DNA of 64,000 nucleotides, from positions 1 to 64,000 of the forward strand of contig JAPXFQ010001354.1 of NCBI GenBank assembly GCA_028564705.1, given 5' to 3'. Source of the DNA: Apricaphanius iberus. Taxonomy: Eukaryota > Chordata > Actinopteri > Cyprinodontiformes > Aphaniidae. Numbering within the stretch: position 1 is the stretch's first letter; the number at the start of each line of letters is the position of its first letter. Below are positions 1-64,000 of this stretch, piece by piece. Position numbers and translations under genes: made by a program. Below the pieces are notes generated by a model that searched no databases, was not told the DNA's origin, and worked only from the letters and a program-made list of their open reading frames with translations.

Positions 1-278
1 TTTTTTCATTTTCACTATTATCTTTCTCACATTTGTACAACCAAATCTCTTTATCACCTTTTTTCCTTTTTCTCTCTCACACACACAGACTTTTATCATG
101 GCATATTCATGTTTTTCCATCATACTTTCATTCTGTACACACCTGTATGGTGCATTATTTGCCTCGCTTTATCTCTGCTTCTGTTTTTTTTTTCAATCTG
201 GCAACCCCATGGACAAACCAAAATTACACCTATATTCATCCTTGGCGATAGTACATATCTAAGGTTTATCTTAGCTCT
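1..278. other. Pyrimidine-rich leader upstream of LINE ORF2
   Basis: T/C-rich sequence immediately upstream of the first recognisable codons of the Tx1/L1-like ORF2 at 279. It may be the ORF1-ORF2 spacer or the remnant of a 5'-truncated copy. I see no ORF1 domain (RRM or zinc-knuckle) in it, and the element's left boundary cannot be fixed because the window begins here. Confidence 0.3.
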
Positions 279-3200
279 ATGAATCCTGTAAAATTTATAA
301 CATGGAATATTCGCGGCGCTAGCTGCAGAGATAAAACCATTAAGATTTTCAACATCTTACAAGACTGAAGGCAGATGTCGTCTTACTACAGGAGACTCAT
401 AAATCAAGTTCAACAGCTAATGATTTAAAAACACCAGAGTATCCTAATATATTTTCTTCATGCTATAACTCTAGACAACGAGGAGTAGCAATATTAATAA
501 TAGAAATACTAATTTAAAGTAATAGACACAGCTACAGATCCAGAAGGTAGATTTATAATATTAAAACTATTTATAAATAACCAAAAGTTATGTATAGTTA
601 GTATATATGGTCCAAATGTTGACGACCCCTCATTCTTTCATACTTTCTTCTCGGTTCTGGCTAATCACATGGATTGCTCACTTGTTCTTGGGGGAGATTT
701 CAACTTTGGACTAAATGAAGAAATAGACAGGCTCAGTACAGCAGGGACTCAGCGCAGATGGCAATCCATAGATATAGTTAAACAGTACATGAGCGATTAT
801 GGACTCTGCGATGCATGGCGATCGCTTCATCCCAACGACAGAAAATACACTTTTTACTCAAACGTACATCATTCTTATTCTAGATTGGACTATTTGTTAG
901 TCAGCAGCTCACTGTTGAATGACATTTCAGACACTGAGATACATCCTATAGTGATCAGCGATCACGCTCCTGTTTCTTTAAATTTAGCAAATAAAATTGC
1001 AACCCTTCAATATAAAAATTGGAGATTTAATACATCATTACTTAAGGATAAAGAATTTATTAAATATATTGAAAAAGAATGGGCTTCATACATGGAATTT
1101 AATGATCTCCCTGGTATGTCGCCATCCACTCTATGGGAAGCAGGGAAAGCTGTGATTAGAGGTAAAATAATTTCATTCTCATCAAATAAAAAGAGAACAG
1201 AAAATAAACATGTTCAGGAATTAGAAGAAACTATTAAATCATTAGAACCTTCCCTGGATAAAGAGAGCTTAAGTAAAATAAGGAAAGCAAAATTAGAGTT
1301 AAATGAAATTATTAATAAAAGGACGCAGTTCTTAATCCAAAGACTTAGAATAGAAAACTTTGAACATAGTAATAAATCAGGTAGCTTCTTAGCTAATCAG
1401 TTAAAAATAAATAAAGAAAAAACAACTATATCTGCAATCAAAGACAAAACTGGGAATATAATATATGACCCTGAAAAAATAAACAACACTTTCAAAGAAT
1501 TTTATGAGACGTTATACACACCAGAGATAAACCCTTCAAATAATGATATTGTACAATTTCTGGATAAAATAACTCTTCCTAAACTTTCAGACAGTCAAGC
1601 AAAGGCCCTGGATTCACCGCTAACAGTGTCTGAACTCCAGGAGGCCCTCCAATCTATGCCTAATAATAAAGCTCCAGGTCCAGATGGATTTCCAGTAGAG
1701 TTCTATAAAGAATTCTGGAATATTCTGGCACCAACATTTTACAAAATGTTACAGGAAACAAAGGAAAATGGTCGAATACCACCAAACATGAATTCTGCCT
1801 ACATCAATCTTCTATTAAAACCAGGAAAAGACCCTATGTCTCCTACCAGTTATCGTCCCATTTCTCTTATCAATGTGGATCTGAAAATAATTTGCAAAGC
1901 TCTTGCAAGAAGGATAGAGAAAATAACACCTCTAATAATCCACCCTGATCAAACAGGTTTTATAAAAGGTAGGCTCTCTTCCACAAATTCACGTAGATTA
2001 ATAGATTTAATAGATTATTCCCACTGTAAAAACGTCCAAACCAATATATTATCTTTAGATGCAGAAAAAGCATTTGATAGAGTTAACTGGAAATTTTTAT
2101 TTGCAGCCTTAAATAAATTCGGATTCAGTAATTCTTTTGTAAACTGGTTAAAAATATTATACAGCTCACCAACAGCATGTATTAGGACCAATAATCAAAC
2201 ATCATCAAGGTTCTTTCTTCAGAGAGGTACCAGGCAGGGATGTCCACTTTCTCCCTCCCTCTTTGCTATTTTTATTGAACCATTAGCAGCAGCAATCAGG
2301 CAAAATAATAATGTTAAAGGTATACAATGCAACAAAATAGAACATAAAATCAGTTTATACGCAGATGATGTACTACTTTTTCTACAGCATTCACAAACTT
2401 CCTTGTATCAGGTAATTGAGTTAATAAAATCTTACTCAAGAGTTTCAGACTATTCCATAAATTGGTTAAAATCTACAGTCCTTCCTATCAACTGTTCTTA
2501 CCAGAGTCCTGTTGCTTTACAGCTCCGGTCGGGAAATATTACATATCTAGGTATCCATATCTCACCAAGACTGGCAGACTTATCTAAGCTAAACTACGTC
2601 CCACTTTTAAAAAAAGTGGAAGATGATCTGGCAAGATGGAAATCCCTTCCAATATCACTTATTGGAAGGGTAGCTACAATAAAAATGATGGTTTTGCCTA
2701 GAATCAATTATTTATTCTCAATGATCCCAAGCAAACCATCACCTGATTGGTTTAGATCTCTGGACTCTTCTGTTTCTAAATTCCTTTGGAAAGATAAACC
2801 CCCACGTATCAGCTTAAAAACACTACAGAAGTCCAAAGATAAAGGAGGTCTAGACCTACCAAACTTTCGTCATTATTTCTTAGCCAACAGACTCCAATAC
2901 ACATCAAGATGGGTAAAACACAGTTATATCGATGAGTGCTGGGTAGATGTAGAACAGACACTATGCAATAAGATAAAACTTTCAGATCTACCTTTTGTTA
3001 GCTCAAATATAAAACAAAATGAATGTTTCAAAAGTATAAATATCAGCTCCTCTCTGACAGCTTGGTGGGAATTTCTTAAAATGACAAAGACCTCACTAGT
3101 CCCATGCAGGCGTACACCCATCTGGAATAACCCGGATATCTTACAAAAAAAATGCATGATTAACTTTCCGGGCTGGAGTTGTAAAGGAATTGAATACCTG

Positions 3201-4001
3201 GAGCATATATTTGATGGAACAGACTTTATCCCCTTTAATACATTGGTTACACAATTCGGAATTAACAAGAATAAATTCTTAGAATACCAACAAATTAAAT
3301 CAATTATAAAAAATAAATTTAGGCTCAATACAGTTGATTTACAAATTCCAGGAAAAGTTTTAGACTTCCTTAATCTTAACCCTCCCAAACTGCTATCTAA
3401 AATATACAAAACATTAAATAGAATAGATGAATCAATAGCCCTTCCTATTTCAAAATGGGAGATGGACTTGTCCATCTCAATAGACCAAAACCTCTGGTCT
3501 CAAATTTCATTAAGAACCTTCAAATTTCTTAAGAATCCTAATCTACGATTAATACAATATAAAATCCTTCATAGAGTGCATTATACAGGGCAACGGATGT
3601 TCAAGATGGGTTATACGCCGTCTGATACCTGTTTACAATGTACAAGCAATCTACCAGACAATTATATTCATGCTCTTTGGTTCTGCCCACCTGTTAAGAA
3701 ATATTGGTACCAGATATGTGAAGATCTATCAAAGTGTCTGAAATGTAATATCACACCTGCTCCCAGAGTTTGCTTGCTGGGAAATATAGATGAAGTTACC
3801 ATGGATACAAAGTCTATGCAATTATTTTACATCGCCTTATGCATCGCTAAGAAAAATATCCTCTTGAACTGGAAAAATAAAAATACTCTGAATATTAATC
3901 AATATAGAGATCTCCTTCTGGATTACATTGGTCTAGAAACGGCATCTGCCTCCACATCTGATCAATCTTTCTGGTCACCCTTGATCAGTTCCATCACCTA
4001 G
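279..4001 (+). pseudogene. LINE ORF2: AP endonuclease, reverse transcriptase, C-terminal zinc motif
   Basis: ORF2 would nick target DNA and copy the element RNA there by target-primed reverse transcription. The endonuclease starts at ATG 279 with TWNIRGA, stops at TGA 366, and continues one frame over from 365 with LLQETH. After a further shift near 510-520 it joins the long open frame (669-4001, 1110 codons). That frame carries IYGP, GDFN, SRLDYLLVS and SDHAP of the endonuclease. It then has the RT blocks: NNKAPGPDG, YRPISLINVD, LSLDAEKAFDRVNW, GTRQGCPLSPSLF and the catalytic LYADDVLLF (about residue 565). A C-x2-C...H...C motif near residue 1030 (CLQCTS...ALWFCPP) is the L1/Tx1 C-terminal zinc knuckle. 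Only the endonuclease N-terminus is broken, so the copy is fairly young. Without that domain intact it should be unable to insert normally. Confidence 0.9.
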
Positions 4002-7000
4002 TGGGGTCGGGCCCTTGATTCCGTTCTGTGGGACACGGTTGCCGATGTGGAGCTTAAGGGTTGGTGGTGACTGCGGGGAGGTCCTTGGGGGTGGGTCCGC
4101 TTGCGGTTCGGCGATAGGTGCCGAGACCCTCGCCTGGGGTGGGACTTTGGGGTCTTTGTGTGGTGACTCCTAGTGGCTGCATGCGGCGCCTTAGAGGGGT
4201 CGTGCTGGCGGACACGGGTTACTGGCCTGGTGCTGTGCTGCTCTGGGGGGGTCTGGACTGGGCCTGGGGCTCGGGGTTCTGGGGCGGCGCGCCCCCCGGC
4301 TGGGGCCCTGGCGGGGCTTGGCCGGGGGGGGCCGCTGCCGTCGGTGCCGGCTGGGGGGGGGCTGTGGTCGGCCGGTGGTTGGCGGGCGCTGCTGCCCTTT
4401 CCATCTCCCCGGGCTGGTTCCTGTCGCTTGCTCCCCGGTGGCCGCTTGCCGCGTCCGGGCGTCGGCGAGAGGCCGTGGCGGGTGGCCGGCGTCTCCGGGC
4501 CCGATCGGCTATATTCACACTGGACATGGCTCCTGGGTCTTGGTCTTAGCCCTCGCGGGGGTGCTGGGGTGGGGGGCTCTGGCCGTTGTTGGTCGGCCTC
4601 CACAGTGACAGACCAGTTGGTGGGGTGTGGGCTGGTGGGTGGACGTGCTGGGTTCTGTTGCCACCCGGCCATCGGGCGGTAGAAGCAAGGCTGGAGGATG
4701 TCGGCCTGGGGATTGGCCGCCCGGGACTTCGGTCTGCTCACGGGCCTGGCGCGGCATGTCCGGGGTACCCGAGTCGGTGGTGCGCCGGGTTCCGGCCTCG
4801 GCCCGGGGGTCCTCGGACGCTGGCGGTGCCTGGGGCGTCTCTTATTGGCGGGGAGGCTTTTTACCATCTAGCACAGGCGCTCTTTTTAACGGGGTGCGCT
4901 TGGGACGGGAGGGGGGAGGGCGTTGAGGGTGAGGGGGGGCTAAACTCAACCTGGGTGTCTAGTGACATGTGTTTTGTTAGCAGTGTGAATGTTGGGGAGG
5001 ATTTAGGTATGCCCCTGGCATGGGGGCTGGTGGATTGCCGGGGCCCCCATGGGGCTCGGCGGTACCGCTGCCGTGGGCCCCGACTGGACGTGCTGGGGCC
5101 TCCCACCCCTGGTGGATCGGGCCGAACGGGGGTGCCTATTGGAGTCAGCAGGGGAGCTGGCTCCCTGGGGTTGGCAATGGTCACCCCAGTTATTTTCTCC
5201 CCATCCCCATGCCTCTGTCCACCTGCTCCTTCATTCTACCATTCACAAGGCCTTGGGACGTGGGCACGTCACTGGGGTGCGGGATGGAGCTTCCGTCTTC
5301 GCTACCCGGTGGCGGCCTGGGTCCCGATTTTATTGAGCAATTTAGACACTACACTTGCAACATTTACAGGGAACGCACATGTAGGGACCTGGCGGTGTGG
5401 CGCCACAGGCGAGACCCCCCCGTTGAGGGGGCCTCGCCTGTGGTGCCGGCACCCACTGGTTAAACGCATCTAGACACTGAGGGCCCGGGGGGGGAGATGG
5501 GGGTACCCGGCAGTATTCCCATGTCCCCCCCCTCTGTTTTAAGTGCACATTAGAACAACACGCAACAACACCACATTGAGCTGGGGGAGAGAGGCTGGGG
5601 GGTCTTTCCACACCCCTGTTCGTTGGACCATCAGGGGTCGGAGCCCGGATAGAACATCACGCCGTCTGGTCGGGGTCCTGGGCTGGTGGGCTGCTCTTGC
5701 CGGTGTGGGGCCTTGGCGGTCTACTTGTCCCCGTCCTGGTGGGCAAAGGGGTCTGTCTCCTGGGTGCAGGGGCAGGGTTCTCTACTGGGGTGTCTGTCCC
5801 TGGGCCTGGGAGTATGGAGTATAGTGTACGTATGGGGGGTATGAATGAGGGTATAGCGTCCTTTTTTCGTATGTCCTGTATTTGTAAGAATGTGTACACA
5901 AGAAAGGGAGGGTACGTATGAGTGTCTCTGTCTGTCTATGTCTACCTGTCAGGTTGGGTGTTTGGCTGCTCTCTGGCCTGATGCATCTTCTTCCCTCCCC
6001 GTCACTCCCCGTCGGTGATGGTTGCTCCTGCCCGCTGGTTGATGATGACTCTCGATGCCTGGGGCTGGGGGTCCCGGTTGCGGCCCGGCTCGGTCCTGGT
6101 GCATGTCGGGCGGGTCCTGGGTGGTCCGGTGTGTCGGGCGGCCGCTGTTTCGGGCCGATGTCCTCCTTGGATTGACTGGGGCACCTCTTATGGGGGTGCC
6201 GGGTTTGTAGAATAGGTTGGTGCCGTCCGGTGGATCGGTGGGGACCGTGCCTGGCGCCCAATCCTCCTGCCGGTTCCAGGACTTCAGCTGGCTGGTCTGT
6301 TCGCCTGGTGGGGCTGTCCGGCATTGGCTGGGCCCCTGATCTTGGCGCCCCACGTGGGGCGGGATCTGGACCCTGGAGCTGGAAGATCTGGATGTCCAGG
6401 TGCCGGCTGGGCGCGGCCTGGGGAGGGCGTACATCCGCTGTGGCTCCCTGGCGTGTGGATGTGTGGGGGCGGGCCGGGTTGTTGGCGGTGGGTACTGGTC
6501 CGGGGTGGCGGCGGCGTGTGTTGTCCGTCGGTTGGCTGCGGGTCCTCCTTGCCTGCGGCGGCGGCGGGGGACCCTTGTCGGCTGGTCACTGGTTGGGGCC
6601 CCGCTGGGGGGTGGGGTGCCCCTGGTCCCCGTGGCCTCCGGTTCCTGGTCCGGGCCCGCCCTGGCGTAGCCGGTTACCGGCGGAGCCCGTGGGCTCGTCA
6701 CTGCGATCTCTCGGGCCCCAGCATCGCGGCTGGTGGGTGCTCCCCTGGGGCTTCCATCTGTTCCCCTCTTGGCGGGTGATCGACCCTGCGCTGATCCGCC
6801 TGTGGACTCTGTACTCTGTGGGACGCTGGATGCATACATCTCTTGCCTCCTCCATGTCTGTGCCGATTCCTGTAGGACGGATTGACGGTTCCTTACACCA
6901 GCTATCAATCACTTGCATGGGGAAACCTTATTCCGACCTGCATGCTCGCACACACATAGGTGTGGGGACATAGGTGAGGACGGACATATCTTAAGCTGAG
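4002..7000. other. GC-rich 3' region of the Tx1/L1-like LINE
   Basis: Base composition changes from AT-rich to strongly G/C-rich immediately after the ORF2 stop and stays so for about 3 kb, with G-rich runs on the plus strand. Many overlapping open frames exist on both strands (for example 5949-6908 minus and 4586-5473 plus). They are low-complexity Gly/Pro/Arg/Trp strings with no domain, as expected where AT-rich stop codons are rare. I read this as a 3' untranslated region. Whether one frame is used cannot be decided from a single copy. Confidence 0.55.
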
Positions 7001-7488
7001 GTTATCATCATTAGTTAGTTGTTCACAGGAGCTTACCAGAAACATTTGTATTATGTTCATTAATCAATGCTTGTGTGTAGTGAATGTGTAATTCTTTGTT
7101 TATTCTACCAGATCCGAACTATTGGTTTGGTTCTGTACACTTTGTTGTTTTTGATTACTGTTTCTCTGCCGTCCGGCAGAGGTGGAGGACTGGGATGTTT
7201 TCTTGTGTTCTTTATTTGCCTCGTCTTGGGTTGTCATCGGTTCGCCCCTCTGTTGGTCCGGTTTCTTTTCTTCACCTTCTTCCTTTCTCCCTTCTTGTCT
7301 CAGTTTAATGTCCATGACGTCAGGAAATTGAACCCACAGTAATCACTAATAAAGATTTTTCATACATATACATCAAGTGGCGTACTACAGCGAAGCTGTA
7401 ATACTCTGCTTGGGAAAGTAAAACTGTTGGGCTTGTACTTGGTACTCAGACACCAATTCTGAGTAGCATACTGCTAGACAGGACACGT

Positions 7489-7524
7489 TAAAAAAACAAA
7501 AAAAAAAAAAACAAAAAAAAAAAC
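7489..7524 (+). repeat. A-rich tract
   Basis: Runs of A broken by single C residues. It may be a retrotransposon tail or a simple repeat, and it separates the LINE from the piggyBac relic. Confidence 0.6.
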
Positions 7525-7584
7525 AAATGGGCATAAAAATATATTCCGATCACTTAGTATTTTTTGTTTATTTTAAAATCTAAT

Positions 7585-8294
7585 CTAATCTATTGGCTGC
7601 AGGTAGAGCAAAGAACAATTGCATGCTCTTTGCACACGGCAACTACATTTGCTGCAAAAGCGTGCATGCAAGGACCTCTTCCCTTTGCAGAAATGGCATT
7701 TTTTCCTTCCCTTCTGTCCCTGGGATGGAACCGACAGCACAGACTGCTGAGCCTGCACCAAAGCCGAAGCGTAGGGGGTGCGTGGCAAGTATGTACGCCT
7801 TGCCATGGCTGTCTTCACCATGGAGCTCCCGAGCTCCTCCAAGAAGAGCCTTCTTCGAAAGTTATTTTTTGGTAGGTTCCAGGCCGGTTCTATGGAAAGC
7901 CACCAGACCAGGGCGTTGTAGGCGCTCACATCTATAATGTTGACATGGGCCAACGTCGGGTTTTGCAGCGGCAGGTAATTCGGCTAATCGCATAGTGGGT
8001 GATCCCGGGACGGCGGATGTTTAGTGGCCGAAAAGGAATGCGCACATCAGGCGTCGGGGACCAGGTGATCCCGCTCCTTGAAATCCATGAAGGACGTGTA
8101 TTCCCTTCTCCCTCCTCCATCTCCTCACCAGAATCATCTTCTGCTTCCTCATCACAATCAGGCACCGGAGCAAATGTTTCATCATCCACTTCATCATCAG
8201 AAGTGCTGTCCTCCGTGGATGAAGTTTGCGCAGCATCCTCATTAAATTCCCGCAAAAATTCTAGGGCTTCAACTGCGTTGTACCTTCTTCTCAT
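7585..8294 (-). pseudogene. piggyBac-type transposase remnant, catalytic core deleted
   Basis: Minus strand. The N-terminal part (8294 down to about 7990) begins MRRRYNAVEALEFL and has an Asp/Glu-rich stretch, as in piggyBac/PGBD transposases. A second frame (7953-7585) has the conserved C-terminal end: NIIDVSAYNALV, then FLEELG, then a Cys-rich cross-brace zinc region (CHFCKG...FCSKCS...) that binds element ends in this family. The two pieces meet out of frame near 7930-7990, so the central DDD catalytic domain is missing. This is an internally deleted, non-autonomous relic. Candidate TTAA target sites exist near 7488 and 8430, but I see no convincing matching terminal repeats. Confidence 0.75.
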
Positions 8295-8478
8295 GGTTGA
8301 GGTAGAAAGAAAAAGAAAACTTTATCTGAATCAGGTATAAAAGCTTTGTTTCAGCCAGGACACCTGTGTAAACAAACCTAGCCGCTCAAGTGTTGTTTTT
8401 TGTTTATTCTCTAGCCTGCGTCTTTGAAGTTAATCCATGAGAATCTTGTTCTCATGCTCAGATTAAATGCTTGCATCT

Positions 8479-8480
<2 letters not shown>

Positions 8481-8511
<31 letters not shown>
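8481..8511 (+). repeat. Poly(A), 31 consecutive A
   Basis: An uninterrupted A homopolymer immediately before the DIRS-like coding remnant. It may be a relic retrotransposon tail. No matching LINE body is recognisable directly upstream. Confidence 0.9.
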
Positions 8512-8513
<2 letters not shown>

Positions 8514-9143
8514 TGCTCTTGCTCCTCCGGCAGCCTCCTTGGGGTCTGTTCCATGGGAGCCACCATTTGTATGGCTCTAGCCTGCCTGCAGTTGGACGTA
8601 CCGCAGGCTCAGCCAGCCCCGGCCAGTGCTTTCTTCAGACGTGTCCCAGCCCCTGCCAACTTTACTGTGCCTCCATCGGCAGAGTATCTAAGGGAGTTGC
8701 AGGCATGCTGGAGGGTTTCTAGGGCCCTCTCTCATCCAACATCCAAAGGCCGAACCCTGGCAGCCATGCAGGATGCACATAAGTTTGGCCTGGACTGTAT
8801 GCGAGCGTTGGAGCCGACTATAGCTGCTCTAATTGTCTCAACTGATGAGGCTCTGAGACCGGACGTTAGGTGTCCTCGTCCCCAGTGCCGGGTTACAGAT
8901 GACCTTCTTTCCAAGGCCTATGATGCAGCGGCACGCATGGGACACATGGGTAACTCCATGTCCCACCTGATGCTTGCTCTGTCAGGATCCCTGCAGAAGG
9001 TTGAACTGGCCGCTTCAGTCTATAATTTCAGTGATGCTTCCCTACAGTCATTTGCACTGATGTCTAGAGAGTTGGGGTGGTTGATGTCTACTCTGGTTCA
9101 GGCTCGCTGCCAGGTCTGGTTGGCACAATCCCCCTCTCACTGA
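8514..9143 (+). pseudogene. DIRS gag-like ORF1 (partial)
   Basis: An open frame that runs on from the poly(A) tract. Recognisable parts are PPSAEYLRELQACW, TIAALIV, CPRPQCRVTDDLLSKAYDAA and GNSMSHLMLALSGSLQ. I recognise these as the conserved region of the gag-like ORF1 of fish DIRS elements. The true N-terminus is missing or replaced by the lysine codons of the A tract. The protein would be a structural nucleocapsid-like component. The frame stops at 9143, short of the RT region. Confidence 0.65.
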
Positions 9144-9364
9144 GGCCTGCAGAAGAACCCTCCACAGTGTTCCGGTGGAACCGAGTGAGCTGTTTGGTTT
9201 TGTGGCTCTGGAAGCACTTGAGTCCAAGCCGGGAGGACTTGAAAGCAGCTGTCCGGGTTTCAGAGGAGCGTGTACCACAAGTACCCACAAGTAGCTTGAC
9301 CCACAAGTACAAACTTCAGTTCCGACGCCGGCCCCCAACCTGTGGCCGGGTCAAGATGACCATC

Positions 9365-10249
9365 ATTCGCGACCCAGCAAAAGCCCAAGCCCTCGCCTAG
9401 GAGTTCTCTTCCCCCCTGGACAAGGGTGCCATCGAGCTAGTAGATCCCCTAATGCATCCCGGAGGGTTCTACTCGACCTACTTTCTGGTAGCAAAGAAAG
9501 ATAGTGGACTCCGCCCTATCCTCGACCTGAGGGGTCTCAACAGGTTCCTGAAGGTCATGAGGTTGCACATGCTAACCACTGCAGAGGTTCTGCTTACTGT
9601 CGCCAGAAGGGAGTAGTTTACATCAGTAGACCTGAAGGATGCCTACTTCCACGTTCCTATAGCACAACACCACAGGCAGTTTCTGCAGTTCGCTTTTTAG
9701 GGACGTCATTTTCAGTTCAGGGTGCTCCCATTCGGTCTCTCCCTTTCCCCTCGGGTGTTCACCAGGTGTGGGACGGCAGCCCTCTCGCACCTGTAGTCGT
9801 GGGGCATGAAGATCCTGCCGTATCTGGACGACTAGCTCGTCTGTGCACCATCCTAATCTCAGGTGGCCCTGGATACAGCATGTCTCCTCTCCCATGTGGC
9901 CCGCTTGTGCCTCTGGGTGTATTTTACAAAGAGTTGCCTGGTACCGTCACGGAGCACAGTCTTTCTTGGGGTTACTCTCAATACAGTCACCATGAAGGCT
10001 TGCCCATCACCACGGCGAGTGGACAACATCCTCCACCTCCTCCTCCTCATGTTTTGGGAGGGCAGGCAGTTGGGGTGGGTGGTGGTTGTCATCACCCAGG
10101 CGTATAACAGAAGTGGTCGCCCCCTGCCATCCGGTGTGAGATGCCACTCTGCCAGGGCAGTCTCCACATCATGGGCGGCCCTGCCATTAGAAGACATCTG
10201 TGCCGCAGCATCATGGGCATCGCCAAGTACCAAGTACCTCTGGCGGTAA
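9365..10249 (+). pseudogene. DIRS reverse transcriptase fused by deletion to tyrosine recombinase C-terminus
   Basis: RT blocks are visible across frame breaks: FLVAKKDSGLRPILDLRGLN, SVDLKDAYFHVPI, FRVLPFGLSLSPRVFT and the active-site box ILPYLDD (about 9808-9830), each near in-frame stop codons. From 9863 one frame stays open to 10249. Its second half (from about 10083) reads AYNRSGRPLPSGV, HSARAVSTSWAAL and LEDICAAASWAS. That matches the C-terminal catalytic part of DIRS tyrosine recombinases, including the His-x-x-Arg segment. RNase H, the methyltransferase-like region and the first half of the recombinase are deleted. Confidence 0.8.
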
Positions 10250-10269
10250 GTAGGGATGAAATAGAATGA

Positions 10270-10531
10270 AAGTTACGTATGTAACTACGGTTCTATGAAT
10301 CCCAAATGACCGCCAGAGCGTTCTGTCACTCAGAATCATTGTGCATTCTGTAGGAACAGATCCTCTGATGGCACCGGAAGATATAGGTCTACGTGGTCAT
10401 CAGGGGTCACACGTGACATTGTTGGTATAAACACTCGACCTGGGCATGCGCAAGATGGATCATTCAGTGCTTAAGGCACCACCTCTGGCGGTCATTTGGG
10501 ATTCATAGAACCGCAGTTACATACGTAACTT
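10270..10531. repeat. Near-perfect 49-bp inverted repeat at the DIRS terminus
   Basis: Arms 10270-10318 and 10483-10531 are reverse complements with one difference in 49 positions, separated by 164 bp. Each arm contains the palindrome AGTTACGTATGTAACT at its outer end (one base changed in the right arm). The inner motif CCTCTGGCGGT also occurs at the end of the recombinase frame (10238-10248). This is the inverted terminal sequence of the DIRS element. Confidence 0.9.
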
Positions 10532-11777
10532 TTGTTTTTTTTGTTGCTTTTGTTTAATAGAGTGAAACCTTGAAAAGTTGTTCATGATGGGTCAATGAAA
10601 GTTGAATACAATGAAAGACAGCATTTCAAGAGAAAGTTTCTGTATATATGTAGAGCTAATAAGAGAAAATTATTTTTTCATTAGTTTGTTCTAAATCCCT
10701 GAAGCTTTCTCTGTGAGCCTCACTGCAGTGTGTCTTATTCTTCACCCTCACTCTTTCTCTGGAATGGCGTCACATTGAAACTTGCCTTAGGATAATGCAA
10801 TAACAGACAGTGGACTTTGACAACAAAACCAGAGGACTGGTGTGAAAAAAGTGCTGAGCAACTCTGCAGTCTTTCTACCTGGTTTGGTGAGCAACACCAG
10901 GCTTCTTTCTTTGCAAAGAATTTTTGTTTCATCCTCTCAGAAAGACTGTCAGAGAGAACTGAACGAAACTTGAATGAGATGTCATCTGAACTCCCTGAAG
11001 CAACTCTGCACTAACGTTGTTTTTACACCCAGCAAACAGGGTGGTGCAATAGACAATTTGGTGGAGAAGCCCATCATTTTTCCCAACCAAAGTTGAGATG
11101 ACTGAGGTTAAACACCTGGTGAACATTCTATTTTTTTTACTGTTTAGGAAATGTTTGGTTTCACAAAGCAGCTCTATCTTTTCTGGCAGACTATCTGCTG
11201 TTCGCCCTTGTTTTGGGTTCTCTGCTGGACATTTGCAATGGTATTGCCTCACTTTGAATGATTCATGCTTATCATTCCAAGACGGTCGTCAATTGCATGA
11301 GAACAGAAGACAGGAAGAAACCATCAGAGGAGGTGATGCTGAACACAGAAGAATCAACAGCACATAACAAAAGCCAGCTAGGTTGATAGGAGGAGGGTAG
11401 GACAAAGGGCTGACAGGGACTCTCAAATTAGAAAAGTTATTTCACATACACCTTCACTCCATAACCTGTTGTTCAATCTTTGACACCAACAGACTGCTAA
11501 TTCACTGTTTGGTGAATTCGGACACAGCATTGTTAAGGCGTATTGCGTCATTTCCTGTTTGGTGACTCACTTGGTTAAATCATCTCAGTGCTCTTGCTCT
11601 CTTTAATTTATCTAATTTTCTCTGTCCAGAAGCTTTTCCGAGTTATTTTAACACACAAAGAAGTTAAAGCACTTATTTTCTGTTGTTGTTCTATGCGTTT
11701 TGGGAACTCGTTAAGCGTTACACTGGTTTTCTGGGCTAGGTAAGGAATTACTAGGTTAACTTAGGTTCACTGCTAGC
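10532..11777. other. No recognisable gene or element
   Basis: About 1.2 kb between the DIRS end and the first codons of the L2 ORF1. Short open frames on both strands resemble nothing I know. The part after about 11600 is probably L2 5' untranslated sequence, because the L2 ORF1 follows directly. Confidence 0.4.
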
Positions 11778-12653
11778 ATGGCTACAGCTTTCTCTCATAT
11801 CCCTCGTCCTCTCTCCTGCTCTCTTTGTCAGATGTTTACCTACTCCTCTATATTATTTAGCGAAGATGGTAGGTGTAATAAGTGCAGATTTTTGTAGCCT
11901 TGGAGGTGAGGGTTCCTGAGGGAGAGGCCCAGGCTCCGTGCTGTAGAACAGCCAGGCCCAGCAGTAGCTAGTGCGGAGCCAGTTAGGACAGGACTCCTTA
12001 GCCATCCTCCAACAGGTCCCGTGCAGCCGGGACCTCAGGCGAGCTGGGTGACGGTTCGTAGGAAGCTTAGCGCCAGACCCCAATGCGCAGCCAACCTCCA
12101 GCCCCTTTCTGTGAACAATAGGTTCGCCCCGCTCAGCGACGCACCCACTGAGCACGAGGGGCTGATTCTAGTAATTGGCAGCTCCATAGTTAGGAATGTG
12201 GCTCAAGAGACACGAAAGACCACTGTCAGATGCCTTCCAGGGGCCAGAGCTGCGGACATTAGGTCCCATCTGAAGCTTTTGGCCATGAACAAACAACGGT
12301 ATAGCATGATTATCCATGCTGGTGGCAAAGACACCCGGTTACGGCAATCGGAGGTCACTAAAATTAGCGTAGCTTCGGTGTGTAGGGCTGCCAAAAAGAT
12401 GTCTGACTGTCATTTTTTCTGGTCCCCTGTCTGATCGTACTAGCGATGACATGTACAGCCGTGTGCAGGCGTTTCACCTTTGGTTGTCAAGGTGGTGTCC
12501 AGAAAACGATGTGGGCTACATTGATAACTGGGGGACCTTCTGGGGAAAACATGGGCTGTTACGTAGAGATGGCATCCATCCCACCGGGGACGTCGCTGCC
12601 CTTCTTTCCAGGAACATTGATAGGGTTATCTCTAGTTCCCCAATGCCGTGACA
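11778..12653 (+). pseudogene. L2 ORF1: zinc motif plus SGNH-hydrolase-like domain
   Basis: I chose ATG 11778 because it opens a C-x2-C...C-x2-C zinc motif (CSLCQMF...CNKC) typical of the ORF1 N-terminus. After a stop, the frame from 12021 has NRFAPLSD, then VIGSSIVRNV (block I region of SGNH hydrolases; the usual Asp is Ser here) and IIHAGGKDTRL (Gly/Asn block). A frameshift near 12430 leads to DMYSRVQAFHLWLSRWCPEN and RRDGIHPT (Asp-x-x-His catalytic block). The esterase-like ORF1 is thought to bind membranes or RNA during retrotransposition. Stops and one frameshift make it a pseudogene. Confidence 0.75.
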
Positions 12654-12827
12654 ACCCAGAGTCCAGATCAGGCAACAGGGACTGCCACCAACCCACTACC
12701 CTATAGAGACAGTTTCTCGTCCACTACCCAAAACAAATGAATTAAAAGGTAATGCTACTAGAGCAAAGTATAAAAATCTCATAAAGATAAATACAACTCC
12801 GACTGAACAGAAAAATAAATCAATTAA

Positions 12828-14530
12828 ATGTGGTTTACTAAACATAGGATCTCTCCCCTCAAAAACACTCTTAGTGCATGACTTAATTTTTGAAAATAAT
12901 ATTGATTTCTTTTGTCTTGCAGAGACATGGTTGCAGGAAGAGGACCATGTCACAATAAATGAGTCAACTCCTCCTAGCTACTTAAACTTTAGTGTCCCAC
13001 GAAGTTCTGGTTGATGAGGTGGAGTAGCCACCATCTTTCATTCAAAAAAAATTATTACAGTTCCTTTGAGCATTTAATCTTTAGCCTTCCTCATAAACAT
13101 AACAAGGCAGTTGTAATGGCATTTAAGACTCTTAATAAAGATGAGAGAGATTCCTTTAAGCGTTTGGAGGTTTTAATAAAAGTTGAATTGATCATACAGG
13201 AGAACAGCACAGATCACAGTGAATGCTGAATGCTGCCCCTCTCCTAACTCCCACTCCTACCTCCTCCCTCCTAACTACCCCTACTACCCAACTACCTAAC
13301 AAGCTCATATGAAAATAAGTATTTATAAAGTTCAGCAACCTTGCCTCTATCACTTTGAAGACAAAACTATTAACCTCAGGGTGGGGATATCTCCGGATGA
13401 GGACATATGGCTCTTTAGCTGTGATAGGGTGACTTTTGACATATACAAAACAATGGCAATAGCTTGGGTTATATGTAACACAATAAGAGAAACTCTCAAA
13501 ACTAAGTTTGTAAGAAGAATCAATTTTCTCAAGCAGTGGTGTCTTCTCTAACCTCGAAGTCAACACCTGTTGTCTGGCTCCTCTGCTCTCAGTGTTAATA
13601 ATACTAAAAGATTAATCATAATAATACATTTTTCGAACACAGCAGTAAAGCCAAGGTAAAGGTCTTGTATCGTCCACCAGACCCTTATTCTCAATTTTTA
13701 GATCAGATATCAGATTTTCTATCTGACTTAGTTTCAAACACTGATAAAGTTATTATAGTTGGAGACTTCAATATTCATGTTGATGGTGTAAGTGATAGTC
13801 TAAATACAGCTTTTAACAGTATCTTAGACTCAATAGGCTTTGCTCAAAATGTGCAGGAAATAACCCACTCTTGTCACCACACTTTAGATCTTGTGCTGAC
13901 TTAAGGCATTGACTGTGAAGAAATAACAGTCTTTCCACATAAGCCTATCCTGTCTGATCATTTTCTGATCACTTTTAAACTCACTCTAACTGACCATTTC
14001 AAACCTGAAAGAAAACTTTTATAAAATTTATAATTTTATAAATTATACCAGAACGCTATTAGACAATGCTGTAGCAAGTTTTAAAGAAGCTCTTCCAACT
14101 TTTGTTTCCTCAGTACATAAAAGTACAATAGAAAATAGTGATTTAACTCCTGACCCCTCATAACTTGACATTTTAGTTCTTAGCGTTCATTCCTCCCTGC
14201 GTCTGGTAATAGACAAAGTTGCCCCCTTGAAAAGGAAGGTGGCTAGCCATACAAGATTAGCTCCCTGGTTTAATTTAGAGCTATGTACCCTAAAGCAGAA
14301 TGTTGGAAAACTAGGGAGAAAATGGCGCTCCTCGCATTTACAGGATTCTTATTTTGTGTGGAAAAATAGTCTATTGCTATATAAAAAGAGCCTTCGAACA
14401 GCCAGAACAGCATATTTTTCATCTTTAATCAAGGAAGATAAAAACAATCCTATGTTTCTTTTTAATTCAGTTGCCAAACTCACACACGATCATAGCTCTG
14501 TCGAGCCAACCATTCCCCCTAGCTATTAGT
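12828..14530 (+). pseudogene. L2 ORF2 AP-endonuclease region
   Basis: Blocks seen in order: [19 protein letters not shown] (12828), [12 protein letters not shown] (the catalytic Glu block), then a break. After an unrelated insert come YRPPDPYSQFLDQISDFLSD (13668), VIIVGDFNIHVD, HTLDLVLT and LSDHFLITF (the terminal Asp-His). The spacer region follows (14227-14529, APWFNLEL). These are all hallmarks of APE-type endonucleases of L2/CR1 LINEs. Multiple stop codons show it is inactive. Confidence 0.8.
13100..13640. other. Unidentified insertion inside the L2 endonuclease
   Basis: About 0.5 kb splits the L2 endonuclease between the GGVATIFHS and YRPPDPY blocks. It includes a CT-rich stretch (13235-13295, repeats of CTCCTAACTACC type) and an 80-codon frame (13309-13551) that I do not recognise. 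Boundaries are estimated from where the L2 protein similarity stops and resumes. Confidence 0.45.
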
Positions 14531-14716
14531 ATTGATGACTTCATGCAATTTTTTTATAAATAAAAAATAAGATAAATGGGAACCTTCCCAATATGCTGGC
14601 TTCTTCCTAATCTAGTTAGGCAGCATCAAAAATGGTTGAACCTAATATATGCTTGAACTGCTTTAATTCAGCCAAACTTTCAGATCTAATCAAATTATTG
14701 GCTTCATCACGGTGAT

Positions 14717-15607
14717 GGGAAAAAAAAGCTCAACTGTGTTCTGGGTCCGTATACGGACTCACAACACAGGTAATAGAAAAAAAAAACACACCAAAAACAT
14801 AGAGAAGCACATATTTCAACGTTCACAATGATGAGATGAAGGACGGTTTAGGCGGGTTCAGGAGCCCCTGATCAGAAATCTGCATGCAGCGCTCAGCTCT
14901 AAGCGCGCAGTCAGACCTGCCACCTTGGGCGGGGAGGAGAGCTTGGGACACAGCAAGACATTGTGTGTGTGTATGTCTGTGTCTGATCCATGTGAGTGTG
15001 TGTGTCAGTTATTGCACGTGTGCGGGTTGGAGGATACTCTGTTTTTCTTCACAGGCATTGATAACGTACCAAGTCGAAGGTCTACATGAAGCCAAAACAA
15101 TAATTATTCGGATAGCAGGGAGAGACAAAATTTTTTCCACTCTATCCTTTGTCTGTCAGTGGTTTCTTTTATAGTCTAATTCAACCAAATTAAAGTTCAG
15201 ATTACTCCATTCATTTCCATTTGCACCAATCCGCACTGACAGTTTCTCCAGGTCCGATGATAATTCGCGAGTGAGTCCCAAAGCGCCAGCTAGATCGCCT
15301 CTTGCAGCGTCTAGCCTGTGCTCGAGCTCACCAAGCGTGAGGTTCTGAGTTCCATCAGCACAAATCCGTGCTTCAGACTGCTCCTTCAGGCTTCCAATTG
15401 CTTCCAGAACTGTCTCCAATTTCGGTATTTGTTGCTCCATTTTGTGGCAGATCCAGTACATGCCTGTTCCAATCAGCAGGAACCCGATCCACATAAATCC
15501 AAGTAGCCAGATATCTTCCATACAACCCGGATGCCCTTTTCCGGTGCTTCGTAGAGTTGAGTAGATTTTATCAATAGCATTCAAAGACCAGCTGAACTTT
15601 TCCAATG
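14717..15607 (-). mobile_element. Unclassified insertion in L2, related to sequence near 58.95 kb
   Basis: This sequence lies between the L2 endonuclease spacer and the L2 RT. Near its left edge is GCTCAACTGTGTT followed by the palindrome TCCGTATACGGA, then AAGCACATAT and ACAATGA. The same ordered words recur at 58953-59030, so the segment is repetitive. It carries a 149-codon minus-strand frame (see 15156-15605). No RT or transposase is visible, and L2 sequence has been lost at the insertion point. Confidence 0.5.
15156..15605 (-). CDS. 149-aa predicted single-pass membrane protein, function unknown
   Basis: An intact ATG-to-stop frame on the minus strand. Residues about 33-53 form one strongly hydrophobic segment (LLGFMWIGFLLIGTGMYWI) flanked by short polar stretches. 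From about 56 onward the sequence is rich in Leu/Glu/Lys/Arg in heptad-like spacing (LETVLEAIGSLKEQ, LGELEHRLDAARGDLAGAL, LSSDLEKLSVRIGANG), consistent with a coiled coil. There is no obvious signal peptide. It sits alone inside an insertion into a LINE, so it is more likely an element accessory protein or a captured fragment than a host gene. I do not recognise the family. Confidence 0.5.
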   Translation of the reverse strand: MEKFSWSLNAIDKIYSTLRSTGKGHPGCMEDIWLLGFMWIGFLLIGTGMYWICHKMEQQIPKLETVLEAIGSLKEQSEARICADGTQNLTLGELEHRLDAARGDLAGALGLTRELSSDLEKLSVRIGANGNEWSNLNFNLVELDYKRNH

Positions 15608-15629
15608 AATCTATCCTTAATCAACGGAT

Positions 15630-15968
15630 ATGATTAAATTAATTAAACCTCTACTTAAGAAACCATCTCTTGATCAAAATGACTTAATTAATTATAGACC
15701 GATATCTAATCTTCCCTTCTTATCTAAAATTCTTGAGAAAACAGTTGCACATCAGATGTGTGAGCATTTAAACAATAATGAGCTGTTTGAGAAGTTTCAG
15801 TCAGGCTTTAGAGCTCATCACAGCACTGAAACAGCTCTGGTGAAGGTTACTAATGATATTCTGATAGCCTCAGACAATGGACTGGTGACCATTCTGGTCC
15901 TGTTAGATCTCAGTGCTGCCTTTGACAATGTCGATCACAATATTCTCATAGAAAGGCTTCAAAGTGTC
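15630..15968 (+). pseudogene. L2 reverse transcriptase, N-terminal part (sense)
   Basis: The blocks [47 protein letters not shown] and [16 protein letters not shown] are in one open frame. These are RT motifs 0-3 (fingers and first catalytic Asp) of L2 LINEs. The sequence then switches to an inverted L2 copy at about 15969, before the YADD box. Confidence 0.85.
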
Positions 15969-16890
15969 GTTCATTCCATGTCTAATTATTTTACCAATTT
16001 GAAGCATATATATATAGTAAAGATAATCGGTCCAAGCAAAGAACTGTGGTACTCCACAGGTAACCCTTGAGTGTGAAGAAGGTTTATCATTGATATGAAC
16101 AAACTGGAATCTGTCAGACAGATATGATTTTAACCAGCCTAGTGCTGTTCTCTTGATCCCTACAACATGTTCAAGTCTTATGATAGACTGTGTCAAAAGC
16201 AGCACAGAGATCTAACAAGACCAGAACAGTCCATCCATCCATCCGCTTCCGCTTATCCGGGTTCGGGTCGCGGGGGCAGTAGCCTAAGCAAAGAAACCCA
16301 GACTTCCCTCTCCCCAGCCACTTGGGCCAGCTCCTCGGGAGGAATCCCGAGGCGTTCCCAGGCCAGCTGGGAGACATAATCCCTCCAGCGAGTCTTGGGT
16401 CTTCCCGAGTCAGAACACCTCACCAGGGAGGCGTCCAGGAGGCATCCTGACCAGATGCCCGAGCCACCTCAACTGGCTCCTTTCGATGTGGAGGAGCAGC
16501 AGCTCTACTCTGAGCCCCCTCCGGACGACCCAGCTTCTCACCCTATCTCTAAGGGAGAGCCCAGCCACCCTACGAAGGAAACTAATTTCAGCAGCCTGTA
16601 TCTGTGATCTCGTTCTTTCGGTCACCAACCAGAACAGTCACAAATCCATTATCCAAGGCCATTAAAATATCATTAGTAACTTTTACCAGTGCTGTTTCAG
16701 TGCTATGATGACCTCTAAAGCCTGAGTGAAATTCCTCAAACAGGTTGTTGCTGCTTAGATGCTCACATACTTGATTAGCAACTATTTTCTCAAAAATTTT
16801 GGATAAGAAAGCAAGGTTACATATAGGTCTGTAATTCGCTAAATGATCTTGATCCAGGGAGGGTTTCTTAAGTAAAGGTAGTAACTTTTT
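15969..16890 (-). pseudogene. L2 reverse transcriptase fragment in opposite orientation
   Basis: Read on the minus strand from 16890 down: [34 protein letters not shown], a break for a LINE fragment (16231-16627), then LVLLDLCAAFDTV and RTALGWLKSYLSDRFQFVHI...VTCGVPQ. The last block ends against the sense L2 fragment. Together with 15630-15968 this makes an inverted arrangement of homologous L2 RT segments. Confidence 0.8.
16231..16627 (-). mobile_element. 5'-truncated LINE with CCATCC (GGAT) tail and 12-bp target duplication
   Basis: A minus-strand LINE 3' end. The frame 16628-16410 ([41 protein letters not shown]) is the C-terminal end of a common fish LINE ORF2. It ends in a GGATGGATGGAT tail on its own strand. 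ACCAGAACAGTC flanks it on both sides (16220-16231 and 16628-16639), a clean target-site duplication inside the antisense L2. Severe 5' truncation is normal for LINEs. Confidence 0.85.
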
Positions 16891-16895
16891 TTGAG

Positions 16896-17363
16896 ATGGA
16901 GCGTGCTCTGGCCAAAACTGGAATGACTAGTCCAGGAAAAGATCAAATACGTTATATAATGTTAAAACATTTAGGGAAACAGATGAAACTCAAATTATTA
17001 GAAATATATAATAAAATATGGAAAAAGGAAAAATTACCAGATAATTGGAAAGAAGCAATTGTACTTGTAATTGTACCAATAGTGAAACCAGGGAAATATC
17101 TAAGTTGTCCTGAAAATCATAGACCAACTGCGCTCACATCACTTATGGGGAAAATAATGGAAAGGATGTTTAAAGAAAAACTTACATATTACTTTGAAAG
17201 TAAAAAACTGATATCACAATATCAAAGTGGGGTTAGGAAAGGAAGAAGTACAATGGATCCTGTTGTATATCTTGAAACTGAATTTGGAAAAGCACAAGTT
17301 AATAAAGAAAGTTTAGTAGCAGTATTTTTTGATGTGGAAAAAGCATATGATATGATGAGATAG
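16896..17363 (+). pseudogene. I-clade LINE reverse transcriptase, N-terminal part
   Basis: An open frame with [68 protein letters not shown] and AVFFDVEKAYDMM. These are RT blocks 0-3 of an I-clade element, including the first catalytic Asp (FFDVEKAYD). The frame ends in a stop where SINE tail sequence begins. The YADD box and thumb are missing. Confidence 0.8.
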
Positions 17364-17682
17364 GCACCAGCCCCCCCGCGACCCATTAAGGATTAAGCGG
17401 TTAAGAAAATGGATGGATGGATGGATGGATGGTTTGGAGGGCTGCACGGTGGAGCAGTGGTTAGCACTGTTGCCTTACAGCAAGAAGGTTGTGGGTTTGT
17501 ATCAGGGTCTTTCTGCATGGAGTTTGCATGTTCTCCCCGTGCATGCGTGGGTTCCCTCCAGGTACACCGGCTTCCTCCCACAGTCCAACATGACTGTCAG
17601 GTTAATTGATCTCTCCAAATTGTCCTTAGGTGTGAGTGGTTGTTTGTCCTGTCTGTCTCTATGCGGCCATGCTACGATGGTA
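17364..17682 (+). mobile_element. tRNA-derived SINE sequences with GGAT tail
   Basis: Two SINE pieces in tandem. Positions 17364-17432 are a SINE 3' end (CCCCCCGCGACCC, GGATTAAGCGG, then GGATGGATGG). Positions 17438-17682 are a SINE head: GGTGGAGCAGTGGTTAGCAC resembles a tRNA A box, followed by a degenerate B box and the body words TGGAGTTTGCATGTTC and GGCTTCCTCCCACAGTCC. The same family is present at 45607-45952. The 3' end resembles the tail of the LINE at 16231-16627. Confidence 0.8.
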
Positions 17683-17684
17683 GC

Positions 17685-18545
17685 ATTACAAGTGGAAATG
17701 GGAGAAATGCCAATACAACTTAAGTTTAAACAACTGTTAAAAGGGTACTTAATCCATGCTGGGAAACTGAAAACATAAATAACGGAAATGGTCTTTGGAA
17801 ATATCAAACATGGGCTAGAGAAATAAAAATTCATAAAAAGGAGCAAGTTAAGACATTTTTGTATACTGCCAATCCAATTTGGATACTTCCAGAAGTGTAT
17901 ATAGACTTTAGTATTCACGAGAAAATGTTAAAATGTAGAGGAAAGGATAACTGGGATAAAATTACTGAAGATAGATTAAGAACTGTTCATAACTAATTTC
18001 TTCAAATTTATACAGATGGGTCAAAAGATACAGAAAAGGAAAAAAAAATGTTTCTTTCGTTATACCACGGTTAGGAATTTTTACTAGGGAAAGAACACCA
18101 GATCATGTATCGGTATATACAGTGGAAATGTTGGCACTCTATTTCAGTTTACAGTGGATAGAGCAAAATAGAAATAAAAAAGGAGTAATATGTTCAGATT
18201 CGTTTTCAGCATTAATGTCAGTAAAATCAATGTCTACAAACTGCAGATGAGATATTATATGAAATATATGAAACTTTATTCAGGTTGGAAAAATAAAAAA
18301 TAGATTTAAGATTTGTTTGGGTTCCAGCACACAGAGGGGTGGAGGGAAATGAGTTGGCAAATTATTATGCGAAGAAGTCATTAAAGCAGAGGTCAATCAT
18401 AGATATACTGTTTAGTACAACTGAAATTAAAGCTATAATTAAAGCACAGGTCATGGAGGAATGGCAACATCAGTGTACGGAGGGAAAGAAGGGGAGGCAT
18501 CTTTTTCCAATTCAGGGAAAAGTAGGGAGCTGGAATAATATAAAA
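17685..18545 (+). pseudogene. I-clade LINE RNase H domain and C-terminal region
   Basis: After VEMGEMPIQLKFKQLLKGYL (the segment before RNase H) come the RNase H signatures: QIYTDGSKD (18004 on), VEMLALYFSLQWI, SDSFSALMSV and VWVPAHRGVEGNELANYYAKK. The last motif usually reads GNExAD; here Asn replaces the final catalytic Asp, and several stop codons break the frame. RNase H removes the RNA template in I-clade elements. This one is inactive. Confidence 0.75.
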
Positions 18546-18978
18546 TGAATAGTGAGGATCAAAAAAATAATATCACGTTTGAGATTGGGACATGCCGGTC
18601 TCAATAGCACCCTACATGTATTTTGGAAACATCCCTCAGGTCTTTGTGGTTGTGGAATAGATAAAGAAACAGTGGAACATGTAATCTGTTATTGTGCAAA
18701 ACATTCATAGAGTAAGAAAAATCTTAGAAAAAGATTAAAGAACTGTGGAGATGGAATGTTAAGTGTAAAGAATTTATTAAATGGAAAAGAAAGAAAGGTC
18801 AAATTTGTCTTAGAATTTTTAAGACAAAGTGGATTATTGAAGAGAATGTATTAGTTTTTTTGTTTGTTTTGTTTTTTACTCCCATATTCTGACCCACACT
18901 CCAGCACAGTAGGTGGCGAACATGCACTTACATGTTAGAAGCCACCCACCATTAAACAGCAAAAAGAAGAAGGGGAAG

Positions 18979-19466
18979 ATGCGGCTGGTTCCTTCTGAGC
19001 AGCTTGCCCTCATGTGGGTTGTTTGGTGTAGCTTTTTTGCTGTAACTTAGGGGTTCTTTGAAAGCTTGTTTGCCAATTTTGGTTAACCTTTGTTAAAGCT
19101 AACATCTTGCTATTTAGAATTTGTATTTTGGTTTCTTAGTTTAGCCTTTTGGTTTGTACATTTTTTCTTTAGACTCAGGTCTGTATGTATCCAAAGTTGT
19201 TTCTTAAATTGGCTGAAACTAGTCTTCCTTTAGAGCTTAAGGTTACTGCTTTGAGTACCTGTATTTAATTTGGTAATTTTTGTTCTTTTGTTTAATTTAG
19301 TTTAGTTTAGTTTGCCTAAAACATTGAGTTTTAGGTCCCTTATCTTTGTTAATCTTTACTTTATTTTTGTCAACCTTACAATAAACCACTGGACACTTTT
19401 AACCTTTAACATCTTGATTTTTATTAATGTTACTTCCTTTTCCCCTGGACGACCTGGGTTGTAACA
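18979..19466 (+). repeat. Candidate 5' LTR of a retroviral-type LTR retrotransposon
   Basis: The segment begins TGCGGC and ends TAACA directly upstream of a primer-binding site, with a polyadenylation signal AATAAA at 19380-19385. No second copy is present in the window, so the start is inferred from the end of the I-clade tail. Length is about 490 bp. Confidence 0.5.
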
Positions 19467-19471
19467 TTAAA

Positions 19472-19489
19472 TGTGGGCTCGTCCGGGAT
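19472..19489 (+). other. Primer-binding site, tRNA-Pro type
   Basis: TGTGGGCTCGTCCGGGAT matches, with one substitution, the 18-nt tRNA-Pro primer-binding site known from gammaretroviruses and some fish Gypsy elements. It lies 5 bp after the LTR end. Confidence 0.8.
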
Positions 19490-19578
19490 ATAATTGATCC
19501 TGTAACTTTAGGTTTAGTGGAGATAGTTTGATTTTATTGTTTAAGGGTGCCTCTGTAGAGTCTGTGTTGTTTGTTCAA

Positions 19579-19905
19579 TATGGCAGAGTTAAGTGTTGAC
19601 CAGTTTTTGAAATGCCCTAATCTAGAGCAGCTGCAGAGCTGCCGAAAAGCTGAGTTGGCCCTAATTGCTAGTCATCTCTCTATTTCTTATCCTAAACAAC
19701 TGATTAAAAGGGAATTAAAGGACTTGATTGTGGCTAAGCAAGTTGAGTTGAAGCTTGTATCTGGGCCTTCGGACACTCATGTTGCTTCATCTGTTCCTTC
19801 GACTGTTGCTATGTCTCCTACAGATTTACCATCTGCTGGCCCTGACGATGAGGCTGTAAGAAAATCAACGGACCGAAAACCGGAGGTGGGTGCTGAGGTA
19901 GGCTC
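19579..19905 (+). pseudogene. LTR retrotransposon gag, N-terminal fragment
   Basis: The first ATG after the primer-binding site opens a frame beginning MAELSVDQFLKCP, with helical charged segments (KAELALIASHLSI, IKRELKDLIVAKQVELKL) followed by a Ser/Thr/Pro-rich linker. This fits a Gypsy-type gag N-terminus. Similarity ends near 19905 and the rest of gag, pol and the 3' LTR are absent, so this is a truncated element. It sits immediately downstream of the I-clade tail. Confidence 0.6.
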
Positions 19906-20460
19906 TTTTTTCACAAATCGCACACTGTTAATCACTTTGTATTGCACTATACTACTTATACAATACAGTGGGTTTAAGCTTAATGTTATGCAATATAACA
20001 AAATTACCACTAGATGGCACCCCAAGACAATAAATGATTTTCCATCCTGTATATCTGAAAACGCACCTCTACACACTAGCCACTCAGGCAAAAACCACAA
20101 AGAGAACAAATAGTTGTATTCACCCACAACTATAATTCTAAACATTAAATATGTAATGAAACATGGGCCAAACTAAGGCGGCATGTAGTTGCCCAAAAGC
20201 TGCATCATAGCAATAGCTATGGGACTAGCTTCTCACTAAGCAGATAACACAGATAAAGTTAAAGAAACATCACTCTTCTTTTTACAATACTTACGTGGTA
20301 ATCACGCACACAGTATTAATGCAGGTAAATATGTTACACCTCCGACACACTTCTCAGCTGTGCAACCCACACTGAACATATTCCCAACCGTAAGTACAAT
20401 ACTGAGGTACAGTAAAACAATGGACTTTTAAATAAAAGTATAAACCTAATAAAAACGAAA
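19906..20460. other. No recognisable gene; possible intron-like sequence of the minus-strand module
   Basis: AT-rich sequence downstream, on the minus strand, of the repeated ATG/splice-donor module at 20474-20650. I see no domain or terminal repeat. ACCACTAGATGGC at 20009-20021 is a common fish repeat word. Confidence 0.35.
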
Positions 20461-20473
20461 TGAAACACATCTA

Positions 20474-20650
20474 ACTTACCATTTTTGCCGTGGGAGAAGC
20501 CCTCTAAAGAACTACCAAGGATTTCTCCTGCCTGGAGAGAGCCAACCGGCGGCAGCCATGTTGCTTCAGTTGTGCCTGAGTCGCCTGTGGACGTTTTTTG
20601 TAGGGGTGGCGGTGGCTGCAGTTGGGCATTATTGACCAGGTGCAGTAACC
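20474..20650 (-). repeat. Exon-like module, copy 1 (homologous to 42384-42547)
   Basis: Read on the minus strand: CTGCAGCC, CCCTACAAAA, CAGGCGACTCA, CAACTGAAG, then ATG (20559) with a 16-codon frame MAAAGWLSPGRRNPW. A GTAAGT donor-like site follows at 20479-20474. The plus-strand segment near 42.4 kb has the same words in the same order with MAAASCLSPGRRNHS. It is a dispersed repeat with first-exon features, origin unknown. Confidence 0.6.
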
Positions 20651-20729
20651 TTTAGTCACAGGCTAACACAGAGCAAAAAACGAACGCACCCTAAAGCGGG
20701 CTGCTACTATATTAGGAGATATATCATTC

Positions 20730-21740
20730 TATTGGCTGGTACGGTTGCTAGGCGACAAAACTTCTCGATTCTCGAGCCAGCACACATAATCCACAAGCAG
20801 ATAAGCGAGGTTCATGAGCGCAGTTTTGATTTGCGCACAGATACAGTTTGCAAGTGAGGTGAAAATTTGTAAGAAAAATATAATTTGAGAGAGAACAGAG
20901 AAAATCTGAAAAAGAGCAGAAGTTTTGAGTGCAAGTATTACAGGTTTTGAGAAGAGAAAATATTTGAAAGAGAGCATAAGTTTTGTGCACAAACAGTAAA
21001 GGTTTTGGGAGAGAAAAGAGAATAATCCTCCCCCAAATTGTGATTGTATTATTTTGGGAAATGCCAGAAAATTTCCCCCATACATAATCAGCTTGCACAA
21101 TATCAGCTGCGACACACAGTGGATGCCAAGCAACTGGAACACACAGAGCCCATGACATACTCGCACCCTTTAGTGATAAGCCCGCCAGAGACATATCAAC
21201 CGACCCAAAAAGGTCTGACGACCTTCGACAGAAACACAGTTTCAGCAACTCTGTGTAGAAACTCATCAGCTGACATATGAGCTCAAACAGCTGAGTTACT
21301 ACTTTACCCCCCAAAAATTCCACTTACAGAAGCAACTCCAGCGACTCTAGCCGAACATGCTGATTCAACTCTGTGCAGAAACTTACCAGCTGATGCGTAC
21401 ACACCTTCATCCTCATCATTGTCATCACCGATCATCTCGCCATTTAAGTCTTTCCCATGAGCCCTTCAAACCCAAATAAACAGGGGGGTTATTTTGACCC
21501 TGAAAGTTGAACCACACCCACCTACTAATTATAAATAATGTGGCTCTCCACTACACCTAACCATGTCTGATATCTGATGTCGACCGGACACCATTATCAG
21601 ATTACATCATTCCTACCAAAATTTGTCCAGTCACTCTCGTTCACTTTATAAAGAGTAAAAGACCAGTTATTAAAAGCAACAGATCCTTACACACTAAAAG
21701 TACATATAACCGAACTGTACAGAATCTGAGCATAATAATG
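20730..21740. other. Unrecognised region with a two-unit tandem repeat
   Basis: Positions 20893-20952 and 20953-21011 are imperfect tandem units of about 60 bp sharing AGAGAAAAT, GAAAGAGAGCA/GAAAAAGAGCA and AAGTTTTG. A 191-codon minus-strand frame (21323-20748) overlaps it and has no recognisable domain. The two-unit repeat suggests the 5' region of an element, but I cannot name it. Confidence 0.4.
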
Positions 21741-21799
21741 TGCAAAAATAATCTCAATCACTGAAAGAAATATTAAAGCAGCTGCACTAAATTTTAGCT

Positions 21800-22712
21800 C
21801 TCTATCAGGAAAGTCTCTCCTAATGAATGATTACATCATTACTCATGATATGTATGCTCTGTTTCTCTCAGAAACTTGGCTAGATGGAAATACAGAACAA
21901 AAAGTACTAATAGAGACTTGCACTACTTCATTAGTGAGACCACAAAAAACAAAAGAGGTGGTAGCCTCGCTGCAATCTTTGACCAATCACTAAATTTCAA
22001 AAAGGTATCGCTAGGTGAGTTCGTCCCCTTTGAATATGTAGCCAATAAACCACTGGACAAATTAACCAAAACAAAGTCCTATTTCTAAACATATATAAAC
22101 TACTAAAACCTAACACAAACATTTTTAACGACTTCAATGACCTTTGCTCTGCAATATGTCTAGACTATGACCAAATAGCAATTGTGGGAGATTTCAACAT
22201 CCTTACTGACAAGCCCCAAGATAGCTGGACAGAAGCATTAAACGATGCCCTCCATAACTTTGGCCTAACCCAACACATTAATGAGCCAACTAAGGACACA
22301 CTCTGGACCTACTTATTAGCAAAGACTTAAATATCTCTAACATTACGATAAGGATCGTAACTGATGTCACTTTATCTGACCATTTCTGAATCTCATTTGA
22401 AAGTACCATTTTAGCTAACATATCTAATCCCAGTAAGACCCATGTTAAAAAAACGCTTCCTTAAAGAAAACTCAGCTGAAAACTTTAAACTGATGTACAC
22501 TCCTACCTTATCCAAATCCCCAACATCCACCAACACACATTCACTAAACAAACTGACAAATGATTTTCTATCCAAAATCTCAGACATGATTGATAAGATT
22601 GCGCCATTTAATGTCAAAATTGTCTCTAGTAAAAAGAAGTCTCTGTGGAGAAACGATCCACTGGTATGTAATGAAAAAAGGGTGAAAAATCCAAGACAAA
22701 GACAAAAATAAA
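21800..22712 (+). pseudogene. L2 copy B endonuclease region
   Basis: Recognisable are SLLMNDYIITHDMYALFLSETWLD, a broken GDFNI block near 22190, HTLDLLISKDL (22300) and VTLSDHF (22370). A spacer frame (22442-22711) ends KKKSLWRNDPLV. Many stops and shifts show long decay. The product would have been the target-nicking AP endonuclease. Confidence 0.7.
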
Positions 22713-22917
22713 TATCAATTAACCTTGAAGGATGTCAGGGAATCATTCTTTTCTGAGATTATTCACAGAAACAACAATAATGCAAGGACATTATTTGCTA
22801 CAGTGGAGAGATTAAGTACTCCTCCAGTGACAGTAGCCCCTGAACTAAAGTCCATAAGGGCCTGCAATTTGCCAGGTTCTTTACTGAAAAGATCTTTAAC
22901 ATAACATAACATTTACA

Positions 22918-23092
22918 GAAGGTAAATGGAATAAATTTATATAGCGCACTCACATTCATACACCGATACTATTATCAGTAGGCAATTTGGGGTTAAGTGC
23001 CTTGCCCAGGCAACTAGAGGAAGCCGGAATCGAACCTACCACCCTCCGATTGCAAGACAACTACTAAACCTACTGAACCACAGTCGCCGACA
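22918..23092 (-). mobile_element. tRNA-derived SINE, antisense
   Basis: On the minus strand the head reads GTGGTTCAGTAGG (A-box-like), then TTGCAATCGGAGGGT and GGTTCGATTCC (B box). The body words GGGCAAGGCACTTAACCC and ATTGCCTACTG follow, and the end has GCGCTATATAAATTTA. The same family occurs on the plus strand at 59799-60030. It inserted in the L2 copy B spacer. Confidence 0.8.
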
Positions 23093-23129
23093 ATCAGTAC
23101 CACAGCTTCAACCGCAAACCATTATTTAG

Positions 23130-23274
23130 TCCATTTTATTTATTTTTTTAAATATGAGTCGGTTTATGTCTTGTCCTAAATGTTTTACTGCTCAGTCGTA
23201 CTTGTATCTTAATTTCCCCTTGGGGATGAATAAAGTTTATTCTTATTCTGATTCTGAATAGCGTTAAGCCCATT
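23130..23274 (+). mobile_element. LINE 3' tail (CR1/Rex-like)
   Basis: AATTTCCCCTTGGGGATGAATAAAG followed by short TTATTC/TGATTC repeats is the usual 3' end of fish CR1/Rex-type LINEs. Only the tail is present (strong 5' truncation). Confidence 0.65.
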
Positions 23275-23474
23275 TAATACTCACGCAGAGAAAATATTTC
23301 CAAACAATAAATCAATCGGGCTTTGATTAAATTATCGAGAAACTAAGCTCTGCCACCTGCTGCTAGGATATATTACCTACAGGTTCTCTTAAAAAGGTCC
23401 TCCGAGCCATCAAGGTGGATCTAATCAAAATAGTTAACTTATCCTTCCTATCAGGTGTTTTCCACAAAGCCTTA

Positions 23475-24040
23475 GGCTACGTCCACACTAAGCCGATAAG
23501 GTTATACAGGGAGTTAGACGCCTAATGTTATCCACTCAACACGAGCATTTAAGTTCCCATGGTTGCGCAATCCCATACAGACCTGTGCAAATACTGGGCA
23601 AGCGCGAAAAGACGAACGGAAAACGTGTATAACCTATGTGACGCCAGCGCCTACATAATATATACAAGAAGCTCTACAGCACAGTACATATCTGCTTGTC
23701 CCGTTAACCGAAGAGAACAATAGCTGCTCAGAAGAAGAGAGAGTTTTTGGTGTGGACAGACGACGAGATCGATTTATTACTCTTCGCTGTTGTCTTTGTC
23801 TGTAGTGTCGTATTGTTATTGACGCAGCATTCATTGACGCCACTTCCTTTCATTATCCGGGGAAGCTGTCCACACTGGCTCGCTTAGCCGTTGAATTAAG
23901 ATTTACACGGCTCTCTTACCCGGCTAATAGTTATCCGACCACAGACCTTAAACGACGCCGGGTTAGTGTGGACGATAGGGGGGATGTAGACTAAATAATT
24001 ATACGTTTAAGGCATTAGCCGGCTTAGCGTGGACGTGCCC
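23475..24040. mobile_element. PIF/Harbinger MITE, 566 bp, TSD TTA
   Basis: Terminal inverted repeats GGCTACGTCCACACTAAGCC (left) and GGGCACGTCCACGCTAAGCC (right end, reverse complement) are flanked by TTA at 23472-23474 and 24041-24043. A three-base TTA/TAA duplication is diagnostic of PIF/Harbinger. Removing the element and one TTA rejoins the L2 reading frame (SGVFHKA then L-ETAVLK). It has no transposase and must be mobilised in trans. Confidence 0.9.
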
Positions 24041-24049
24041 TTAGAAACA

Positions 24050-24604
24050 GCAGTTCTCAAGTCAATACTAAAAAAGAAGAACGTAGACAACATGTTAATG
24101 CAAAACTACAGACCAATCTCTAATCTCCCATTTGTCTGTAAAATTATTGAAAAAGCTGTGTTCGAACACTTAAACAGCTTCCTAACAATGAACAACTGCT
24201 GATAGTATTATATCATCAGTCTGGTTTTCGTAAGCACCAGAGCACCGAGACAGTCCTTGTCAAAGTTTTCAGTGCCAACGGTCAGTATACTGACCGTGGA
24301 AAATCCACACTACTTTTACTATTGGACCTTAGTGCGGCGTTTGACACTATTGATCATGATATATTACTGGAATGTTTAGATGTTTAGGAATGTTTAATTT
24401 CCTCCACCTAAACAAAAACAAAACTGAAGTACTTATCTTTGGACCCAAAAAAGATTGACTAAATGATGACACAAGGAGACCTAGAAAAACTCATCCATGT
24501 TTTTATCTTTAGCCGCCTTGATTACTGTAACAGTTTCTTCACAGGTCTATCTAAAAAATCAGTCAGACAGCTGCAGCTGATCCAGAACGCTGCTGCTCGT
24601 GTTC
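24050..24604 (+). pseudogene. L2 copy B reverse transcriptase, internally deleted
   Basis: [36 protein letters not shown] and [19 protein letters not shown] give the RT fingers and first catalytic Asp. After a deletion the sequence continues with FIFSRLDYCNSFFTGL and LIQNAAARVL of the thumb/C-terminal region. The YADD box is missing. The reading frame continues across the giant insertion into TKTKKIDHINPILKSLHWLP at 39118. Confidence 0.8.
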
Positions 24605-25157
24605 TATGAAGGTAAAAATCTAAAGTTATATGTCAAACATCACAGCAGGGAGAAAAAAAAAATTACACACTCAAACCGATTTTGAAATTGCACTAAAATC
24701 CCAGACATGAAAGACCCTGTGTGAAACAAATGAGTTCGTGTCAGATTTTCACCTGGAGCAAACTTTCACATTAACCTGTTTTGAATGTGAAGTCACATAG
24801 AAATATTCGGACGTCTGCATTAATTTTTATATAAAAATAATTATCGCTCACAGCTAATCGTTAGTTGTTTCTGGCTAAACATATGTTTTAAATGTGTACA
24901 TTTCTGTTTACAACTTCAACGTATTGATTTCAACCACTCGAATCTGCTGTTTAGTGCGCACATCCGCTACGACGAATCACAGCGCGGCAAACAGTACATT
25001 CAGTTTGACACACTACCTGCGCAATATTTGTGTCAAAACTAACTTGTAGTTGAAGGATAAGGGCAGGTGGTTGTGATGTCACCGATATATCAACCAATCA
25101 GAGCATGAGGGTGGGATCTGTTGACGTGCAATATCTTTTTTCCTCTTCATTACCGTC

Positions 25158-25175
25158 ATGGCGCAGCAAGCTGGG
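25158..25175 (+). CDS. Short first exon in the left terminal repeat
   Basis: ATG GCG CAG CAA GCT GGG (M-A-Q-Q-A-G) is followed at once by a consensus 5' splice site GTAAGT (25176-25181). The mirror copy in the right repeat (38426-38409) reads M-V-Q-Q-A-G with the same donor. Conservation of start codon, frame and donor in both repeats suggests a shared 5' exon feeding genes transcribed inward from each end. Here transcription into the element would run into the nested hAT. Confidence 0.5.
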
Positions 25176-25912
25176 GTAAGTTACGTCGCCAAACATCATA
25201 AGACATGTGCGTTATTTCTTTTTTGAAGAGGAAATAGAGCCATATCAGCTAAATATTCCACCCCTATAACACCTTTTATCACGTTTATTTGAATAAGAAC
25301 TCTGGTTAGTGTAAAAATTCACTGCTAGCTTCCCGGCTAGTATAAATACTGTCAGCTATATCCAGGCACAGAGACAACCGGAAAACTTCTCATGACCAAA
25401 TGAGAAAAGCAGTGTTGCCAACTCCTCAGTAAGGAAAGTAGCTATTGGCTGTCCCAAAAGTCGCTAGAAGTCGCTAAATGACGTCATCGCCTAATTTGCA
25501 TAATTGGCAATTTGCAAATAACTGTAACGGACGCTGTAGGAGAGAGGAATAACGTCGTGGGAGAGACAAAAGTGAGTAAAAAAACACCCTAAATATGTTT
25601 AGAACTACAAATGTACAAAAATAATTTCAACATTAACAACATTTAATGATTTTAATGCTTTGTCTAGATCCACATTACACACATCAGTTTTGTCATGTAT
25701 TGTTAAATGTTATAACAGCAAATTTAATCAAAAGATTGTTCTGTAGGGTGAAATTGCTAGCTCTACAACCAACCCTCCTCCTTTATCCGGGCTTGGGACC
25801 GGCAAAGTGACCCAAAAGACACACTCTGGCAGAGTTACTTAGGTTGTTTTTCTTTTAAGTTGTTTTTTTTTTTTTTTTTATGTTTTTTTTTTTTTTTTTC
25901 CATTTTTTTTTT

Positions 25913-26262
25913 AGGGGTGGTTTGTTTAGTTTTCGTTTATAACTTAATACTTTAAAGGCTGGTTGAAGCCGTTTATTGGTGACAAAACAAGTCACGGTAA
26001 ACCATGAACATAATTTGCAACAACAATAACATGTTTAACATTTTTTGTATAGACGGTTTTAACTTGACAACATTAAGTTTTTTTTATTTATTTACTTTTT
26101 TTGAGGGGTGGTTTGTTTAGTTTTCATTTATAACTTAATACTTTAAAGGCTGGTTGAAGCCGTTTATTGGTGACAAAACAAGTCACGGTAAACCACGAAC
26201 ATAATTTGCAACAACAATAACATGTTTAACATTTTTTGTATAACTTGACAACATTAACAATC
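25913..26262. repeat. 191-bp-period tandem duplication inside the hAT
   Basis: The segment starting AGGGGTGGTTTGTTTAG at 25913 is repeated at 26104, with near identity over about 155 bp. It covers words such as TTTAAAGGCTGGTTGAAGCC and GTCACGGTAAACCA. It lies downstream of the transposase stop codon, in the presumed 3' untranslated region. Confidence 0.85.
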
Positions 26263-26402
26263 TAAATTGACCAAAAAGAGACAACAGAAAAAAACTGTCA
26301 GTGGCAAAGAAAATGATAACTAGTTTGGTCCTAATTCAGGTTCATTGTTTTTTACAGGTTCCTCGGCCTCCACACAGACACACACACACACGCTGTGCTG
26401 GC

Positions 26403-28406
26403 TCACAGAAAGAGAAGGTCATCATAATTTTGGTCAAGGCTTTCTATGGCAGGTTCAGCAACTGAGGGAGCTGACTTAAATGAGTAAGCAGCTGATGTGC
26501 CAAAAAGCTGCAAAACATTATCAGGCAGCTTGTGCTCATAGCAAGCCTCACCACACAGTTTCAGACCATATCGGACATACAGGATGGAGTTCAGGGTTTG
26601 CAAGGACATCCGATTTCTAAGTTTGCTTTTTACCACACTCATCTGACTGAATACTCTCTCAACTTCAGCATTTGAGTGTGGCAAGGACAACACAGACACA
26701 GCAGCCATTGCAAGTTCCTGAAATGGGTTGATATCAGCTGCATCCCTGAACTTCCAAATCTCACTCCAGAAGCCCACTGTGTTATTTGTTTCATTCCACC
26801 TACTAAGGTGGATGGCACGCCATTGCTGGACAATCTTGTCTATGTCTGCAGGAGAATAACCAAGGAGCTTGGCTATTTTGGCTATTTCTGCAGGGCTCTT
26901 GTTGTGCTTTAGAGTTTCTACCACATTGAAAACTGACATGTACTGCAATGTTTCAATGTTGTCCGGGAGTCTCACCCTCAACTCATTAGTGAGGGAGATG
27001 GTGAAGGCTACACACCGCTTTCGGACATTGTTCTCCTCTTCAGGCGCAAGGTGGAGCTCAGCTGCCTTTGACTCAAACAGGTAACCAAGGTACGGTTTGG
27101 GACTGATGTATCCATCAATTGGCCCTTTGAGTGCATCAACATTAGCCAGTGGATTCAGCACCCTGCTACTCACAGACTTGATCAGGCTAACCAAGCTGTC
27201 AAGAAGTTTAAGAGGATCAACCTGCTCTCCCTCAAAAGCTTTGATGGCCAACTGTACCTCACCCAGCACTGACTTCAAAAAAGTCAGATACAAAATGTTT
27301 TGAGGATCACTGTACATGGAGTATAAAACATCAGCCATGTAGCAGTGTTCACTGGACTTGGTGACTGCGAAATGCAGTTTAAGTTCCTCCCACTGGTCCA
27401 AAATGCGTGAAACCGCTGGTTCAATGGAGAGCCAACGTGTGGCACACACCTTAGTGATCTGTAAGGGTTTCTCCCCACAGTTGATGGTCTCATATATGGC
27501 CTTGTAGGCCTCCCTGCGCTTTGGAGACACTGAAAACCAGTTATAAGTCTCCCTTACCAAGTACTCCACACTACGGGGGATTGTGTCATTGGAAGCATGA
27601 CTTACAGCAAGCTGCAGAGAGTGACACACACAGCGAATAAGGACAAGATCTTTGAGGCCATACTCCTCCTTCAGCACTTTATGAACCCCATTGTTAATCC
27701 CTGTCATAACAGAGGCGTTGTCAGTCCCTATCCCCAGGAGTTTCTCTTTTTTAAGACTACACTTCTCCAGAAAAGCCACAACAGCACGGGCTATAGATCT
27801 GGCATCTCCTCCCTCTAGCTCAACAAGCCCCAGAAATGTTGAGACAATTGTCTGCTTGGTGTCACTAAAGTACCTTATCACAACCCCCAGGTACTTAGAG
27901 ACACTAACATCTGTGGACTCATCGAGGAGGAGGCTGAAACGCTGGTCACCCACATCTGTGACCAACTTTTTCAGAAAGTATGGTGCTAGAAGACCATTAA
28001 TCATCTCTGTGCACTTTGTCCTGTGCATTTTGAAATGAGTCGCAGCAGTGGAGTCTGAAAAAGCAATTTTACATGCTTCCCCAATATGGTCACATGCCAG
28101 CAAGGAACAGTGTTCAGCAATAGCTAATGCCATGGTGGCTTCAGCCTTTTTTGCAGAGTCTGTTTTTTTAATAATTAATGGCAGCTTGCTCTGGGTGGAG
28201 CTGTTATAAGGCTTTGCCTTTTGAGTATGTTTTTGTGTTGCCATGTGTTTTTTAAAATCACAAAGTTTGGCGTAGAAATCGGCCTTACAGTACATGCAGT
28301 ATGCCCGTGTATTGTCACCAATAAACGGCTTCAACCAGCCTTTAAATTCAGGATTTGATTCCCACTCCTTTCTGTACTTTTGACTGAAGAGTTTAAACTG
28401 AGCCAT
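26403..28406 (-). CDS. hAT-superfamily transposase (KIAA1586/ZNF862-like), intact, 667 aa
   Basis: It catalyses cut-and-paste transposition of its own element. The N-terminal C-x2-C...H-x5-H zinc finger (YCMYCKADFY...FKKHMATQKH, residues about 35-60) is a BED/TTF-type DNA-binding domain. The RNase-H-like core shows LLLDESTDVS (about 155-165) and GTDNASVM (about 225), carrying catalytic Asp residues, and CATRWLS. An inserted helical domain follows. The C-terminal hAT dimerisation region has PFQELAMAAVSVLSLPHSNAEVERVFSQM with the catalytic Glu, then KSKLRNRMSLQTLNSIL. I start at ATG 28406, just before the zinc finger. There is no frameshift or stop, and hAT ends flank it in correct positions. 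The related host genes are domesticated hATs, but the terminal repeats and target duplication show this is a transposon copy. Confidence 0.93.
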   Translation of the reverse strand: MAQFKLFSQKYRKEWESNPEFKGWLKPFIGDNTRAYCMYCKADFYAKLCDFKKHMATQKHTQKAKPYNSSTQSKLPLIIKKTDSAKKAEATMALAIAEHCSLLACDHIGEACKIAFSDSTAATHFKMHRTKCTEMINGLLAPYFLKKLVTDVGDQRFSLLLDESTDVSVSKYLGVVIRYFSDTKQTIVSTFLGLVELEGGDARSIARAVVAFLEKCSLKKEKLLGIGTDNASVMTGINNGVHKVLKEEYGLKDLVLIRCVCHSLQLAVSHASNDTIPRSVEYLVRETYNWFSVSPKRREAYKAIYETINCGEKPLQITKVCATRWLSIEPAVSRILDQWEELKLHFAVTKSSEHCYMADVLYSMYSDPQNILYLTFLKSVLGEVQLAIKAFEGEQVDPLKLLDSLVSLIKSVSSRVLNPLANVDALKGPIDGYISPKPYLGYLFESKAAELHLAPEEENNVRKRCVAFTISLTNELRVRLPDNIETLQYMSVFNVVETLKHNKSPAEIAKIAKLLGYSPADIDKIVQQWRAIHLSRWNETNNTVGFWSEIWKFRDAADINPFQELAMAAVSVLSLPHSNAEVERVFSQMSVVKSKLRNRMSLQTLNSILYVRYGLKLCGEACYEHKLPDNVLQLFGTSAAYSFKSAPSVAEPAIESLDQNYDDLLFL

Positions 28407-28822
28407 GCTGAGCTAGCTAGCAAGATCTTATGTCACAGATAGGTAGGCTACACACACAGTAGACGAGGTGAATAAGTGACTGAGCTGCTGAGGTTGTGTG
28501 AGTCAAATGCAGTGATTTATTTGTGTAACAGCGTCACAGCAAAGAAACGTTTACATTTAAATCCCGCTCTGCAAGCCAGCGGGGGCTTTCTTTTGCGCAA
28601 GCGCATTTCATTTGCAGTCCGGACGCCGAGTGGTGAGGGTCTCCTCTCTCTCTCTGCTCCGCCCATAGACTGTAGATGGGACTGCTGCGCAAGGCTACTG
28701 TGAGACTGGCCGCCTGTAAGTGCTTTGGGACGGGGGAGGGGCTCACGTTGAGGACAGTAACTGCAGAACAATACGTGCTTCACGCCAGAGTCTCCAAAAC
28801 ACCAGATAAGTCTCCAATAACA

Positions 28823-28932
28823 CCAGAAAAAGTCGCTAGATTTGTCGCTAGTCGCTTTTTTGAAAAAAAAGTCGCTATAGGGTCTGAAAAGTCGCTAAAT
28901 CTAGCGACAAAGTCGCTAAGTTGGCAACACTG
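28823..28932. promoter_or_regulatory. Subterminal GTCGCTA repeat cluster of the hAT
   Basis: Within about 100 bp of the right end, GTCGCTA (or GTCGCTT) occurs six times on the plus strand and once as TAGCGAC. Two more occur near the left end (25469-25490). Arrays of short repeats next to hAT ends are known transposase-binding sites, so this role is inferred by analogy. Confidence 0.6.
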
Positions 28933-29462
28933 GAGAAAAGACTAGACATTCATGTTACCCACATGTGATTTTTATTTTTATGTACCACTCACTAATTTTA
29001 AAATCACTTGATAATCCTAGGTAAGGCTGTTGTTCAATTTACACTGGTGATTTGAGAATGAGCAATAGTTTAATCATGTTGAATCAACTGGGCCTGCAGT
29101 TATTTTACACAAGGTATTACTCAAACATAAACTCAGAATGGGTTCATGTGGTAGAAGTTATGAACGTAAGATGAAATGTTGTTGTAAATTACTAAGGTTA
29201 GTTTTGCATAAAGCATATCAAATGTCTTAGTCTGAGAAATGGTTAAATAATTGTCAGATTATTTGTGAGCGTGCCCAAGCATTTACCAAAGTAATAAATA
29301 GGTCTTTAGATATGTTATCATAATATTGCTAAACTTGGGGGAAAGCTGCTTAGCATGAGCTTTACAAATCTAAAGGACCACCAAAAGACCATATTAGATG
29401 AACTGTAATTTGAATATAAAGCATACCATCCCAAAAGCTGCATTACCTACTGAATACATCGA

Positions 29463-30051
29463 TTTTATACCATGGTTTGGGTGAATACTCGATTCTGACT
29501 GGCTGGAAGGTGTACATTAAAAAGTGATGGTGTACACCTAGGAAAGATGTCCCGTCAAATTGCCTGATGACAGTTCTAAATTATTGCACTGGCTCAAATG
29601 GCAACCAAGACTCAACCTTATTTGCATCTCCCTCTGGAAACACACAAGCAGTAAGTAGTGCACTGGCCTTAGAAATGATACTTTTTATATGGTAGCGTAA
29701 GCTAAAGCCAACATCTCACTTCCCATCACCGATAAACTGCTGCGATCGGCTCGTTGTGGCCACGTTGCTTGGCAACGCCTGTATACGGAAGATGTTAAAT
29801 AGTGTGCTCAACTTATAAAAAAACCATTGTGTTTTTAACTGTAAAACATATTAAATTATTATTAATTGATTAAATATTTCTTTCTTTCGTAAGTGACCAT
29901 GGTATAAACGGGACAATGCCCGACGAGGTGTCCATTATCAGAAAATAATGGACTTTGCGGAAGCAACCGTCCTCCGCTTCGTGTCAGACGGTTCACGCAT
30001 GCGCGTCGTCCATTATTTTCTGATAATGAACACCTCGTCGGGCATTATCCC
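29463..30051. mobile_element. MITE-like palindromic sequences inside the giant element
   Basis: Two nested inverted-repeat signals are present. TTTATACCATGGT (29464-29476) mirrors ACCATGGTATAAA (29896-29908). Directly adjacent, a 43-bp arm GGGACAATGCCCGACGAGG... (29910-29952) is mirrored at 30009-30051 with two differences, leaving a 56-bp loop. The second could form a long hairpin. No transposase is present, and the superfamily and exact borders are not clear. Confidence 0.65.
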
Positions 30052-30430
30052 TTACATAGAGCACCGTTCTTGTGAAATGATCGAGGATTGATGTTGAGCG
30101 GACTCATCACAGACGTGCTGTCCGTGGCATTCAACAGATGATGGTGCTGCGTTTCTCTGCACCTCAGTTGATGGAGTATAAACTAGGCTTTAAAGCTTTA
30201 TAAATCTATTCAAAAGTGAAAAGAAGTTTCCAGTAAAACTACTCACCACTTTTTTTTCTCAGGAAGTTAAAAGTACATTTTAAAGAGTAAATTTAAATTT
30301 TGTGATTTTAATGGGGAAATAGTTAACTTTAATGTTTTTAGACTGTCATTATTTGAATTGTAATTTTTGAAGGATCATGCCAAAGTACTTGTTTAAGTAT
30401 TTGTCATGTTTGCTGTTACTAAACTAGATC

Positions 30431-30517
30431 ATGTATCTGAGGGTATCAAACAACAATCTTGCAACAACAACCTTGGCTTTCTTCCGGGAAGCAATACAGA
30501 CTTTTGGTTTGCCAGAG
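30431..30517 (+). pseudogene. Integrase-like transposase exon of the giant element
   Basis: ATG TAT CTG AGG... encodes MYLRVSNNNLATTTLAFFRE...FGLPER and stops at a consensus donor GTAAGT (30518-30523). I recognise this as the block of a fish integrase-core (rve-like) protein family around the second catalytic Asp, where the next exon normally starts VRTDQG or VRGDQG. It is on the plus strand, opposite to the HECT gene. I could not find the following exon with the DQG block nor a clear upstream exon, so the transposase is probably truncated. A weaker exon-like stretch (30830-30928, ending AAAG|GTAC, with an in-frame stop) lies downstream. Confidence 0.6.
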
Positions 30518-32139
30518 AGGTAAGTATGGCTCCCACTATGAATAGTTTTGGCTGTTATTTGTGTTAAAGAGGCTATATGAAGTTTCCTGAAATTTCAACT
30601 CTTGACTAATCTATTCTGTCCGTGGAAAAAAATCCAAAACCTCCTATCAATAACTTCTGCTACAATCTGACTATTAGATTACAAAAAAAAGAAGAAAAAA
30701 AGTCAGCATTTTCATTCCATGCTGTGCAGGAACTGCGTCAGATATTTTAATAAAAGCGCAAGCGTTTAATTTTACTTTTATCTGTAGTTCTTTGGTCAGG
30801 TTGTTTTGACTGAATATTACTTAACAGATACTATTGAAAAGTTATTAACTCGTCAGATGATTGTTGGAGATGAATAGCTTGCAGACAAACTGGACTCTGA
30901 CGAAATAATAAACCTGTTAAAGGTACAGTTTTTGCAGTTATTTTGTACATTTTTCATAATATTAGAGGTAATTTGGATGAAGTAGGCTATAATAAAAGTT
31001 CACAGAAAAGATAATGTATTTGTTTTTATTCTGATGGAGCTTTGTACGTTCATAAATGTCAACTTCTCCAACTTCAGCAGAACAGAAAACCATATCCCAA
31101 GGATCCACAATTTTAATCTATACTTCAAACAGTGCAACTGACATTCAACTGTACTTTTCATAAAAACCTAATTTAATGAACACTTGTTCTCACAGTGACC
31201 ATTAGTAAAATTAAGAACATCTTAGTAACGGTAGTTTAGTGTACCCTAACTGTACCGTACAAATACAGTCAATGCAATTTCATATTAGTCCAAACCCACT
31301 GTCATTAGTAGCAATGCAACCTTCCAAATTTTGTTTGAATCCCTCATAAGTTGTGTAGTGACTAGGCAAGCGCAGGATGTGAAAACAAGTGGAAGATGTT
31401 GGATAGTCTGCCTTTACCACCTCCACTTGCATGTCCTGTATGGGTATCTCCCAGCCAACCCAGAACTTCACCAACTGCTTTAGTTTCGGATCTGCCACTA
31501 AAAAAGGAAATAAAGGAAATCAGAGAACAAGTTAAATCAATAACATATACAAATTTAAGAAAAACTTCGCAATGTCAGTTATCCTAAAATGTACTTTTAT
31601 TTTACATCTTTGTGTTTTACAGAGATAAAAAATTTGGAAGAAGTTTATTTAATTTTGTATATTTTATTTAGTATACTAAATATTTGCTGAACTGGTCACT
31701 GTGTAATCAGCTAGATAAATATTTATCTGAAAGTAAACTTTTATAATAAAGTTGGCGATTCTCAATGCACACCATTTGGAAAACAGACATTTCTCTATAA
31801 ACTGCCGGAGGTAACCAGCAACCAACGATTTGGCAGCGGTGTGAGCATCCATCCTCTTGTTCATCTTCCTCGGGCCAGATTATGTTTTGAAGAACCATCT
31901 TTATAAAAAAAAAATAAAGTGTGGCTGAAGATAAAACTATATATCTTTATTTTTTTAAATATATAATCTGAACAATGTAACATACCTGGGCACTTCATTC
32001 AGCCATTTTGTGACATGGGACAACCACGGGTACGACATCTGGTCTGGCCTCCAAGAGTGGCCATAACATTGACTCTTTCAAGCCTTGCCTCAACTGCTGT
32101 ATTTGTTGAGAGCTTCGTCCGAGGACCTACAAAAACAGA

Positions 32140-32850
32140 AACTCAAAAAATTACAATATTGTTTAAAAGTTAATTTATTTCAGAAATTCAACTTAAAATT
32201 TTCATTACGTGATGCAGACACTATTTTTAAGACAAAGCTTATAACCTTCCCTTTTTGGAAAAGCTTATAGTTAGAATGGCTTGGGTTATCCTGAGCTATT
32301 TTTGTAGCTATGCTGCTATAGGTTTAGACTGTTGGAGGACAGACTACTTATCTTCTCTCCTACTTTTCTCTTCTACTACTCTCCAGATATATTTTTCTGC
32401 TGTTATTGCCATTGTTAATCTTACACAGTCTGAGGATACCTGGTCTGGTATCCTGCTCAAATATAACGCCCTCTGCTGGATGAGGAACATCGGTCTAGAT
32501 GATGCTCAAAGAGTCCGAGCATCCTCCATGCGGTCTCTTCTCTGTCTTAGATGCACAGACGGTCGTGGCAGATGACCGCTTGTACTGCGCAAGGTTCTGG
32601 TTCTGCCAGAGGTTTCTTCCTGTTAAAGGGGAGTTTTTCCTTTCCTTTGTCTCTACATGCAGTATTATGGATTGCTGAATTTGGATTGCTGTGGTTGGAG
32701 GTAGGCCTCAATGGCGCCCAACCCCTTATCAACGACTTCATGCAATCTGCTGGGATTCCTTAGATATAAAACTTTTAACAGATTGGAATGTTTGTATAAT
32801 TGTATTGAAAATACTTTTGTTGTAAAGTGCCCTGAAAAGTGAATTGAATT
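32140..32850 (+). mobile_element. L2 LINE 3' end inserted in a HECT-gene intron
   Basis: This begins at the last L2 ORF2 codons (FKTKLITFPFWKSL) and continues through typical L2 3' untranslated words: GGTTCTGCCAGAGGTTTCTT, TTAAAGGGGAGTTTTTCC and TAAAGTGCCCTGAAAAG. A 5'-truncated copy, plus strand, antisense to the HECT gene. Confidence 0.75.
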
Positions 32851-34017
32851 ATGATGCATTAAGATATTGAATTGCATAGAATCATTTATATTATTTTAAT
32901 TGTAATTGAATCAAATCATGAGCCTTGTGAAGATTCACACCTCCATTATAGTCATTGACACTTTGAGCCTATAATATTGAACCTTTTCACAATATTCTAT
33001 TTTTCTGAGATTTTGAATATGGGGTTTTCATAAACTAAGCCATATTCTTAAAAACCATAACAAAAAAAGGGCTGAAATATCGCTCTTTGCATGTAATGAG
33101 TCTATATAATATATTAGTTTCACCTTTTTTTAAAATGGAATGACTTAAATGAACTTTTGCAACATATTCTAATTTTTCAAGTTAACTTGTACATAAAGAT
33201 TTAATGTGTAAATATATCAAGGAAAAAAAATTGCCCTGGTTTTTGCAATTATCTTACTTCAAACATTTTTTGTAGTTTGTTTAAACATTCATATTTTTAA
33301 ACTACTGAACACCTGAGAAAAGAAAGTAATCACTGCAATGAATTATTTGTAATAACCAGCTAAAATGTTTGCATTTCATTTGACCCCACCGCATGTTGAA
33401 GAAGGCTTTGTAAAAGCCAGGCACGGTTCGATGTTGTTAGAGTCGGAAGGTCCCAGGATAAGGCTTTTTCAACAGAAAGCTTTTGATCCTCTGCGAGTGA
33501 GGTGACTGTTTTCTCATCTCCCATCTCGAAGTCATCTGCTTCAAGTTTCGTTAAGAAAATAGATAGAATACTAACAATAAATATCAGAAGACATGCCAAT
33601 TCATGTGGCATACATAACGTATAGATATGATTCAATCCTACCAGCTGTATTGTTTCTCGAATATCGATATCAGCCACATCTTCCAGCACAATTGGAGCTG
33701 TCTCTGGAGAGCCACAAACCAACACATGTAGGATTGCAGGGCTGACACCTGTTAGTGCAGGACCACTATGCAGAAAAGAGTGTCCAATCATTCTGCCCGC
33801 CATCTTAAACAAGTCGCTTTGCAACAATTTTGAGGTGGAGGGGATGAGGTGGTCAGCTTAGCCCTCAAACACTTAAGTCCCAGTTCTAGTTCCTATATGA
33901 ATAAAGAAAAACAAACCTAGTGACAAGTGTGCCATTGAGAAAAAGACAGTTGATTTGTAAGCCAAAGTAGAATATGCCAGTTGTGTTAAAATGTGTTCAT
34001 CTTTGTTTCTTAGTTAT

Positions 34018-34217
34018 GCAGTGTGTACGGAAAGTATTCAGACCCCTTTAAATGTTTCCCTCTTAGTTTCATTGCAGCCATTTGCTAAAAAACACAATAG
34101 TTAAATTTATTTCTCATTAATGTACACTCAACACCCCATCTTGACAGAAAAAAAGTTGAAATTTTGTCAAATCTGTTAAAAAACAAAAACTGAAATATAA
34201 CAAAAAGTATTCAGACT
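34018..34217 (+). mobile_element. Tc1/mariner end fragment (type 1)
   Basis: GTACGGAAAGTATTCAGACC, then TTTCATTGCAGCCATTTGCTAA and TCATTAATGTACACTCA, are the terminal and subterminal sequence of a widespread fish Tc1-like transposon. Only one end is present. Confidence 0.75.
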
Positions 34218-35960
34218 AGGGCTGGGCGATTAATCGCTTACGTTTTCAAGCCATATCGACCAGCTCTAATTCAAACCCTTTGCAGTGACACTCATATGGC
34301 CCCTTTTCAATAGGGTCAGAATGGTCTAGAATGGGTAGGTTTAGAACCGTTTCTACTTGTTTCCATTACCTGTGTCCAGTCCGAGCCATGTGGGGTGAGT
34401 GAGTCTTTTATCCAGTGTTAACCAGTGTTAGTAGCCTTCAAATTCCGATTAGAAGGTCAGTTATGTTTCAGAGTAATTTTATTAGCCATGTCAGCAAAAC
34501 TCAATGGTAGTATAACGTGCCTGTCCCAGCTAAGAGCGTGTTTCACACTACATACAGGCTATGGTTTCAAAATGAATTAACCATACATTTATTTTATTAG
34601 GTTATTAGCATCGGCAGGCTGAAAGGCTTATGATAGTTTAGCACTAGTTCACTGCAATAGATTGAATCATGTGATCACAATGTTAAATTTAAAAAAGTAC
34701 TTTTTATCTCGTTTTCCAACACCTGAGCTGTGTGACTTGGTGTGGTGTCAACAAGCATGTCCGGCCATGTGCATCACATTTAAGTGTCCCCTGAAAAATC
34801 ACTTCCATTGTGTTGTGGTCTATTTGCAGCATTTTTTTGTGTGTTGTGTGGTGTTTTATTTGCAGCATTTTTTTACGTGTTGTTTTATATGCATTGCATT
34901 TTTATGTGTTGTATTTTATTTGCAGTGCATTTTTTTTAACGTATCTGTTGTTTTTCTGAATCTGCTTGTGTTTTGTCTTTTTGCATGTGTTTTCTTAAGT
35001 TGTGTGCTGTGACCCCTCGATTTGAATTTTTGATTTTGGGGTCACAATTTGATTTTCGATTTTATTACATTTTTTTCCTTTAGAGTACAGAGCCCTATGT
35101 CCTTTTTAGACTAGTATACGATGATTGATTTTATTCATTGCATTGTGTACAGTTAATCTTATTTTAAAAGACAAAAGTGATTCCATTTTTATTATTCTTC
35201 TGTAATGTATCACATTAGGCATTAATGGTCAATTTAACATATATACTTTTTTTCTAAATTAGTTAACAGTATTGTTTAAATAACAGAAATGATTAGTAAC
35301 AGAGGGTGGCTGCCATCTACTTACTCTTTATAGTTACTGCAGAATGATGGACATAATGCTCCAGACAGCTCACTGGACTGAGCAAAGTGCAGCTAACAGT
35401 GTTCCTCCTTTTTACAATAAGAATGTGGACTTAACTTGCTGGGAACTCAAAATTTCCCCACTAGTGATTTGACAGTATTAGGAGCAGTTTTAGCTCTGCT
35501 CGTGCTGCTTCATCTATCCATGCCGTGGTCGAGCGTTAGCTTAGCCAATAGCTACTAGCTAGCGTCAGCTAATGTGCTCTGCAAACGTGCGCTCTGATCA
35601 CGGGGGATGTGATACAGGAAGTTAAAATGTTACCAGGTGGTGTTGTGAGTTGTATGAGAACTGGTGAGTTACTTGTTAGGAAAAATGCAATGTGTGGTTC
35701 TTTGTGATGGGATGGGTGTCTGCTAACTATTGCTAGTGGGACGCACAGTAAACATAGGAAGAGGATGTGATTGCCATCCTCTTTTGGATTTCCATGTGCA
35801 AGGTTGCAAACTTAATTTCAATCGATTTTGATACAAAATCAAGATAGTGAAACCCCTACTGTCACCACATTGTAGCAAATAAATAAACACTCAGCAAATA
35901 AATAATAGAAAATAAATAATAAGGATTATACTTGTTAAAACACAAGAACAAATTCTGTCA
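34218..35960. other. Unassigned interior of the giant element, with a degenerate T-rich tandem repeat
   Basis: CTAGGGCTGGGCGATTAATCGC at 34216-34237 resembles the end of a small hAT-like repeat. Positions 34815-34975 contain four or five degenerate units around TTTTATTTGCAGCATTTTTT. The remainder (35000-35960) shows no coding similarity. Undetected small HECT exons could lie here between exons 3 and 4. Confidence 0.4.
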
Positions 35961-36289
35961 AATAAAGAAAAATACTGCACCTCACTGTGATCAGCATCAT
36001 CTGAGATTTACGGTTCTCCTTCCTAAACCAGCTTGCAATAGCACCGTTTCATCTTTTGGAGTTCTGCTTGAGTTTTGTGGTAACAGACAGAATTGGAGCT
36101 CTAACAACTGTGAAGTTGTCGTTCTAAGAGGTTCAGGGGCTTTCCTTTTAAGACATGCCAGGCTTCCTTTAAATATTGCTGGAAAAGACCTTAAGATAGG
36201 GAAAAACAAAATACAAGGACAATACAGATATTTGAACAAACATGTCTGGATTTATTTTTATTTGAGATTTCCGAACTAAATGTATTTTT

Positions 36290-37610
36290 GCCAACGTTGT
36301 TTTTTTCTTTTCAGAAAAAATCTTTATGCCAGAAATGTCTGTTCAATTTCAATAGTAGTAACTACTCTAACCAAACTTTTAGAAAAACTCGTAACGTAAA
36401 CAAAAAGGTTTCCCGTCCAAAGTCAGTAAAATGCAATAGCAAACAAATATTTTAGGAGATAAATGACTGACGCACTTAATGTAGTTTTCAAGACCCAACA
36501 AAAACTAAATGTTTGGAATTGCTGAGCTAGAGGTTCCTCTTGACATTTTTTTGTCCGTCATTTTGACTGGCAGGCAAAAAAAAATGTGGTCACAATGTAT
36601 TTTGCTCCGGCGTCATGCCTGTCTCCAGCAATTGTCTGAGGAGTTACAACCTATTCAATAGAATCTGTCTTTTTTTTCTAAAGTAGTATTCAACCAAACA
36701 ACCTGACCAAAGAACTACACATTAAAATTATATTAAACACGAATACCGGATGTGGTTCCTGTCAGACAAAGAACGCGAATGCTCACGTTTCTTTGGTAAT
36801 CTAACAGTCGGATTTTTGCAGCAGTTAATGTCATGAGGTTTTGAATTAGAATAAATCATCTTTCATGGGGGTTTGAGTGTTGATCTGCAGGCAGAATCCA
36901 CGCTTCGCTCCCACACTGGAGACCGCAAATAAGTTAATCAATTCAGACAGAAAGTTTTAACATGAGGAAACAGTTTTCCCATTAAAGCGAACAGAAGTCA
37001 AATAACTTAAGAACAACGTTTCCTGACTCATATTTATCAAAGGAAAGCCTGCAGTTAAAGCAGCAGCAGGCGACCTACGACACCTGTGTTTGGCACACAT
37101 CAGGCTCTTTGGAGTGCGTCTAACCCATTGCCCTACACAAAGTCGCAGCTCCTGGTCAGCGACATGCATTGGATACAGTAATTGGGAACTTTTTGTTTTT
37201 AATTAATGTATTTAGCTGTGATGTACTGGTGACATATTCAGGGTGTACCCTGACTCTCCCCCGATGACTGCTGGAGATTTGCACCAGACTCCCCGTGACC
37301 ATTCAAGGCAAAGTGGAATAAATAATGGAATCCATTTACATGGACTCAGTTCATACAGTCTAAATAAAATCTGGGCATTTACCTTCAAGTGTTAGAGGAC
37401 GGTGTGGAAACTAATCTTTAAAACTACAGACAGCCTTCAGATTTTTTCATAGCGCTTATAAAAAAACGGTCAAATACAGAAACTATTCATTTAACTTGAT
37501 CCTTGTGTTGAACATAGATCATAAGAATTTCTATTTCTCTTTAAAGCTATATGAATACTCGCATTACCGACCTATTAATAAAATATTTTAAGGGGGTTTG
37601 AAGATCATTC
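36290..37610. other. Unassigned interior of the giant element
   Basis: No recognisable domain or repeat. The interval lies between HECT exons 2 and 3 and is probably intron plus unidentified insertions. A 70-codon minus-strand frame (37169-36957) is not convincing. Confidence 0.35.
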
Positions 37611-37978
37611 TTTTAGACCTTTGCATTTCGTGATGGACTGTACTTTGTCCAACAGGCTGAATGGAGTTTCCACGGGCCGCCTTGCTCCAAGAGAATCACT
37701 TGGCAGTTCCACATTTTCTCTGGATTGTTGAGTTGGGTGTCTTCTTATGAGGCTTAGAAGATTTCTGACAGCAGTTTCAATGTTTGCATTGTGTTGATCC
37801 TAGCAAGACATAAAAAACTTTTGGTGCAAGAATGGTTTTATATAAACCTAATGAAAATGATTTGTCATTAGTTACTAAGACTGCTATATTGTGATATGTG
37901 TACTATATATTCACGCTATACTAAAACTTCAAATCATATGAGGTGAGGTAAAATTTTTATCATCCAGGCATAGTTCAG

Positions 37979-39111
37979 TCTGAGTTTATGTTTGAGTAAT
38001 ACCTTGTGTAAAATAACTGCAGGCCCAGTTGATTCAACATGATTAAACTATTGCTCATTCTCAAACCACCAGTGTAAATTGAACAACAGCCTTGCCTAGG
38101 ATTATCAAGTGATTTTAAAATAAGTGAGTGGTACAAAAACATAAAAAACACATGTGTAACATGAATGTCTAGTCTTTTCTCATTTTGGTCCTGAGAAGTT
38201 TTACGGTTGTCTCTGTGCCTGGATATAGCTGACAGTATTTATGCTAGCCGGGGAGCTAGCAGTGAATTTTCACACTAACCAGAGTTCTTATTCAAATAAA
38301 CTTGATAAAAGGTGTTATAGGGGTGGAATATTTAGCTGATATGGCTCTATTTCCTCTTCAAAAAAGACATAACGCACATGTCTTATGATGTTTGGCGACG
38401 TAACTTACCCCAGCTTGCTGCACCATGACGGTAATGAAGAGGAAAAAAGATATTGCACGTCAACAGATCCCGACCTCATGCTCTGATTGGTTGATATATC
38501 GGTGACGTCACAACCCCCTCCCCTTTCCCCCCTTCGCCCCCCTGCCCTTATCCTTCAACTACAAATTAGTTTTGACACATATATTGCGCAGGTAGTGTGC
38601 CAAACTGAATGTACTGTTTGCGGCGCAGTGATTCGTCATAGCAGATGTGCGCACTAAACAGCAGATTCGAGTGGTTGAAATTAATATGTTGTAAACAGAA
38701 ATGTACACATTTAAAACATATGTTTAGCCAGAAACAACTAACGATTAGCTGTGAGCGATATTTTTTTTAAATAAAAATGAATGCAGATGTCTGAATATTT
38801 CTATGTGACTTCACATTCAAAACAGGTTAATGTGAAAGTTTGCTCCAGGTGAAAATCTGACACGAATGCATTTGTTTCACACAGGGTCTTACATGTCTGG
38901 GATTTTAGTGCAATTTCAAAATCAGTTTGAGTGTGTGTTTTTTTTTTTCTCCCAGATGTGATGTTTGACATATAACTTTAGATTTTTGCTGCTCAAGTTC
39001 TCAAAATCTATTCTACAAGTGTTAGGATAGATGTTTGACATATAACTTCAGATTTATGTTGCTCAAGTTTGCTAATGGTTTTCTACAAGTGTTCACATAT
39101 TTACCTTCATA
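37979..39111. repeat. Right terminal inverted repeat of the giant transposon
   Basis: Reverse complement of the left repeat. It carries the unoccupied hAT site (38174-38181) and the mirror start-codon exon (38426-38409, donor 38408-38403). Near its tip are two tandem units of about 70 bp sharing TTATATGTCAAACATC (reverse complement), where the left end retains only one. Confidence 0.9.
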
Positions 39112-39117
39112 GTGTTC

Positions 39118-39674
39118 TCACTAAAACCAAGAAAATAGACCACATCAACCCAATTCTAAAGTCTTTACACTGGCTCCCTGTAGCCCAGAGAATAGATTTC
39201 AAAGGTGGTTCAAAGTGGTTTTATTAGTCTATAAATCATTGAATGGGTTAACACCAGAGTACATTAACGATCTGCTATCATGGTACAAAGCATCCAGATC
39301 ACTCATCCTCCAGCTCTAGTTCACTGACTGTCCCTAGAACCAGAACCAAACATGGAGAAGCATCTTTTGTTTCTATGCTCCCTATATTTAGACCAAACTA
39401 CTGGGGGAATGCAAAGCTGCGGAGAAACTTAACCTTTTTAAGTGTAAAATTAAAACTTACCTATTTAGACTTGCCTATGAGTAACTGATCCTATTATTGC
39501 TTTTTACTTACTTGTTTTAAATTTTCATACAAATGATTGTCTCGATTATTGTTTTATTTTAAATACTTTCTTGTATTTTAATCTTCACATCTTATTGCTA
39601 AGTTTTTATGCTTTCTTTTAATGATTCTGTGTTCTAATTTTAACCATGTAAAGCACCTCGAATTGCCTTGTGTT
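39118..39674 (+). pseudogene. L2 copy B, C-terminal RT region and 3' end
   Basis: TKTKKIDHINPILKSLHWLPVAQRIDF, LNGLTPEYINDLLS, a stop-riddled RSRTKxG-type segment and KLNLFKCKIKTYLFRLAY are the conserved C-terminal part of L2 ORF2. The 3' end has GTAAAGCACCTCGAATTGCC. It continues the copy interrupted at 24604. The frame joins exactly once the giant element and one copy of its 6-bp duplication are ignored. Confidence 0.85.
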
Positions 39675-41044
39675 GCCCTGGCAGTGATGAAGAAGGAGCC
39701 TGGCAGGTTGAGGTCAGCGACGCAGGAGATGTCTATCAGACCGGCGTCTTGCAGCGCAGAAGAGGACTGGACGGCGGGTGCTCCTGCTTGGGGAGCGGAG
39801 GCAGCGAAAGTCCAGGAGGCACAACCGGATCCTCCTTGACCCTCTCTGAGGATGCTGGAAGTGGTGGCAGTTCTTGTGGCTCGGATGGCGATGCAGGCAG
39901 ATCCAGCATTTCTGAAGGTGACAGAAGTTCTGATGGTGGTCGAGGCGGCAGAAGTTCTGATGGCTGTGGCGACAGATCCAGTGGCGCTGAAGACTGGAGG
40001 AGTTCAGGCGGTGGAGGCGGTAGGAGGTCCACCTCCAAAAATAAAGGGAAAAGGAAATCTGGAGGTGGCAGTGGAGGCGGCAGCAGTTCTGATGGCGGTG
40101 GAGGTGGCTGTGACAAAGTGGCTTGAAATGATTCACTGCTTGTCCCTTTTAATATATTTTATTCCATCTTTGGTTATTTCTAGTGCTTTAGTTTAAATCT
40201 TGCAATCATCATTTTGCTTAACATTCTATCCCAGGTATGTTTGTGGTGGCATTATGTTGCAGGTTTATGTCTAAGCATTTGTTTGAAGTTGAAACTATTG
40301 GATCATTAGTTTTTTTTAATTTTTCCTTTGTTAAATAAAACCCATGCATTAGATAAATAGTTTGTTTTTTCTTTCCATGTACTCACCATTGTTGTCTCTT
40401 TCTTCAGGTTGTTTTCGTTCAGAGCAGGTGTGTGGGAGGGGCCAGCCCAGCACTTCCTCTTTGTCTAGGTGCATATCAACTAATTACATCACTGGGTTAA
40501 ACCAAGTGAAGGGAATGTAGAGAGAAGGAAATCTGGAGGCGGCAGAAACTTCAGCTCAGGGAATGGGAGCTGGATAAACTCTGTACCTGTTGGCTCTGGG
40601 TTGAACTGGACCAGGAGGGGAACTGAGTAGACGGGCTCAATGACAGGAACAGAGCGGACTGGCTCACAGACAGAAACTAGACAGACTGGCTTGCAGACAG
40701 GAGGAGAGCAGGCAGAGGCAGACTTTGGGTTAGAGCAGACTGAAGCAGAGGTAGACTTTGGGGCTGGGCTGGGATTGGTTGACGGGCAGGATAGAACTGG
40801 AGCCAGCGGTGAGAAAGGGCTGAGAGCCGTTGATGGCTCCTCGTCAGCTGCTTCATCTTCCCCGAAGGCAGAGGAGGAGGTCTATACCGCCATGGACCAA
40901 CGCCGGGAGGAGTGTGCACCATGTTCCACGCCACGAAAATCCAGTTCTCCGGTAGCCAACCCCAGAGATCCCGGTGCGGGCAAGCACACTCCCAGCTCTC
41001 TGCTGGGTCCATCCTCATGGCTGGATCATTTTTTCAGGAGTTGC
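39675..41044. other. Unidentified repetitive segment rich in Gly/Ser or Pro codons
   Basis: Positions 39850-40110 hold imperfect repeats around GGCGGCAGAAGTTCTGATGG. They give a Gly/Ser-rich plus-strand frame (39668-40126) and a Pro/Leu-rich minus-strand frame (40116-39736). Positions 40640-41040 hold another open frame with short internal repeats (AGACAGACTGGCTTGCAGAC type). Neither has a domain I recognise. The L2 3' end stops at 39674, so this is a separate insertion or older repeat. Confidence 0.4.
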
Positions 41045-41292
41045 TGAAAGAATGAGTGGAATGAGTGATTCCACATTTGTTTCCAGCCCCTTATTCCAAA
41101 GAAACACTTGCAATTTATTCCCACTTGAGTTTCTGTTCATTTCTTGTACTGTTTCTAAAAGCCAGGAAAATGCCCTTTTGAAAAATCTGAGTTTTGTGGC
41201 AAGTTTGTGTTTTGCCTTTTCTCTATTGCATTAAGAAAGTGAATGAGCATTCTCGAAGACTGGTGATTCCATACTTTTTGCCAGGGGTTGTA
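41045..41292 (-). mobile_element. Tc1/mariner end fragment (type 2)
   Basis: On the minus strand it starts TACAACCCCTGGCAAAAAGT, followed by ATGGAATCACCAGTCTTCGA. This is the terminal inverted repeat of a known fish Tc1-like family ending at TA. Only one end is present. Confidence 0.7.
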
Positions 41293-41464
41293 CATACAGT
41301 GACCTAATTTGCCTGAGATCCCAGCTGCGTAGGTTCTATTGGAGGACTGCTAGGTGCTTCTGTTCTTGTTGGCTGCATGATGACTAAAGGGCCTCATCTA
41401 TTTAGTGGATTACCAACACCACAGAGCCGGGCCTCTATGGAGAGAAAATAGTATCATATATTTT

Positions 41465-41798
41465 GTGTGTGCGTAATACGTGATTTGTAACTTGTGTCTG
41501 CCTCTTTGTGTGTAAGTTTGAATTTGTGTGTGCGTAATACTTGATTTGTAACTTGTGTCTGCCTCTTTTTGTGTAACTTTGAATTTGTGTGTGCGTAATA
41601 CGTGATTTGTAACTTGTGTCTGCCTCTTTGTGTGTAAGTTTGAATTTGTGTGTGCGTAATACTTGATTTGTAACTTGTGTCTGCCTCTTTGTGTGTAAGT
41701 TTGAATTTGTGTGTGCGTAATACTTGATTTGTAACTTGTGTCTGCCTCTTTGTGTGTAACTTTGGATTTGTGTGTGCGTAATACTTGATTTGTAACCC
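41465..41798. repeat. Minisatellite, 61-bp unit, about 5.5 copies
   Basis: Units start at 41465, 41526, 41587, 41648, 41709 and 41770 (partial) with GTGTGTGCGTAATACTTGAT and contain CTTGTGTCTGCCTCTTTGTG. Divergence between units is a few bases. 61 is not a multiple of 3, so one open frame passes through all three frames of the unit. The long minus-strand ORFs here are a by-product. Confidence 0.95.
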
Positions 41799-42383
41799 AT
41801 AAAAAACCATTTGTGCGTAACTGTGTGTACTTACAGTTGTGTAATCATATATACACACAAATATCAAAAACTTACAAGTACGAAATACAATTTACACACG
41901 CACAACTTGAAATTACACCACCTTAAAACTAACTATGAATTCAAAATGACTCTTACACATACAATCCTCAAATATGTATGCACCAATTGCCTGATACACA
42001 CAGACAAGACCACAGATCATAGTTACAACTGCAAGACGGGGGTTGAGACTCTTTTCACGTCTGGAGATTTGTGCGTTGATGATGCGTTTGAATGCTGATC
42101 GAATGCTGGGTTATAGGAATTTTCTCTCCACCATTTCCCTTTAAACGTTTTTCCTTCTATAGCTGTTACTGAAGTGACAAATACTTGTAAAAGAAAGAAA
42201 AATGATTGTGGCAGCACTTGAAATGTACTGTTTTAAATCAAAAATTTAAAACAAATATATATTTTCCTTTTCTGAGACGTAGAAATAACATGGGTATACA
42301 ATAAATAAAAAAATAAAAAAACGACCACTAGGTGGTGGTCTGGTTGTGTTTGCTGAAGAAATCTGGTAGACTGAGGAGTAAGG
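41799..42383. other. No gene; partly inverted relatives of the minisatellite words
   Basis: CAATTTACACACGCACAAC (41890 region) resembles the reverse complement of minisatellite words, suggesting both derive from one palindromic element. The rest is AT-rich without recognisable content. Confidence 0.4.
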
Positions 42384-42547
42384 TCTAGCTGCAGCCGTAG
42401 CCCCTACAAAACATGTCCCCAGGCCACTCAAGCTCAACTGAAGTAAGATGGCCGCCGCAAGCTGTCTCTCTCCAGGCAGGAGAAATCACTCATAGCAGCT
42501 CTTCAGAGATTTCTCCCTCGGCCCCAACCCCTGGAATGAAGGTAACT
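42384..42547 (+). repeat. Exon-like module, copy 2
   Basis: Homologous to 20474-20650 (opposite strand). AGCTGCAGCC, CCCCTACAAAACA and CTCAACTGAAG precede ATG 42448, which opens a 16-codon frame MAAASCLSPGRRNHS. GGTAACTT at 42541 is a donor-like site at the matching position. See the finding on this pair. Confidence 0.6.
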
Positions 42548-42982
42548 TAAGCGTGTTTCCTTATGTATTTTGTTGTATACTTTTCAAAGTGATAATACAA
42601 CATAATAAAGTCATTTTAGGCTTGCTAACATATCAGTTCCGAAGGCTTTAAATTCAGCTAGCAGGTGCTGTAGGCTACTCAAGCCACCCGAAATGTAGTT
42701 AATCCCTCACTCATAAATATAAGCATGTCCAGAAAGTATAACCGACTTTTTTTCACTGTAGTATCAGTTTTGAGCTTGATAACTTTGCTTGAATTAAAAC
42801 TAATCGACGAGAGGTAAGGGAAACGTTACCATAGCAACGCGTAGGCACACTCGATCTCTGTTACAGAGTAACGTGAGGTTACAGACAATTTTCTGATAAA
42901 GAGTATCATCAAAAATTTCTTACAGGAATAAAAAAGATAATAAACTAGGCCCATAGGTGTTTTTAATACAGGGATAAACATG
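42548..42982. other. No recognisable gene
   Basis: AT-rich. It lies between the exon-like module and the hAT fragment, with no motif or terminal repeat identified. Confidence 0.35.
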
Positions 42983-44148
42983 TTAATGACATCCCTGCCC
43001 CTGCTTTGTATTTGCCAGTGCTGTTATCTGGGGCTCACACTGTGTAAAGTTCTTGAGACAGTTAAATGTCTCTGGTAATGATTCCCAACAGGTGAAAATG
43101 CAGGCTCCGTGATCACGCACAGCTGTGGTTCCTAGCTGCTGTCGTAGTTCTGCAAACTTTGTTCCTCGCAGAGTCAAGCTTTTCAGTTCAATCAGCTGCT
43201 TTTCCATGCCCTCTGCATTCAGCCAGTTAAACAGCGACAGACCCAGCTGGACAATAAAGATTTCTGGTTTGATTTGAAAGCGCTGCGAATTCTGTTTCAA
43301 GTCCTCAGATGTATCCTTGTATTTCCGTGGTGCTGATACTGCGCTGAGTGGACAGCGGCATTTAAACTGGTGGAACGTGGATGTTTCAACATCGCTTGAA
43401 AAAATTGTCAGCTTTTTAACGCATGTGTAAAATAGTTTGTCCTGCTCCTTGGAGCTTGAGATTAAGGCCATGTCCACACGTAGCCGGGTTGTTTTTTTTA
43501 AACGAAGATTTTCCTCTGCTTCTTGAAAAAAAAATCTCCATCCACACGTAACCTGTAGGGTGCAAAAGTTCTCCCCAGTCCTATCCGCCAAGAGAAACTT
43601 TATATCCTCTCTTCAGCACGCAGCAGTTATACAGCTTATAAAAGCAAACAAACAAGACGTGCTTTAACAATGGATGATACCAACACAGCACTGAGGAAAT
43701 AAATGCTGTTTTAGAGAGTAAACACAGGTCGCACATGTGGTGCTGGAGCATTTTTTGTCGCGGATAGTGACGTTACGGCTCTTAAAACTCAGTTTTCAAC
43801 CGTCCACACGTAGATACTGAAAACGGAGAAAACGCAAATCTCCACTTTGGCCGGAGTTTTTAAAAAGCTTCGTTTTTAGTGCCGAAAACCTCCGGCTACG
43901 TGTGGATAACAGGCCAAACCGTAGAAAAATATCTCAGTTTTGTGAGATACCCGGCTACGTGTGGACAGGGCCTAAGCTTGTTGAGGTGCGCAGTTATATC
44001 TACGAGAAATAATTTGGGATGTGGACTGGTGGACAGGCGGATATGTTTTTTAAATATATCTGAATATTGTTACACTACGTGCTTTGCCATCAGTTAACCC
44101 TTCACGTGCCACACGTGGCACGAGTGCCCAGGGTTGCGACCCCTGCTC
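42983..44148 (-). pseudogene. hAT transposase fragment (ZBED/GTF2IRD2-like) split by a PIF MITE
   Basis: The minus-strand frame contains LSLFNWLNAEGMEKQLIELKS, TKFAELRQQL and TCWESLPETFNCLKNF. I recognise these as the segment just before the hAT dimerisation domain in GTF2IRD2/ZBED-like hAT proteins. The expected FGSTYxCE block is lost. On the outer side (44131-44148) GGGTTGCGACCCCTG is a hAT terminal repeat (CAGGGGTCGCAACCC on the minus strand). The internal PIF MITE (43466-43972) and an internal deletion make this a relic. Confidence 0.65.
43466..43972. mobile_element. PIF/Harbinger MITE, 507 bp, TSD TAA
   Basis: Ends GGCCATGTCCACACGTAGCC and (reverse complement of the right end) GGCCCTGTCCACACGTAGCC, flanked by TAA at 43463-43465 and 43973-43975. 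Internal blocks repeat the GTCCACACG word (43546, 43801). It is related in end sequence to the MITE at 23475. Confidence 0.9.
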
Positions 44149-44971
44149 TAGTTGTATGATCTGTTGAGCTTCTCTGCCATACTGCCAGACAAGTCACGTA
44201 AAAGAAAATGTACGTTTTATTGACTCTTCCTGTAATGAGGAAGTGAATTTTGATTTTTTTCTTCTTAACAGTAAGGCGTCATATATGTCCTTTTGCCTAA
44301 AAATCCCCTGGCAGTCCTTTTGTGATGCAGCACATTGGAATTAATCTAGAATAAAATCCTCAAGTGTAAACTACCAACATGATTGTATAGTTGTAACAAA
44401 GGGATTTAAATAAAATGCTGAATTTTATTTCCTTTAACTTTGCAGTGGCTGTTTTTGTTGTTTTGGCGGTCGGTGGGTGGGGATGACCCAGTGATTACCT
44501 TTGTCCGTGGTGGAATTTCTATTACAAGCTACCATTCTGTGATGCAGAGTGTGGTGTGAGATGTTACAGGCCATCAGGCAGAACGTTGGAGCTGTCTGCA
44601 TTTTAAAGCAAACTTCCAATTTTCTCGTCTTATCTTTCTTCATCCTCACTGAAGCTGGAAATTGGGTAAGGCACACTTATGTGGAGAGGAAGAGAGAATA
44701 ATAATGGGTAAGGCACAATTCAGCAGTTGAGCTAGTTTCTTTATTTAGTTTACATTACTTGTTTGTTTATCCAGGCTGACTGAATATACCTTTTGTTTTT
44801 TATGAAGAGTGAAATGAAATGCCTGCACAAACAGACATTTTTAGGTGCTACTTTTTGTTTAAAAAATGTTATGCCATCAAATATGGAGGACCATCTCTAC
44901 CCTTACCAACAAGGAATGAATGAATGAATGAATAAATTAATAAAATTGAAAAAGAAAAAAAGAATAAATAC
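44149..44971. other. No recognisable gene or element
   Basis: About 0.8 kb of AT-rich sequence with only short frames. An 80-codon minus-strand frame (44676-44434) has no recognisable feature. Confidence 0.35.
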
Positions 44972-44975
44972 TTAA

Positions 44976-45470
44976 AGTGACAGTGTGTAGTTTTTGCAGT
45001 ACATCTTTGAAAATAGCCATTAAATTGTTATGTAATAATTACGTAAAGCACATTGCAAAAATACTGGCGATATTGTAAAATATGACTTTAAAAATCAGTT
45101 TTAAAATACATATTCGTGGGTCCTCTTTCCAAGGGAAAGACATATTAGATTATGTCTTTACTTTTGCAAGAGCCCGGACAGACAAAGCACACGGAACATG
45201 TCCGCTATTAAAACATTGATTTCCCCTCAAAATGCAGAAAAGTTTAGACATAAATACATTTTTACCTCTTCGCTAGTTCCAAGCAATGAAAGAGACTGAT
45301 GTGCTCATCATGTTGCTTCAAATAGATCATTCTCAGGGAATTGAGCGTTTGAAGACAGCACTAGTTCGACCTCGTTGTTGAGTTTCTTACTCGAAGACAC
45401 GGATACCGCATGCTTGTGATAATTTAGGTATGCACTGCCCCCTACTGGCCGAAAATTACACACTCTGCCT
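44976..45470. mobile_element. MITE, 495 bp, flanked by TTAA
   Basis: The left end AGTGACAGTGTGTAGTTTTT and the reverse complement of the right end AGGCAGAGTGTGTAATTTTC are imperfect inverted repeats. Each adjoins TTAA (44972-44975; 45471-45474). TTAA duplications are made by piggyBac and Kolobok transposases, so one of these probably mobilised it. No coding capacity. Confidence 0.8.
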
Positions 45471-45606
45471 TTAAATAAATGAAAATATATATTTGAAAAC
45501 AACAATAATTATAGTTTAGATTTATTTCCAAATGTATTTATTTCCAGATTTACTTATTTATTTCCACATATAATTACAAACTTATTTGCTTTTTTATTTC
45601 CATATG

Positions 45607-45767
45607 GCGCATGGAGGCCCTGAGTTCAAATCTCAGCCCAGGACCTTTCTTCATGGAGTTTGCATGTTCTTCCTGTGCATGTGTGGGTTCCCTCCAGGTA
45701 CGACGACTTCCTTCAACAGTCCAAAACATGACTGTTAGGTAAATTGGTCTCTCTCAATTGTGTGTGC

Positions 45768-45811
<44 letters not shown>

Positions 45812-45952
45812 TTGTTTGTCCTATCTGTTTCTGCCCCCTTCTATGGACTGGAGACCTGTCCAGGGTGTACCCAGCCAGTCACCCGTTGACCGCTGGAGGC
45901 ACCAGCCCCCCTGTGACCCCTCGAGGATAAGCAGTATAGAAAATGGATGGAT
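45607..45952 (+). mobile_element. tRNA-derived SINE with GGAT tail and internal (TG)n(TA)n
   Basis: 5'-truncated in the A box. GAGTTCAAATCTCAG is the B-box region, followed by TGGAGTTTGCATGTTC and GACTGGAGACCTGTCCAGGG. The 3' end has CCCCCCTGTGACCC, GGATAAGC and GGATGGATGG. Flanks ATTTCCATATG and ATTTCCACATG (one difference) look like an 11-bp target duplication. A dinucleotide microsatellite (45761-45810) has grown inside it. Confidence 0.85.
45761..45810 (+). repeat. Microsatellite (TG)n(TA)n
   Basis: A TGTGTG run followed by TATATA repeats inside the SINE body. Confidence 0.95.
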
Positions 45953-45959
45953 GGATTTC

Positions 45960-47590
45960 CACATGTATTCTAATATGGGGACATTTCTAACAGAAGCCTA
46001 AGGCCTGATTGTCACATCTGACACGACTCCTGGCTTCCCTGTGTGTCTGTCACAGAGTTGAGATACCCGGCTGCTGGAATCTCACTGTCAGATAAATGCT
46101 GGCTCTAAACCAGGCTTGTCCCTGTCAGGGAGGTCTCCTGCAAACAACAGATAAAACCAGAGGTGCTTTAGGTAGTAAGGTTCTTCTCAGTGGCGTCTGG
46201 CCTGAACATTTCTCATCAAGCTCCAAATGTTTTTCAACCCAGAATGAATAAGTTTACATTAGCCACACTATGGAATTAATGAAGAAGGCAGCTTTGTAAT
46301 TTTCTGGCTTAGGTAAATAAACAGATCCTTGACTTTGTGAGCGAGAGGTGATGAGTTATAGGCTAATTGGGGAATCCTCTATGTTTTATTGACTTTAAGC
46401 CCAGTCTGTAATCTAAAGTCTTTGGAGCAGACATAAAATGGACATAACAGTTTTTGACAGCGATAAGAGGGACAACTCTACAGTTCTGGTGGCTGGCAGT
46501 TGGCAGTAAAACTCAGGGCCAACAGATAAAAAGTAAAGTTCAACTAATTTAAATCCTGTAGTTATGTCTGCAAGAATGTTAAGTAGATCTTTCCTCACAG
46601 CAGTGTTTGTTAAAACAATTCGGACATTACGGACATAGGTTAAAATTGTTAAGCAACAAATTTAAAATCAATGGGCATAGTGACTGATGTGTTTCTCATC
46701 TAACTTTGCAAATATAATGAATTACGGAAATATCTTTAAAAACAGGTTTTGCTTCTGTCTGTGTCTCCATCATGCCTGGAGCCCAAAAATGCACCTCCTC
46801 ATTTCAAGCTTTCTTTCGGCCCATAACTGGCAGCTCGGTTTTAGAAGAACCAGAACTTACTGGAAAAAGATCTGCCTGCTTGTATTTTTTATGTACACAG
46901 CTGGAGTCGCTTGTTATAAAATTTATAAACAGCTTTGTTCACACATCTGCGTAACAATCCGCTCACCAGTGAAACGCTGAGACAGAGCTTGTTCATGAAC
47001 TTCAGCTCTAGGGAGATGTGTCAGCTGCAGAACACAAAAAACGTGAAAAACCCTGAAAGAAACAAAGACTTTTCTAAGCATTTGAATTATGTGGGTCAGA
47101 CCTGCTGTATTTATTCCTAAAAAGTTAGTTTAATCCAGTGTTGTATTCAATATGATGGGAAATAATGCTTGAATAATGTTTATATAAACCTTAAAATAAT
47201 TTATTAGAGTGCTGAGTAGGGGTGTGTCAAGGAAGTTTTTAAATAGGGCTAAATATGGCCTAGTGATAATTATGGAGTTTTACCTTACTAACTAATTAAA
47301 GCAGTTTCTCTTTCTTATATTTCATTAAAATATTATCTACACAAGAAGTGATTTTGTAGCATCTTCATAAATGAAGAACTGAAGCAGCTTCTGCAGAAAG
47401 CAGGGTAGTATTAAAATCACTGACTAATCAACGACTATTTAACATTTTGAGTGATGATTTTCATGGAGGAAAAAAAAAGACTATAATACTAGAATAAAAT
47501 AGACTACAAAACTGATTAAATCAACAGTTTTACTTTTGTTCTGAGTGCAAAAGTCATTGTCTTAACTGTGACTGAGCTGCCTTGGCGTAG
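45960..47590. other. No recognisable gene or element
   Basis: About 1.6 kb. The longest frame (46687-46980, 97 codons) has hydrophobic patches but no homology I recognise and is probably chance. It may be ordinary intergenic sequence. Confidence 0.4.
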
Positions 47591-47593
47591 GTC

Positions 47594-48951
47594 TACAGTT
47601 GTGGCCAAAAGTTTTGAGACTAACACAAATATTAGTTTTCACAAAGTTTGCTGTTAAACTGCTTTTAGATCTTTGTTTCAGTTGTTTCTGTGATGTACTG
47701 AAATACAATTACAAGCACTTCATACAATTCAAAGGCTTTTAACGACAATTACATGACATTTATACAAAGAGTCAGTATTTGCTGTGTTGGCCCTTCTGAT
47801 TCAGGACCTCTGCAATACAACTGGACATGCTCTCACTCAACTTTTGGGCCAAATCCTGACTGATAGCAACCGATTCTTTTATAATCACTTCTTGGAGTTT
47901 GTCAGAATTGTTGGGGTTTTTTTGACCACCCGCCTCTTTAGGATTGACCAAAAGTTCTCAATGGGATTAAGATCTGAAGAGTTTCCAGGCCATGGACCCA
48001 AAATGTCAACGTTTTGGTCCCCGAGCCACTTAGTTGTCACTTTTGCCATCGTGCTGGAAAATGCATTGTTCTTCACCAAACTGTTGTTGGATTGTTGGAA
48101 GAAGTTGTTGTTGGAGGGTGTTTTGGTACCATTCTTTATTCTTGGCTGTGTTCTTGGCCAAAATTGTAAGTGAGCCCACTCCCTTGGATGAGAAGCAACC
48201 CCAAACATGAATGGTCTCAGGATGCTTTACTGTTGGCATGACACAGGACTGATGGTAGCGGTCACCTTTTCTTCTCCGGACAAGCCTTTTTCCAGATGCC
48301 CCAAACAATCGGAAAGAAGCTTCATCAGAGAATATGTCTTTGCCCCAGTCCTCAGCAGTCCATTTACCACACTTTCTTCAGAAGATCAATCTGTCCCTGA
48401 TGGGTTTTTTTGGGGGGGAGAGAATTGACTTCTTTTCTGACCATCTTCCAAAAGTCTTCGCCGCACGTGCATCTTAACATGCGTGCAGATGCGCTCACAC
48501 CTGCCTGCTGCCATTCCTGAGCAAGCTCTGTACTGGTTGCACTCCGATCCCACAGCTTAATCCTCTTTAGGAGACAATCCTGGCGCTTGCTGGACTTTCT
48601 TGGAGACCCTGAAGCCTTCTTAACAAGAATTGAACCCCTTTCCTTGAAGTTCTTGATAATCCTATAAATTGTTGATGTAGGTGCAATCTTACGCCGTAAA
48701 AAATGTGAACCAAGGTTACTCAATAAAATGATGGCAACAAAGTGATACTTAATATAAACCAGTAATTTTAATTTCCCAATATTTGATTATAATGTATTAA
48801 AAAAGTTAACATAATTTAAATAATAAAAATAAATAAATGTTAATCAACTGAACAGTAAAAATGTGTTGGATTTAGTGACATTATGTCAAAACTTTAGTCA
48901 AAGTTACTTAATTTCTCAAGAAACAGTCTCAAAATTACATTGACTTCACTG
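47594..48951 (-). mobile_element. Tc1/mariner transposon relic (type 3)
   Basis: The left end at TA 47594 is CAGTTGTGGCCAAAAGTTTTGAGACT, a known Tc1-like terminal repeat. A weakly similar sequence at 48920-48951 could be the diverged other end. The transposase lies between on the minus strand with frameshifts. Confidence 0.75.
47884..48723 (-). pseudogene. Tc1-like transposase, frameshifted
   Basis: Minus-strand pieces in order. STIYRIIKNFKERGS and GSPRKSS are the paired-type helix-turn-helix region, lacking its first residues. A catalytic-domain segment has WGKDIFSDEASFRLFG (first Asp), then HVWGCFSSKGVGSLTIL and CIFQHDG (second Asp). The last piece is WPGNSSDLNPIENFWSILKRRV (Glu of the DDE triad). 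At least two frameshifts split it. Confidence 0.85.
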
Positions 48952-49074
48952 AAAATTTTAAACAAATCAATTAAAATTCACAATATATCTGGTAGATATT
49001 AATTTACATCTATTAGCTGAGTCTCCACACCAGTTAGTTGGACCAGTCCCAGCCTGGTCAGCGGCAATCATGAA

Positions 49075-49104
49075 CTGATGAAGCCTCTTGGATAAGAGGT
49101 GAAA
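49075..49104 (+). ncRNA. Hammerhead-ribozyme-like core in the Penelope terminal repeat
   Basis: CTGATGA, a stem (CCTCTT-GGAT-AAGAGG), then GAAAC matches the conserved hammerhead core. Downstream GTCCT...AGGAC can form a third helix, and the second copy (54779-54750, minus strand) has GTCTT...AAGAC, a compensatory change. I could not place a canonical cleavage triplet with confidence, so catalytic ability is unproven. Confidence 0.6.
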
Positions 49105-49184
49105 CGTCCTCCAGGACAAATTACCAAGTCCAGTTCGTTCGATTGAAATTTCCTTGAGATAACCATTAACCATGACCTGGATGA

Positions 49185-51838
49185 ATGAGAATATTCACAG
49201 GCTTATTGGGGAACAATTTGGGTTGGCAACCCTTAAAATGGTGCGGGAACGATGAAAGGTTGGCTCGGAAAATTGCAGATTACAGAAACCACCTGCGTTT
49301 CAGTTTGAGATGCAAACAACAAAGGCTCAACCCAAATAGCCTACGCTTAAATTCCACTATGAGAGGGCATAGAGTGGAAAAGATCATAGAAAAGGCACAA
49401 ACCCAACTCCTCAATGAACGAATAAGACAAGTCAATTTCTCAGTTGAAGGTCTGAAAGAGAGAGCAGACCATTCACTACAGAAACTGATGTCAATCTTAC
49501 CTAGTCCTATCTTAGACAGAGTTGTGGTTTTCACCCAGACAGCACAACTATCTCAACACACCAAGAGCAAAGTAAGACAAACCAGGAAATTCCACAACCT
49601 GCAAACTCGAAACCTCGACAAAAACACTGAAACACTGACTTGGAGGCAAAAAACTGACATCCCAACACAGAATGAAACACAAAACAGCTGGGTAAAGAAC
49701 TTGTCAGAAAAAGAACGTACCCACCCGGAGAAAGAGGTCCTAGCCAAGGGTTTGAACTTTGCCATGACACCAAAAGAGTTACCCATAGAGGACTGGATTA
49801 CAGCCACAAAATCCACTATAAAGAAAAACAACTTAACTGGAACAGAGGCAGAACAACTTCGGTTAAAAGTGTCGGCAGCTTTGTCTGAGGCTAAGGTCCC
49901 CCCCTCTAATGTCACTGTTGAGGAGAGGAAAGCAGTATCATCACTGAGCAAGGAGCACAACATCACAATCCTTCCAGCAGATAAAGGTAAATGCACAGTT
50001 GTGCTCAATACAACTGATTACCACACCAAGATCTTTGCACTATTGAATAGGGATGCAACGGGACAGGGTAAAGTACCGGGACCTTTCGAGTACTGCCATT
50101 GATTTTGTGCTGGTAATTAGTTACTGCCGGCCTGACGTTACCAAACTGCGCCGCGCTCCCAGACACAGGTGCAACAACCAGCTCGCTGTTCCCCGCTCAA
50201 GCAGCTGGTTGGCATAGAGACATGTCCTCCTCTCCACAATGCGCACAACACGGAGCACCGTGAGGAGCGAAAAAATATACACTGGTCAGTTGCGCATTTT
50301 TCAGAAATCAGCCCTGGTGTGAGGCGTTGCTCAAATTTCTCCTGACTTGAGCTCTTTCTGCCCGGGTGGGCTGCAGGATCCAGGGGCTCCGGTTTGCGCT
50401 GTTTTCATCTCCTCTTAGCGGTGCGCCGGAGCGCGAAGCAAAGAGGAGATGTGATGCGCTCCATTCATTGATGCACACACAAATGCCCTTTGAGCAGCGG
50501 GCACACAAAGAATATTTATCCGCCACCTGTGTCAGTGTGGTCAGATGCGCTCTCGTTGCACCCCTACTACTGAATGACTCTAACACGTATGAAACTCTCA
50601 AACGAGACCCCACGAGTGGGTACAAAAAGAAGGTGTTAGAATGTTTACAACAACTACAAAAAGAAGGCATGATTGACAAAACACAATACTACCGACTTTA
50701 CCCCCAGGACTGAATTCCTTGCCTATATGGACTTCCCAAGATCCATAAAGGGGCCCCGCTCGGGCCCATTGTCAGCAGCATAACCTCTGTCACGTACAAT
50801 ATAGCCAAACACATAGCCAATATCCTGGCACCTCTGGTAGGTAACACCCCACACCACATCCAAAACTCCATTGACTTTGTGAACAAAGTCCGGAACCTAA
50901 AAATGGATCCAGATGAGACAATGGTTTCCTATGACGTGACTTCACTGTTCACCTGTATTCTTACCATGGAGGCCTTGGCCACAGTAAGAGAACGACCTAC
51001 ACAGGACAACTCCCTCCAAAACAGAACAAAACTCACACCAGAACAAATTTGCCAACTTCTGGAATTGTGCCTGAACACCACATATTTCCAGTTCAATAGC
51101 AAGTTTTATAGACAGTAACACGGCTGTGCCATGGGCTCACCAGTTTCTCCAATTGTGGCAAATTTATTCATGGAGGAGGTAGAGTGCAGGGCTTTGAACT
51201 CCTTTGAAGGAATAACACCTAACCACTGGTTCAGATACGTAGATGACACATGGGTTAAAATCAAAACCAAAGAGGTGCAAACTTTTACTGAACACATAAA
51301 CTCAGTGGACAGAAACATCAAATTCACCAGAGAAGATGTCAAGGACAATAGTTTGCCCTTTTTAGATTGTGTCATCCAGAGGAGAAAGGACAGAAGGCTC
51401 CACATTGGGGTATACAGAAAATCCACACACCCAGACCAATACCTACTTTTTGACTCACACCACCCACTGGAATACAAGCTTAGTGTTATCAGGACCCTGC
51501 AACACAGAGCTGATAACATACCCACCAGCTCACAGGCCCAAGAGGAAGAACGCAAGCAAGTGAGAGACACCCTCACAACTTGTGGTTACCCCAGCTGGAC
51601 TTTTGTGAAAACTGCAGCTAGAAAGAAAGCCAACAAAGTGGTTGAAAAAGAAAACAAAACAAACGAAACAATGTAGTCATTCCATATGTGTTTGGGATTT
51701 CTGAAAAACTCAGGAGGATTTTTAACAAACACAGTATCCCTGTGTATTTCAAACCCAGCAACACACTCAGACAGAGACTAGTACATCCCAAGGACAGAAC
51801 ACCACAAAACAAAGCCAAAGGAAAACTTCCAAACCCTT
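49185..51838 (+). pseudogene. Penelope-like reverse transcriptase ORF
   Basis: The N-terminal part (49185-50039) is a Lys/Arg- and Asn-rich region ending HNITILPADKGKCTVVLN, the conserved entry to Penelope RT. After the MITE (50048-50566) the frame resumes exactly (FALL-NDSNTYETL). RT blocks follow: GLPKIHKGAPLGPIVSS, MVSYDVTSLFT, GCAMGSPVSPIVANLFMEEVE, WFRYVDDTWV (active site; YVDD) and DNSLPFLDCVI. A TGA at about 50711 and a TAA at about 51116 interrupt it. A shift near 51670 puts the end (VVIPYVFGISEKLRRIF, VYFKPSNTLRQRL) in another frame. The C-terminal GIY-YIG endonuclease is absent. Confidence 0.85.
50048..50566. mobile_element. hAT MITE, 519 bp, inside the Penelope ORF
   Basis: Ends TAGGGATGCAACG and CGTTGCACCCCTA are inverted repeats. 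Flanks CTATTGAA and CTACTGAA are an 8-bp target duplication with one change. Removing it rejoins the RT frame. It is GC-richer than its host and non-coding. Confidence 0.9.
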
Positions 51839-53170
51839 AATCTTCCAAAATCCTACTGACTATGAAGAAGTAGAAAAGCAATAGTTTTAGAAGAACATCA
51901 AATAGTGAAGCTCTAAAATGTCTAAATCATAACTCTTAAGGTTGGTAATTTCTCTCTTGAAAGAGAGAAAGATTCTCATTAATGGCCAATGTGCTTGTTA
52001 AATTGCATTTTGATGCAAATATAACGAAAACACATCTTATTTATTAAGAGGTCCATCGTAATCCCTTACCTTTAAATGACAAATTTTAAACTGTCATATC
52101 TGGGGGTCATGAAATGTCTGAATGGTGTTTTGTCATGGACATTGGCAAAACATCCTCCAGACACTGTGGATCGTGAGATTTCTTTGGATTGAGACTGGTT
52201 CCCACAGATACCATTGTATCCCATCTAACTGGTATTTGGAGATTTTGGAGGCCAGGTGAATGCATCAGATTTCTTGATGGGTTTTTTTAGCCATTCCGAA
52301 GTAGTTTCTGAAGGGCTCATTTTTGCCATGTTAAGAGAAGCGCCTAACTCTAAGGGAACCTCTGTTACCATTCAATGGGTGTGATCAATTATTAAAAATG
52401 CTCGAGTATGTATTAGAGTTACAGTCAAATAAATGCTAGGAATGCAGGTTTTACAGACAGAGGTTTGTGTTGAAAAACATCAGCAGTGTTATTCAATTTG
52501 CCACTATGTGGCAATAATACTCCGGTTTAATGGTGTGATTGTAATTTGGCATTCAAAACATACACATGTAAGGAAAGGGGGTAAAGGCAGAATAAATAAC
52601 ATTTCTGTTTTTAACAATCACATCAACTTACATTAAACTCTCTAAAGAGTTGATCGGTATGTTCCCCAAGGTAAACCATCAGGCACTGAATGACAAGATC
52701 TCTGATAGTATTGATGCTTGGATTGCTTGGTGCCTCAAAAAAGACAAAAATAATCATCATCCTCCAGTTTTACACTCACCAATAATCTATTTAAATTCTA
52801 CAGTTTAAGTAACAAACACATCCCGCATGGTATGATGGATAAAGTGGGATCAATGCCATCTGAGGTGATAGAAAGTACTGTGAGGAAAAGTATGCTAGAA
52901 TCAAGTGTTAAGATAAAATGTTAAAACTTAATGCTCACATTGAGTTAAATTAAATTCTGTTAAAGATAAAGTGAGCATACACCTGTTTCTGTCAACAGTC
53001 TGACACGGACCATGACATCAAAACACAATTTATGTAAATGAAAAAAGAGGGAAGTATTTATCTGAGATCACTCATTTCTCAGACTGATGGTGATTGGAAA
53101 AATACATTTAAAATGCCATTTAAAAAAAAAAAAGTTGTGTAGCCTACAAATAAGTTTGATGAATTAAATA
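51839..53170. other. No recognisable gene or element
   Basis: About 1.3 kb of AT-rich sequence with only short frames. The GIY-YIG part of the Penelope element would be expected here but is not visible. Confidence 0.4.
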
Positions 53171-53179
53171 AATTGATGC

Positions 53180-53530
53180 TATCAAGAATATAGGCTTAAA
53201 ACTTTCCTCTTTGACAAAGCTTACAGTGAGAGATACGTTAATAGGCAGTTAAGAGACAGGTTAGACAGGTAGCTAGTAAGAGACGAGTTAATGTTAGTAG
53301 CTAGGTAGAGTGTCAAAAGCTAGGAAGGGATATGAAGAGGTAGAGTAGCTAGGTAGAGATAGGTTAATGTAAGCCAGGTAGAAAGTGTTAGTAGCTAGGT
53401 CTCCTAGTAGCTAGGAGACAGGTTAATGTTAGTAGCTATGCTGCTTTAGGCTAGGCTGTTGGAGGACATTATTAGGATCTGTTCCTACTTTCTCTCCTAC
53501 TTCTCCCAGACTGCATAATGTGCTGTCAGT
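53180..53530 (+). mobile_element. L2 LINE 3' fragment with internal short repeats
   Basis: TTTGACAAAGCTTACAGTGAG (ORF2 C-terminus) leads into repeats of GTTAGTAGCTAGGTAGAG-type words (53225-53450). GGCTAGGCTGTTGGAGGAC and TCTCTCCTACTTCTCCC follow, matching the 3' untranslated region seen at 32310-32380. Confidence 0.7.
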
Positions 53531-54690
53531 TCAAGCGCTAACCTGCTTTCTCTTAGTCTCTTCTTACAGTAGGTGCTCGTGACCCGCCCATGCAAGGCTA
53601 ACAATTCATAATGGTAAACGGTGTTGCCAAGAGCAGGGTGCAATTTGTGAAATAAGCAAATATTGTGCATGATTGTTCCCATAAAAAATATTAAGATCAA
53701 ATTAAGATGATTAAAATCAAAGATAAGAATTGACTTGATTTATCCAGTCATGGTAGGTGAGAATATTTTTTCCTTGTGGGAGCATCAGCAGCACCTTGTC
53801 CTCTCGGACCCACAGCTCTGTAAATTTTTCTGTGGGGGAAAAATGTCCACCTCTGGACCAGAGGAACCCAGCTTGAGTCAGGTGCAGAAATGTTCAGGTG
53901 TAAGAATCCGTACCCTCGGCTTAAACTGCGCACGGATTTGGGATGCTACTGAGAAGTATAGAGATTTTAGTAATTTTAGCCGGGGACATGTCTCAGGCTT
54001 TATAAATTACTTTTCTGTCCCCACCAATAAATGAAAAATTGTAAATGGATGTTTTTTAACAGTGCATCCACCAGTGTAATTTTCATATAATCACTTTCCG
54101 AACTGACTGGTATTCTACTATCTTATACAGTTCCTGTTTGTGCGAATCCTGCAGCATTCTTTGTAGAGATCAATCTACATTCATCTCACATTCAAACAGA
54201 TAACTGATTAACTCATATCTTTAATGCAAGGTGTTTTAATTGTGCTGCCCCATAAGTAGGGCTGCAAAGAAAGGTTATTTGGATAATGGATTAATCGGAT
54301 GGGGTCTTGACTCTAATAAAAAGTGCTATGGAGATGTTTTTTCTCTCCTTTCTTCACTTTATTTAACAACTGAACATTATTAGAAAACAGTTTAATAGGT
54401 CGTAAAATAACATGATATCACTTCAAATGCCTTACAGCTGTTGAAATATAATTTAAAAAAAGAAATTATTTTTAAATTGCTATGCTTCATCAAAGTTCTG
54501 TAAGGACAAATGTGCCATATTACCACCATAAAAAGAGGTATTTTTATTGCTAAAAAGTAACCTTAGCTATTAGAAACACAACACATTAAGATTAAAATCT
54601 AAATCAAAACATCACAACATGCTCCATTTCAGATATCCTACAGCTGTTGAAATTTCAAATATTAAAGATAAAAAATAGTTTTAAATAGCT
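53531..54690. other. No recognisable gene or element
   Basis: A 99-codon plus-strand frame (53735-54034) contains no domain I can name. The remainder is AT-rich. Confidence 0.4.
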
Positions 54691-54840
54691 TTATCTCAAG
54701 GAAATTTCAATCAAACGCAACTGGACTTGGTAATTTGTCTTGGAAGACGTTTCACCTCTTATCCAAGAGGCTTCATCAGTTCATGCTCGCCGCTGACCAG
54801 GCTGGGACTGGTCCAACTAACTGGTGTGGAGACTCAGCTA
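54691..54840 (-). repeat. Inverted copy of the Penelope terminal repeat
   Basis: Nearly identical to the reverse complement of 49014-49163 over 150 bp, including the hammerhead-like core (54779-54750). It marks either the far end of the same Penelope insertion or a second truncated copy. Confidence 0.9.
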
Positions 54841-55005
54841 TTTAACCTCTTGAACAAGAATCATTATGTCATTGGATCCTTTGTGCTCCATGTCTTAACG
54901 ACGGTCATTGGCGTGCCGCCTATTGGTGGAGGTAAGGTTTCGGCTTCGTTAGTGCCCTATTGTGTTATAACGACAGTCATTGGAGTCTATGTGTATGCAA
55001 GCACA

Positions 55006-55727
55006 TACATTATGTGCTTGCATAAACTATGCATATTATTCCAATACAGTGAAATCAACTCTGCGGATTTTTTGTTTGTCCGTCAGTTTAGATGGTAGTT
55101 ATATTTGAGTTATATTCTTCTGTTGCCGTAAGTTCTGAACTATGGCGGATCGTAACGAGAGAGTGGCTTGGCTTTATTTGCTAAATAAAGCCAGACAACG
55201 TCGACTTCGGCTACATCAGCACCGTTTGTGGGTTCACCCAATAATTCAGTTGTGTTCTGAGTTTGGGGAGTTTAACCATTTGCTCCAGTTGATACGTATG
55301 GATGAGGCTCGCTTTCAGCAGTACTTCCATCTGTCCCGCACCCAGTTGGATGACCTCCTGGGCCGTAGCGGAGCTCAAATCTCCTAGCAGCACACCAACT
55401 ACAAGTGCACTGTTCCTCCCGAGGAAGGCCTGTGTTTCTGTCTTCGGTAAGTGTTATGTTTGGTTTTTTTTAAATCTGCGTTTGCTAAACTACTCACCCT
55501 GGATGGGAAATAGATATAAAAAAAAATAGAACAGGGTTAGCAGATGATTATTCGCACTCTCATCTCTCATCAGCGCTCATCTCCTGTTCAAATTAGTGAA
55601 CTCCCAAGCAGTTTTTTGAAATCGTTATTACATTATGTGCTTGCATACACTATGCATATTATTCCAATTCTACAGTGAAATCAACTCTGCGGATTTTTTG
55701 TTTGTCCGTCAGTTTAGATGGTAGTTA
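55006..55727 (+). repeat. Direct repeat of about 95 bp flanking Harbinger exon 1
   Basis: ATTATGTGCTTGCATA...TATGCATATTATTCCAA through TTAGATGGTAGTTATATTT occurs at 55006-55103 (upstream of the ATG) and again at 55628-55727 (in the intron), with only small differences. Confidence 0.9.
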
Positions 55728-55924
55728 TATTTTAATACCTCACACTGAAAAGAACCAATAGTAGGCTACAGATAACAGTAGAACAATGATTTCTAATAAA
55801 TATTTTTGTTATTAAAATGTTAAAGAATATGTGGCCCACATTTTATTTTTTATTGTTTTGGTTCTGTACTAGCAGATTTCTTGCTACTGGTGACTCCTAC
55901 AGAGCCATAGCCAGCAGCTTCTGA
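55142..55924 (+). pseudogene. PIF/Harbinger transposase (HARBI1-like), first two exons
   Basis: Exon 1 (55142-55446) begins MADRNERVAWLYLLNKARQR and has RLWVHPIIQ, EFGEFNHLLQ, DEARFQQYFHLSRTQLDDLL and, after one in-frame TAG, NYKCTVPPEEGLCFCL. It ends at GTAAGT (55447). Exon 2 begins after AG at 55876 and continues in phase with RFLATGDSYRAIASSF, then a stop. This is the N-terminal part of Harbinger DDE transposases; the catalytic domain is absent. The GT-AG junction and frame continuity confirm the intron. Confidence 0.85.
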
Positions 55925-56508
55925 TTGTAGGTGATGGCTACCAGACTATAAGGTTAATTATAACACCACCCAGACTTGCAAACAAGATTGCAAAAGTATT
56001 TTCTTTTTTCTATGATGTATTTTTTTTAACCTTAATTAATCAAAAAGGTTTTCATAAAGGTAATTACAGAAAATTTATAAGCAACAAGTATAACATTGAA
56101 GATCAAAAAAGATAATTCATTTTGATTGCAAAATATATTTATTAGAAAAATGTATATATAAAAAAATAAACAGGAATGTAAAGGAACTCGATTGGATGAA
56201 ATGCGATGGGAGAAGGACACAGAAAGGAGTCTGATTCCTCCCCTGAAAAACATGCCACCTTCACTGAGTAAAAACTACTCTGTAGGCTCCAATGGTTCCA
56301 AATTTAACAGAACAGTGCTGCTTTCATGTAATAATGTATGCATTTTAAATGTATTTATTTAATAGGTCTAGTAACAGAGGCAGGAACAGTGTGGCCAGAT
56401 GTAGGACCAGGGCGGGCAGAAGCAGCAGCAGCAGAAACAGAAGCAGGAACAGGTTGGACAGAGCAAGCAGCAGAAGGGCCCGGCTGCTCTTTGTGCTAAA
56501 CTGCTGCC

Positions 56509-56957
56509 TTAAACAAGATCTGAAAGCCCTGCTGCTTCTTCTGCCTCTGTGTGGTCATACCCAGCCACCTGCTCTTCCTCGAAGCTCATGTTGCTGGATG
56601 ATGGTCTGGGCGCGATGAAGGGCTCGAGGAAGGACAGGACGGACAGGTACTTCCACTTCTTCTCTTTCTCTACTTCTGAACTGCTCTTCTTTCTCTCTTT
56701 TTCCTTTCTGCTCTCCTTTGCATATCTGTCCCTCAGAATCCGGATATTTTTTAATCTTCTCATGACCGTCTTTCGCTAGCTAACGACACGGGCAATAACT
56801 ACGTTGAGAAAAGATTAGATAACTTACCCGACACGCCGATCTCTTCAGCAATCTTCATCGAAGCAAAATCCTTTACATTCCTGTCTCTATATAAAGACGA
56901 GGACGGATCATGAAGTTTTCTGCGATTGCAGACGGCCACGATTAGCTTGTCTTCCAT
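56509..56957 (-). pseudogene. PIF/Harbinger accessory MADF/Myb-like protein, two exons
   Basis: On the minus strand, exon 1 (56957-56828) reads MEDKLIVAVCNRRKLHDPSS, then RDRNVKDFASMKIAEEIGVS, and ends at GTAAGT. Exon 2 (about 56775-56509) has MRRLKNIRILRDRYAKESRK, KKWKYLSVLSFLEPFI and SSSNMSFEEEQ. MADF domain proteins are the second gene of Harbinger elements, assisting nuclear import and DNA binding of the transposase. It is divergent in strand from the transposase at 55142. The reading phase at the junction is off by one base, so it is probably decayed. Confidence 0.75.
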
Positions 56958-57266
56958 TGTTGAAAATGTTTTTTTTTATCCTGCTTCATTCAAGATACAT
57001 GTATAGTGACATCACTACAGTGAAACGCTCTGATTGGTTGCCGCACTGCGTTAACTGCGTTGGGTCCGTCAAAAGTTAAATTAGCTGAACTTCTGCGTTG
57101 CTTGTGTTGCGACGTTGCCGTCTTTAACGTAAGTGAAGTTGACGGAGCCAACGTAAACAACGCACCGCAGAGACTGCTAGGGACCTCTGACATACTCTAC
57201 CATAGACTTTACATGTAATCTTGCTGCAACTGACGCTGACGCATGGGGTTGGTGTGAATGCAGCAT
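56958..57266. other. Right flank of the Harbinger remnant
   Basis: This ends with GGTGTGAATGCAGCATAA. The reverse complement TGCTGCATTCACACC next to TTA resembles a PIF/Harbinger terminal repeat with TAA target. I did not find the matching left end. Confidence 0.45.
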
Positions 57267-57269
57267 AAC

Positions 57270-58186
57270 CCTTACTGTATGTACACACCAAAAGCAAATT
57301 AAGCAAGCGGCGAGTCAGGTGTACATGTTATGTCAGGAGGAGCGCGTTGAAGCACGGCAGGGGGTCCCGTGTCTGTGACTGTCATGGATTCACAGCCTCA
57401 GCAGGACATGGAGGAAATACTGATAAAGATCGTGGCTAATCACCCCGAGCTACATGACACAAGCTGTTTTCTATAGAAAGACAGGAATGAAAAAATATAT
57501 AAATAGGTTAAACTATTTAGACAGGAATGCTCTTAAGAGGTTTTTGGGTGGCCCTTAAAAGAGCCGTTGTTGCTGTAAAAGCACCTTTCCTCCTAGAGTC
57601 AGCCTTGAAACAGCCTCCTCACCTGGTTTCCTGGTTGCAGCTCCCGCACCACGCCCCAATATAAACTTTTACGAGCCGCAGACAGATGGACAGTTGCTCA
57701 GAAATGTAGTTGGTATGTCGGCAGGCGAAGCTTGGACCTTTATGGCACAAACTGGGCGAGCAGGTCACGTTGTCCAGGCGGCGAGGAGCCGGTGTATATG
57801 AGAGGGTGCTCGCTGCTGTTTATGGATCCCTCCGCCGTAGCTAGACTGTATCGCTAGCTCACCAAACCCCCAGTGCAGCGGTCTCCGGTCTTCCGGTATA
57901 CTGTCCTCCGTCAGATCGGAGAACATAATCCACCGGCAGCTGCGCTCTAGCCCCAGCTCCGCTGAAGCCCGGGCCGAACACGCTGTCCTCCATCAGCTCG
58001 GTCCATAATCCACCGTCAGATGCACTATAGCCTCAGCTCCGCTGAAGGCCAGTTTGCGTGTGAAAATACCATATTTGAAGCGCGACCAGTTCGCTCTGTA
58101 CACGCTTCAAGGTGCGAACGTTCAAGCATCCAGCTGGGGGCATGTGGCGCGTTTTGACGCTTTTGCTGTGGACACAGTGTTAGGGA
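57270..58186 (+). mobile_element. Second PIF/Harbinger-type relic
   Basis: The left end TTACTGTATGTACACACCAAAAGC and the reverse complement of the right end CACTGTGTCCACAGCAAAAGC are imperfect inverted repeats next to TTA. The interior has a MADF-like exon at 57384 and GC-rich repeats. Confidence 0.55.
57384..57512 (+). pseudogene. MADF-like protein N-terminus
   Basis: ATG 57384 gives MDSQPQQDMEEILIKIVANHPEL, then HDTSCFL, an in-frame TAG and KDRNEK. This matches the start of MADF domains (LI..V..HPELYD...YRDRNK) of Harbinger accessory proteins. The stop replaces the usual Tyr. Only the N-terminal half is visible. Confidence 0.7.
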
Positions 58187-58930
58187 TTTCCCCTGGACTC
58201 GCTCCGTTGTTGTCTGATGTCCCAATTTAGGGGATTCCCCCAAGGTTCAGAACAGCTGGACGGCGTTAAAGCCTAGGCGACAGAGATCCTCTCGACAGCC
58301 TGCAGACAGCGTCTTCGTGAGCCCGCCGCTTTATTTGTTTATCTTCTATTCTTCTCCACAGACGTAGCACTGCACTGTTCAGGTCAGTTGGCTGTATTTC
58401 TCCAAATACACCTTTCACCTTTCTCCCTGACACTATTTATACACTTAAATCATGGGCATTGACCGCAGCTAAAAAACGTTTTTTCCGAGCTGCGGATGTA
58501 AGTGATCAAGGAGGGAGTGATAAATTCATTGAAAACAAAGGACTGTGGCTTTATCAGGCTAAAGTAAGTTTGGGATCATCTGAGACTTTTTTATTTTCAG
58601 CTTAAAGCAACCAGGTTTAAAACAATGTTGTTGTTTTTTCTGCCCTGATAAGTTTTTTAAAGATCGAGCATCAGTGTGTTTTCAACACTAATAGGATGAA
58701 CTTCTGATTCAACCTAGCTGTGGGTGAGTTAAACTCTTTTTTACATTTCTTACAGGATTAATTTATCATGGTTGAATTGATTGAACATTTGTAACCTGCA
58801 GGAGCTACTGTGGTTAATAATTTAAAGTCATGAAGCTATCTACATTTTAAGGTGTAATACCAATATTTGAACCACTACGTTTGTCATTTATAAAAAAAAA
58901 GTAATAGGGGTCCAGGGTGGGGAAAAAAAA
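58187..58930. other. No recognisable gene or element
   Basis: Mixed-composition sequence with no clear coding region or terminal repeat. Confidence 0.35.
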
Positions 58931-58934
58931 CACA

Positions 58935-59530
58935 CACAAAACCCCCCCCCCCGCTCAACTGTGTTTTGATTCCTTAATCCAGAGTCAGATTTAAAGATTT
59001 AAGCACATATGCAGACATTAACAATGACACAACAGGAGGGATGGGGGGGGGGGACCCCAGTCAACAGCTGACGTGCTGCAACAGATGCGCACCGTCTAAC
59101 TCTTTCCTGGAGTGGCCAGGAGGGTTGGGGGTACAGGTAGAGCAGTGATGACAAGAAAAGTGTGTGCATCTTTAAGGGTGTGAGTCTGTGTGTGCATGTC
59201 TGTGCATCAGTAGTCAGTAGCCCATGAACTCAATCAGCTCAATCCAACAGTCTATTTGCCTATGATGTAATTTGCGTCCTGGGAGAGCTGAACCAGCTCA
59301 TAGTTGAAGGTGTAGGGGTAGGCTGGGGGGGAAGGAGCGTCCTTCTAGATTCTCATCCAAGGGTGTATGTTTGGTCTAGGCCGAATACCAATTGATAACA
59401 AATGCACAGGCAAAGATCTCTTTTCCTTCTTAGCCTTAGAGTTCGTCAAAGTTGGAGATTCAGATTTTTTCTGTCACCCTTTTAAAATACCGGTCAATTA
59501 CGGAAAATATTTGGTTAACGCGACCCCTGG
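58935..59530. repeat. Sequence related to the unclassified insertion at 14717
   Basis: Poly-C then GCTCAACTGTGTT, AAGCACATAT and ACAATGACACA occur in the same order and spacing as at 14728-14835, followed by similarly GT-rich sequence. The 149-codon membrane-protein frame of the other copy is not present. Confidence 0.45.
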
Positions 59531-59798
59531 CTGGAGGAGATACTGACCACTTTTCTTAACTTTGTAATATTCTGCTACTACTTCAAAATTGTGCAATATT
59601 TGTTGTTATTTCAGCTTTTAGAATATAATAGAGAAGTCCACAGGGAAATTCAGGTACCAGCATCAGTACAGCACCACAGTAAGCAAGATAAAATACTAGT
59701 AAAGTTGGTAAGAAATAAATAAAATGAAGTAAAATAAAATAATATGGACTAAATAAACAAAATATACAACATTGCACACTACCAGTGTGCACTACTAA

Positions 59799-60030
59799 GG
59801 GGCGAATGTGGCTCAGGAGTTGGGTGTTTGCCTTGTAATCGGAAGGTTGCCGGTTCAAGCCCCAGCTCTGACGGTCTCAGTCGTTGTGTCCTTGGGCAAG
59901 ACACTTCACCCGTTGCCTACTGGTGGTGGTCAGAGGGCCCGGTGGCGCCATTGTCCGGCAGCCTCGCCTCTGTCAGTGCGCCCCAGGGCTGCTGTGGCTA
60001 CAACGTAGCTTGCCATCATCAGTGTGTGAT
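59799..60030 (+). mobile_element. tRNA-derived SINE
   Basis: GTGGCTCAGGAGTTGGGTG (A box), TTGTAATCGGAAGGTTGCC, GGTTCAAGCCC (B box), then GGGCAAGACACTTCACCC and GGCTGCTGTGGCTACAACGT. Same family as the antisense copy at 22918. The 3' end is truncated. It inserted in the LINE 3' untranslated region. Confidence 0.8.
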
Positions 60031-60960
60031 GCCAAATGCGGCGTTGAACAGTTTGATGGCTCGGGGGACAAAGGACTCTCTGAGTCTGTTGGTCCTATTC
60101 TTCAGGAGGAGCAACCTATTGCTGCTCAGGCTTCTCTGTTCACTGATGAAAAAGTGCAGAGGGTGGCTAGTATTGTCCATAATAGCAAGCAGATTTTTAT
60201 GTGTCCTCCTCTCTGCCACTATCACCAGGGGGTCCAGCCTCATGCCGACCACAGAACCCGCCCGCCTGATCAGTTTGTCCAGTCTGTTTACACTCCTCTT
60301 TGACAGGTTGCCCCCCCAGCTAACCACGGCATAGAAAAGAGTGCTGGCCACCACAGACTGGTAGAACAGGGAACCAGTTCAGCAGCGTAGGTCTTGAGAA
60401 GACGGGAGGGCACTCTGTCAGGGCCAGCTGCTTTCCTTGGGTGGAGCTTCCTCAGTTCTCTCCTCATCTGGTCAGATGTTATTCGGGGGGGTAGAGATGG
60501 GGGAGGGGTGATGGAGGCTGCACCGGAGATGGAGTCAGGAAGGTTGAGTACTGTGGTGGGGAAGGGGGGACAGTGGGCTGGTCATAAGAAGTTGAAGTTT
60601 AAGAAGTTGTTCAGTCTGTTAGCTTCCTCCACTGTCCCCCCTGCTGTTGTTGCCTTTGTTTTGAAGCCTGTGATGATGTTGACACCCTCCATGACCTAAT
60701 TCCTACAATTCTCACCCAGTTTCTCCTCCACTTTCCTCCTGTAGGTGTCCTTTGCCTCTCTCAGGCATTGCTTCACCTCCCGCTGTGCTGATTACATTGC
60801 CTCATTGTCCTTGTTCATGAAAGCCACCTTCTTCCTGTTAAGGGCAGCTTTCACCGCTTGTGTTACCCAAGGTTTGTTATTTGGGTAACAGCGGACAGTC
60901 TTATGGGGGGAGCCTAGGTCCAAACAGAAGTTTAGGTAGTCTGTCACTTTGTGCTTAATA
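60019..60960 (-). pseudogene. CR1/Rex1-like LINE ORF2 remnants
   Basis: The C-terminal frame (60354-60019) reads VVASTLFYAVVSWGGNLSK, RLDKLIRRAGSVVG, HPLHFFISEQRS and NRLRESFVPRAIKLFN, characteristic of the ORF2 C-terminus. Upstream are the endonuclease-RT spacer and the first RT block (GPDRVPSRLLKTYAAEL). All catalytic RT blocks between are deleted. Confidence 0.75.
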
Positions 60961-61685
60961 CTGTTTTTTTTATTTTCATAATAGCTTCATCTGGTCATAC
61001 ATTCTGTTTAGCTGTGAAATTATCTGACTCAGTGAGCTACATTATAACCATTAGTATATTATATCAGAATAAGACATTATTGTATTTTACTAAATACTTG
61101 ATACAGAGTTGAATAACACTTGAGTGTTTTATGATGGAACAGAAATATTAGACTGCACTGAAATATTCACAGAGCCCAGGATGAATGAGCTTGTGCTCCA
61201 GTCCTTGGAAATTAGCAGATGTGTTAAGCATTGTTCTGCAAAATGCTATCACACCCCTGTCTTTCAGTGCTGGACAGGAAACTGAGCACTGAAAGACCAC
61301 TTTGAAGTGAGAATAGCTTGAGTGACAAAAATAAATTAAAAAGGGTAGGTTTTAATGGCCTACAGAAAATTGCAGACCACATGAGACCTTTCTTTAGTTC
61401 TGCTTTCCTGGAGCTTTGACTGACAGCTACAGTACTGCAATTGTGTCTTCTCTTTGCCAGTGAAGACTACTTTAGCCCTGTTTTTATAAAGACAGTTGCT
61501 TTACATCAGAAAAAAAGATACAGGAAATGTGAAAAAAACCCAGCTTTTTGTGCATGACAAATGTGCACCTTATCCTAAATCATTAGCAAGAGTAGGGAAA
61601 TTCTTATTATGAAAAGTCCAAGCAGGGGCGGACTGGGACAATAATTCAAGATGGGAACTTAATACCATCCCAAGCCACCATCCAA
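60961..61685. other. No recognisable gene or element
   Basis: AT-rich. No coding similarity, terminal repeat or tandem repeat found. Confidence 0.35.
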
Positions 61686-61915
61686 TTAACTCAAAATGCC
61701 TAGGTTGATTTTAGTCAGGAAACTGGTAATCCTCTGACAGGTGGAGGGAGGCACGGTGAGCTGGGACAGTTTTTGGTGGAGGAGCTCTGGGACGATGGTG
61801 TTGAATGCAGAGCTGAAGTCCACAAACAGGACCCGAGCGTAGGTACCCGCAGAGTCCAGGTGGTACAGGATGTAGTGGAGAGCCATTTTGACTGCGTCAT
61901 CCACTGACCTGTTAT
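61686..61915 (-). pseudogene. CR1/Rex1-like LINE RT fragment
   Basis: Minus strand: RSVDDAVKMALHYILYHLDS, then ARVLFVDFSSAFNTIVPELL (RT block with the first catalytic Asp) and the following helix. It belongs to the same kind of LINE as 60019-60960 but is a separate fragment. It abuts a TACATA microsatellite. Confidence 0.8.
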
Positions 61916-62035
61916 ATATACACATATATACATATCCATATACATATGCACGTACATATACACCTATGTACATGCATATAAACATACATATATCTGCATC
62001 CCTGCACATACAGATACATGTACACACATACATGC
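61905..62035. repeat. (ACATAT)-type microsatellite
   Basis: Degenerate ACATATA/TACACA/CATACA repeats over about 130 bp. The minus-strand frames here (MYVCTCICMC... type) are repeat translations. Confidence 0.85.
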
Positions 62036-62295
62036 TTTTTTTTTTAAAGCTTGCTCGAAAGGGAATGGAGGAACGAAAGCGTATTTAATCTTACCTCCTA
62101 ACACATTTTAATTAATTTAGGTTGCCATCTTTTTATACAATATCCCGTATCAATAATATAAAATTATGATAATTCTTTTCAAGTTATCAAGAATGTCAAA
62201 CTGATTTTGTATCAGAATTATAATGGATGAAAAGCAAAACAAAAGAGAAAAAAGTCAAATTTCTTCTATCATAAATGCCTAATGCCTAATAAACC
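62036..62295. other. No recognisable gene
   Basis: AT-rich spacer preceding the minus-strand LINE below. Confidence 0.3.
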
Positions 62296-62299
62296 AAAG

Positions 62300-63490
62300 C
62301 CTGATAAAGAAATCTTCATTCATAATCCTTCCTCTGTTCTATATTTTAGAAATAACTTTTTATTTGGCCTTGAATATTTTGATGTTTGCGCATTGTTTGA
62401 GCTCCTCCCCCAACCCGTTCCAAAGTTTGACCCCACACACAGATACACACGTTTTTCTTTGTTGGTCTCACTGCATGCACTTTAAAGTTACTGCATCCCT
62501 TCAGATGATAACCTCCTTCTCTATCTTTAAAGAGTCTTTGAATATTTTCTGGTAAAGCATTTTTATTGGCTTTATACAAAAGCTGAGCAGTATAGAAATA
62601 CACTAAATCAAAAAAATGTAGAGTGGAGTTTGTATGATCACAGTATCCAACTTTATGTATATTACTTATTGCACATTTTTGGAGTTGAAAGAGGGGTTGC
62701 AGTGAACTTTTATAAGTGTTACCCCACACTTCTATACAATATATTAAGTATTGTATAACTCATTAACAATATAATATATATAATGATTTGTAATTAAGCA
62801 CCAGCTTAGCATTGCCGATAATTGAAATACTTTTTGATACTTTGTTCTGAATGTATCTGATGTGTGGTTTCAAACTTAATTTATAATCAATAATTACTCC
62901 CAATAATTTGATTTGTGATACATTTTCTATTACATTATTTATATTTTGATAATTCTAGGTTTTCTTTATAGTTAACAAACATGATTGCCTTAGTTTTATT
63001 CGGATTTATAGACAATTTATTAACATCTATGCATGCTTTTAATTTAATAAGTTCACAATTTACAGTTTTTATGAGACTATTATATTTGGAATAGAATATA
63101 TTCGTGTCATCAGCAAATAGTATAATTTAAACTCCCCCATTTTAACAAACTGCTGTCTCTCAGTTAAATAGCTTTTAATCCACTTCCATTCCACGGCTCT
63201 TATGCCATATTTTTCCAGTTTTGAAAGTAAAATCGAATGGTCAATTGTATCAAAGGCTTTTTGTAAATCTACAAACACACCAATCGCAAATGTCTTTTTT
63301 ACGGAGCATTTATGATTTCTTCCACGGCCTCTATCATGGCAATATATGCTGACATCTTTTTTCTGAACCCATACTGACTCACATTTATTAAATTAAGTTT
63401 ACTAATAAATTTTTCTAATCTTTTTTCGAAGTGTTTCTCCAAAATTTTAGAGAATTGTGGAAGCAGAGAGACAGGTCTGCAATTGGTGAA
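62300..63490 (-). pseudogene. LINE reverse transcriptase and C-terminal region, clade unassigned
   Basis: Minus strand from 63490 down: NCRPVSLLPQFSKILEKHFE, VSQYGFRKKMSAYIAMIEAV, FVDLQKAFDTIDHSILLSKL and EWKWIKSYLTERQQFVKMGE (63278-63069). A deletion follows, then MDVNKLSINPNKTKAIMF, and a C-terminal frame (62729-62346) with GNTYKSSLQPLFQLQK, YTAQLLYKANKNALPENIQ and KDREGGYHL. This is an abundant fish non-LTR family. The YADD block is deleted and there are stops. Confidence 0.8.
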
Positions 63491-63499
63491 GATGTTCTC

Positions 63500-64000
63500 T
63501 TTCCTGTTCTTGTAGACTGTGCTGGAGTTTAAATTTTATATTAAAATGTTCCTCTATTGTGGATTAACTCCGAAACTGTCAATTAGCTCTGTTCACGGTT
63601 TGAGGATCCAGCGGTCCTCAGTGGGGTCGAAATAGTGGTATTCTGTTCCAGGAATAAAGCAGAAACAACAACACAGATCTGTTTCTTATGAGACGCACCT
63701 GCAGTCCTGGCTCACCAATGTGCACACTGGCTAAACAGGGCTCATCTCTTTTTTTATTGAACACAAAGAAAAAAGAATCACATGACATGGTCAGTTACCT
63801 CAGCCTTCTTTCTCATTCAATATGCATGGTGATAAGAGGAGTATATACCAAAATAACCACTTATGTAATTTTAATATAGTAATGCAAATACACCCTTTAA
63901 AATGCAACAATTAAACTATTATTTAACATTGGAATTTAAGGTAAGGGTTACTTCCTAATTCATTGTTCTTTTATTGGATTTCCACTCCATTTCAATATAT
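63500..64000. other. No recognisable gene to window end
   Basis: After the LINE similarity ends near 63500 I see no domain. A 63-codon plus-strand frame (63688-63879) is not convincing. Confidence 0.35.

Follow-up and report, generated by a model that had tools for sequence, protein, structure and literature searches.

Positions 24605 to 39111 of the window (the whole 64,000-nucleotide stretch of Apricaphanius iberus DNA that was analyzed) are occupied by a transposon, spanning 14,507 bp when a second transposon nested within it is included (Table 1). The left terminus, TATGAAGGTAAA at 24605-24616, is the exact reverse complement of the right terminus, TTTACCTTCATA at 39100-39111; the perfect match between the inverted termini extends over 12 bp, and each terminal 12-mer occurs only once in the 64-kb window. 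Reconstruction of the empty site from the flanks and one copy of GTGTTC yielded one open frame of 83 aa across the joint. The insertion site is a LINE copy: Pfam analysis of four flank frames revealed a reverse transcriptase (PF00078, E 1.8e-7) in the frame at 24151-24384, and the remaining three, including those adjoining the joint, had no Pfam match. The initial annotation had described a 14.5-kb transposon with ends exact to the base, GTGTTC duplicated on both sides and the reading frame of a putative L2 LINE joining over the gap. The ends are borne out by the 12-bp termini, the GTGTTC pair (24599-24604 and 39112-39117) and the closing LINE frame; the length is correct for the distance between the ends, but 3.5 kb of it consist of the nested transposon. 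This insert and its duplication account for 3,531 of the 14,507 bp, and the length of the host element without them is about 10,976 bp (approximately 11.0 kb).

Table 1. Positions of the features of the transposon and of its nested insertion in the window.
Feature	Positions	Strand	Details
Left target-site duplication	24599-24604	.	GTGTTC
Left terminal inverted repeat, outer piece	24605-25409	+	starts TATGAAGGTAAA
Putative first exon in left repeat	25158-25175	+	ATGGCGCAGCAAGCTGGG (MAQQAG), then GTAAGT
hAT target duplication, left copy	25402-25409	.	GAGAAAAG
Nested hAT transposon	25410-28932	-	3,523 bp; inverted termini perfect over 14 bp (CAGTGTTGCCAACT)
hAT open frame	26403-28412	-	669 codons; first ATG is the third codon
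hAT target duplication, right copy	28933-28940	.	GAGAAAAG
Left terminal inverted repeat, inner piece	28941-29140	+	blastn
HECT last exon	31283-31498	-	STCF motif; frame 31283-31519 matches PF00632 (E 1e-7)
HECT exon	31793-31946	-	reading-frame change between 31842 and 31837
HECT exon	31986-32126	-	TGA at 31995-31997
HECT region	33387-33944	-	TAA at 33873-33875 and 33858-33860; probably includes a short intron
HECT exon 3	35981-36189	-	SFPAIF..; identity with P0105 62% in 63 columns
Proposed HECT exon 2	37619-37799	-	phase agrees with exon 1 at start; end, in another frame, resembles P0105 and P0047
Right terminal inverted repeat	37976-39111	-	1,136 bp
Putative HECT first exon in right repeat	38409-38426	-	ATGGTGCAGCAAGCTGGG (MVQQAG), then GTAAGT
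Two copies of 70-bp subterminal unit	38960-39093	-	84% alike over 64 bp
Right target-site duplication	39112-39117	.	GTGTTC

The left terminal inverted repeat, about 1.0 kb in total, is split into two pieces because the nested hAT transposon sits inside it. Comparison of the left and right repeats by blastn revealed 34 mismatches over 821 columns for one piece and 7 over 208 columns for the other, corresponding to approximately 954 of 995 ungapped columns when counted from the blastn table; a looser alignment, which extended beyond the inner edge, yielded 953 of 1,016. The repeats had been described as highly similar and about 1.0–1.13 kb long, and the similarity and both lengths agree with this, but the left repeat is not continuous. 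The outer ends also differ, in that the left end of the transposon contains just the tail of one 70-bp subterminal unit, whereas the right end contains two units. A putative role of these units would be that of transposase binding sites.

The nested transposon, which the initial annotation overlooked, exhibits an 8-bp target duplication, short inverted termini beginning with CAGTG and a hAT dimerisation domain, all features of the hAT superfamily. Its open frame lacks introns and contains Dimer_Tnp_hAT (PF05699, E 7.8e-7) and DUF4371 (PF14291, E 1.4e-7) in the Pfam analysis; the element may be complete, and its insertion is later than that of the host element. Compared with the hAT superfamily, nothing about it is unusual except an inner duplicated block of 165 bp, which occurs twice in 25887-26242, the copies being separated by 191 bp and 94% alike; a 39-bp part of either copy matches, in inverted orientation and at 97%, positions 28308-28346 near the start of the transposon's own frame.

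Several other repeats were observed in the window. A small palindromic repeat with 62-nt arms, 84% complementary and resembling a miniature inverted-repeat element, lies inside the host element at 29903-30058. Comparison of the interior with itself and with the rest of the window revealed dispersed repeats of 67–78% identity, namely 30631-30870 with 36622-36847 (inverted, 67%), 37221-37329 with 45843-45947 (73%) and 32298-32387 with 53426-53510. Outside the element, a 1,162-codon open frame at 513-3998 (plus strand) resembles a LINE-type protein by eye, as do frames at 50714-51673 (plus strand) a Penelope-type reverse transcriptase.

The interior of the transposon carries a HECT ubiquitin-ligase gene. 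When a conceptual protein assembled from its exons was used as the query, 166 proteins were retrieved at E ≤ 0.001 among 2,312 candidates, and the best 120 of these 166 were used for further searches. All of those with a species name among the 120 matches listed were from fishes; the three best were 69–70% identical over 80–82% of the query, and another was 73% identical over 49%. Searches with the 120 listed relatives placed the homology on the minus strand in the order 36191-36003, 33944-33387, 32126-31986, 31946-31793 and 31498-31283. The Pfam scan of 122 frames detected HECT in one frame, with a score above the Pfam cut-off, and a zinc knuckle in one (E 0.036); the latter was taken as chance, as were other sub-threshold matches to unrelated families. 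The HECT domain includes the STCF motif, the cysteine of which we take to be the catalytic one. In sequence the gene is like the fish proteins named 'G2/M phase-specific E3 ubiquitin-protein ligase-like', but the gene in the window is broken: it contains three in-frame stops and frame changes, and about 280 residues are absent, a profile search having revealed nothing convincing for residues 88–370 of the 576-aa relative P0105 (Trichomycterus). The HECT gene that had been reported inside the transposon is real, but the copy is broken and incomplete.

Analysis of the repeats showed that both contain ATG-G(C/T)G-CAG-CAA-GCT-GGG followed by GTAAGT, a consensus donor. In the right repeat, this putative exon ends in phase 0 ahead of the donor, and the open stretch of the proposed exon 2 begins at 37799, immediately downstream of a T-rich tract and TAG. 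When its 3' end is translated in another frame and spliced to the exon at 36189, the sequence EMQRSFPAI results, which P0105 likewise has near its start. EM.RSF was found near the start of 2 of the 120 listed HECT proteins, P0105 and P0047, each of which aligns, in a single shared frame, with the exon 2 3' end (E 6.5e-4 and 0.015, respectively; values per query, for 120 queries against a 200-base target consisting of the exon alone). The next best match, P0011 (E 0.004), was in a different frame and was taken as chance, as were weaker other-frame matches. The start and the end of exon 2 lie in different reading frames, which is compatible with decay of the gene but makes the proposal less secure. 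Exon 2 has a weak donor, GTCTAA, and the 59 residues read from the exon 2 start had no relative among 6 candidates. The frame at 37608-37799 had also been considered as the start of a transposase; this was dropped, since its 3' end matches HECT proteins. For the first exon in the left repeat, no later exon was found on the plus strand. Upstream of both ATGs lies CCAATCAG (25094 and 38483), and TGACGTCA at 38503 is present only in the right one of the two repeats; both are putative promoter motifs, with 5 and 3 occurrences in the window, respectively. Being copies of one another, the two repeats do not provide independent evidence for the shared exon and motif. Exon 1 of the HECT gene plausibly lies inside the right repeat, as judged from phase and homology. 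Of the first exons previously placed inside the terminal repeats, the ATG stretch with its consensus donor was found in both, but a continuing gene is arguable for the right one only.

An integrase-like exon had also been assigned to the interior, and the searches for an integrase did not recover it. None was detected by Pfam, which covered 122 of the 137 frames that are 38 aa or longer and lie outside the hAT core; the remaining 15 are in the outer repeats or edges or overlap the hAT transposon. Similarly, tblastn with the best 120 of 1,477 PF24764-type hits as queries revealed no convincing integrase, nor did a profile built from those 120 proteins and applied to 2,623 frames 15 aa or longer. 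The PF24764 proteins are here taken to be IS3EU transposases. The best tblastn hit (E 0.016) was in the nested hAT transposon, the best one in the element outside it (E 0.065) covered 20 residues in the right repeat, and within the element the profile gave no match better than E 12; all were taken as chance. As a control, the same profile method recovered a HECT exon of 43 aa at E 1e-17, a lenient control because close HECT relatives were available. A transposase that is more divergent or further decayed might be present in the element.

IS3EU transposons are described in PMC10045372 as having TA..TA termini and usually a 6-bp target duplication. The element terminates in TATGAAGG..CCTTCATA (TA..TA) and is flanked by the 6-bp GTGTTC, in agreement with the IS3EU resemblance that the initial annotation had noted for its ends and duplication; no IS3EU-clade DDD/E transposase was detected in this copy by Pfam, tblastn or profile. 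The label 'IS3EU-like, non-autonomous' is the best for these sequence features, short of proven membership.

That the element is a decayed member of a different integrase-type superfamily making 6-bp duplications (such as GingerRoot, Dada or Polinton/Maverick) seems unlikely, although each shares part of this signature. According to the same paper, GingerRoot has 6-bp duplications and mostly TA..TA termini and is grouped with IS3EU, and Polintons have a 6-bp target duplication (PMC10045372), as GTGTTC is here. Against a Polinton, the Pfam analysis of 122 frames revealed no DNA polymerase, capsid or protease family at E 0.05. DNA polymerase B, capsid and protease are on the Polinton/Maverick gene list; the repeats of Polintons can be long, and their end sequences differ from the ends seen here. 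Dada duplicates 6 or 7 bp but usually inserts in multicopy small-RNA genes, although a medaka copy inserted into a hAT element is reported (PMC8869645). In the present case the insertion lies in a LINE rather than in a small-RNA gene, and ARAGORN found 0 tRNA genes in the window.

That the HECT sequence is a piece of a host or unrelated gene that entered the interior later, for instance by a nested insertion, is in our estimate quite improbable. Nothing in this copy links HECT with an integrase, and the interior does contain other dispersed repeats (the first two pairs above); however, the HECT gene covers most of the interior on one strand, with its proposed exon 1 in the right repeat and in phase, and a scan of 29140-37975 for a single insert type, stretches of 80–3000 bp whose inverted ends match perfectly over 10 bp and which have exact duplications of 7–12 bp, revealed none. 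Two separate insertions of a short inverted-repeat element round unrelated DNA, the case that the initial annotation had named against itself, are very improbable: only one copy is visible in the 64-kb window and the outer ends differ by a 70-bp subterminal unit, but there is one GTGTTC pair round the whole, the terminal 12-mers are unique, the LINE frame closes exactly and the proposed HECT splice leads out of the right repeat. A virus origin was also considered and rejected; an exact 28-bp pattern had no match, and protein scans of viral contigs gave 5, 12 and 118 pattern stretches, none of which was confirmed.

The IS3EU-like element can be compared with several known systems. IS3EU accounts for 17,838 entries and 0.21% of the genome in zebrafish (PMC4746887) and is listed for killifishes (PMC12763893). 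Compared with this superfamily, the present element has the same TA..TA termini and 6-bp duplication, but no detectable transposase and a HECT cargo. Fungal IS3EU elements carry TET/JBP and alpha-kinase families as cargo (PMC12730594), and Styx is a cargo-bearing fungal IS3EU (PMC10853768); extra genes are common to these and the present element, whereas the hosts there are fungi and the cargo is other than HECT. In MuDR of maize, two genes converge from promoters and start sites that lie within the terminal repeats or slightly internal to them (PMC3440606). MuDR offers only an analogy for how repeat-borne first exons might function; its repeats are about 215 bp and its superfamily is different. 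No report of HECT together with IS3EU was found in the open-access literature, nor any relevant open-access report of HECT with transposons in fish, teleosts or zebrafish; the sole match apparently concerned transgenic plants. The element may already be entered in Repbase or Dfam.

Taken as a whole, a model of an IS3EU-like DDE transposon with repeat-borne first exons and a HECT cargo, followed by decay and the hAT insertion, appears fairly probable. An IS3EU-like transposon, presumably of the DDE cut-and-paste type, entered the LINE and duplicated 6 bp of it. Each kilobase repeat would provide a short first exon with a consensus donor below a promoter-like stretch, giving an inward transcript from either end. 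The exon in the right repeat is predicted, from phase and homology, to open the HECT ligase gene carried as cargo; its partner from the left repeat, probably a transposase gene, was not found in this copy, and any mobility of the copy would have depended on transposase from another. The HECT gene then decayed and the hAT transposon landed in the left repeat, and this copy is apparently a dead, non-autonomous relic.

It is conceivable, and we propose it only tentatively, that the many HECT 'G2/M phase-specific E3 ligase-like' genes in fish genomes were spread as cargo of IS3EU-like transposons, the kilobase repeats of which would supply a transposase gene and a HECT ligase gene, in convergent orientation, with the same promoter and first exon. 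If the HECT ligase is a regular cargo, this would explain a large fish gene family as baggage of transposons and would add a ubiquitin ligase to their accessory proteins, comparable to the TET/JBP enzymes in fungi. Repeat-borne first exons would offer a simple rule for finding such elements. This copy alone is of modest importance; its main value is as a lead on the many HECT ligase copies in fish genomes.
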